The position numbers and the translations under genes were made by a program. A stretch of 64,000 nt of DNA from Epinephelus fuscoguttatus (lineage: Eukaryota; Chordata; Actinopteri; Perciformes; Serranidae): the NCBI RefSeq assembly GCF_011397635.1, contig NC_064773.1:27813449-27877448 (forward strand). Direction: 5' to 3'. Shown here one piece after another: positions 1 through 64,000 of this stretch (its first letter is position 1; each line of letters opens with the position of its first letter). The notes beneath the pieces were generated by a model. That model ran no database searches. It saw nothing but the letters and a program-made list of their open reading frames with translations, and was not told the origin of the DNA.

Positions 1-321
1 AAGAGGGGTAACTCTAGCCTGTTTCAGAGAGAGAGGTAACTTAAGCTCTCGGTCAGTTACCATAGTAACAGACTCTATGAACCTAACCTGGTCGGGACCA
101 GGTTTTTCTCAATGAACCTCGAGTTTCTCTCTGTCTCCGCCCTCTTTCAGAGCCACACACTCCATTTGATTTCCTTATTCATTCAGTCAGCAGGCGAGTT
201 TTGGCGTAGCGTAGTTCTGCCGTCTGTCATTTTAAAAAATCATTTAAAAAAATCAGAGTCAGTATATTAGAAGTCCATCAGGCACAGTAGGTGTCGACTT
301 TTTTCACTAACATGGCATGAC

Positions 322-685
322 CTTTTGATAACGATCCCGTGGATGAAGAAGCAGCATTACTGCGCAGAGAATTAAATATTCGTCGGGAGATGGTTATCAG
401 ACCACGCATAGATGTTTTAGCATTTCCAGACAATTATATTTTTGAGCTGTAGCCTACCGTTTCACATCACAGTCCATCATCTACATACACAACCTAATCC
501 GTCCTTACATTTGCAACATTACCAATCGTAGTCATGCTCTCACATCCCAGCAGATATTGTGTGTTGCGCTGCGTTTCTTTGCAAATGGAAGTTTTTTGTA
601 CAATGTCGGAGATGCTGAGCACTTGAGTAAGGCAGCTGTATGCAGGGCGGTCAGAAAAGTGTGCTCGTTTTACAGGCATCTGCCT
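322..685 (+). pseudogene. Harbinger (HARBI1-like) transposase, N-terminal fragment
   Basis: Conceptual reading gives DPVDEEAALLRRELNIR followed by DVLAFPDNYIFEL, the usual start of HARBI1-type transposases. After a stop at about 448 and a frame change, it continues with YICNITNRSHALTSQQILC and FFANGSFLYNVGDAEHLSKA, also conserved in the family. The DDE catalytic core that should follow is absent after about 685. The gene is broken by at least one stop or frameshift and a large deletion. Confidence 0.8.
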
Positions 686-997
686 TCTTTCTGTTGGCTG
701 AGTAGAAGTCTGTGTTAGTTTAAATAGGCTTAATTATTTAACAGAAAATGATATAGATGAAAAGACATTTATGTGTGTGAAAACAGCATTATGTTGGGGA
801 TAAAACAACTGCACAGTCAAACAGCCACTTAATATTTACTTTACAATGTAAAACATGATCAAAATGAGGTACCCCCATGAGATTATGCCGAGGTCTTACC
901 TGTTTGAACAATGTGTTTACATTTCATCCTAAACTGCTGCAAGTGCGCTTCTCCCCCGCGGGATTGCACCTAAATGAAATAAATTAATAGGCTACCA

Positions 998-1164
998 TTC
1001 AAGACCCGAGCAGCAATGTTCTCCCACGCTGTCTCCCTCTCTTTTGCAGCTGCAGCGGTGTTGCACTTCTTTTTGAAAACATGTGCAAACTCGCCGTATG
1101 AGCGCATTAAGATTTCTAATTCTAGTGGGGTGAAAAACGCAGCCCTCCTCTTCCCCGTTGCCAT
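998..1164 (-). pseudogene. Harbinger Myb/SANT-like DNA-binding protein, first exon
   Basis: Minus-strand reading starts MATGKRRAAFFTPLELEILM and continues with EFAHVFKKKCNTAAAAKE and AWENIAARVLN, the Myb/SANT-like (NAIF1-type) domain that accompanies Harbinger transposases and helps bring them to DNA. The reading reaches a plausible GT splice donor at about 997. I did not find a following exon, so this is a partial gene inside a defective element. Confidence 0.75.
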
Positions 1165-1377
1165 GGTGACTCGTCGAATCGGGGCTCCATTGATGCTGGC
1201 TTTTTATAGTTGTGGTGCACGCGCTTAACTCCAAGTGAAACTACTCCGAGTTGATTAAACTGATTCAAATCAGCTGTTCTGGAACTGGAAACTCAGAGTT
1301 TCCTATCTCAGAGTAGATCAACTCAGAGTTCAGTATTAGACTCAGAGTTTGTTAAACCCGCTTTGTGAAACGGACCC

Positions 1378-2241
1378 AAGAATATTAACCTATAACCTAA
1401 GTCAACAAAGCCCCCAGAAGTAAAAGAATGGGTCAACTTTATGATAAAAACTGCCTCTTATGAATCTATGTTGACTAGGATGACTAACTGTGCTCAAGGG
1501 CCAATCTGAGGTTGGGGGGTTGGAATTATTTTGTATAGTCTGGGGGCCTGGAAGTGTGATTTTTTTTTTGTTTTGTCTTGCCCTGCCAATTTTTTGTTTT
1601 TGTATTTATTCCTGTTTGTATATATTATTTTCACTGTCAATTTCAATGTGTTTATTTATTCAAATTTAATTATATTATTTTGATTGTTTTGGGGCGGATT
1701 GAGACTCGTGCTATACCCCCTCTTGTATGGATCTCTATTATCCTGTTTTTATTATTTTTGTCAGTCATGACTGAATGTCTCAAAGTTTAATTAGCTCTTG
1801 GTATTTTTCATAATTAGCTCTTATTTTATTTATTTTTTTATTTTTTGGACAGAGGTGTAGCACTACCTATACTACACAAAAATATTCATATATTCTCTAT
1901 GCTCTCAAATATTCCTTATAGCCTACTATCTGTGTGTGTAAACAGACTAAATCATCTGGAGGAACTATAGGTGTTCTGGTTCTCCTCAGCACACAGCTGT
2001 TAAGCAATGATGTGTGCCAAGCAGTTAAGCTTTTAAGCAGCTCTGCTTGGGTTAGTGCATTCACATGCCTCTGGTGAGCAAAGCTTATAAAAGACTGGCT
2101 GTGTCACCTGCTGAAATGAACATATTCTCATTTGGTCAGAGGAAACTGCATCCAGTATTTTGTCCCAGAGCTATAACCTGTCCTTAAGGTGGATCATTAT
2201 ACATAAGCTGATCCAAATATGTTGCACACAGCAAAAATTAC
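1378..2241. other. AT-rich region without recognised gene
   Basis: This is the sequence between the Harbinger end and the selenoprotein O exon, most of it probably selenoprotein O intron 1 on the minus strand. It contains T-rich runs (1560-1860) and no open frame with recognisable protein similarity. Confidence 0.5.
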
Positions 2242-2675
2242 CTGGAGTAAGGTGTCACTCCTGCGCCTTTCACCTGAATCTCCCATCGCCCATGGGTGCC
2301 GGACTCCACCTCCCCCAGGTACATCACCGCTCCATCCCCCAGCTGTCCCGCAAACAGTCCGAACTGGTGTCCGCTGTAACAGTGCGCAGCCGGCTGGGAG
2401 CCCGGCAGCAGCCTGGAGCCGCTCAGATACTCCGGCCCCACAGGATTACCCACCACTTCCTGCACAGTCAGGCCGAGCAGAGCCAGGGCAGACTGGGACT
2501 GGGCCACGAAGGTCGGGCGCACCAGGGGCTGCAGAGCCCGGATTCTGGAGAAACATGCCGCTTGGACCGTTCGGGACCCGGGCTCATCCGAGTCATCCAC
2601 CGGCAGCTTTTTCAACGCAGTGTTATTGAAAGATAAGCGCTCCAGTGCCGTGGATGCGCACTGAGAGGGCTCCAT
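2242..2675 (-). CDS. selenoo: Selenoprotein O (AMPylating pseudokinase), coding exon 1
   Basis: The reading opens [18 protein letters not shown] and contains [20 protein letters not shown] and [15 protein letters not shown], hallmarks of the SelO/YdiU family, which transfers AMP to protein hydroxyls. The exon gives 144 codons plus 2 nt and ends at TCCAG|GTAATT, a good donor, so residue 145 is split. The C-terminal selenocysteine codon and all later exons lie left of the window. The start is the first in-frame ATG after an in-frame TGA at 2694-2696. Mammalian SELENOO has a mitochondrial presequence before the equivalent methionine; none is encoded here contiguously. The exon is GC-rich compared with its surroundings, as expected for a first exon. 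Confidence 0.9.
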
Positions 2676-2819
2676 GGGAAGTGAAGTTAGGACTCAGTCA
2701 TAATCAGGGCTGTGAGGAGGCGTTAGTGGGTACTGTATGGCACGGAGTTATACGTCAGTGTTCAGGGGTTGTACCAACTTTGACCTCTTTAGTCAGTGTT
2801 GGTTCAAGGAACCATTTAG

Positions 2820-3385
2820 CATGTGTATTTATATTCTAATGCATAGTTACCTCCGTTATGTTTTCGCCGGCGTTGGTGGTTTATTTGTCTGTTTGTTTGT
2901 TTGTTTGTTTGTCTGCAAAATAACTCAAAAAGTTATGAACGGATTTTGATGAAATTTCCAGGAAAGGTTGATAATGGGACAAGGAACAGATGATACAATT
3001 TTGGAGGTGATCGGTTGAAGCAAAGTGGATAAAATAATAAATAAAGTCTATGGTCTGACAGCCTTAAGACGGTGAAAATAGCGCCATCTGATGGCCGGAA
3101 AGCACGTCTTGTTCTACTTGCTAAATATTGTAATTCTAAAGTTGAAATTAATGTTCTGTGTTGGAAAAAAAGAAAGTGAAAAATACAAAAAACACATTAT
3201 ATTCTATGTTGGTACAAAATAAAAACGAAAAAAAAATACACCACAGTGTCTCCATGGTGAAGGCATATATAACCTAATAATGATAGTGATGCAAATAACC
3301 TAATTGTGATGCAGGCTGCAAAATCTGATGCAGAGGGGGAGGGAATATCACTTACTTGGCGGAGGTCTGCATTCTCTAATTGCTT
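2820..3385. repeat. Dispersed fish repeat with (GTTT)n and GGCGGAGGTCTGC end
   Basis: The left side has TTACCTCCGTTATGTTTTCG followed by a GTTT microsatellite (about 2885-2915), then a stereotyped AT-rich body (AACGGATTTTGATGAAATTT). The right side ends near 3360-3385 with TTGGCGGAGGTCTGCATTCT. I recognise this pattern as a high-copy fish interspersed repeat but cannot assign its class; no coding frame is seen. Confidence 0.5.
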
Positions 3386-3430
3386 TTCTAGTTGTGTATG
3401 AATTGCATGTATAGACTATAACACTTTTGA

Positions 3431-3444
3431 CCACTAGATGGCAT
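3431..3444 (+). promoter_or_regulatory. CTCF-like motif
   Basis: CCACTAGATGGCAT closely matches the core CTCF consensus (CCAsyAGrkGGCrs). It lies about 750 bp upstream of the selenoprotein O start. This is a motif match only. Confidence 0.35.
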
Positions 3445-4109
3445 GTGTGTATAGTCTAGGAGGTAACATAAGTCACAGATGATTTGAATCAGGTGTTTTG
3501 CGGTCACAGCGGAAGTTGAAGTCATTTTGAGCTTATGTGTGGGAACTTGTGTAAAGTATAAAATGCAGAATTAATCTGGATCACTTCATGTTTCATGTTT
3601 GCATCAAGTCATCAAGGTCATCTACTTCTGTTTTTATTGTCATTCTGCAAAGAAATGGGAACATCACCCAAAAAGACTTCATTGTTTTGGACATTCACTC
3701 ATTCAACCGGACACATGTCAAGAACATAGTTTTCACCAGTGCAAGCGACTGAATTGAAAACTTTGTATTTTATTTATTAACAAATGTTCAGAGAAGTTTT
3801 TACATGTAGTTACCTGTGTAACTGAGTAGTCCTGCTTGGTGCAGTACCCCCACCTGGACTCAAGCTTCTTTGAGGCAGCTGTCTGACTGATGGACTTTGT
3901 ATATAAAAACAAGGCTGAAATTCCTTGCACTTTCCCATTATTAGTGAGGTTTTATTTCATTTGTTTGTTTATGTAGCCTATGACATGTAAACAAGTGAAC
4001 ACCCTTTGCAATAAACTCAATTGTGTTGTTTTTTCCCTCTTGCGTGTCATTTCTTTGTATTGTATGTACATTGTCAGTTTGATCTTTTTCATCATCTTAC
4101 TATCTTACT

Positions 4110-4520
4110 ATATCTTCTCACTATGTAATGACGAAAACTCTGTGGGTGTGTCTGTCTGTGTGTCTGTTTCTCGTTTTTCTCCTCACTGACTTGGTCAATC
4201 CATGTGAAATTTGGCACAGTGGTAGAGGGTCATGAGAGGATGCGAATGAAGAAATATTACATCAATTGGCCAAAGGGGGCGCTATAGCAACCAATTGAAG
4301 TTGCAAACTTTGAATGGGCATATATCATGCCCCGTATGTCATAGAGACATGAAACCTTGCACAGAGATGCCTCTCCTCATGAGGAACAAATTTGAACTCA
4401 TAACGTCCAGTTATATAGATTTTCTGCCATTTTGAATTTTTTGAAAAACCCTATTTATGGTATTTACAGAGATAACACTGGCAATCTGAACAGGTCAGTT
4501 GCAAAAAAAAAAAAGCACTT
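4110..4520. repeat. Dispersed repeat with GGGGGCGCTATAGCAAC core
   Basis: It begins near TGTAATGACGAAAACTCTGT, then GTGAAATTTGGCACAGTGG, CAAAGGGGGCGCTATAGCAA and a conserved tail through about 4500. The style (bare response phrases, no ORF) matches fish high-copy non-coding repeats. Class is unknown. Confidence 0.4.
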
Positions 4521-5087
4521 TTAATGCGCAAACTTATACGGGACGCATTTGCCCCCATATCTACCTCGCGGCTGCCAGCTGCATGCGCCTCCCTCAATAA
4601 TGAACCAATTTTAAAACAAGTTGTACCTATGAATCATACGCACACATACACATGGGGAAATAGGGCCCAGGTTGAAAAATACTGAAGTTATCCTTTAATG
4701 CAAGTCCTCCCGAGTCTGACCTGTCTGTCAGCGAGTCCTCCTCCACCTTTTTTTAGACTCCACCGTAGACAACGGCAGCATTTCCTACCATGTAGCGAGC
4801 CACAAGCTTCATGACTTCTTTCGGACTGATAGGTTTAAAGTTATCTCTGTTATTAGAACCAAAAGACAGTCATTGCTGTTTCGGAGCTGAAGGACCAATG
4901 TTCTAAAAGTAACGGAAGCATCTGATGGCTTGTTTGAAAATGTACTCAAGTATTTGATTACTCAAACAGCAAACTAACACGTTATACCAAACTCTGAGTA
5001 TGTATTATTCTATTTCATTGTAATTATATTTAAAGAATATTTTTCTTGTTTTATTTAAATTGTTGCTTAATAAATACAAATGTATTC

Positions 5088-6405
5088 TAGGCTTGTCACG
5101 ATACCAGAATTTCAGTAGTCGATACCAATACCAGTGAATTTCCACAATTCTCGATACTCATTCGATACCACCATAAAAGTCAAAAAAACAAAATTCATGT
5201 ATTCTAAATTCACTACTTTATTAAAACTGTTTCAAACTTTAACTCATTTAACTTTAACTCACTCGTCATGGCTGTGATTGTCGTCGCCTTGTGCCTATAC
5301 CGAATCACAGCCTTGACGATATACAATACAACATCACTCCCTCTCATGTGTGCTTAAGCGTTGCATGGTATACTGGTACCAACAGTAGACCGCGGTACTA
5401 AAACACCACGGTACAAATGATACCATAATGTTGGAATACCGTAGTACTACGGTACCTCACAGTATCACTACTGTGGGATAAGTTCAAAGTCCAATCACAA
5501 GAGGGTGAGTGTCCATGCGCCGTCCAATAACGCTGCGCGCTGGCCACCTGGCGCTCAATATGCTGCTTCAGTGGTTTGTTTTCCAGTGACATGTCAGGTA
5601 TTAGCTGAGCTATTGAGTATCTTTGAGCAATGAAAGTTAGTATTTATTTATTTTTACTTGTAGGCTACATTTGTTAATATAAGCTATGCTACAGTGATTT
5701 GTTTTCCACAGAGCTCTAAGGTGCGAGCATTTTACTCGCACTTGCAACTAAAAATAGTTTTGTGCGAGCAAAAGAAATCATTCAGGAGCATGCTGTGCGA
5801 GTACAGATTTCAACCAGCAGCAGAAATGAAAGGCGAATCCTGCCGGTTGTGGGTTGAACGGGGGTCACAATATGGCGGCCATAGTGCTCCGCGGTGCAAG
5901 ATAACAGCTGGCGACTGAGAAGTCCGGCTCCAGGTCCAGTAATTTCCTCTTTGTTGGTGTCATGACTGCCCAGAAATACCTGAACAGCCGAGCCACGGCG
6001 GCACACAGGTATGTGATGTGTCAGAGGACAAACGAGTTGTTCACATTTCTCTCTTTGTGGCAGGTAACGGTCCACAAACCTCACCGTACTGAAGAGCCTG
6101 TTCTTAACTTATCAGAGGAGGAGGGTGGCTGGTAGATTTTTATTTTATTTATTTATTTATTTTATGTTGATCCCCCCATGTTAATCACTTATTGATGCTG
6201 TTTTTGAAGTATGAATAAGTCAATAAGTAATTTATTCCATTGAAATATCATTGATGTATTATAGAAAAGTGATTCATCTTTTTATAAATGACAAAAGGCA
6301 CATTTGCCTAATTTTTGCTGTGGTATCATGATACTACTCAGAACCGTGATACTTTCACTGGTATCGTACCATGAGTCCCAATTTTGGTACCATGACAGCA
6401 CTAAT
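5088..6405. mobile_element. hAT-like DNA transposon remnant
   Basis: The left end TAGGCTTGTCACGATACCAG and the right end, read on minus as TAGTGCTGTCATGGTACCAA, are imperfect terminal inverted repeats of the kind found in fish hAT elements. Subterminal GATACC/GGTATC repeats are dense at 5100-5170, 5370-5470 and 6310-6400. No transposase domain was found inside, and I could not confirm an 8-bp target-site duplication. Confidence 0.5.
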
Positions 6406-6549
6406 ATACAGGATCACAGAAAGACACTGAGAAGTAATTCATCATTCAGTCCCCTTCCTACGCACCTGTTTGGAAATAGATGTGGGAAATATTCCTTTGC
6501 TCTGAGCATCTTAAGTCTACCAGAGAGGAAAAGTTAATATTGACAATAT

Positions 6550-6745
6550 GGCGGCACGGTGGTGCAGTGGCTAGCATTGTCGCCTCACAGCAAGAGGGCT
6601 CCTGGTTTGAGCCCAGGGTGGGGGGTTCGAACCAGGTGTGGGGGATTCAAACCTAGGGTGGGAGAGCCCTCCTGTGTGGAGTTAGTTAGCTTCAACCACT
6701 TCGCTGTCCTGAAACAGTTAGCTAATAAACAGCAACAATCTTGTT
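6550..6745 (+). repeat. tRNA-headed SINE-like repeat, 5' part
   Basis: GGCGGCACGGTGGTGCAGTG, then GTCGCCTCACAGCAAGAGGG and GGTTCGAACCAGG. The two motifs resemble pol III box A and box B. A second and longer copy is at 32371-32670. Here the element has lost the downstream part (CATGTTCTCCCC and beyond) and contains an internal repetition of the GGGGGTTCGAACC / GGGGGATTCAAACC segment. Confidence 0.65.
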
Positions 6746-6784
6746 TTTATGTTTTTTTTTTAAATAATGGAATGTTGTGTCCAA

Positions 6785-6805
6785 ATGCTGAAATTATGAT
6801 AAAAC

Positions 6806-6835
<30 letters not shown>
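6785..6835. repeat. (AACAA)n microsatellite
   Basis: Tandem ACAAA units at the end of the SINE-like copy. Confidence 0.8.
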
Positions 6836-6836
<1 letters not shown>

Positions 6837-6984
6837 CCACAACACCCCACCATGGTAAGTGTCAACAGTCTAGATTAGTCAATTTTGTTTCTGACACCAC
6901 TTTTAAAATTCCAACAAGTTCTGTAACAATTCTTCATCCTAGATAAATATGTGTTTATTGTAAACATATGTTGTTATTGTTGTA

Positions 6985-7430
6985 GCAACAAGATTATCAT
7001 CACCACATAGGCAGGTTATCCAGTGAACTGGTAATTATTTTACCTTTTATGCCCATATTGTAGATGAAAGACTCAGAAGAGGAGGAGGCAGTGGTTAAAG
7101 AGAAGTGAAACTTTTCTTGGTGGGATGTTATCACGTTCATTTCTGTCAAGACAAATCCAGCTGTTAATGACTTGATGTTATATGTTATACTGTGTATGAA
7201 GCTGAGTTCTGTCAGCTGCACATTCAATCAGATGAGTCAAATCCAATGTGCAAAATTAATAAAAAGAAGAAAATCATAGAATATAAAAAAGGGAATGACA
7301 ACATGCAAGCATGCAATATGGTTTATGGTTTTATCACAGTCTCTTGTCTTTCAAAGGTCTTCCTACTGCTTAACATGGGCATCAGTATGACAGATATTTG
7401 CAGATGCAGTTTAAGGTTCCTCTTGTGGTT
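6985..7430 (+). pseudogene. Decayed copy of TIN2/zinc-finger gene, exons 4-5 block
   Basis: Aligned by eye to 40705-41170. The intron end TTATGCCCATATTG(C/T)AG is shared. The exon 4 remnant starts at 7064 with GAAAGACTCAGAAGAGGAGG, loses about 45 bp and reaches TTTTCTTG|GTG. Intron 4 is still recognisable (CAAATCCAGCTGT, GTCAGCTGCACA). Exon 5 follows at about 7353 (CAAAGGTCTTCCTACTG, then ATGGGCATCAGTATGA). Because introns are retained, this came from a DNA duplication, not a processed transcript. Frames are broken and the LINE at 7500 follows directly. Confidence 0.8.
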
Positions 7431-7499
7431 CTCTATTTTCAACCAAGCGGTAACAGTACCTCACCATTTAAGCTGTTTTTTGTTTTTTTTGTTTTTTTT

Positions 7500-7805
7500 A
7501 GATTTTCTGATGATGTCACTAAGTGGACCACCCATGCCAGGAATCTTGGTGTAATTTCTGACTGTGTTCTCAACAAAAAAAGTAACACTGTGGTGAAGGG
7601 CTGGTATTTCCAATTAAGAAACATTGCAAAACTCAAGTCCATCCCCTCTCACAACGACATGAAAACTGTAACCACTGCATTTATCTCCTCAAGGCTTGAC
7701 TGTTGCAACTCTCTGTACATGGGTGTTGGCCAGTCATCTTTGTCTCGCCCACAGCTTACTGGTGCCAGAAAAAGAGACAGCATAACACCAGTGCTAGTAT
7801 ACCTA
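7500..7805 (+). mobile_element. LINE (L2-type) reverse transcriptase fragment
   Basis: The reading contains ARNLGVISDCVLNKK, FQLRNIAKLKSIPSHNDMKT and FISSRLDCCNSLYMGV, the segment C-terminal to the RT active site in fish L2 LINEs (compare the intact copy at 60190-60936). It is truncated on both sides and flanked by pieces of the duplicated gene. Confidence 0.75.
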
Positions 7806-7829
7806 CAGAAAAAAATCTTCTTTTATAGC

Positions 7830-8170
7830 AGGAAACGCGTCATGTATTGCGAAATTGGTCGGTCAGCCAATCAGGGACTGGAGCTGGTCCTTATGAGGGG
7901 TTGGGCAGGAGATAGCTGAGTCATGAGCACAATGGCAGACGGACAAAGTTTGGAGACAAGTGAAAAATGGCCTGGCAAAAGAAAACGAGTTCCTCTGTCT
8001 GAGAAGGCAAAGAAGAGCAAAAAGGAGAGTGATAAAAGAAGAGGGAAAAACAAGAGTCAGGCGTTCAAGAGATGGAGGGAGCTCTGTGACCAAAGAGGCT
8101 TCAAAACCGATGTCCAGCTAGCTTTCTTTCTAATGGATCAGAAAGAAACACAGCTAAATGTTAGCTAGAC
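7830..8170 (+). mobile_element. Small transposon-like segment with basic 81-codon ORF
   Basis: The ORF at 7923-8168 opens MSTMADGQSLETSEKWPGK, is very rich in Lys/Arg, and ends with FKRWRELCDQRGFKTDVQLA. That last motif recurs in transposon-associated proteins of fish in my recollection, but I cannot name the family. The upstream segment (GAAATTGGTCGGTCAGCCAA) looks like a short-element promoter region. Confidence 0.35.
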
Positions 8171-8396
8171 GAGAGAGGACTGTACTGTACTGGCTGCTAG
8201 TTAATTCCTAGCTGGCTAGCATCGCAAATCGCTGCAACCAGGGACCGGGTAGCGAGTATTGGTTGGCTGACATCCTCGTTGCCATTCTATGGCAGCCTTC
8301 GGACAGTGATACCCCCTTCCCTTCCTTCTGTTCTTGTTTCCCATTCAATTTGAGCTCCAACCGGCCACATTGTTAATTCTAGAATCGGGACTGTTT

Positions 8397-8515
8397 ACAT
8401 GTGCATATTGGTATAATTCCACGTGTCTACTGTTGTTTGTACTGGTACTGTACATATTGGTATAATTTACTGTGAGTTGTTTGTACTGGTACTGTGCATT
8501 CTGGTATAATTATTT
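8397..8515. repeat. Short imperfect tandem repeat
   Basis: The phrase ACTGGTACTGTACATATTGG / TATAATT recurs three times with drift (8400, 8445, 8490). No gene is seen. Confidence 0.5.
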
Positions 8516-8769
8516 GCATTACTATTTGTTTTTGCTTCTGATACATCTGAAAATTGTTGCTTGGTCTCTTTAGTCATTTATTTAGTAGAGTGTCCACACA
8601 CCTTCTCATTCTACATATACATAGAGGTATACCTGTGGCTTTACAGCCTACATTTTATTTAATTTAGAGAGTCTAATAGAGTCATATTGTTGATTATCTC
8701 TGATCCCCACGGTCAATTTGGTCATTGCAACAGTGCGATGCAGCACCACTGACGCTAGGTGGCGCCAAG

Positions 8770-9838
8770 CTTAAAAAGCTTAAAAATGTTTCTGAGATGG
8801 CTATAACTGCGTTAGATATTCTTTTATACTTTGGAAGTTTGTATAAAGACTTCTGCTGTTAAAATGAATGATAGATATCCCATGTTCAACAGTAATATTT
8901 TTGTTAAACTGCTTCTCTGTATAATAACAGTAAGTGGTATTAATGTTCTTAAAAAGATTATGTTCTGGATCTATAACCTGTTCATATTCTGTTAAGTTTT
9001 GGTCCAAGTTAAGACATCCAATGTACCGAAAATCATTTATGTTATCGGACATGTTTGTGATAAGGGTGAGAACAAAACATAAAGAAAGAAATGAAAATAC
9101 AAAAATAACATACAAGAAATAAAACTACTTGTTCACTATGTGTTCAGAGTCATGAACATGGCTCCTGGACTTGATCTAATGGTTGCACAAATTATCAAGC
9201 TGCTCAGTGCTCCTAATACACATTACTTTGGCCTGTTCTGGATTCCCGTTCAATTTGACAAACATTTTGCAATTTGCAGTCCATGTGGACTGGATTTTTC
9301 CCTTCTTTCTCAGGAACTTTGCTTGTTTTACTATATCAGCATTTGCTTTGGTGAGATGCTCATTAATATAGACATTTGTGCCCTTTAACTTACTGCCCTG
9401 CTTGAGAAGATCAATTTTGTTCTTTCTGTTGGCAAAGCGGACTATGACAACATGTTTGACTTTCTGGTTCTTTGTTGGTATAGTGTGACATGCTTCAATG
9501 TCATTACCTGTGCCTCCGTTGAGTCATCATGTTCATCACTGTCCTGTTGTTGTACTCCTTTCAGGGCCTTGGCATAAGATTGTGGCCTGATCGTCATACC
9601 GGTTACAATGACATCATTCATTCTCGAGTACTGTGGTTCTTCAAGAACTTAATCTTGTTCGTTTGCTCCTCGTTCTGTTTCTTGAGTTCTTTAATTTCAT
9701 TCATCAGATTTATTATTACGTTATTACGTTGCTGGTTGGCTATTTTTGCCATTTCATCAGACATCATGTTCACTGCATTTTTTAAGTCTTCAGTGTCTTT
9801 CTTAATTTCTTTAGTGGCCATCTCGCCACCAAAAAGTT
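8770..9838 (-). mobile_element. LINE fragment with ORF1 and start of ORF2
   Basis: Minus strand. ORF1 runs from about 9838 to 9178, with a coiled-coil stretch (EIKELKKQNEEQTNKIKFLK) and then an RRM-like part (VKHVVIVRFANRKNKIDLLK, GTNVYINEHLTKANADI, LRKKGKIQSTWTANCK), ending in a stop near 9178. ORF2 begins at about 9115 and shows the endonuclease entry motif ISIIHFNSRSLYTNFQSIKE. The copy stops near 8770, so the rest of the endonuclease and all the RT are missing. ORF1 is interrupted by frame changes between about 9600 and 9500. Confidence 0.75.
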
Positions 9839-9842
9839 TAAG

Positions 9843-10169
9843 TTTATTCACTTTATTAATCCCCCTGAGGGGAAATTCAATGTTTTCACTCTTGCTTGTC
9901 AATTACACACAGGTCTGAAAGACACACAGGACCTATATATGCACAAAGTGGAAAGATCTCAGAGTGAGGGGGCTGCCCTTGGTCAGGTGCCCCGAGCGGT
10001 TAGGGAGTTCGGTGCCTTGCTCAAGGGCACCTCGGCAGTGCCCAGGAGGTGAACTGGCCCCTCTCCAGCCACCAGTCCACGCTTCATATTTTGGTCCGGA
10101 CGGGGACTCAAACAGACGACCCTCCAGTTCCCAACCCAAGTCCCTATGGACTGAGCTACTGCCGCCCCA
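9843..10169 (-). repeat. tRNA-derived SINE, minus orientation
   Basis: On minus it starts GGGGCGGCAGTAGCTCAGTC (tRNA-like box A), with a GTTTGAGTCCCCGTCC-type box B, then GGTGAACTGGCACTG-like body phrases, and ends with CCTCAGGGGGATTAATAAAG. Sister copies: 13357-13708 (plus) and 24200-24550 (minus). It abuts the LINE ORF1 at its left end. Confidence 0.75.
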
Positions 10170-10229
10170 CAGTTTCACAAGCCACACTGCTACTGCCAGC
10201 TAGGTCGCTGACTGTTTTACCTGCTGCAG

Positions 10230-10493
10230 GGTAGCTGCTCCTTGGCCTGGTGGTGGCTGCTACAGGGCCCAGTGGTAGCTGCTGCTGGGCCTGATGGTAG
10301 CTGCTCCTTGGCCTGATGGTGGCTGCTACAGGGTCCTATGGTAGCTGCTGCTGGGCCTGGATGTAGCTGCTCCTCAGCCTGGTGGTGGCTGCTACAGGGT
10401 CCTATGGTAGCTGCTCCTCGGCCTGGTGGTGGCTGCTACAGGGCCCGGTGGTAGCTGCTGCTGGGCCTGGATGTAGCTAATCCTGGGTAACCA
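10230..10493. repeat. 22-bp minisatellite with 66-bp higher-order unit
   Basis: About eleven 22-bp units such as GGTAGCTGCTGCTGGGCCTG(AT). Three subtypes can be told apart by their centres (GCTGGGCCTG, CCTTGGCCTG, ACAGGGTCCT), and they often follow one another in a fixed order, giving a 66-bp higher-order period. The last unit decays into GTAGCTAATCCTGGGTAACC. Confidence 0.85.
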
Positions 10494-10789
10494 GTAGTAG
10501 CTGGTAGCTGGCTACTGGAGCCTTTGCCTGGCCTGGGTGCTCCCAGATCCTGGAGTCCAGTTTCTTTCCCAATAAATTTGTTTGTAGTTGCAAATTCCAC
10601 TCTTGTGTAGCGTAAGGCCACACTAACCACAAGTGATGTGACTTTGATGGAAGAAATACATAGGATTCTTTAGATTTCAGTCAGATTGTAGAGATATCAG
10701 TCAGCTGCTGCTCAGTGCTGCTGCTCCAAGTGTCAAAAACTGCAGTTCTTTGAACAACCACTAGAGGCTGGCACCTCTGTAGTTCATTC

Positions 10790-11095
10790 CCCCTACATGA
10801 CAACTGTACGGGGAATGATTTTTCATATAATAATGAATTTTCATGTGACTCTCCTGTTCATATCATATTACAGCTATGTAAGTTATGCATACCTAAGGGC
10901 GTGGCTGCTTATATTGACATGCTGTCTGCTGATAGTGTCCTCGACCTCTCAGTCAGCTCCACCCTCATGCCCAAATATGCTCACTTCTGACTCCAAAAAA
11001 CCAAGATAGCGATGACCAAGCCTCAAAACAGGAGTTCACAAACCATGGGTGATGGCATGGTGGCTATGTCCATTATTTTACAGTCTATGCCTTTT
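10790..11095. repeat. Dispersed fish repeat ending TTACAGTCTATGCC
   Basis: It contains GGGCGTGGCTGCTTATATTG, GACTCCAAAAAACCAAGATA, GCGATGACCAAGCCTCAAAA and GTGGCTATGTCCATTATTTT. These phrases occur together in a high-copy fish repeat that I recognise but cannot classify. Confidence 0.45.
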
Positions 11096-11284
11096 ACAGC
11101 TAAACAGTACACTAAAATATGTTTCTGAAAACATTTGAGGTGGGCAATAGGCGATGCAGTAACAGAATGCGATAAAAAGCATTTTTCACAAAAGTTACCA
11201 ACTGCAGCTTCAGATAGCAGAATAACTCCTGGTGCTTCCATACCATATCGGCACTTGCTGAACCCAACAGCCAACTGCAAGTCA

Positions 11285-11870
11285 ATGATAAGGTCTGATC
11301 ATGATCTAGAGAATGCAGAGGTTCAGAGCAGTAAGTGTCCCTCCTCTGAGCCTGAAGACGCAGTACTGGAACTGGACAGTTAAGTTATTTCCCTGGTGAA
11401 GGTCTGCACAAATGGACACAAACACAAACCGACCATGAAGATCCAGCTGATACACTGACAGAAGCGCATGGCCACTAAAAGAAGGAAGGAGATAACCAAG
11501 GCCAACCCTCCAGAGCTGAAGCCTTTTCCCTTCAACTGGTAAAACCATCTGTCCTCATTCTTGTCTTACAAGTGGTTTCCTTCATTTCTGTATTTATTAC
11601 TCTGGTTTTATTACTGGTTTAGTACACAGAATATAATGCACTACACTATGTTCAGTTGAATAAATGGTGGCTGTCGAGGGACATCTAGCAAATCAAGCCC
11701 CTCATGTTTATTTTTACTATCTCTTTAATGGTGCTAAGCACTGTGGGTCACCCATGGTCTCTTTAAAGGACAGTGATGAGAGTGAGTATTTAAACATAAT
11801 TTACATGATCTTTTTCACCAAAATTGCATAACCAGAGAGAAAAGAGAGCTTAGACACTAGAATTTCCATG
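11285..11870 (+). pseudogene. Decayed copy of TIN2/zinc-finger gene, 3' end block
   Basis: Matches 46901-47480, the end of terminal exon 7A plus 3' flank. Shared segments are GATCATGATC(T/C)AGAGAA, CTGAGCC.GAA, the AAGATCCAG context, AGAAGCGCATGGCCACTAAA and CCTTTTCCCTTCAACTGGTA, followed by the same AAACCATCTGTCCTCATTCT and, further on, AAAGGACAGTGATGAGAGTG. A stop after LELDS (about 11380) and another before the basic tail break the frame. The finger-coding part is not recognisable. Confidence 0.85.
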
Positions 11871-13356
11871 CTATTCCAAAAACAAATTTTTATATCATTT
11901 TATTTTATTTATTATTAACAACTGTGCCTGTAAAAGAAGCTCACCATATAGGGGAAGCTCTTTTGCAGCATGGGAGTGTCTGAGAAGATAAGGCAACAAC
12001 ATGACCACACCATGCTCCATTTTAGCTGTGACAGTTATTCATGCTGCAGTGCTGTCTGGGGTCACCACCTTCTTCAGGAAGTCAAGCAAACAGAATAAAT
12101 TTCCTGCACATACATAACATGCCGGATCACAAGAAGATTTCATCACTGTGATCTCTCCAAATGATTCTCTGCTGAAGTAAGACACATGATTTGCTTAAAA
12201 AAAGTGTATTTGAAGTTTACCATTGAGGTACTTGTATTTTACTTTTACTTTACTGACTGTTTCCATCTCATGCTACTTAATACTTCTGCTCCACTACATT
12301 TCAGAGATAAATATTGTACCTTATACTGTTGCATTTATTTGACTGTAGGTAGTGGAAACTTTGTCGATTAAGATTTACATATAGTTAAAAACAGGATCAG
12401 GACGTGTTATTTCAACGCAGCTGAGGCTCTTTGAAATCAGGCGACAGCACTCTGTCATTGTTGAGCCTGGGCAATGCAGCAGGTCTGATACAAATGTAAC
12501 AATCCCTTCTAAGTGTAAGCACCGCTTAAGCTAAACTTACTATGGAGTTCCCTTTCCTCCCTTACCTAAACATTAGGTGGGCACATAATCAAAAGGTTGA
12601 GACTTCCCTCTTGTACCCATCTTTTCTGTCTTCTGAATACACCACAGAGCAGCAACTCTGTCAGGGACACCCTGATGATCAGTCACCCAAATGTGGAATG
12701 CTCTGACAGTTTCTGATGGATAACCAAGGGAATACCCAATTGTCCCTAGCGTCTAGAGTTCCACAGCTGGACCTCACTGGAGTTCACCTCTAGCCACCGT
12801 GGGAAGGGGGGTCTTACCTTTAGGCAGTGACGAGGATCAAGCCAGGTGATGAAAAATTTAAAAAGAATCTTTCCCTTTCAATTAAGTCCCACTGTCTTAT
12901 TTCAACCAAGATTCAACAACACCTCTCTGTGTGTGATATAGAGTCAAATAGAAATCAAAGAGTAAAAATTAAAGGTTAAAAAATTGAAGGAGTAAAAGGG
13001 GAAAAAATTAACTAGACAGACCACAAAAATGCCCCTAAGCTCAGATTCTGTGTGACTTTTTAGACACAATGCGAAGCGCTTCCTGTGAATATGACACACA
13101 GTACAGCTTTTGTCAGGTTTTCTGTTACACCAACCTCCTCATTTCCTCTTGAAAGTACTCACCTTATCTGTAACATATACGCACTATTATCAAGTCTCAC
13201 AAATTTACTCTTTTGTTAACTGCTAGGAGACAGTCAGTGTGCAAACAGTGCATGTTGGTGTCATCCAGTGTCAAGTGGGGATCATGTGAGGAGATGATAA
13301 GATTATATGGAAACTAGTTTAGGCACATAAATAGCAGCTAGCCCGTCATAATAATT
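11871..13356. other. No recognised gene
   Basis: Plain AT-rich sequence. I see no exon with splice-compatible coding similarity and no clear transposon end. Confidence 0.4.
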
Positions 13357-13708
13357 GGGTGGCAGTAGCTCAGTCCATAGGGACTTGGGTTGGGAACCAG
13401 AGGATCACCTGTTCAAGTCCCTGTCTGGACCAAAAAAATATGGAGTGTGGACTGGTAGCTAGAGAGGTGCCAGTTCACCTCCTGGGCACTGCCGAGGTGC
13501 CCTTGAGCAAGGCACCGAATCCCCCAACCGCTCGGAGCGCCTGTCATGGGCAGCCCCACTCTGACATCTCTCCACTTAGTGCATGTATAGGTCCTGTTTG
13601 TGCATGTGTGTGTTCGGACCTGTGTGTTAATGACAACAGAGTGAAAAAACTAAATTTCCACTCGGGGATTAATAAAGTATATAAAATTAAATAAATAAAT
13701 AAATAATA
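13357..13708 (+). repeat. tRNA-derived SINE, plus orientation
   Basis: Head GGTGGCAGTAGCTCAGTCCA, box B-like CTGTTCAAGTCCCTGTCTGG, middle GGTGCCAGTTCACCTCCTGG, tail GGGGATTAATAAAGTATATA, then an (AAAT)n tail. Same family as 9843-10169 and 24200-24550. Confidence 0.8.
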
Positions 13709-14039
13709 GGGTGCACTGGGGCTTGTAACTACCTTATGCCACTGTATACACCAATACAAATGATTACTCAAAATGCAACTGCTGATAAATCAGCAAATAG
13801 CATACTTCTATTTTTTTTTATCTTACAGTTCTTGTTTTCTGTGGTATACTGTACTTCTCATTGTCTTGCAAAGCAAATATTTTATGTTTCATGCAACAGA
13901 TGCGGTTAACTGCTCAGTCTTTTGGACTATGATTTCCATCATCCTCTTCATCAACATTTTCTAGAGCTATCTGCAATTTTATAGCAGGCTTCTTTTAGAG
14001 CCAGCATGGGCAAATGACCAGAGAACACAAACATATTCA

Positions 14040-15400
14040 GTAAGGCAAGGCAGGTTCATTCATATAGCATATTTTGGTAACATGGCAATCAAAAGTGCTT
14101 TACATAAAAAAATCAAAAGCATTTAGACAAAGTGCAAACGAAACACATTATCAAAGGATGTTTGAATACAATTGAAATGTCATCAAAGAGCTAGAAATAG
14201 AATAAAATACAAGCATAGAAGTAACAGTGTCGTGTAAGACTATAATAAATAAAATGTAGAGGTAAACAGAGGAGTCCTCAGCCTCGATTTAAAAGAACTG
14301 AGAGTTGCAGCAGAACTGTTTGTTCCAGATTTGTGGTGCATAAAATCTAAACACTGCTTCCCCATGTTTAGTCCGGACTTCAGGGACACAAAGCAGACCT
14401 GTCCCAGAAGACCTAAGAGGTCTCGATGGTTTATGGTGTAGCCTTTGCAAGCCAACAGTAGCATTTTGAAATCGATCCTGTGTGTAAAAGAGTGTGTGTA
14501 AAAACCTCAAAACACGAGTGATGTAATCTACTTTGTTAGTCATAGTGAGGACTCAGGCCGTAGCGTAATGAATAAGCTGCAGCCATCTGATCATTTCTTT
14601 TTCTCGGTAAACCTGTGAAGACACTAGTGCAGTAGTCTACAGAAAATAAATGTATGAACAGGTTTTTCTCAAATCCTGCTGAGTCATAAGTGCTTATATC
14701 CTTTATGTTTTTTGAGGTGACAGTAGGCTGACTTCGAAATTGTCTTAATGCGGCTGTTGAAATTCAGGTCTGAGTCAATGACTCCACCTAGATTTCTGGC
14801 TTGGTCTCTGGTTTGTAACATTGCCAGTTGAAGCTGAGTGCTCACTTTTGAAAGTTCCTCCTTGGCTCCTACCTCAGTTTTGTCTTTGTTTCATTGAAGA
14901 ACATAGTGGCACATCCAACCATTGATTTGTGCGATTCACTAAGTCAGAGCTTGTATTGGACCATACCTCTCTGGTGATATGGTTATGTAAATTAATGTGT
15001 CCTCTGCATTACTATATATACTATATATAATTAACTGTATACACAAAGTAGTCCCTGTCCTTTAAGTAGTAATCAAACCAGTTTTGTACTTTGCCACAAA
15101 GTCCCACCCAGTTTTCCACTCGGTCCAGTGATATGTGTGGTCAACCGTGTTAAATGCAGCACTGCAATATAGCAAAACTGAAACTGAAATTCTGCAACTG
15201 TCCACGTTTAAGTGGATGTCATTTAAAACCTTAACAGGAGCAGTCTCAGTGCTGTGGTGTGGCCAAAAGCCTGACTGGAAGATATAAAACCAGAATTAGA
15301 AGACATTAAAATCAATTATTAAAGTTGATTGGATAAAATTGTGTCATGGAATTTGAATTGATTTTAGGTGGACACAGGCACAATACATATCCTGTACCTG
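14040..15400 (-). mobile_element. L2-type LINE, degenerate 3' half
   Basis: Minus reading gives VLNDIHLNVDSCRISV, then CSAAFNTVDHTYLLD and WVGLCGKVQNWFDYYLKDRD (the RT block around the family's SAAFDTVDH motif). Toward lower coordinates it ends in a C-terminal stretch with AATLSSFKSRLRTPLF and a 3' untranslated tail at 14040-14250. Many stops and frameshifts; the 5' part is missing. Confidence 0.75.
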
Positions 15401-15565
15401 ATATGGAGGCACTGACTGACTGTCTAATTTTCTGAATTTTGTCAGAGAAGAAGGAGCCAAATTTATTGGCTACTGACCGAAGGGTTTGTTATCCTGCCGA
15501 CATTATTGATGTTTTGGCAATGATGTCAGAGAAGAAAAGTACCACGTTGCATTTCTCAGATCTAA

Positions 15566-15598
15566 ATTATAATTATAATAATTATAATTATAATTATT
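15566..15598. repeat. (AATTAT)n-like microsatellite
   Basis: ATTATAATTATAATAATTAT and following units, self-complementary and probably still length-variable. Confidence 0.75.
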
Positions 15599-16959
15599 TC
15601 TATTCGGATCAGCATGGCATTTCTCCATGGCGATCTTCTCTTATCAGAGATTGATTGCCTTAACCCTAGTGGATGCAATGGTATCATCAACAACATTTGC
15701 AATTTAGAACTGAAACGATGAAAGGATGGGTGTGGGGAAAAAAACCAGAATAAATATTTTACGGGTGTTTTAAGTAATATGCCATTTTTGATTACATCTG
15801 TTTGAACATCTGTGTGTTCAAACAAATGTAATCAAAGAAGCAGCTGTGTTGAAGAATTTGTTGCGTCTTTGCAGAAAGAATTGTCATACTGCCATGGCTA
15901 CATGAGTCTGAACAGACATGGATGTAAACTGTAACTGCAACTTCACTGGTTGGCGGTGGCGTACAACTACAAGGCAGTTATTCTAGTGTTATACAGTCTA
16001 TATTCCTGACTCTGTTCCTGCGTCAGGGATTCTGGCTGATGTCCTGTCTCTTCATGTGTCAAGCTTCCTGGCTGACATTTAGTTTGGTCCTGAGTCAGGG
16101 GTCCCAGCAGAGGTCTTGTCTGTCAAAGTCTCCATTCGGCGGTCAGGCTGACACCTGTTTGTGATCCCTAGTTGGTGGTCTGGCCAATACCTGCTTCTAC
16201 TCCCCATTCAGTGGGTTACCATGTTGCAGCTGTCTTTCGTTCCTGTGCTGCTGCAATCCACTAAGGCTAAAGGCTCAGACACACTAAGCCGCCATTCGAT
16301 CGTTGGCCAAAGTCGGGCCATTGGTGAGCATCTGCTGCCCTTGTCAGTGCAGTCCCGCACCATTGGCCTTTGTTGGCACCAGTTGGCCTTTTTTTTATTT
16401 ATTTATTTATTTTTTTACACCAGTTCATCATGTTGAATCAGTGTCAGCACAGCGGAGCTTGTCAGCGAATGAAATCACTCTGATTAACAGTTCAACTCAG
16501 CGCATGAGAAGAGAAATGGAAGTGAGGAATGTAAACAAAGAGCTAAAGTCGAGAGGGAGTAAGACCAAAACTAAATTATATGAGATAAGATTGTCTTTCT
16601 TTAGCCAATGAGCTGTTCAGCAGAAACATTTTGAGATGGTTTGTGTTATTGTTCACTGACACACAGTAAATGTGCTCTGTTCTTACAACACTGGATTGTA
16701 TTGTTAATGTGCTACCTTGCTAACCAGCGGCAAGATGGTCCTCTGGTTTTCCTTTTTTAAATGTTGATTACAGACAACCACCATCTGCTGGTATGAAGGG
16801 GTATGTCCTCTCAGACAGGCACATGACATACGTGCTTGTTGGACTTCGTTTTGGTGTGTTCATGTGCACTTTTTGGTCAAGACATGGAGACGAGAGTTGA
16901 CACAGGAGGGGGGCTCTCGTTGTCGCTAGTTCTCCTACATTGGTTCGGTGTGTCTGGGC

Positions 16960-17289
16960 CTTAAGAGCCCAGAGGTGCTCCTCCTGACTTGTCATCCTCC
17001 CAGTCGTCCACCTGGTCTTTCTTCAGATGTGCTCCAATCATCTGATCATACTCCTGCCTGTCCTCTAAAGCCTCCCTGGCATCCTGGTTGCCTTCCACAC
17101 CTGCTCTGCCCATTGGCACTGTCTGGTTACCCTCTTGAAAGGCTTAACTGACCTGTTGTGTCTGCCTGTTGTGCCCTGGGCTGTCCATCTGAGTTCTCCT
17201 GAAGCTTTCCTCTGGACCCTCTCACTGTGCTTGGTGTTCCAGAACTGCCTTGTGGGACGTCTAGGATCCATCCCTTGAAGTGGGGGCTG
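16960..17289 (+). mobile_element. Possible Gypsy-type LTR retrotransposon, 3' internal end
   Basis: The plus reading includes GLTDLLCLPVVPWAVHLSS, and in a neighbouring frame DVRDPSLE then GAVMSQSTIEG, a pattern I associate with the end of fish Gypsy pol polyproteins just before the 3' LTR. No protease, RT or integrase motif is present, so only the extreme 3' end could remain. Confidence 0.35.
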
Positions 17290-17755
17290 TCATGTCCCAG
17301 TCTACTATTGAAGGTTATTTTTGTCTTGTTTTTGTTCTATGATGTTATTTCCTGTTTTGTTTTGTTACTCACCTCTTCTCTTATTTTTAGAAAACTTATA
17401 TATACATATACTCACTTCCTGCCCTTTTGTGTTTCCCACTTGCAAAATTACTTACCTTGCCCTGACTGTTTCACCTGTCCCTCAGCCTCCTTATCAGGTT
17501 TCACCCACCCCTTGTTATCTTTCCCTTCCTGTTGTATTTACTCTAGGTGTCCCCTTTTCTCTTCGCCAGTTCATCTGTCCTGTTCTCAGTGAGCATTCTA
17601 GCCGTAAGTCCATGTTTCTTTCCTAACTAATCTCCAAGTGCTCTTGACTTTGTTCTGACTATAAATCTGCTTAATGTTTTTGAAACCTCTCCCTGATATT
17701 TTTGGACAGTTATCTGTATATTAAACTCTGTTTTTGCCAGGTAAAGACTTTCTAT
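17290..17755 (+). mobile_element. Possible 3' LTR
   Basis: Starts TGTCATGTCCCAGTCTACTA directly after the internal end, is T/C-rich, and has a polyadenylation-like ATTAAACTCTGTTTTTGCC near 17720. The right boundary is uncertain and no second LTR lies in this window. Confidence 0.3.
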
Positions 17756-19353
17756 TCAAACCACTCTTTGTATTTCTGTGATTTTAAAACATCTTAAAAC
17801 CACATAAATAGGATAATTAGAAATATCCAAAATGCCTTTCCACCTAATAAAGAGCCTCGATACGTTTAAGGGAACAGGATCTCGTCTTTAAATACTTTAT
17901 CTCATGGGCACTGTATCGAGTAGACTTTTAGTTTTGCAGGTAATAAAATCCTTAATTCTGCTGGCCTTTCCATTTGGGGGTTAAATGACGCAAGATTTTT
18001 GCTATATTATACTACAACTGAAATTGCCTTGAAGGGGCTTAGTTGTGAGTTGACAGTTGGCTCTAAATATTGACATACTCAAACAACTCTGTCTCTTCTG
18101 TTTCTTCATTTTCTTACCTGCCATAGGTATTGTGCAAATGAGGCTGGCTTAGATATGATTATGTCTCTTTCCTCTCTGAATCCACTTTGCCTACAGCACA
18201 TCCAAGCCAACCTTCCTAACAATTTCTTTCTCTAAACTTCTCTTAACAATTACTCATATTCTCCTGGATCATCACATATTCTTTTCAGTCTGGTGAGCTG
18301 ACTTAAAGGTAGACTTTTGAGGAAGAAGGAGTGAAAGCTTTGGGCATGAAGAAGTATATTTCACTGTGTAGGCTTGGTGTGAAGGGAGGAATACAGGGCA
18401 GGATCTTTTGTTGTAACGCGTGTTGAGAAAAAGTATTTCTTAATGTGGATTTCAGGGCTGTGAAGTTACAAAACTGAAAAAAACTAATAGAGTGGAGATC
18501 ATCCTTTCCAAGGAAAGGAATTATTGCCTTTTTGTATTTGATAGCATTTGGTGTTCTACCCAGGAAAAACTCTGTGCCATTTTAGTCTACATTGCAGTGA
18601 AAAAGGTGTTGAGGTATGGTATATCTTCAAATTGACGTTGTTGTGTCAATATTTGTATAAAAAGACTCAAAATCTAAAGTGCACATGATCAGATCTGGAT
18701 CAATTGTTGGGAGAAATGTTGATGCTTTTGTCGTAATATCTCCATCGAGAACACCTTTTCAAGTAATATTTACAACTCCCTGGGATATTTCTTGATTGGT
18801 TGACATTTCAACTTTTTACAAGAAGATGCATTTTCAAGTTGTCTTTATTGTCATAGCTGCACTTGTCCATGATGACAGTGGCATGCCAGAAGATGCTTCA
18901 CAATAAGTAGCATGAATAAGGACTTAAGAACTGTGTTTATGACTTAAGAACAGTCACAAAAATGTTTTGCCAGGATAATCTTTCTAACTTTTTTTTTTAA
19001 CCCGTGAAAACAGTTCGAAAAGTAAAAACCTTTTTTATATATTTATTTATTTGGTAGGATCATTTTTCTAAATTTGTTTTTCTAATACTCATTTCATCCA
19101 CAAGAGCCTAAAGTGCGCCACTACTTCATGTTCTAAATAGGACTAAACATATTCATATTATCTTTCACTTGAGTTTTTATCTCTCCATGCACTCTAAACA
19201 CAAGGTAAATATGTTGCATGTTAGCAAGTTATGTGCTTATTGTCATGCCCTCCTTTTAGCTAGAAATGTATTTTTAAATTATATTAAAATTAAAAATTAT
19301 TGGCTTAGATACATGTGACTGTTAGGGCAGCGCTGGCAATAGTACTGAAACTG
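17756..19353. other. No recognised gene
   Basis: AT-rich sequence without convincing coding or transposon signals. A short LINE/SINE-like phrase (CAAGTTGTCTTTATTGTCAT) is at about 18834. Confidence 0.4.
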
Positions 19354-19476
19354 GATATATATGTATATATATATATCTATATCTATCTATATATATATAT
19401 ATAGATAGATATAGATATATATATAGATATATAGATATATAGATATAGATATAGATATATATATAGATAGATATAG
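19354..19476. repeat. (TA)/(TAGA) microsatellite with long perfect inverted repeat
   Basis: The left arm reads ATATATCTATATCTATCTAT and the right arm is its complement (ATAGATAGATATAGATATAT) around a TATATATA centre at about 19392. Further ATAGAT units follow. Confidence 0.85.
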
Positions 19477-20699
19477 AGCACTCTGCCAGTACTACATTCT
19501 TAAGTGAGTCTGATTAATAAATGAATCTTCTGATTTTGAAACAGTAGACTTATGTTGTTGTTATGTAGACTTTCTGGGGCTTTCGCATGGTTAAATAAAT
19601 TAATTTTATTTTATAATGAAAAAAAACTGCCCCCTCGCAATTTAGACAGCCCCCTTCGTCACTTTATCCTGGTGCCAGGCCTGCTGCACACAATGATCAT
19701 CTACGTATTTCCTTCCTGTCTTACAGACTGGAAGGGTGTGTTAGTGTAAACACGCAACTATGTAGGACTGCAAGATCTCTGAGTGTGTTTTTTGACTTGC
19801 AAGAAGCTCTTATACCTATAAAATCAGGTAGGCTCTATTTTTTATTTCCCTTACTCTTTGTCTTTTTTAAGATGGCACAACAGCTTTGTTTACTTGTTTA
19901 TCTCTCGTGCATGTTGCTTAAAACAATAGTGCATTGCCTGGGCAGCTTTCTTGAAACAGCTCATACACAAAGAATACACAAACAATCTGAAATAATATTT
20001 AAAAAGGCCCCAAGGGACTTAAAGATTATGCAACTCATTGGTATTCTACCTACTGTGTATTTCAATTTGTTTTTCAGAGGAAAATATCCAACATTTACCC
20101 AACAGAGACACTGGTTTCGTTGCAGATTCAAATTTTGGCCACAAAATATAATAATTAATGCATTATTATTCATCAAATTATCCAGCATTACTTTAAAATT
20201 TAAAGCTCTACCTCCAACAGATGTTTAGTAAATTTAAGTAAGTTATGCTGGCAATTCCTCTTTTTAACTCTTCTCTTTAAGTATAATTTAGAATGCAGGA
20301 CCTTTACTGAGAAATCCTATAATATTCCTCTTAATACCTCCACAATTTCTGATTAGATGGACATGATAACACTTAAATCACATAACAGTACTCATTCCTA
20401 CATCAGTAAATCATTTTTTTCTAACCTGATCTGAAGTCTCCGCTGCACATGTGAGCATATTTGATGATTGCCTCCATCCAGTCCTCTCATTTTATCGTAT
20501 TTAACCATAATTGTCTTCGTTTTTGTTGATGGGCAGTGGCGGCTGTTATGCATGACTTCTTCTATTTTCGGCACCCAATAACACAGGGTGCAAAGTAAAG
20601 CAGGGTTCCCAAATCACTAAATCCACCCCTGGTAAACTCACTTGGGTAACGCTGAGAAAAACAAAAAATAATACAATTTATTAATTTCCAAATAGGTGA

Positions 20700-21060
20700 A
20701 TTAAGCCCCATTTCCACCAAGCAGTCTGGTGCGGATCAGTTCAGTTTGGTACGCATTTTTTGCATTTCCAGTGGTAAAAGTTGTGGATGGTACCAATGGA
20801 ACGTTCCTTACTGTGCCCGTTTTTTCAACCTGCTTTGAAAGCCACGTGGTTAAAAAGTAGAGCATGAATTTAATTAGCTGACGTATTTCACAGGCTGTGA
20901 CGCTATTAGTGTGTTAAGTGATAAGTTAGCATGGCTAAGAAAAAGACACCCCAGTCAGAAACACTGGTGAAATACACTTAGCAAGACATGCTCAACTCTC
21001 CGCAGAACCCTGAAGCCCCACCCCCCACTGCTGCACAGAGCGATGTTTGCTTGTGTATTT
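20700..21060. mobile_element. Possible MITE
   Basis: Begins AAGCCCCATTTCCACCAAGC with CAGTTCAGTTTGGTACGCAT. These first phrases resemble termini of fish short DNA elements, but I found no matching inverted end. Confidence 0.25.
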
Positions 21061-21179
21061 AAAGTTTATTAATGTGAGTCCAAATTGCACCAGATCTGAC
21101 ACTGTACATCCTTGGGTCCACAAGTGTAAAGCCAGAGTTGGGGATTAATGGAATAAATGTTACTAAGTTACATATTTAA

Positions 21180-21665
21180 AATACTAAATACAAATAACCA
21201 TATTCAGTTCATTGTTTAGTCCATGTGGATGTCTGTACCAAATTTGAAGAAATTCCCTCAAGGTGTTCTTGAGATTTTCTGTTTACAAAAATGACACGCA
21301 CGCGAGGTCACGGTGACCTTGACCACCAAAATCTAATCAGTTCATCATTGAGTCCAACTGCATGTGTGTACCAAATGTGAAGAAATTCCCTTATGTTGTT
21401 ATTGACATATTGTGTTCACAAGAATAAGATCACCGAGTTCACAGTAACCTTGACCCTTGACCTAGGACCATCAAAACCTAATCAGTTAATTGTTGAGTCT
21501 AAGTAGACAATTGTGCCAAACTTGAAAAAAAATCCCTCGAGGCATTCTTGAGATATCGTGCTTACGAAAGATGTATGGACGTATGGACGTATGGATGGAC
21601 GGACAAATGGACAACCCAAAAATATAATGTCTCCGGCCACAGCTCTCGACAATTCGAAGGCATAA
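21180..21665 (-). repeat. ERE-bearing dispersed repeat, copy 1
   Basis: Contains the family's stock phrases in reverse orientation: AAATTTGAAGAAATTCCCTC, TTCTTGAGAT, GACCACCAAAATCTAATCAG, TTGAGTCCAACTGCATG, and the terminal CAACCCAAAAATATAATGTC plus CTCCGGCCACAGCTCTCGAC. Two internal sub-repeats of about 115-120 bp are visible. It has one perfect palindromic ERE at 21305-21319 and a decayed one near 21438. Confidence 0.8.
21305..21319. promoter_or_regulatory. Perfect palindromic oestrogen response element (CGG spacer)
   Basis: AGGTCACGGTGACCT, an inverted AGGTCA repeat with 3-bp spacing. It lies within repeat copy 1, far from any intact gene. Confidence 0.6.
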
Positions 21666-21739
21666 AAAAAGTTGTATTGACAGTGTATGACTGATTTTAC
21701 TGTTCATCAGAGTTACGGCCTGTGAAAATAAATGTTGTC

Positions 21740-22240
21740 GTGTCTGGTTATTTTGGCACACAGTGCTCTGAAGAAGAAGAAGAAGTTGGAGCAGATTGTG
21801 TCCATGGTGTGAAGGATCTACAGTAATGCTATCTGTCTGTGTCCTAACTTTGAAGGTGTGTGCGTCCTGGATGGAGGGCAGGCTGGCACAAATGATTCTT
21901 TCTGCAGTCCTTACTTTCTCTTGTAGTATGTTCTGTTCTTTTTGGTGACTGATCCAAACCACACAGTGAGGGATGTGCAGAGAAAAAACTGTATTATTGT
22001 GGAGTAGAACCTGATCAGCAGCTCCTGAGGCAGGTTGAACTTCCTGAGCTAGTGTGTTGATGGTGCAGATGTTGGACATCCATTTATGTCCCAAGGAGAT
22101 GATGAATCGCAGAAACCTAATGGTTTTCACAGCAGACACAGTATTGATCAGTATGGTGATGGATGGCAGTGGTGGAGGCCTCATCATGAAGTCCACTGTG
22201 TTAGCTGGGCACCACTTATGAGCCTAGGCCATGGTACAAT
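21740..22240 (-). mobile_element. LINE C-terminal fragment (Rex1/L2-like)
   Basis: The minus reading starts near DFMMRPPPLPSITILINT and runs IRFLRFIISLGHKWMSN, VRTAERIICASLPSIQDAHT, ITVDPSHHGHNLLQLLLL and HLFSQAVTLMNS, which is the conserved C-terminal region of fish LINE pol (FLG..IS..LKW; RTAE.IIG..LPS; DPSHP.HSLF; FFPQAV.LMN). A long open stretch of 236 codons runs on into the neighbouring repeat, but it is not a host gene. Confidence 0.8.
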
Positions 22241-24199
22241 AAAGTCCCCTTCCTGTTGGTTTGCTGTGCTTCCCCTGGGGCCGAGCTGCTAAGACTACTG
22301 CGCTACCTCCTTGCCCACAGGATCGCTCAGGACTCATCCACCTCCTTTTGACTGTGATCCTAACACCTCTACTGCTGGTCTCTCTCCAGAAAGAAGCGGA
22401 TTATCACATTTTTAACACATCAGAGAATATTTACATAATGGCAAGGGGCTTTACCAGCACTCAGGTGGCAAAAACCTTCAAAGGTGGTGGAAATCCAAAA
22501 AGGAAAAAAAACCCCTGCCTTTTCAGTAGATCACAATAATGTGCTTGATTTTATGGATGACTGCAAATGATTTTAACTAATATTAATGATTAAATGAGTT
22601 TAACATGATTGCTTACTAATAAGCTAAAATAAAGCAAAATCACAAGAAAGAAAAATAACAGAATTCCTCAGTAAAAGGACTGTCTCTTATAAGGTAAGAT
22701 AAGAGATAAGATACACCTTTATTGATCCCATAATTGAGAAATTCCAGTGTTACAGCAGTCAAAGAAAAAGAGTCAGATTAAAGATTTCAAAATTAGATTT
22801 AAAAAACTTAAATAACTAGGCATGCAAATAAGTACAAAAATCCAAGAGTCGGCGATAAATAACAATAACAATAATAATAATAATGAAAATAATAGGAAGT
22901 GGATAATAATGAGCAGCAGTGAATGAAAATGAGCAGTGGATAAAGGGAGCACATCCAGTGCAAGTGATTGTATGTGCAAAACAGCAGACAGCTGTGGTGT
23001 CCATAAAGTGTCCATAGTGTCAATAAAGTGTCAATGAAGTGTCCATGGTGCAGTCTACTGTGAGCAGTGTTGGTTATGTAGCCTGACAGCAGCAGGCAGG
23101 AAGGACCTGCGATAGCATTCCTTCACACTCTTTGGGTGAATCAGTCTATCGCTGAAGGAGTTCTCCAGAGCTTTTATCTCCTCCTGCAGAGGATGGGAGT
23201 CATTAGCCCTCAGAGATGACAGCTTGGCTGTCATCCTCCTGTCTCCCACCACCTGCACAGAGTATCAAAACAAACTTTTTTTTTAAAAAAAAAAAAAAGC
23301 TCTCTCGTCTTATATACCAGGGAAATGAACGATGAAAACATCTTCATGTATAATAAAAATACTCATACACACAAGGTTAATGTGCGGCATGCGGTTCTTG
23401 CAGTTCAGACATGTCAGCAGCATTTTCATGCCGCTACTTGTTTGTCTAACAGTCATCTGACAGTTGGTACACACAGTTCTCAGGAAGAGGGAAGTGGCAA
23501 GACTGTTGGGAAACCTTGATATACCTCAGCAGGTATGACTGTTTCGTCATCTGCAAACCTCAGGAGTTTAACTGACGTCTTTTCTGAGGTGAAGTCGATG
23601 TAGAGGGCGAAGGGCGGTGAAGAGAGCACACTTTCCTGGGGGGGTGCCTGTGTCTATGGTCTTAGTGCCGGATGTGATTTTCCTCAGCCTCACCTAATGC
23701 CTGTGGTCTGTCAGGAAGTTTGTGACCCGCTGACAAGTGGAGGCTAGGACAGTTAGCCAGGTGAGTTTTGTGAGAAGAATGTCTGGGATGATGATGTTAA
23801 ATTCCAAGTTGAAGTCTATAGACAGGATCCTTGGGGACCCTGGGGAGTCGAGGTATTGCAGGATGTAGTGTAGTCCCACGGTAACCGTATCATCCACTGA
23901 CCTGTTTGTCTGGTAGGCAAACTGCAGGGGGTCCGGCAGTTGTCCTGTGATGTCAGGTGGGTCAACACCAGTCTCTCAAATGATTTCACAACCACAGATG
24001 TCAGGGCAACAGACCTGTAGGCATAGCCTGAGTGTCAGACTGAAGCTCTCAGAACCTTCAGTCTGACATCGTCTCCATTCAAGGCGATTTACAAGGGGGA
24101 GGGAATTTGATTTTTCCCTAACCAATCAGTAGAGATCAATGACTCACCCAGAATCTGACGTCATTAGTATCCATGCCTCGGGGGTGCCGAAAACAAGTG

Positions 24200-24550
24200 A
24201 GTTTAAGTTTAAGTTTATTTATTTATTTTTAAGTTTATTTAAATTCAATGTTTTCACTCTTGCTTGTCAATTACACACAGGTCCGAAAGACACACACATG
24301 CACAAACAGGACCTATACATGCACAAAGTGGAGAGATGTCAGAGTGAGGTTGCAGCCCTTGGTGAGGCGCCCTGAGCAGTTGGGGGGTTCAGTGCCTTAC
24401 TCAAGGGCACCTTGGCAGTGCCCAGGAGGTGAACTGGCCCCTCTCCAGCCACCAGTCCACGCTCCATATTTTGGTCCGGACAGGGACTCGAACAGGCGAC
24501 CCTCCGGTTCCCAACCCAAGTCCCTATGGACTGAGCTACTGCCCTCCCCC
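24200..24550 (-). repeat. tRNA-derived SINE nested in LINE
   Basis: Same family as 9843-10169, minus orientation; on plus it ends CTATGGACTGAGCTACTGCC. The LINE continues on both sides, so the SINE is younger. Its outer 3' side has extra GTTTAAGTTTATTT units. Confidence 0.8.
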
Positions 24551-25016
24551 ATTGCGGGGGGCGGGGTCTATGGTCTGGAACCAGGCTACTGTAGGCATTT
24601 AATCCTGTGATGGAGGGTTTCTTTCAGACTGGAATGATTGTAGAGCGTTTAAAGGAGCTCCAGTGATCAGTTAAAGATGTGTGTGACAATAGGGGCCAGT
24701 TGGTCAACACATACTTTCAGGCAGGATTGAGACATGCCATCTGGGCCAGGTGCCTTCCTTGTCATCTGTCTGTGAAAGAGCCAGCACACATCCTCTTCAC
24801 AGATCCTCAGTGCAGGTGGGGGGTCAGTGTGGAGAGGTTAGGGGGTAATAGGGGGTGCAGGTAGTTGTCTGACGTCAAAGCGGGTGAAGGGTGTGAAGGT
24901 GGGCTTATCAAATCTGCAGTAAAAACATTCAGGTCATTGGTCACTTGACAGTTCTCCACAGTGTGAGGAGAATGTTTCATGTGATGGGTAATGTCCTGGA
25001 GTGTCCTCCACATTGA

Positions 25017-25662
25017 GTGTGTTTACAAGGTCTTTAGTATGCCGGTTTTGATTGGGTTTTTTAAGTATCCCGTTTTTGTGTTTGTGCATGTAAACACCAT
25101 ATCCCGAATTCAGAAACCGGGTTATGCCCTTTTCCCGGTTTCAAGAAACCCGGTTTTGCCACCTGGAGCCGGGATACTGGAGCATGTATACGCCTTATTC
25201 CGGTCTCTGAGGGCTGCCTGTTGCGTGCGCAGGTGCCAGAGTGACGCACCAGATATACAAGCAACATGGCGGCCTTGTACTGCGTGGTGGCAGTGACAGC
25301 CGAATACCTATCAAAGTTGGTGTCGTATTCAATATTTGTTGTCGCTCTCTCCTCCCATTGCTGAAGATGAAGTGAATGAGCCATAGCTGTAATGCAACGT
25401 GAGTATTTACTAACGCTAAGCCCGCTAGAAGCCACAGAGGTCTCATTTTTGTCTTACTTCTAAATATAATAAATATACCACATTTCCCGCTCAATCTGTT
25501 GTAAACAAAAGACGTAAAAAAACGGGTTACTGGTATTTATCATGTATACAGGGATATGAATAACCGGGTTTCTCTGTGTTCCATGGAAACATCATATCCC
25601 GGATATGCTCAAAGCCGGGATAAGCCTCAAAACCGGGAGACTAAAGACCTTGTAAACACAGT
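25017..25662. mobile_element. Non-autonomous DNA transposon with 6-bp target duplication
   Basis: Ends are GTGTGTTTACAAGGTCTTTA on the left and, read inward on minus, ACTGTGTTTACAAGGTCTTT on the right. Subterminal CCGGTTTTGA / CCCGG motifs are mirrored inside. The flanks carry CATTGA at 25011-25016 and 25663-25668. Removing the element and one CATTGA joins LINE codons into DPPSMWRTLQ. No coding capacity is seen; superfamily not assigned. Confidence 0.8.
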
Positions 25663-26019
25663 CATTGATGGCGGGTCATTTTCTGAAAACCTGTTTTTCA
25701 GCTATTCAGAGAAGCACCTCTTTACTTCTCTGATTGTCTGATCTCCTTTGTCAGCAAGTTTCTGGCCTGTTTGTACAGAAGTCTGTCCTCACCTCTGTGG
25801 GCGTCCTCCTTGGCCAAAGCTGCCTATGTTTTACTGTAAACCAGGCCTTACTGTTGTTGTAGTATGTGCAGGAGGTTTTAGTCAGCACCCATTAGGGTTG
25901 AAATTCCATTTCTGACGATATTGCTGTAAGAACATCAACAACATACAAAAGTAACATCCAAAAAAAACAAACCTAGAATTACCACCCTGTGTTTGTGTGC
26001 CTCTGCGAACCAATCAAGT

Positions 26020-26480
26020 TGTTACAGGTTATATCCATGTCTGTGAAAACATGAATGAGTCACACACATCTTTCTCCCAGTTTCAAGGTGGACACCCAAG
26101 ATTAGTGTCACCAATTCAGTATTTGACCCAATGACCCCCTTCTGTTCTTGAATTATGATGTTGAATGATGGCTATGTGTTTTTGCATAACATTATGATGT
26201 CATTGTGAGACTGGCCTTTGACCTTTTGAATATATGCCATCACTTCATCATTTTATAGACATTTGTGTGAAATTCTGTCCTAATTTGCGTTTGAACTCTT
26301 GAGTTATGGCTAAAAGTACGTTTTGTGAGGTCACAGTGACCTTTGACCATTAAATTGTAAACAGTGTAATCTTGAGTCCAGTGCCAAATTTGAGGAAATT
26401 CCCTTAAGGCCTTACTGAGATATTGTATTTATGAGACTGCATACACGAGAATGGGATTGACCACCCAAAAACACAATGGC
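26020..26480 (-). repeat. ERE-bearing dispersed repeat, copy 2
   Basis: Reverse orientation: starts TATATCCATGTCTGTGAAAA, then GTGGACACCCAAGATTAGTG, TTGAATGATGGCTATGTGTT, GTTTTGTGAGGTCACAGTGA, AATTCCCTTAAGGCCTTACT and ACCACCCAAAAACACAATGG. The Harbinger remnant follows at 26485. Confidence 0.8.
26328..26342. promoter_or_regulatory. Perfect palindromic ERE (vitellogenin-type)
   Basis: AGGTCACAGTGACCT, identical to the classical vitellogenin A2 ERE, followed directly by TTGACC. It lies in repeat copy 2, about 3.7 kb upstream of the NXPE start codon. Confidence 0.6.
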
Positions 26481-26484
26481 CCTC

Positions 26485-26880
26485 ATTTATCAAATAAATG
26501 CACAAAACAGTGCTGATCCAAGCACAAAAATTGTCTTACCATAGGGTTTGCCGTTGACTCACGAAACAATCTTATTTCCCAATCACAGTGCAGGAATGAT
26601 AGGGAGTTGATAAATGGAAACAATCTTCATTTACATATTCAGCTCCAGTATATTCTTGGTTTAAAGGCCTCACCCCTAGAGTTTACCACATGGAGAGGCA
26701 TAATACAGCCAACAGGAAAAACTTCTCTGAGTTAGAAATGGAAATGCTGATGTCCCATGTCCAGTTTAACCAACTGTTTCTATTTTGCAGCCTGAAGAGA
26801 GACATAAAAGTCAAAAAAATGAAGTATAGAAAGAAAACTGCTGTGGTCAACAGTGTTGCAGCAGACAGTTAAAATTTGAA
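26485..26880 (+). mobile_element. Harbinger remnant with Myb/SANT fragment
   Basis: GGCCCTCATTTATCAAATAA at 26480-26499 matches the terminal motif of a Harbinger group. The ORF at 26690-26872 begins MERHNTANRKNFSELEMEML, which is the start of the Myb/SANT-like accessory protein. No transposase domain is seen. Confidence 0.6.
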
Positions 26881-27296
26881 GGTAGAATATTTAATTTATC
26901 CATCCATGACATGTACAAACCTACAGCATGCATATTGATAATATGCATGACATAGCCAATAATATATGTCGCCTATATGTTACATAGTTCTGATATTGTT
27001 ATAGTAGCCTATTCATATAAAAGCTTCTTGCTGCGGAGTGTGTGGCCGCAGGGGGTCTGTGGGTCTGCTTCCTTTTCTGACATAACAAGTGGCAAAGGAG
27101 ACACAGACGCACCACCTGTGTCTGAGCCGGACAAAGGTGTTAAAATTTAATAACCCACTAGGCTACTAGTACTTAAATATTTACACCGCTGCAGAGTTAA
27201 GTTATTTATTTTTAATGATGTTTAATGATAATTGATCTAAACACGCTTTTAGTTTGTCAGTGTTAAAATAAAATCAAATTAAAATTAAGTAAAGTG

Positions 27297-27345
27297 AAAT
27301 AAAATAAAATAAAATAAAATAAAATAAAATAAAACAAAACAAAAG
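27297..27345. repeat. (AAAAT)n microsatellite
   Basis: About eight AAAAT units, passing into AAAAC units. Confidence 0.85.
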
Positions 27346-27632
27346 AGTAGTTTTAGATAAATTAAAGTCAGGCATCAGTGTTCATCCTTCTGTCAACCTG
27401 GTGCCAGCCCCACAGAGCCAGGCGACTGCCAGCTGTGATAGAGATTTTACATTTAAGTGATTAAAATGTAACTTCAGATACTTAGATGCCAGAATATAGT
27501 CTAATAACAATTATCTAATTTAGCCTCTGCTCCACAAGTCCACATTGACTCAAGGATGAATTCATTAGAATATGGAGGTCAGAGGTCAAGATCATTGTGA
27601 CCTTGCATCTGTCTCATTCTTGTGAACATGAT

Positions 27633-28764
27633 GGGCTCTAGTTTCCGGCACGGTGCAGGGTGGCGCAGGGTGGTAAACCCCGTGCAGAGCTAATTTCGAG
27701 CAGCACAACCCGAGGTGCGCTCCGTTTGGTAGTTTGGCAGACTGAGGTGCACTGAGATGGGTGTGGCGGCGCAGCAGGGGGAGGTGTCGATAGATCCAGC
27801 TTAGCGCAGTGACAGTTTCGTGCCAAAAGGCTTCACCGAAGGTGCGCTAAAAGCTCACCAGCTGAAACCAGGTCTACTGTCAGCGCAGGCGGAGCACAGC
27901 CGGTGTAAGCCAAAGTTTGGCTGACTGGGGGACAGTGCGCACATGTTACCAAAACCTCACAGGCAGGTTTCCAGAATATCAGGCACATTAACGATGCAAT
28001 AAATAGCCACAAAACCACAAATCAATGAAACTATCTGCAATCAGCACATACATGTATCTCTATATCGACTGTCCCGTCACATCTGATGTCGGATCAAAGG
28101 GGATTGGCACCGTTTGGCACGTTTGGTACACGTAATGGAAACCCAACCTGATTTGATTAACACAGCAGCAAACTAATGAAGTCACATCCCTCTCAGCCAA
28201 CCACAAACAGCCACAGCATCAGATAGAGAGTATATATTCAGCATCTGTCATCTTAGAAAAGTCAAAAGAAAAGAAACAGAGTGAGACTGCGAGAGAGAAA
28301 GAGAGAGCGCACGTGCGCACGACAGAAACGCAACAATGATTTACAATTGTGGTGACCTCCTCCCAGGCTACCTTTGCATCATCAGCCCGTGGAGGTCTGC
28401 TCGCAGTTCCGTATATTCGGACAGTGCGACCTTGGACCTCCCGGACCAAAACATCAGTTTCCTCCTGGGAGAAGTTTGGCTGTCTGACGCTGCTGCTCTC
28501 TTCTGCCATGGCGAATTGAGTAAACTCTCATTACGTCTTCGTGCAGTGCATTTAAGGTTGAGGAGAGGGGCTCATTTGATTGGTGTGATGTGTGTAAAAC
28601 CCACTCCACGCCTTCTCTCCTCCCTCTTTCCGACTTGCACAGGTAGGAGGGATGGAGGTGGGACAGACGAGTAGCTGCGCCAGCGCGCACGGTGTGCCAA
28701 ACTTGCAAAATTCGCCTGGCCATACCCAGTTACCCGCCTCACCCTGTCTGCGAAACTAGAGCCC
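27633..28764. mobile_element. Harbinger-like element with Myb/SANT gene
   Basis: Terminal inverted repeats are GGGCTCTAGTTTCCGG on the left and GGGCTCTAGTTTCGCAG on the right (read on minus). The interior is GC-rich and carries a minus-strand Myb/SANT-like exon (28219-28509) but no transposase. It interrupts the surrounding repeat; a clean 3-bp target duplication is not evident. Confidence 0.75.
28340..28509 (-). pseudogene. Myb/SANT-like (NAIF1-type) accessory protein exon
   Basis: Begins MAEESSSVRQPNFSQEETDV and continues with VREVQGRTVRIYG and AKVAWEEVTTIVN, a Myb/SANT-like domain from Harbinger elements. A GT donor-like GTAAATC follows at about 28345. The remaining open reading to 28219 is probably intron. 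Confidence 0.65.
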
Positions 28765-29004
28765 AATATCTCAACAAGGCCTTGAAGCAATTTCCAAAAA
28801 TGTTGAAACCAACATCCACTCGGACTGGAGAATAAACTGATTAGATCTTGGTAGTCAAAGGTCAAAGTCATTGTGACCTTGTCTGTCTCATTCTTGTGAA
28901 TACAGTATCTCAATAACACCATGAGGGAATTTCCTCAATTTTTTGCCACAAGCATCTTCTTGGACTCAAGAATGAACTGACTAGAATTTGGTGGTCAAAG
29001 GTCA

Positions 29005-29019
29005 AGGTCACTGTGACCT
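29005..29019. promoter_or_regulatory. Perfect palindromic ERE next to NXPE gene
   Basis: AGGTCACTGTGACCT preceded by GGTCAAAGGTCA, so a direct repeat with 1-bp spacer, a TCAAGGTCA extended half-site and the palindrome overlap in 27 bp. It lies 988 bp upstream of the NXPE ATG. Confidence 0.6.
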
Positions 29020-30006
29020 GTGAGTAATGGCCAGAAAAGTGCTTTTGCAGAACATTATATCACAGTGAAACCTACCATTGACCTTTCGGATATGAAATGT
29101 CATCACTTTATCATTATATCCTAGTAGACATTTGTGTAAAATTTTGGCATAATGAGCATATGAATTTGTAAGTTATGGCAAAAATCATGTTTTGTGAGGT
29201 GACAGTGACCTTTGACCATCAAATTCCATTCAGTTCATTCTTGAGTCCAAATGGACGTATGCGCCAAATTTGAGGAAACTCCCTCAAAACCTTCTTAAGA
29301 TATTGCATTCACGATAATGAGACAGATGCAAGACAACATGATGTCAGACATAGCTGGCCTCAAGCCACATGACCATAATATGCAACCCATCTATAAGTGC
29401 CTCATTGGCTGATATGTGGGTAGCTGTACAGTACATGATTGTTTGTCTCTTATATTTCCAGATTGCTTGTCTATTTCACAGTGACCCTGATGAAGGCCAC
29501 AAGCTGACACATGGTGTTCTGCATACTCCCAAGTGTTGCTGGAGTTTTACCTCTTCAGAATTTTCCCTTCATCCATGCATGTTGGAAGTAGGTGAATATG
29601 TGCCGGATACTCTAACTCTACCTCTGTAACGAATATGAAAACAGATATTGTGCAACTTGTTGTGAGTTTAATCTTGCAAAGCTTGCTATCAGATTGGAAA
29701 ACAGCCTGTTTAAATTTTTCCACGATGATACAAATGCACATGATCAGGTCACCTGGGAATGAAACATATTGAACTACTTGCTTGGCTTTGGCCTTGGTTG
29801 TTGATTAAGCAACATGACCATTTCCTAAGAAGTGCACCGGGCTTGCGTATACCTTTTGCAAAGACAGGATTTCACAGGTTTTAGCAAGTAGTATTCTTTA
29901 GCATAACATTGTGTCAGTTAACCTTTTGCTTCATGTTTTTATTTTTTGACTCACTGCCAGAGGAAGTGGTCACAGTGCTATGCAGCAGCCGTAAAGGACG
30001 ACTACC

Positions 30007-35442
<5,436 letters not shown>

Positions 35443-35472
35443 TTGTGTATTTGTTGCGGTAGAAGAGTGGGG

Positions 35473-35478
35473 ATTAAA
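35473..35478 (+). terminator. Putative polyadenylation signal of NXPE gene
   Basis: ATTAAA 31 bp after the stop codon is the nearest signal variant. A 3' UTR this short would be unusual, so a later signal may be used. Confidence 0.3.
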
Positions 35479-36309
35479 GCTTATACTGAGTTGCCATGTT
35501 ATCTCATGTGTTTGTACCTAGTGCTACATTTTTAAATTCTGCATAGGGACAGACTAGACTAAGTACAATCTTTCAAACCGATTTTTAATCAGGGAAAGCT
35601 GAGTGAGTACAAAAGAAACAGAAATGGATGGAAAGCAACTCAAAGTCATGGTAGGGTGGGTATTATAAATGACCACTGCTGAATGATCACACGTAACACA
35701 TACAACGCCATGTCCCTTGTCTTGGGATTGTGAGCAGTGTTCCAGGAGATGCAGAAAATCATAACCATAGTCTAATCAGATTAACAAAAGGTAATATTGC
35801 TATGAAACTTTAATACAGAAAACCTGTCCATAAGAGGATTGTATATGAAAAATACTACGGGGTTCTATTTACAATAACCTTGGATTTGAAGCAGCCGCTA
35901 ACTGTGCTCTGCTGGTTTCACTCAAAGATTTGATGTAGTTATTGTTGTTCACCATAGTTTTCTTTTGCTTGCACAGGAAATTAAATTCCGGATCGAACGT
36001 ATCTCAATTCATCTTTACACAATCGATTTCCGGCCTAACTTCAAAAAGAAACTGTTAACACTTTAAACTCGAATTAATTAAATGGAACTTAAACCCTTTC
36101 CTTTCGGAGCATTGTACTTTAAAGGAAAAGTTAGACATTTTGTGCGCCTCCTTAGTGGGAATCAGATGAAAAGATTAAAACTACTCTCATTTTGTCTATT
36201 GAATATAAAGCTTAAGTCAGTTCACTACTTATGAGGGTGGAGGGGGTGGTGCAAAACTGGGGAGGCATATCCAATAATTGTTTGAGCCCTTGGGAGGGAC
36301 TTGTGTTTT
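35479..36309. other. NXPE 3' flank, no recognised gene
   Basis: Unique-looking AT-rich sequence with no coding similarity. Confidence 0.4.
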
Positions 36310-36506
36310 TTATGGTTCCACACTGGCGATAGCCGTGGCCGGAGACATTACGTTTTTGGGTTATCAATCCATCCATCCATCTATCCTGTCATTGTGGACA
36401 TGATATTTTGAGCACCCGATGAGGGAATTTCTTCAAATTTGACACAAATGTCCAATTGTACTCACAATGAACTGATAAGTTTTTGGTGGTCATGGGTCAA
36501 AGGTCA

Positions 36507-36521
36507 AGGTCACAGTGACCT
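36507..36521. promoter_or_regulatory. Perfect palindromic ERE (vitellogenin-type)
   Basis: AGGTCACAGTGACCT preceded by GGGTCAAAGGTCA, so half-sites in direct and inverted order abut. About 3 kb upstream of the TIN2/zinc-finger gene and 1 kb downstream of NXPE. Confidence 0.6.
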
Positions 36522-36660
36522 CATCTGTCTCATTCTAGTGAATGCAATATCTCAAAAACACAACAGGATTTCTTTATTGTTTTGTTTTTTTCTCAGATTT
36601 GACACAAATGTCCACTTGGACTCAACAGTGACATGATTACATTTTCTTATTATGATACAG

Positions 36661-37500
36661 CAGTGGCGATTGCTCTAAGACTGCAAGGGAAGCTCAGCTT
36701 CCCCTAAAATGTCAAAAAATAAGTGGTCAAATATGTACTCTTGTGTTTTCATGTCATTGACTAAATATGCGCTAGAGCGTGTTCAACTTTTGTTCAGAAT
36801 CAGCTACTGATCACAGGTCACTGATGCGACTTTCTTCTCATTCATTCCCGTAGCGTCACAGTGCATTAAACAGTGTTGAAGCTCAGCGTCCAAAGAATTC
36901 AGTGGGGAAGCATAGAGTGGGTTGTTCCACTGCAGCGAAACTAGACAGTCATTGGATAAATGCTCGGTTTTGTCCTGCCCATCGGACACTCAGTGTCTCT
37001 GGGGATCTATGGGGCAGTGGGCTGGCCTCGGCTGGCCTGGACGCTGGGCTTCTGCATGATGATTGGATGATCTGTCTGAGGCTGAATCCCTTTTTGATTG
37101 AGCGCAAAATGAGCAAATCAGCGATCTTGAAATATAAACCACCAGAGCATTTTTCAAGTTTCATTCCGTTGTTCCGAGTTGATCTGGAGACTTTTCCAAT
37201 CCTCTTAGTGACTTTTTCTTTGTTAAAAACGACTAGCGATAAATCTAGCATCTTGTTCTGGTGTTATTGGAGACTGTACTCGTGTTTGGAGACTCTGACT
37301 TCTGTCGCTCTGCAGTTACTGTCCCCAACGAGCAGCGGATGCTGTAAGCCCCTCCACCATCCCAAAGCACACACAGGCGGTCATACTAGCCTCGCGCAGC
37401 AGCCCCAGAGGGTAGAATTTACGTATAAATAAATGGACACATTTTATGATGTAGGCCGAAAATGAGCTTCCCCTCCTTGAAAGACCAGCAGCTGCCACTG
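36661..37500. mobile_element. hAT element with 8-bp target-site duplication
   Basis: Ends are CAGTGGCGATTGCTCTAAGA on the left and CAGTGGCAGCTGCTGGTCTT on the right (read on minus). Subterminal GGGAAGCTCA occurs at both ends. TGATACAG at 36653-36660 is repeated exactly at 37501-37508. At 840 bp with no transposase domain, it is non-autonomous. Confidence 0.9.
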
Positions 37501-38382
37501 TGATACAGATATTATTATCTGGAATAAAGAGATCTTTTGATCTTTAATTCTTAATGTGCTCCTCACAGTGAAGAGATGCAGCAAGCATCTTGTTTCCACA
37601 ACCAATACCATCCTTATCGCCAGTTACATTGTGGAATAAAGAGACTTAAAATACATAGAAGTGGGCATTTGAGGGTTTACTCATGAGAAAGCCAAAGAGT
37701 TTCTACAGCATGACAATTCATAGTGTCTGACAAACAAGCAGTATCAGTTCACAAGTATGTGACACTCCCACAAGCCTTCCTGTACACTCACATTAAGAGG
37801 GGCTTTCCGATACATAAACTGCTGCTTCCTATAACCAGATCTGTGAACATTTACTTCTCCTCTGTTAGCATGTGCACAGATTTGGTCGGGGTCCAGTCTG
37901 CTCTACAGTGTCTTACCCTGTCCTCATGAACACAAGATTGCTCTGATTAGCTCAGAGGTCAAGGTCACTGACTTCACAAAATATATTTTTGGCCATAAAT
38001 TCATTCACTATTTTATTTCACACAAGTGATTACATTTTATATCCAAATATCCAAAGGTCAACTTCACTGTGACATCATAATGTCCTGCAAAAACACTTTT
38101 CTGACCACTACATTATATTTTAGGAAAAAAAGGGAAGATATTTGGTCAGAGACACTTATCTTGGGTGCCCACCTTGAAACTGTGTTGATTGTATACGCCT
38201 CCTTTGCTTGTTATTTTTTTTTTTATGATTTTTTTTTAAATATATACATTTATTGATTTGGGGTGATTGTGTACGAGAATGTGTTGCGTATTTATTACTG
38301 TCTATTTTTCTAATTTTTTTTTATATTCAGACATGACACAGCAAATTTCGTTGTACTTATTGTGCAATGACAATAAAGTCTT

Positions 38383-38421
38383 TTCTGTTCTATTCTATTC
38401 TATTCTATTCTATTCTATTCT
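38383..38421. repeat. (TTCTA)n microsatellite
   Basis: Seven TTCTA-like units. Confidence 0.85.
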
Positions 38422-38510
38422 GCTGAGGGAAGATAAGTGTGAAGCACTCATGTTTTCACAGACATGGATGTAAACTGTAAGTTCAACTTGAGCAGTGCAC
38501 AGAGGCATCC

Positions 38511-39175
38511 CTTTATTCTCATTTAGTCTCATTTAAAATTTTGCAATAAATGAACCTTTTGCATGAAACCAGAATTTCTAGAGACAAAAAAAATTCTAGG
38601 GCGGCACAGTGGTGTGGTGGTTAGAAGATGAATGAATGAAAAAATTCTAATTTTAACTTTTAATCAACAAAGGGTAAGATTTTTAAAATCTTATAATGTC
38701 CGCCATGCCAGGTTACTGAATATATCCTGGCTGGCCACTGTTGTGTATAGTTTGGTAAAATGTTAATTATGCACATAATGCTAATGTCAACTGTGTGTGC
38801 GCTGTGATGCACGCACATGTGTGCATCTGGGAGTGTGTGTGATCTGTGAGTTTTTTGTTGCTGTTTTTTGTGGTAGGAAGGCTTGCTGTCATGCACCCAT
38901 ATTCTGCTGAAGTGCACACACAGGCTTGGATTTGCAACTCACTCCTGTGCTGTTGGCGTCATACATTTTCCCCAATACCACCTCTGATAAGTAGAGAACA
39001 GTCCCTTAGCTTATGTTGGCATGAAGACTGGAAACGAAGATAACAAAAATCAAGTAAAAATACATTATTTTGTGAGTAATATACCATAGTATTTGTGCTG
39101 GAAACGGGGAAACAGCTCGCCTGATTATATTAAATGGTATTCTATGATGCTTTGGGAGTACGGGGCAAACCATGT
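38511..39175. other. Intergenic, fragment of SINE only
   Basis: A 26-bp scrap GGGCGGCACAGTGGTGTGGT plus GGTTAGAAGATGAATGAATG at 38600-38640 is an internally deleted SINE of the 32371 family. Nothing else is recognised. Confidence 0.45.
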
Positions 39176-39191
39176 CCAGCAGGTGGCGGTA
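39176..39191 (+). promoter_or_regulatory. CTCF-like motif upstream of TIN2/zinc-finger gene
   Basis: CCAGCAGGTGGCGGTA matches the CTCF core closely and lies 300 bp upstream of the first coding exon. Confidence 0.45.
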
Positions 39192-39490
39192 ACAACAACA
39201 ACAAATAAGTCACCTGCCGTACAGTGAAAATAGAGAAGAAGACGCCTCTCAAAACAAATCAATTCCACCATGTAACTTTAACTGCTTGTTTTCAGTCTTT
39301 ATGCAGTAAATTAGAGTGCTCTCTTATTTAGGGGAGAAGTTTTGTAGTTTCGGAGAGATAGCGACGCCAGTCCCATCTTTGTCATTTAGTTGTTTCCAAT
39401 ACTAGCCAACTGTAGCCGGCCGGGTAGCTAGCTAGCTGGCTAACAGCAGCTAACCTCTGCTACCCAAATTTTCATCACCGGTGTGAGAAG

Positions 39491-42400
39491 ATGGACTCAA
39501 GTGTCTTTACGGCCATTTCCAAAGGTTTGTTTTCTAGGACAAGGAGGACATATTAAAAACAAATTTGTGGGAGAAGTTGGAGTAAGTGACAGTTTAGAAA
39601 ACGATGACTTTTTCAGTGCTTTTACTCTAGCTAACATAATTAGCTTAGTAAACTAGCATAATAACTTTTCTTTGGATTGTAACGTTACCCTGACGCGTTT
39701 TACCGTGCATCCTAAATCATTTTGCACACATACTATCATATGGATACGAGTACTGCATGTATAGACTACAATAATGTGGCAAAAGTGTAGCTAAGTTTAG
39801 CAACATTGATGTTATTGAACATACACTCCTCGTGTCTGTTAAGGTTGCATTCAAAACAACACTGTCAGCTAATAAACAAAAGCACGGTCCTCATACTGAG
39901 TGAGAATTGGGGGTTAGCAACATGGCTATTCTCTTAACTTTTACTGTCCTCACGTTCGTGGGTTTATTGTCAGGCATTATACTTCATTTAGTTGTGTAAT
40001 TATACAAATTATTATTAAATCATCAAATTAATCCCAGAATGTCCTCAGGAATAACTCAATGATTAACAGCTTCAGTCTGACTCCCTATATTTGTACAGGC
40101 TAATGTGTTAATTTGACAACTTCTCATGTGATTTAGCATGATTTTGTAGACTGATAATATCTGATATATCAGACTAGTTTATTTAGGATTAAAGGGACAG
40201 GTTGATCAGCTGCATTCACTTTCAGTCTGCTTTTCTATTTTTCAGGTGACCCTTTACCTCTGGCGTCACTGCGTCTCCTGGTCCCACCTTTCCAGCTTAT
40301 GGCAGCCTCCATGTGTCAGGTTCTGAAGAGACAAGATGTGATGAACTACTGGAAAGTGGCAGAGTTTGTCTCTTTGGTGACGGACATGGTTCCAGAGCTG
40401 TTAATGTACAAGCACAGGATGCAGCTTAACCTGGGGTTAAGAGCCAGGGTAGGTACCAGTGGAGGACACGGGGCATTCATAGCTAATGTGGTATTTTTGT
40501 AAGATGGAGGCGATTACAGACAGTGAAGGACAGCTAATGATGTGTGAGCTGCATTGTGAACACATGAGTATTGTGTTGCAATATTTGTTTTTCTCCTCAT
40601 CAGTATATTCTTGAGCTGTGCCGAAGTGAACAGCCTGTGGAACTTGACTTCGTCTTGTCTCATCTGGACCAGATTAAACCACAGCACCCCGCCCTGGTAG
40701 ATGTAAGTTATCATCACCATGTAGGTTGTTATCCCATAGTGAGCTTGTAATATTTGTAACGTTTATGCCCATATTGCAGATAAAAGAATCAGAAGAGGAG
40801 GAAGTCGTGGTTAACTTTCGTGAGTTAATCCAGACTCTGCTGAAAGATCCTGAAGAGAGACAAGACTTTTTCTTGGTGAGTCGGTATCACTTACACATCT
40901 GCGAAGCCAAATCCAGCTGTAAATCTTACTCACTGTTAGACTTTCAATTAAGATGAATATTATCAGCTGCACACATTCAGTTATTTGTGGAAACATGTCT
41001 GAAAAAAGTCATGCAGAATCTGAAAAAGGCAAAGACAGCATTATGTGTAGTATGCGATGTGGTAAAATTGTTTTAACACAATCTCTTTTTGTCTTCCAAA
41101 GGAGGTCTTTCCTGTTGAGTATGGACCTCAGTATGAGAGTGATTTACAAATGCTGTTCTCTGAGTTCCTCTGTCGGCTGGCTCAGCTGTTGCCAGTTCCT
41201 GACCTTGAGCAGGTAAGGGGTGTCATTTTTTATAAAGAGGTAACAGTGTCTCACCATCAAAGAATGACTTACTGAGTACTGCTGAATGGGAAGAGATTAT
41301 CCTTGCATTACAGGTAGACAGCAGTAGCAATTGGAAAAGTGGTTAATGGTATGCCACTCTTGTTCTAGTGGTTATGATTTACATGTGCCATATACTGGTC
41401 GAGCAGAAGTGGAATAGAGTATGACACTCTATTAAAATAGAAGTGATAAATCATTTTAAAGTTGCATACAGCATCAGCATATCATAATAGTGGCATCTGT
41501 CAATAAGAATTGGGATATCGCGTTTCTCCAGCCACAGGCTTACTATAGCTTGACTAACTATGTTAAATGTACGGTGCCTTGTAAAAGTATTTACCCCTTT
41601 GGGCACTGTCCTATGTTGTTGTGGTACAACCTGTAATTTAAATTGATTTTTATATGGATTTTTTGTAGTGGGCCCACACAAAACAGTCAAAATTGGTAAA
41701 GTGAAATGAAAAAAAAAAATTGTTTTAAAAAGAATCTGAAAAATAAAAAAACTGAAAAGTGGTGTGCACATATGTATTAACCCCCTTTGCTATGAAGCCC
41801 CTAAATAAGCCCTGGTGCTACCAGTTACCTTTAGAAGTCACATAATTAGTTAAATGAAGTCCACCTCTGTACAATCAGTCACATGATCTTAGTTTATATA
41901 CACCTGTTCCAAAAGGCCCCAGAGTCTGCAGCACCACTAAGCAAGGTTTGCTTCTAAGCAAGTGGCACCATAAAGACCAAGGAGCCCTCCAGACAGGTCA
42001 GGGATAAAGTTTGGGGAAAGTACAGATCAGTGTTAGGCTATAAAAACTTTGAACACCCCACTGAGCAACATTAAATCCTTTTATTACAAAATGGAAATAT
42101 AGCACCATAACATAACAAACCTACCAAGAGAGAGCTGCCTACCAAAACTCAAGGATCAGGGAAGGAGGGCATTAATCAGAGAAACAACATAGAGAGCAAA
42201 GTTAACCCTGAAGGAGCTGGGAAGCTCACAGGAGAGACTGGAGTATCTGTCCCTAGGTCCACATTAAGCCATACAATCCACAGAGCTGCGCTTTATTGAA
42301 GAGTGGCTCGAAAGTTCAACTTTAATCTTACATGACCAGATTACCGTCTTCTCTAAGTTTGGGGAGTCTCCTGCGTGTCTTTTGGTAAACTCTAAACATG

Positions 42401-45400
42401 TTTTTCTTTTGTCCTTAAAGCAGTGGCTTTTTTTCTGGTCACATAAATCCCAGCTCTGTGGAGTGTATGGCTCAAAGTGTTCCTGTCTTTGCTCTCTTTG
42501 TTGTCTCTCTGATGAATGCCCTTCTTGCCTGGTATATAAAGTTTATATATACCATATAGCAGTAATGGCCACATGATATACAGTACAAGCCAAAAGTTTG
42601 GACACACCTTCTCATTCAATGCGTTTTCTTTATTTTCATGACTATTTACATTGTAGATTTTCACTGAAGGCATCAAAACTATGAATGAACACATGTGGAG
42701 TTATGTACTTAACAAAAAAAGGTGAAATAACTGAAAACATGTTTTATATTCTAGTTTCTTCAAAATAGCCACCCTTTGCTCTGATTACTGCTTTGCACAC
42801 TCTTGGCATTCTCTCCATGAGCTTCAAGAGGTAGTCACCTGAAATGGTTTTCCAACAGTCTTGAAGGAGTTCCCAGAGGTGTTTAGCACTTGTTGGCCCC
42901 TTTGCCTTCACTCTGCGGTCCAGCTCACCCCAAACCATCTCGATTGGGTTCAGGTCCGGTGACTGTGGAGGCCAGGTCATCTGCCGCAGCACTCCATCAC
43001 TCTCCTTCTTGGTCAAATAGCCCTTACACAGCCTGGAGGTGTGTTTGGGGTCATTGTCCTGTTGAAAAATAAATGATCGTCCAACTAAACGCAAACCGGA
43101 TGGGATGGCATGTCACTGCAGGATGCTGTGGTAGCCATGCTGGTTCAGTGTGCCTTCAATTTTGAATAAATCCCCAACAGTGTCACCAGCAAAACACCCC
43201 CACACCATCACACCTCCTCCTCCATGCTTCACAGTGGGAACCAGGCATGTGGAATCCATCCGTTCACCTTTTCTGCGTCTCACAAAGACACGGCGGTTGG
43301 AACAAAAGATCTCAAATTTGGACTCATCAGACCAAAGCACAGATTTCCACTGGTCTAATGTCCATTCCTTGTGTTTCTTGGCCCAAACAACTCTCTTCTG
43401 CTTGTTGCCTCTCCTTAGCAGTGGTTTCCTAGCAGCTATTTGACCATGAAGGCCTGATTCGTGCAGTCTCCTCTTAACAGTTGTTCTAGAGATGGGTCTG
43501 CTGCTAGAACTCTGTGTGGCATTCATCTGGTCTCTGATCTGAGCTGCTGTTAACTTGCGATTTCTGAGGCTGGTGACTCGGATGAACTTATCCTCAGAAG
43601 CAGAGGTGACTCTTGGTCTTCCTTTCCTGGGTCGGTCCTCATGTGTGCCAGTTTCGTTGTAGCGCTTGATGGTTTTGCGACTCCACTTGGGGACACATTT
43701 AAAGTTTTTGCAATTTTCCGGATTGACTGACCTTCATTTCTTAAAGTAATGATGGCCACTCGTTTTTCTTTAGTTAGCTGATTGGTTCTTGCCATAATAT
43801 GAATTTTAACAGTTGTCCAATAGGGCTGTCGGCTGTGTATTAACCTGACTTGTGCACAACACAACTGATGGTCCCAACCCCATTGATAAAGCAAGAAATT
43901 CCACTAATTAACCCTGATAAGGCACACCTGTGAAGTGGAAACCATTTCAGGTGACTACCTCTTGAAGCTCATGGAGAGAATGCCAAGAGTGTGCAAAGCA
44001 GTAATCAGAGCAAAGGGTGGCTATTTTGAAGAAACTAGAATATAAAACATGTTTTCAGTTATTTCACCTTTTTTTGTTAAGTACATAACTCCACATGTGT
44101 TCATTCATAGTTTTGATGCCTTCAGTGAGAATCTACAATGTAAACAGTCATGAAAATAAAGAAAACGCATTGAATGAGAAGGTGTGTCCAAACTTTTGGC
44201 CTGTACTGTATGCCGTATGCTACATAGTAACCTATACACCAGGGGTGTCCAATTCAAATTCAGAGAGCTCCAGTTACTGAAATTTCCTCCCAGCAAAGGT
44301 TCAAACCTCATAATGTCAAAATTGCAGCCCACTGGGTCCCATTCTGGAGGTTCTACCCCCCCACTAGTGGTCAACAAAGCTTCATGGAGGGTTGAGAGAC
44401 TTTCTTGATTTTAAGGAGTGGAGGAAAACTTTTTAAAAAAATATACAGTAGGCTCTTATCTCAGGATTTTATTCATTTCTGTGAAAAAAAAATGTTAATC
44501 TTTAAGAGTAGAATGTCATTTAAGCTACAAGCATCTCACAGGATAAGGGCACGGTGAGCACAAACTAAACTCACAGAGTCACTCTTTGCCTGGTCCTGCA
44601 TTAGTAAAGTACACCGTTAAAGCAACCAAAAAACCAATAGAACAAAATTGTGCAGTTTGTCATGTGTTCTGTATATGTTCTGTTATTGTTATGCATTGAA
44701 TATAATATAAAAAATACCCACCTTAATCAGGGATTGCCAGTTTATTTAATGATAGAAAAGGGGTCCCTCAAGGGAAAAGGTAGGGAACCACTATGATAGC
44801 CTACCCCTATGTCGAATACAATTTTAACAAATATCAACAAAATAGGATTTTTTTTTTTTAGATACAGACATTTGGCACTTGTATTGAATACAAATAGTGG
44901 TAACCATCTTTTTCATGAATAATATTTGTCCAAGCACTATGGAGTTAATGCCTACATTTTCAGTAAAAGAAAACAAGACAGAATCTTCTGAATAAAATAA
45001 ATTCAAAAGTGTGTCTTTCAGAAAAAGTGCAAGCAGTGTTTAGAAGCCCCTTTTCTATTTCTTTCTTTTTATGAAACTTTTTTTTTTACTTCTTTTTGTA
45101 GCGAGAGAGATGAGCCTGTCACTGTCCTGCCAGTAATTTGAAACTTGACTTAAATGGAGATGGTGCCATTGTCATGTACATGTGTTGATCCTCATGAGAG
45201 TGAGCCTGTAATGCTTTGCAGTTTTAATAACATATATAGCTGAAACAGCTCACAGCTGTAAATCAGTCCAAACATGATAAGATGTGTTGTACTACTTTAG
45301 TTATAGCAGAGAAAACGGTCTCAGATACAGTCTGTAGCTGGACAGTAGCAAGCCAGTTGCTTCATGCTGCCATTTCTCTCACCTCTCTCTCAAACCGTTG

Positions 45401-48400
45401 TTCCCTCTTTTGCGAACTGTCACGTGTTAAACATGTAAAATGATTCGACTGGCTTGATTAAGTGAAGCTGTTGCCATTTTAACTCAATGAACTGCGCCTG
45501 GGTCTATAGTCACGACCTTCAGAAAAAAGCAAGAGTCTCAAAGATTATTATTCATTCTTATCAATTTATCAGCACTGTTCACAGTTTCGGATAGAACCGT
45601 CGCCGGGTCAGACATCTGTTGATACTCGGTATAATCATTAGGATCTGTCTCAAACTGCGAGTGTAGTCAACAAGAGGTACAGTGGTCCACTCTAAAATTC
45701 TGCACTGTGATAATAATAATAAAAAAAGAAACAGGTCTTGCTATTTTGTTTATGACGTTGAAATCTTTTGATTTTACAGGATTTGGTGTGATTTGTTTAA
45801 TCTTGCATTTTCCACAGACTGTTTCCTGGCTTGGAGCCGAATGCTCTGTGTTGGAGGATTGTGTGCATTCAGTCTCTGAGCCTACAGACTTGAAAAATTT
45901 GCTCCAGCACCACAAACACCTCGGGCATTTAGAGCAACATGGTAAGTCATTACCCATAACTGCATTTATTGTACGTCAATAAAGACAGAACTCTATGACA
46001 GTGACATCTGTGTTATTCTTGTCCTCTTATTTGCAGTTCCACCTTCTAGCATGGGCGACAGCATCCTGTCCTCCCTCTCTGCAGCTCCCCCCAGCCGAGT
46101 GGCAAAACCCACAGAACAACCCAGCCAATTAGATCCAATGCAAGGCCTCAGCGATGACAAACACACTGTATTCGTGGATGGCGTAGCAGTTGAAATAATC
46201 ACAGTGACAGATTATACAGAGGTTGAATTAGACGCAAGCACCGACATCGAGGTGGTGGTGGAAGAAAACTGCTTTGACCGAACAGTGGTTGAAGATTCAC
46301 TGGTAGTGCTTCCCGATGAGACAACCAAGGAAGAAGAAGTGGGTGAAGCAGAGGAAGAAACAACACAAGCTGTAAGTGGTTTGGCAAACATCATCCATCA
46401 GGAGATGAAGAAGGATGATATAGTGTCCTCCCACCAAAAAGTCTCAGTGGGACCTCATGACTGCCCAGACTGTGAGAAGAAATTTAAGTTTGCGTCTTCG
46501 CTAATCGCCCACAGGGTCATCCACACTGGTGAGCGCCCCCACCGGTGCAATGACTGTGGTCGCTGCTTCTCTTTCAGGCAGTCCCTCGACAGGCACAGAC
46601 ACACGCACAAAACTGGACGCAAGTACAGCTGCGCTATCTGCAGGGAGACGTTTGACTCCTTATCAGCCCGCACAGAGCACAAACAAACACACATGGAAGA
46701 TAGCGTTTACACATGTCATCAGTGCAACAAGAAATTTAACTGGGAGCTGGCGCTTGCGAGGCATCTAAAAACTCACACTGATTATCACGATACAAACAAG
46801 CCTACAGGAGACCATAAGGATGAGCAAGAGGTCGTTATAGGTGATGAAACTGTCAGTGAGGCTCCTGTTGTGCTTGCTGAGCCTGACAGTCAGCTGCAGG
46901 CGGATGATAATGGCGATCATGATCCAGAGAACACAGAGGTTGAGAACAGTGAGCGTCCCACCTCTGAGCCAGAAAGCACAGTACCTGAACTAGACAATGA
47001 AGTAATTTCCTTAGTGAAGGTCCGCACAAGTGGACGCAAACGCAAACCTACCATGAAGATCCAGGTAATAAATTTACAGAAGCGCATGGCCACTAAAAGA
47101 AAGAAGGAGATCACCAAGGCCAACCCTCCAGAGCTGAATCCTTTTCCCTTCAACTGGTAAAACCATCTGTCCTCATTCTTGTCTCACAAATGGTTTCCTT
47201 TATTCCTGTTTTTATTATTCTGTTTTTATTACTGTTTAGTACAGAGAATATAATGTACTATTCTATGTTCATTTGAATATATGGCAGCTGTGGATGGACA
47301 TCTGGCAAATCAAGCCCCTCATGTTAGTTTCTCCTTTCTCTTCAGCAGTTCAGAGCACTCTTATGGTTCACACATGGTCTCATCAAAGGACAGTGATGAG
47401 AGTGAGTTCACTTCTAGAAATTTTGATCTTTTTCACCACAAATACACAACCAGAAAAATAAGAGAACTTTACACATTACAAAAAATCAAAGCAGCTTAAA
47501 GCATGTACCCTGTGTATTACAGGTTAGTAATTAAATAATAATTCCCCACTGATTTGTAAACTAAACTAAAATTGAATTGCAGACAAAAGAAAAAGATGGA
47601 GATTGTCTATGAAATATAGGTAAACTAATGTAAACAAATGAAGTCTGATGCTAAAAATGAAGTAATTACCAAGTCAAAAACCTGTAATAACAATAATGTT
47701 CTCAATATTAACATCAAGGTAGTAAAAAGTTAAAAGTAAACCCTAACCTTAAAATAAGTAATTGCTAAGCTGGGCCTGTACATCTTTAAATGATTTGATA
47801 TGCAGCATTATGTTTTTGGGTTGTCCGTCCATTCATCCGTGCGTCCCATACTTGTGACATCTCGAGAAGGCATTGAGGGATTTTGGCACAAACGTCCACA
47901 AAAACAACAAGGGAATTTCTTCACATTTGGTACACAACATCGACTTGGGCTCCATGATGAACTGATTAGATTTTGGTGGTCAAAGGTCAAGCCCACTGGG
48001 ACCTTGCCTCTGCTTCATGCTTGTGAATGTGATATCTCAAGAACACCTTGAGGAAATGTCTTCAAATTTGGCACAAACTGTCCACTTGGACTAAAAGATA
48101 AACAGATTAGAATTTGGTGGTCAGAGGTCAAGGTCACTGTGACCTCATTTGTTTCATTCTCATGGGTGTGATATCTCAAGAACGCCTTGAGGGAATTTCC
48201 TCAAATTGGGCACAAACTGTCCAAGTGATTAAAATTTGGTGGTCGAAGTTCAAAGGCCAAGGTCACTGTGACCTTATAAAATGTTTTGGGCCAAAACTCA
48301 AAAAATCATGCATGCTAATGCCTGCCCGCCCTAAAACTTTGCTGATTGTGTAGATCTTCTGTGCTGCCAGGTGGAAGACGTGTGTGAAGCATCCATATTT

Positions 48401-50002
48401 TCACAGACATGGATGTAAACTAATTGCAACTTAACTGCTGCGCAGAGACATAGAACAGCGAGGTGGTAATTTTAGTATATTGGAAAAACTACACGTCAGC
48501 ATACAATTTTTTAAACTTAATTTCCAAGGAAAATGTCCAACTTCTTTCAGAGTAATTTAATTTTAATTGTTACGAGGTAATCATTAATTCGCAACTTTGC
48601 AAGGTTACTGAAAATCCTTTGATAGTACTTAAAAAAAGAAAGTCCAAAATACAAGCATGCAATTTGTACCTTTTTTTTAGCACAATTTTAATTTCTTGGC
48701 TCCAGTCTCTAATAATGTTTTTTTTCCCCATTAGGTTCTGTAGCAGATGGCTCGTCAGCTGCTTTCTCCTGTCCTAAGTGCTTCTTCCACCACTCAGAAG
48801 AGGCACACGTCCAGCAGCACATTGACAAGGTCCACTCAGTTGAGATGGAGGATGACGAGCTGTCCTCTCAGCCCCTTGCTGAGGAAGAGGGACGCTTTAG
48901 TTGTCCAGACTGTGAGAAGAGCTTTAAGTTCCAATCTTTACTAAAAGCCCACCAGCGCATCCACACTGGCGAGCAGCCCTTCTTGTGTTCTCAGTGCGGG
49001 CGGCGGTTCTCCTTCAAACAGTCCTTGGAGAGGCACAAGCATACGCACAAGTCTGGGCGCAAGTACGAGTGCCTGATCTGTGGCGAGTTCTTCAAATCCG
49101 TGGTGGCTCAGAGGGAGCATAAGAGCACCCACATGGAGAACGGCGAGTACCTGTGTTCAGAGTGTGGCCGTTCGTTTGCCTGGAAGTCTGCACTGGTGAG
49201 ACACCTCAAGACCCACAGCGAGGATGCTGACAAGGTGGAGCGTTCTTACAAATGCCCTCACTGTGACCTTGGCTTCAACTGTGCCAGCTACCTCAACAGG
49301 CACCTCCAGACTCACCAGGAAGAACGAGTGCACACCTGCAACTGCGGAAAGAGCTTCGCCTACCGGGCAGCTCTCACTGCACATCAGCGCATCCATCAAA
49401 AGGAGCGGCCGCACATATGTACACAGTGCGGCAAGGGATTTCTCTACAAGGGGGGTTTACTGAGCCACATGAAGATCCACTCAGAGGAGAAGCCCTTCAT
49501 GTGTTCCTTCTGCGGTAAGAGCTTCAAGAGGGAACGTAACATGAAGAAGCACGAGCGCTGCCACACACGGGAAAACGTTTTCAGCTGCTCGCAGTGCGAC
49601 AAGAACTTTGTCTATAAGGCGACTTTGATCAGACACGAGCTGACTCATTCAGGTGAGAGGCCGTACCTCTGCTCTGACTGTGGGAAGGGCTTCTTTTCCC
49701 ATGCCGAGCTTCTAAAACACGAGCGTTTCCACACGGGCCACAAGCCCTTCCAGTGCCCCCACTGTGGTAAGAGATTCACTCAGTCCTGCTACCTGACCAT
49801 CCACTTGCGATACCACACAGGAGTCCGGCCATACTCTTGCACCGAGTGCGACAAGAGCTTCCTCAGTGCCAACCGCCTGAAGAGACACCAGCGAACACAT
49901 TCAGGGGAGAAACCTTACCTCTGTGTAGAATGTGGGAAGGGATTCAGGCAGTCATATAATCTGAAGATGCATCAACGAACACATATCATGAAGTTAAAAT
50001 AG
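39491..50002 (+). CDS. TIN2 N-terminal-domain zinc-finger protein with two alternative terminal exons
   Basis: Exons 39491-39524, 40246-40448, 40604-40702, 40780-40875, 41102-41212 and 45818-45941, then either 46037-47160 (596 codons) or 48735-50002 (644 codons). All joins keep frame with GT/AG. Residues about 13-195 (LASLRLLVPPFQLMAASMCQ; WKVAEFVSLVTDMVPELLMY; LNLGLRARYILELC; LFSEFLCRLAQLLPVPDLEQ|TVSWL) line up with human TIN2 positions 10-200 as I remember them, including its LPTPQAQQLQDVLSWM block. TIN2 is the shelterin hub; this domain binds TPP1 and TRF2 in mammals. No FxLxP TRF1-binding motif is seen in either tail; C2H2 fingers replace it. Function (DNA-directed TIN2-like factor) is inference. 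Intron 5 holds Tc1 elements. Confidence 0.8.
39525..40245. other. Intron 1 of TIN2/zinc-finger gene
   Basis: No repeats or exons recognised. Confidence 0.5.
41571..42540. mobile_element. Tc1-like element, two opposed 5' halves (foldback)
   Basis: The plus half begins with CGGTGCCTTGTAAAAGTATT at 41571 and runs into transposase N-terminal coding (GGAGCCCTCCAGACAGGTCA; TTGAACACCCCACTGAGCAA; AAGGAGGGCATTAATCAGAG; ATCCACAGAGCTGCGCTTTA) up to about 42315. From about 42325 to 42535 the same family runs on minus (GAAGGGCATTCATCAGAGAG; CCACAGAGCTGGGATTTATG; GGAGACTCCCCAAACTTAG). Neither half keeps a catalytic domain. Confidence 0.75.
42581..44208 (-). mobile_element. Tc1/mariner transposon, near full length, TA-flanked
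   Basis: 1628 bp between TA dinucleotides (42579-42580 and 44209-44210). The ends are CAGTACAAGCCAAAAGTTTG and CAGTACAGGCCAAAAGTTTG. Inverted repeats of roughly 250 bp are nearly identical, which argues for a fairly recent insertion. It lies in intron 5 of the zinc-finger gene, opposite to its transcription. Confidence 0.9.
42744..43828 (-). pseudogene. Tc1-like transposase, broken by one frameshift and one stop
   Basis: Start MARTNQLTKEKRVAIITLRN at about 43795; helix-turn-helix QSIRKIAKTLNVSPSGVAK, after which a one-base loss at about 43680 shifts frame. It resumes with MNATQSSSSRPISRTTVKRR; the DDE part shows VLWSDESKFEIF (first Asp region) and WPPQSPDLNPIEMVWGELDR (last catalytic region). 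An in-frame TGA follows HSILQ at about 43111, at a CGA position in relatives, consistent with CpG decay. Ends FEETRI. Length otherwise normal for Tc1 (about 340 codons). Confidence 0.85.
44230..44800. mobile_element. hAT-like non-autonomous element, copy 2
   Basis: Shares TTTCTTGATTTTAAGGAGTG, GGAAAACTTTT and CCTGCATTAGTAAAGTACAC with 31365-32040, and ends AAAAGGTAGGGAACCACTAT, which mirrors the GGTTCCCA terminus of the other copy. Confidence 0.55.
44801..45817. other. Rest of intron 5, no recognised element
   Basis: A poly-T run at about 45080 and a short AATAAT tract at 45710 are all that stands out. Confidence 0.45.
46037..47160 (+). CDS. Terminal exon 7A: acidic region, four C2H2 fingers, basic tail
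   Basis: The acceptor TTATTTGCAG|TTCCACC at phase 1 completes the codon left by exon 6. First comes an acidic, finger-free stretch of about 135 residues (TDYTEVELDASTDIEVVVEE), then four fingers at about residues 363-470: CPDC..FKFASSLIAHRVIH, CNDC..FSFRQSLDRHRHTH, CAIC..FDSLSARTEHKQTH and CHQC..FNWELALARHLKTH. A C-terminal tail follows with RTSGRKRKPTMK (AT-hook-like GRKRK) and KRMATKRKKEITK, ending NPFPFNW. The same tail end survives in the decayed copy at 11285-11870, so 7A was present before that duplication. Confidence 0.85.
47161..47799. other. 3' flank of exon 7A
   Basis: 3' UTR and intron. The first 300 bp are conserved with the decayed upstream copy. No clear AATAAA; ATATAATGTACTAT at about 47247 is a weak candidate region. 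Confidence 0.4.
48131..48145. promoter_or_regulatory. Perfect palindromic ERE in intron before exon 7B
   Basis: AGGTCACTGTGACCT, directly preceded by AGAGGTCA, giving three consecutive half-sites. Confidence 0.6.
48260..48274. promoter_or_regulatory. Second perfect palindromic ERE before exon 7B
   Basis: AGGTCACTGTGACCT, 129 bp after the preceding site and 461 bp before the exon 7B acceptor. Confidence 0.6.
48735..50002 (+). CDS. Terminal exon 7B: about fourteen C2H2 fingers
   Basis: The acceptor TTTTCCCCATTAG|GTTCTGTAGC has phase 1, so exon 6 can join it (codon G|GT). An isolated first finger (CPKC..HHSEEAHVQQHIDKVH) precedes thirteen more from about residue 271. The first four of these match exon 7A finger by finger (CPDC..FKFQSLLKAHQRIH; FSFKQSLERHKHTH; HKSTHMEN; ALVRHLKTH), showing that the exons are duplicates. 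One finger at about 49335 has CxC instead of CxxC (HTCNCGKSF), so zinc binding there may be weak. Many linkers are TGE(R/K)P-like. Stop after HQRTHIMKLK. A methionine at 48845 could start an independent protein, but the splice phase favours joining. Confidence 0.85.
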
Positions 50003-50229
50003 ACTTTAAAGGTACACTATGCAGAATTTCCCCCCCCAAAAAACAATGTTTTCACAGCTGCCCAGAATACCAGTATTGAGTCTCATCTTTGTAAATTTTG
50101 AAACTATTCCAGGTGCTTAACTTAATTGACATCTAGCTAGAGAATCTGTAAGCCTGTCACAGGCTGTGTGTTAGTCACAAAACTAGGCCAATCACTAAGT
50201 TTGAATGTCCTTCTCTGAGAATAACTAAG

Positions 50230-50235
50230 AATAAA
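50230..50235 (+). terminator. Putative polyadenylation signal for exon 7B transcripts
   Basis: AATAAA, 228 bp after the stop codon. Confidence 0.4.
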
Positions 50236-50884
50236 TATAGATGAGTGATGAATTTTGTTGGATTGCTGTTCAGTTATTCATGGGCTATTTGGGGTTTTTG
50301 AGCAAATGTAGAAAAAGAGCATTCAAATACTGATTTGGATGTTGATTTCCATGGCAACGATTGAAGCTTCAAAAATTTCAGGTCAGTCGTACAATAATTA
50401 GAGTTAAACAAAAGTAAATTTCTCAGTCATGACTTTTGACCCTCTAGAAGTGTGTTGCTGTGAATTTAAATGCAAAGCTCATTCCATGAGTGACTCTGGA
50501 GTTGCCTTTCACTTTAACTGGCAATTTTTACAATCACTAACATACAATTCCTGCATAGTATATCTTTAATTTATTGCTCTGGAGATAAATACTTTGTAAC
50601 TTCAAGGGGTATGAGACTAGTTAAGAATGGGAGAAACAACTGTAGATGGACTGTTGTGAATTTATCTCCTATGCAACTGCAAAGAAGTTCATCTAGTTTA
50701 GAATCTTGTTCTAGCAGGAATAAGTTCATGTCGAATGTTTTCCATTGAATTGTATGCATTCGATTTTCAGGTTCTGTTGCGATTAAAACACACTGTGCAG
50801 AGGAATGTGTGTTTTTCAGATCCACTGTGATCATCTCGACTCCACCTTCAAATAATGAACACAAGGTTTTACATAAATTCAGTC

Positions 50885-50890
50885 TTTATT
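50885..50890 (-). terminator. Polyadenylation signal of APEX1
   Basis: AATAAA on minus (TTTATT on plus), about 600 bp after the APEX1 stop. APEX1 and the zinc-finger gene converge tail to tail here. Confidence 0.55.
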
Positions 50891-51374
50891 GTGGGTTTGT
50901 TTTACAACAGAAAATTCAACACTGCTTTGGAAAAGAGGCTTAAAACTTTTTTTGTGCTAGAACAAGTTGCATTTTCTTAACAGCAGCTGTTAAGTTTTGG
51001 ACAGTAACAAAAACATACTGCAGGCTCTGTGGCATGGAGGCTCGTCTCAGGTCAGCAGTAGTACAGACAGGAGCCACACTGTAGCGCAGTTCCACAGCCG
51101 GTCACGGGTCATTGTTGAAAATCAGCTTAGACATCTTTGAGTATTTAGTGTTGCATCTTTACGGAACAGTTGAGGACAGGTGAACATCACCGGGATTACT
51201 GACAAACTTCAATTGTGTGGAGAGGATTTATGGGCATTATGACTTTTGCTGTGGAGTCGTATTATCAACATTTCATGTGAAAAAGTTAAAAGTACTAGAC
51301 AACTAAGTTACAGCAGAGACTACTGAGAGATAGAGTTTGGGCAGCACTTGTTTCAGCCCAAATAGGGAATGCCT

Positions 51375-51420
51375 CACTCTTAACACACATACACACATAC
51401 ACACATATACACACACACAC
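51375..51420. repeat. (AC)n microsatellite in APEX1 3' UTR
   Basis: ACACAC interrupted by T, within the transcribed 3' UTR. Confidence 0.8.
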
Positions 51421-51488
51421 TGGCATACATATTTGCCAAGTCGGAACGGAAGTACTACAGAAACAGTTTAGGCTGCTCAGACATTGAC

Positions 51489-53647
51489 CTACACAGCTAT
51501 GTGCAGAGTGATGGGGCAATGGTCGCTTCCCAAGGCCTTGTTGCGAATCTTGCTGTCGCACAGACCTGGCACCAGGCTGGACGACAGCAGAAAGTAATCG
51601 AGCCTCCAGCCCACGTTCTTTGCGCGGGAGTTCATCATGTAGGTCCAGAAGGTGTAGGCGTTGGTCTGCTCGGGGTACAGCTCGCGGAAGCTGTCGGTGA
51701 AACCGGACTCCAGCAGCTGGCTGAAGCCCTCGCGCTCCGCGGGGGTGAAGCCTGCGCTTTTCTTGTTCCCTTTGGGGTTCTTCAGGTCGATCTCCTGGTG
51801 TGCCACGTTCAGGTCACCACACAGCACCAGGGGCTTCTGCATGTCCAGCTCGCTCAGGTATGCCCGGAAGTCCACGTCCCAGGTTTTGCGGTAATCTAGG
51901 CGCACAAGGCCCCTGCCGGCGTTTGGCACATAGGTGGTCACCAGGAAGAAGTTGGGGAACTCTGCAGTGATGACTCGGCCCTCCTTGTCATGCTCTTCTT
52001 TACCTAGAGCATTGGTTTTAGAGGTTTAGTAAACTAAATGCACTTACTTCACCAGGATTCAAAGACATGTCCAGTTAAATAGTTTTTATAGGTTTGCAAG
52101 AACATTAAAAATGAAGAGTCATGAAACTCGGCAAGGCAAGATCGCAGTGTACAACAATATGTAAAAAATATCATTTACTTTCGTGCAGACAATCATCTAT
52201 ACAGTAAATGTGACACTACTGTTAGCAGCTGGTTAGCTTATGTTAGCATAAAGACCAGTAACAGCTGGCTTGGTTTAAAGATAAAATCTGCCTACCTGCC
52301 CCTCTAGAGCTCACTAATTAACAAGTAATAACTGATTTGTTTGATCAAGAAATTTCATTTTTGGTTAATTTTGCTTTCGATAGCTCGAAACCCTTTAACC
52401 GGTGACTGAGCAGTTAATTTTTAGGAAAATAAAAACTCAAAATGATGTTAAATACAAGTCCAGCATTCCACTGATTTGGTGAGCTTTGGCACCACATTTA
52501 GAGGTGTTGCCATATTTATTTTGTAAAAGTAACATGCTGAAACATAGCGGCCGATGTCCACCCTCTAGTCTCCACTTCGTTGCAAATCTGCAAGTCCTAC
52601 GATGACAAAGCAATGATCTGCCCTACCCTCCCTCTGATTAGCTAGTGCTTGTTGCCTTCGTTGATTGGATTGGATTGGTTAGGTTTAGCAAGAGGAGTGG
52701 ACTGGGTTAGTTAGGATAAGCCAATCAGAAACAGAGTAAGGCAAACCATTCCTTCACTATCCTATAATTTGCAAATTGGCCTTCTGATTAGCTAGCCTTG
52801 GCTGCTCTGCACTGCGTACCGCCTGAGACAAGTGGGAACTAGCTAGCGCCGCTGCTCATTCAGCAAATACCACTCTGTCCTCTGGTCCGGAAAACAAACT
52901 AGAATTTTTTGCCTTTTATAGCGACCACTGTAGTTCAAACTTTGGTTAGGTCTGCTTTGGGCCCAGAGTTAAATTTTTAAAATTACATCATTAGAAGACA
53001 CCACTCACCAATGCCATAGGTGACTTTGAGGGGCTCAGTCTTGCAGAGCATGGCCACACCACTGTAACCCTCCTTTTCATCTGACCCGGCCCAGTACTTG
53101 TGAGGGTACTCGGGCATCGAGGTGATTTCAGCAGGAAGGGATTTCTCTGCACACTTTGTTTCCTGCAGGCACAAAATATCTGGAGCCTCCTCACGCACCC
53201 ACTGTGAGGAAGAGCACATGTGTTTACCCTTAAAACCAGTCTCAGAACTTAAATTGGCATACTTTGCTTTTGTTTACTGCAAACTCACATCCAGGCCCTT
53301 CTTTTTCACCCAGGCCCTCAGGCCATCGACGTTCCAGGAGGTGATCTTCATATTGGCGTCACGTCCGTCTTTGCTGGTCATTTTGTCGGGGGGATCATCG
53401 TACAATACTGGGGCCTCTGGTTCCTTAGGCTTCTTTGCTTTCTTTGCAGAGGCTGTGAGGCGAAATAAATGTATAGGGTCATGAAAAGTGGTAGGCTGCA
53501 CATGTTTTTGTTAGGAAAATGTATTTAAAAGTTGTTTAATGTGTAGAGATCAGTATGTGTTTGTGCATTAGTGAAAGCTGTAGTACCAGAGCCTGAGTCA
53601 TTCTCCCCATCTGCAGCTGCATCCTCTGCATTCTTGCCTCTCTTCAT
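51489..53647 (-). CDS. apex1: Apurinic/apyrimidinic endonuclease 1, complete
   Basis: Coding exons in order on minus: 53647-53587, 53452-53289, 53201-53009, 52003-51489; 310 codons. It cuts the backbone at abasic sites in base excision repair. A lysine-rich nuclear-signal N-terminus ([17 protein letters not shown]) leads into the exonuclease III-like domain from about residue 55. Active-site residues are in place: Asn61 (SWNVDGL), Glu89 (CLQETKC), Tyr164 (YVPNAGRGL), Asp203/Asn205 (LCGDLNVAH), the Asp in GWRLDYFLL, and Asp300/His301 (GSDHCPITL). Residue 58 is Thr in KITSWNVDG, where mammals have the redox Cys65; zebrafish is known to have Thr58, so redox activation is not expected. The first donor is GTACTA, weaker than the others. 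The 5' UTR continues to an acceptor at 53719-53721 and probably a distant exon near 55.5 kb. Confidence 0.95.
52004..53008. other. APEX1 last intron
   Basis: About 1 kb, no exon or transposon recognised. Confidence 0.5.
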
Positions 53648-53865
53648 ACTTGAACTCGCTCGGACCGCAAACACACCTCGCAGACACACGACACGCACAC
53701 ACAACAGCACACGCGCCGCTGGAAAAACAGAAGAGCAATTTAAGTGACGTGTTCATCTGACACTGAGTGTCAAATGCTACAACAACGTACAAGACTAAAA
53801 TTGCTTTTGTTTTATATCATTGTACAGGTGGTCAGACAAAACAAGCAATTTTAAGATGCCACCTT

Positions 53866-53990
53866 GTAGTGGTGGGAAAAAAAAAAAAAAAAAAAAAAAA
53901 ATCGATACAGCGCAGTATTGTGTTATTTTTGTGTGGCAATATCACATCGATACAAAGACACCAAGTATCGATTTTTTTATTTTATATATT
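53866..53990. repeat. Poly-A run with ATCGATAC short element
   Basis: GGGA26-like tract, then ATCGATACAGCGCAGTATTG and ACCAAGTATCGATTTTTT with inverted CGATAC motifs. Probably a short hAT-type remnant in APEX1 intron 1. Confidence 0.4.
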
Positions 53991-54411
53991 ATTAATAATA
54001 CAAATTAAACTTTTGGTAGCCTACTAGAATAATCTAATGAATTGCTTTTTCAGTTAACCACATACACTTTGCTGTAATGAAATGACTGAAGTGAGATGAA
54101 CAGACTACTCAGTTTCATAGAACTGTTGATGTTGACAAAGTCTTCCTTTGGAGACATAATTTGCCACTGGAAAATGGTAATAAACACAGTTTATTGTAAT
54201 ATATCTTATCCCAATACTCAGCATATCCCAACAAGTTTAAAGTCGCAATAATAACAATACAACAATTTAATAGCCTTTAACAGGCTAACCATCTGTTTAA
54301 GGGAAAAAGTCAAGAAATTAATTGATAATGAAAAATAGCTGCATTTATTCCGATTCAACATATTTGAGGTTTTCAGTCGTTATCTCGAAGGGTTGGAACC
54401 AGTGTTTACTA

Positions 54412-54772
54412 AAGCCATGAGCTGCAATGACTGCTCTACTCAATTAGTCGACTGACAGAAAAATAATCGCCAACATTTCTGATGATCGATTAATCGTATT
54501 AATAATTGCTCATGCAAAAAAAAAAAATGCAGTTTTCAGCCTCGCATATGGAATTATCCTGATTTTCTCTGTCTTAAATCTTAACAAACTGAATATCTTT
54601 GGGTTTGGGAATGACAAAACGACATTTTAAGACATCACCTTGGATTTGAGAAACTGGGATGGACGTTTTTCACCATTTACTAACATTTTAAATGCCAAAC
54701 GATTAATCGTTTAATCTAGAAATTAATCAACAGATTATTTGATGATGAAAACAATCATTAATTGCAGCCCTT
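54412..54772. mobile_element. Possible MITE in APEX1 intron 1
   Basis: GAGCTGCAATGACTGCTCTA on the left versus, read inward on minus from the right, AGGGCTGCAATTAATGATTG. The interior is rich in GATTAATCG. Looks like a short inverted-repeat element; no target duplication confirmed. Confidence 0.4.
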
Positions 54773-55467
54773 TTAAGTCTGACCAATGTTTTGCAGTTAA
54801 ATGATAAACTTGCCAGTTCTCTCAGAAGGTTAGACTTTGTTATGGCGACACACACAAAATCAAATGTGCACAAACACTCATACTGACGCATGTTTGCACC
54901 ACGTATCACACTACCGGATGTTGGCTGAACCACGATGCCTCTCTTCTTGTAAGAAATATAAATTCAGCTCAGAGTATATTCATACTACAAAACACCTCCC
55001 TTTCACACCTATGCATTTGTTTTTACAAATGGTGCTGGTCAGCCTGTCAATAAAAGCGTTTTAAAGGCTTCAGTAAATTCTGTGAGCAAGAGGAAGCACG
55101 CCGAACGTTTATTTTGATGCAAGTCGTTGCTGTGAAAGAGTCAAGCACACTTACTACAACATACTGTGATGCTGCGAGCCTCTGGCTGCAAAATTAAATC
55201 TCTATTACACCAGAAGCAATTTGGCACTTTTACGTGTTACACAACATGTTTGAAAGCAAGCTATGCTAACGCTAGCTTCCCCTCTGTGACAAAGAGCACA
55301 GAGGCAGCAGACGGCCTGCACTGAGAATAAATGGATAATGACCAGCAAGCTAATTAGCTTCCTACACAGCCTATTTAATGCATCTACAAATGCAAATCCT
55401 TTTAAATAAAGCCTATACATTTCAAACAGCTACGAGTTTCACTTAAAAAATATGCAAATAATCTTAC

Positions 55468-55900
55468 TTGCACTTTCACAAACACGATGCAAAGACCAGG
55501 CAAGTGCTCCTTCAGTCACTCCCCCCCAAACACACTCACAAAGCACGGCAAAGATTTCTGACCACGTGTTTGCTCTCCTCTGGGACTGTCTAAACATATG
55601 CCTGATTAAAAAAATAAAATAAAAACCACATTTTTATCACATTTTGAATGACAAAAAATATACAACCATAACTGTCATGACACATATTATATTATCCCAA
55701 CATGCTGCTGAAGTAAAACATGATTTAGACAAAGCTTTTTGGTCAGGCCATCTCTGCAGCTGCCTGTGTTTGGGTCCTTCAGCTTCAAATGGAGTAGTCG
55801 AGTTGTAGAAGTTAGCCGAGTGACAGACAATTATTAGTTTAAAAGTTTAATTAGAACTAATTTGGATTAATGTAAACCGGCGAAGGAAAGCAAAAAGCTA
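55468..55900. promoter_or_regulatory. Candidate shared promoter of APEX1 and OSGEP
   Basis: A minus-strand donor-like GTAAGATT at 55460-55467 suggests a non-coding APEX1 first exon just right of it. A CACGTG E-box is at 55563-55568. On plus, AAAGCTAG|GTATAT at about 55900 could be the donor of a non-coding OSGEP first exon. Divergent APEX1/OSGEP transcription is the known vertebrate arrangement; transcription start sites are not visible from sequence. Confidence 0.4.
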
Positions 55901-56210
55901 GGTATATTTATTTGTGTTATTTAATGCAGCGTTAATATATCGTTTAGTCATACGAAGACAGTATAGTGTCACTACTAGCAGCTACACAACCATACAGGGT
56001 GTTTTATTGGGTTAGACGTTAGCTAACATAAATGTGAACAGTATGTACGCATGTTAGGTTTAATGTGGCATTTCATAGGTAAAATATGTGTCGGGAGGGT
56101 TACTGTATACGCAAATGCAGTATCTGTTACATGTCGTATTGTTTCAAATTTAAAAGAACCATTTACAATGTGACAGTTTAATGTTCACATGCTCCCGAGC
56201 ACACTATTAA

Positions 56211-57298
56211 AGGGATAGTTCAGATTTTTTGAAGTGGGGTTTGTATGAGGTATTTATCCATAGACAGTAACTTAGAAGTCAGTCAGCACGCCCCCAGTTT
56301 GAAGAAGCAGGCCCACACTGAAGCTAAGCATTCTACTGCTGTGGAGGGGTCAGCAACACAACTTATTTTAGCTATCTAAGAAAAGTCCCACCTAAAAACG
56401 ATTGTATCAGTAAAGGTGTACGCCATATTTAGATTATATTACCTGCTCATATCACACATTGATTTGAAGGGAGAATGACGCTGTTACATCTCTATTCAAA
56501 GCCAGAAATTTAGTGATTTAATATTGCTGAAAACAAGACCATGTTTCCTCTGATAACTTCAGACTCAGACATTCAGGTGGTTTTCTATGTCATTTTTAAA
56601 GTTTAGATTGTTATTCAGCATAAAATATCAAAACACAAGCTGTACTCACAGAACATTCACCATGCTAACGTGCCTAGCATTTATAACAACCAGAGAGCTA
56701 ATAGATCAATGGCAAAGCATTAGGGAAAAGTAAACACTGATTTTGTAAAACACAAAGTAGCAAATTAACTATCTATGATTGTTAAAAATAAGAAATAACA
56801 CAGCTTAACAACTTAAACAACTCTATTGCGAAGAAAATAACTTCATGTTCACTCTGTTTTACCTCCAAAATCTTTCGCCCGGTATGCTCAGCATCTTAGC
56901 TTTCCCCAGAGCTCACGCAGCAGAGAGGTTGCAACATGACGTTACAAAAAACAGCAGAGCACTTGGCCTCCCCCTCATTGTGTTATTTGCATACAGGCAG
57001 GAGATTTGAGCAGTGCTTTCAAATGAATCCCTGTTTATGTGAGTGTGTGTTGGAGGAAATGGAAATTCAATCAATTTAATGAAAATAAAATGATGGCTTA
57101 ATGTAGGATTAATGTATGTAGGATTTTTTTTTTCTGAAATCTGGGAAGCAATTTTTCTCCCTCAATCATGTTTTTTTTTTTTTATCTTCCTGGGGCATTT
57201 TCGCCCTTTGCCCCCGTCATTTTCTGAAGCTAGACTAGTGGACATTGCAGTTACTAATATTAGACCAAATATAATGTGTAAAATTGGTGCAGTACCCC
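56211..57298. mobile_element. TTAA-flanked MITE (piggyBac- or Kolobok-like)
   Basis: AGGGATAGTTCAGATTTTTT on the left and, read on minus, AGGGGTACTGCACCAATTTT on the right, each next to TTAA (56207-56210, 57299-57302). 1088 bp, no transposase. It lies between the presumed promoter and OSGEP's first coding exon. Confidence 0.75.
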
Positions 57299-57544
57299 TT
57301 TAATATCTCATATTATGGGAACTATTCTGACCACGAGTAAATCGGCGTCCAAGAAAGATAAAGTAATTCTAGGGAAATACACTTACAAAACAGATACTTT
57401 ACTGGTGTAACAAGGTGGTTACTGATGTATGCTTTCTGCCCTCTATGCAAAGACAGAATGTAGTGTGTAATGTATTAGTCTTTACTGCACATTGCTTTTC
57501 TCTTTCCTAAATTTTTGTTTTGTTTTGTTATTTTTTTAGGTGCC

Positions 57545-63002
<5,458 letters not shown>

Positions 63003-63547
63003 TAACTTCAAAATCAGTATGAAGTGTGAAAGAGTCAGGTTTTCTTTGTAGAGTTGCCAAGTTCATCATTCAAAAAGGGACAAGCATACAATAGGAGTCA
63101 GACAGTATGTACACTATTGTATTGTACAGTATTACAACAGTTGTGAAATGCATTGAAATCACAGTGTGAGTCTAAAGTTGCTTAATTTTGACAGGTTACC
63201 CATTTTTGTTCTGTGGAAAAAGTTACTTAACACAAGAACACAAATATTGTCTCTCCTGAATTTGTCATGTTAGCAGAGTAGCAACAACACAAAAGATTCT
63301 TCCTGTCTTTGTAAGTGGAAAACCATAGAAAATGTCCATAGTTCAAACCTGTTTAAGACTCACGGTTTGGTACAAGTTTGGTACAGTGGGGGAAAAAAAG
63401 CAAATGCATAACGATACATATAAGTGTCAAAGACAGACACAATCTTTTTGCCAGGGACTAAGGTAACATTTTGCCCACTGGCACCTTTGGTTAGGTATTT
63501 TATTATAAATATAAAGATCATGTATAAATACTGAACAAACTCTTTCC

Positions 63548-64000
63548 CTAATATAACTCACTACTATATCTTATGGCATACTATAGTATGACTTTTTATT
63601 ACCTTTTTTATGACATACTATTCCATGACTTTTTATAACTTTTTTAAAGTATGCTATTCTGTGTTTTTTTTTATGACTTTATGACATACTTTACTATGAC
63701 TTTTTGTAACAAACTATACTATGACTTTTTATGACATTTTGTTGACATACTATACTATGACTTTTTATAACAAACTATACTATGACTTTTTATGACAATC
63801 TATACTATGACTTTTTATAACAATCTATACTATGACTTTTTATGACATTTTGTTGACATACTATACTATGACTTTTTATAACAAACTATACTATGACTTT
63901 TTATGACATTTTGTTGACATACTATACAATGACTTTTTATAACAATCTATACTATGACTTTTTATGACATTTTGTTGACATACTATACTATGACTTTTTA
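63548..64000. repeat. Tandem array, 25- and 36-bp units in a roughly 61-bp higher-order period, continuing past the window
   Basis: Common core ACTATACTATGACTTTTTAT is followed by either AACAA (25-bp unit) or GACATTTTGTTGACAT (36-bp unit). The two alternate for much of 63700-64000. Units left of 63700 are diverged (CTATTCCATGACTTTTTATA). Array length is unknown. Confidence 0.9.

Follow-up and report, generated by a model that had tools for sequence, protein, structure and literature searches.

A predicted grouper gene joining a TIN2-type shelterin domain to C2H2 zinc fingers

Organisation of the locus

The window, i.e. the whole stretch of 64,000 nucleotides that was analysed (Epinephelus fuscoguttatus, NCBI RefSeq assembly GCF_011397635.1, contig NC_064773.1, positions 27,813,449 to 27,877,448), carries on its plus strand a predicted gene with six exons for a TIN2-type domain and two possible terminal exons for C2H2 zinc fingers. 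Exons 1 to 6 (39491-45941) are spliced in frame with GT-AG borders and give 222 amino acids without a stop. The exons, the transposon between them, a candidate small exon and two decayed sequences further upstream are listed here in the order of the window.

6994..7423, plus strand: remnant of a decayed gene copy, matching the exon 4-5 region at 64.9% identity
11254..11862, plus strand: further remnant of a decayed copy, matching the exon 7 tail and 3' flank at 82.8% identity, with two in-frame stops
39491..39524, plus strand: exon 1, start codon, MDSSVFTAISK, 34 coding bases and a phase-1 donor, joined in frame
40246..40448, plus strand: exon 2, first part of the TINF2_N (TRFH-like) domain
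40604..40702, plus strand: exon 3, TINF2_N domain
40780..40875, plus strand: exon 4, TINF2_N domain; acceptor in the top 7.16% of AG
41102..41212, plus strand: exon 5, final part of the Pfam TINF2_N match
42578..44211, minus strand: Tc1-type transposon within intron 5, flanked by inverted repeats of 273 bp (98.9% alike); HTH_Tnp_Tc3_2 in 43113-43733
45818..45941, plus strand: exon 6, past the Pfam match; end of the phmmer similarity to TIN2; block TDLKNLLQHHK; phase-1 donor
46037..47160, plus strand: exon 7, terminal; four C2H2 fingers between an acidic spacer and a tail, the latter with a basic stretch; ends in a stop
47346..47401, plus strand: candidate small exon, SSEHSYGSHMVSSKDSDE, containing an ATG at 47374 and sharing the reading frame of exon 8
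48735..50002, plus strand: exon 8, with 14 C2H2 fingers and a stop; either an alternative terminal exon or belonging to a second gene

The splice sites were scored with splice-site weights and ranked among all GT or AG of the window; 11 of the 13 fall into the top 1.6%, the exceptions being the donor of exon 1 and the acceptor of exon 4. The weakest-supported piece is exon 1, which shows no homology and has a weak donor (top 5.09% of the GT in the window). Its ATG has an A at -3 and a G at +4.

By eye, the transposase of the Tc1-type element looks broken: its frame is interrupted by a stop at 43113-43115, and its start region (43903-43550) is in a different frame. A dispersed repeat is located between the two finger exons (47899-48319), and the window contains several other, diverged copies of it, for instance within 21201-21557, 28766-29332 and 61921-62197. 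The other genes of the window match the Exo_endo_phos, TsaD, NXPE and SelO families. Two of them form a head-to-head pair beside the fusion gene (51489-53752, minus strand; 58598-62889, plus strand) and resemble apex1 and osgep; a single frame was scanned in either gene, with matches to Exo_endo_phos and TsaD, and the remaining exons were read by eye. We take the Exo_endo_phos gene to be APEX1-like and the TsaD gene to be OSGEP-like; human apex1 and osgep are neighbours as well.

The TIN2-type domain of exons 1 to 6

An earlier note on this DNA, made from the letters, had recognised a TIN2-type domain at the N-terminus, and the searches bear this out. With the peptide of exons 1-6, the Pfam profile search returned PF14973 (TINF2_N) at E = 2.3e-47 and 161.5 bits (cut-off 29.4), the match spanning residues 36-181 of the peptide and positions 2-149 of the 149 in the profile; the human TIN2 segment reaches 190.9 bits on the same profile. 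When 177,635 distinct PDB sequences were searched by phmmer with an E limit of 10, human TIN2 was the sole match (5xyf_A, E = 6.1e-12); the phmmer alignment with it extends to residue 192, inside exon 6. Identity to human TIN2 is low (46 of 162 aligned residues). None of 200 shuffled peptides gave a match to human TIN2 within an E limit of 10, compared with E = 6.5e-14 for the spliced peptide. When the peptides of five exons were searched one at a time, those of exon 2 (E = 1.9e-05) and exon 5 (E = 0.00013) matched human TIN2 on their own, and those of exons 3, 4 and 6 did not. From the profile, PDB and shuffle results, we conclude that the assignment to the TIN2 family is correct. The TIN2-like peptides quoted in the earlier note were all recovered, three of them in exon 2 and the fourth (LPVPDLEQTVSWL) across the join of exons 5 and 6.

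TINF2_N was the sole Pfam family matched by the exon 1-6 peptide (E limit 1), with no match to KRAB, SCAN or BTB, and the NCBIfam search with the domain returned no family. A tblastn search with the human TIN2 segment revealed only the locus of exons 1-8 within the 64-kb window at E < 0.3. Relatives of the domain were also sought in viral contigs with a single-sequence query that captures close relatives only; it yielded six pattern matches, none of which was confirmed.

Two finger exons and a decayed copy upstream

C2H2 fingers do follow the TIN2-type domain, as the earlier note had it, but they are distributed over two separate terminal exons rather than forming one continuation. The spacer of exon 7 (residues 223-360) contains 30 D/E versus 8 K/R, and the tail behind its four fingers (residues 470-596) is likewise acidic overall (26 D/E versus 17 K/R), with the basic stretch KRMATKRKKEITK near its end; the stop codon lies at 47158-47160. 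The fingers of both exons are arranged in tandem with TGEKP-like linkers, of which exon 7 has one and exon 8 several; one exon 8 finger has a shortened cysteine spacing. By inspection, many fingers look atypical at the usual DNA-reading positions, which we count against the main reading presented below. The predicted products comprise 596 and 644 codons without stop or frameshift.

The first finger blocks of the two exons share 55.9% identity over 127 amino acids. Between the finger blocks dN is 0.39 and dS 1.93, a value near saturation that makes the strength of selection only a rough estimate. The comparison suggests a tandem duplication of the terminal exon, after which both copies have been retained under selection.

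Both exon 7 and exon 8 have phase-1 acceptors that fit the donor of exon 6, so that a protein bears either one array or the other, unless exon 8 is part of a second gene. The intron between exons 6 and 7 measures 95 bases, its phases fit, and exon 6 has no stop ahead of its donor. This short intron and the phmmer alignment reaching into exon 6 tie the TIN2 part to a zinc-finger exon, and the fusion put forward in the earlier note is supported by in-frame predicted splicing. A protein with all 18 fingers, generated by joining exon 7 to exon 8, is ruled out by the stop at the end of exon 7. A donor within exon 7 (after 46528, phase 1) is unlikely and would retain just the first of its fingers.

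The strongest alternative concerns exon 8. Exons 1-7, with the TIN2 domain and four fingers, could form one gene, and the small exon at 47346-47401 could form a separate downstream gene together with exon 8; we give this arrangement a chance not far below even. The acceptor of the small exon is strong (top 0.29% of AG, with the donor in the top 2.6% of GT), and just one of its frames, the one with the ATG at 47374, stays open into exon 8. If used, the small exon would place exon 8 in a gene of its own. Against this, exon 8 is also in phase with the exon 6 donor, and the decayed copy, as aligned, lacks the AG of the small exon's acceptor. The two-gene arrangement is compatible with the main reading, since the fusion is kept, but with the four-finger array only. 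No AATAAA is present between exons 7 and 8, the nearest ATTAAA being located at 47530; the lack of an AATAAA counts against the main reading.

The two remnants at 6994-7423 and 11254-11862 match the intact gene in order and strand. This conservation of order and orientation for remnants of both halves is indicative of a joint duplication of the TIN2-type part and the zinc-finger part. Given the differing identities of the two remnants, more than one duplication event may have taken place. Between the remnants, no match to the zinc fingers was obtained by tblastn at E up to 10. By eye, the intervening sequence looks transposon-like.

Partner-binding features, zebrafish relatives and a proposed docking role

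In mammalian TIN2, as passages of PMC7617103 describe it, the TRFH domain binds TPP1 and TRF2, a TBM binds TRF1 and TRF2, and there is a disease cluster. The motif of the TBM is given as FxLxP in a passage of PMC5309834. The earlier note had not seen this motif in the grouper sequence, and neither of the predicted products contains [FY]xLxP; the one FxLxP in the three plus-strand frames of 41213-51000, at 43396, lies opposite the transposon. According to a passage of PMC8262337, residues A15, F152, E153 and W198 of human TIN2 are required for TPP1 binding. In comparison with the human reference only, the grouper peptide has M in place of A15 and S in place of F152, E153 is kept, and W198 is unaligned. 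Human TIN2 and the grouper protein have in common the TRFH-like N-terminal domain, which aligns over almost its full length, whereas the grouper protein lacks the FxLxP TBM, carries C2H2 fingers after the domain instead and differs in two of the three aligned TPP1-binding residues. The retention of E153 at the TPP1 interface is counted against the main reading.

Zebrafish provides the closest published parallel. Passages of PMC3032778 describe three zebrafish homologues of TIN2 that share their N-terminal domain and differ in the C-terminus. They report a TBM for zfTIN2-1 only and co-precipitation of TPP1 by the N-terminal region of zfTIN2-1 only, not by that of zfTIN2-2; the word "zinc" does not occur in the main text of the paper. 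The N-terminal region of zfTIN2-2 ends at residue 210, and its end-primer peptide DMKSLLEHHT, taken from the same passages, resembles DLKNLLQHHK at grouper residues 205-214. None of 1000 shuffles compared as well with exon 6. This link consists of a single 10-residue peptide, whereas six primer peptides were compared in all: among the other five, one peptide of zfTIN2-3 is borderline (42 of 1000 shuffles as good) and four are unmatched (331 to 909 of 1000). The start-primer peptide of zfTIN2-2 is the one with 909 and counts against the link. Like the grouper protein, zfTIN2-2 and zfTIN2-3 have a TIN2-type N-terminal domain, another C-terminus and no TBM; zfTIN2-2 has a similar peptide at the end of the domain but a dissimilar one at its start, and the passages of the paper do not describe the zebrafish C-termini. 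We infer that the grouper gene may be of the zfTIN2-2 kind, namely, a TIN2 paralogue that has lost its shelterin contacts and become the docking domain of a zinc-finger protein. Ordinary zebrafish Tinf2 is enriched on TTAGGG DNA (passage of PMC11846949), and by analogy the grouper gene is probably an extra copy and not the TIN2 of the species.

The domain, the in-frame splicing pattern, the fingers, the missing FxLxP motif and the decayed copy of both halves can all be read from the DNA itself. Our main reading, which we regard as moderately probable, is that of an intact zinc-finger gene whose N-terminal domain represents a duplicated and diverged TIN2 TRFH-like domain with a docking role, mainly outside shelterin. 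It is supported by the low dN relative to dS between the finger blocks, by the existence of zebrafish TIN2 homologues with differing C-termini and by the zfTIN2-2 primer peptide that matches exon 6. Such a protein would be located in the nucleus, where its fingers would bind chosen DNA sites and the TIN2-type domain would serve as a peptide-docking module that delivers a recruited partner to the finger-bound sites, a role comparable to that of KRAB, SCAN or BTB domains in other zinc-finger proteins. The partner is probably no longer TPP1, which would have the protein work mainly outside shelterin. Exons 1-6 may be spliced to either terminal exon, thereby providing one docking domain with two DNA specificities; alternatively, exon 8 may be part of a second gene, and the main reading permits both. 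C2H2 proteins with an N-terminal KRAB, SCAN, BTB or ZAD domain are a known kind. The grouper gene follows the same plan of a protein-binding domain and a long C2H2 exon, but its N-terminal domain is TINF2_N. We class it with the TINF2_N domain family and, broadly, with the C2H2 proteins rather than as TIN2.

Of the two roles suggested in the earlier note, the transcription-factor-like one fits better, and the bridging of shelterin is left without support by the changes at A15 and F152 and by the TPP1 result for zfTIN2-2. It appears unlikely that the protein is a shelterin-linked adaptor whose domain still binds TPP1 and TRF2 peptides and whose fingers place TPP1-POT1 or TRF2 at telomeres or internal sites. 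The full-length TIN2-type domain, the conserved E153 and the binding of TTAGGG repeats by several vertebrate zinc-finger proteins (passage of PMC11846949) would agree with an adaptor, but both substituted TPP1-binding residues, the absent TBM and the lack of TPP1 co-precipitation by zfTIN2-2, the closest published relative by peptide (passage of PMC3032778), argue against it. We are similarly doubtful, and a shade more so, about the joint proposal of a shelterin hub domain wired to two alternative finger arrays that delivers TIN2-type partners, be it TPP1-POT1, TRF2 or fish-specific ones, to genomic or telomeric sites without TRF1. That the TIN2 exons and the zinc-finger exons represent wholly separate adjoining genes is highly improbable in view of the 95-base intron with fitting phases, the open reading of exon 6 up to its donor and the remnants of both halves in the decayed copy. 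Equally improbable is a dying duplicate that is losing its function like the copy at 7-11.9 kb: the decayed copy and the Tc1 element in intron 5 would be in line with decay, but 596 and 644 codons are free of stops and frameshifts, and dN is low relative to dS between the finger blocks.

The preferred docking role would mean that a shelterin hub has had its docking domain put to a new use by fusion to DNA-binding fingers. If true, the gene would make it possible to test directly if there are partners of TIN2-type domains away from telomeres, and it would be a warning that a fish gene annotated by its TINF2 N-terminal domain need not be TIN2. In the passages of open-licence PMC literature that were consulted, those of PMC7227075 among them, we came across no protein that combines a TINF2-type domain and zinc fingers; from zebrafish, TIN2 homologues whose C-termini are of another kind are already known (passage of PMC3032778), and protein databases may well hold annotated fish proteins of such make-up.

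A search of the exon 7 tail against the PDB gave no TIN2 match and two matches to a bacterial protein (best E = 0.22). The last part of this tail (47025-47157) contains GRKRKPT and ends in NPFPFNW. It may bear a faint resemblance to the disease-cluster region of human TIN2.
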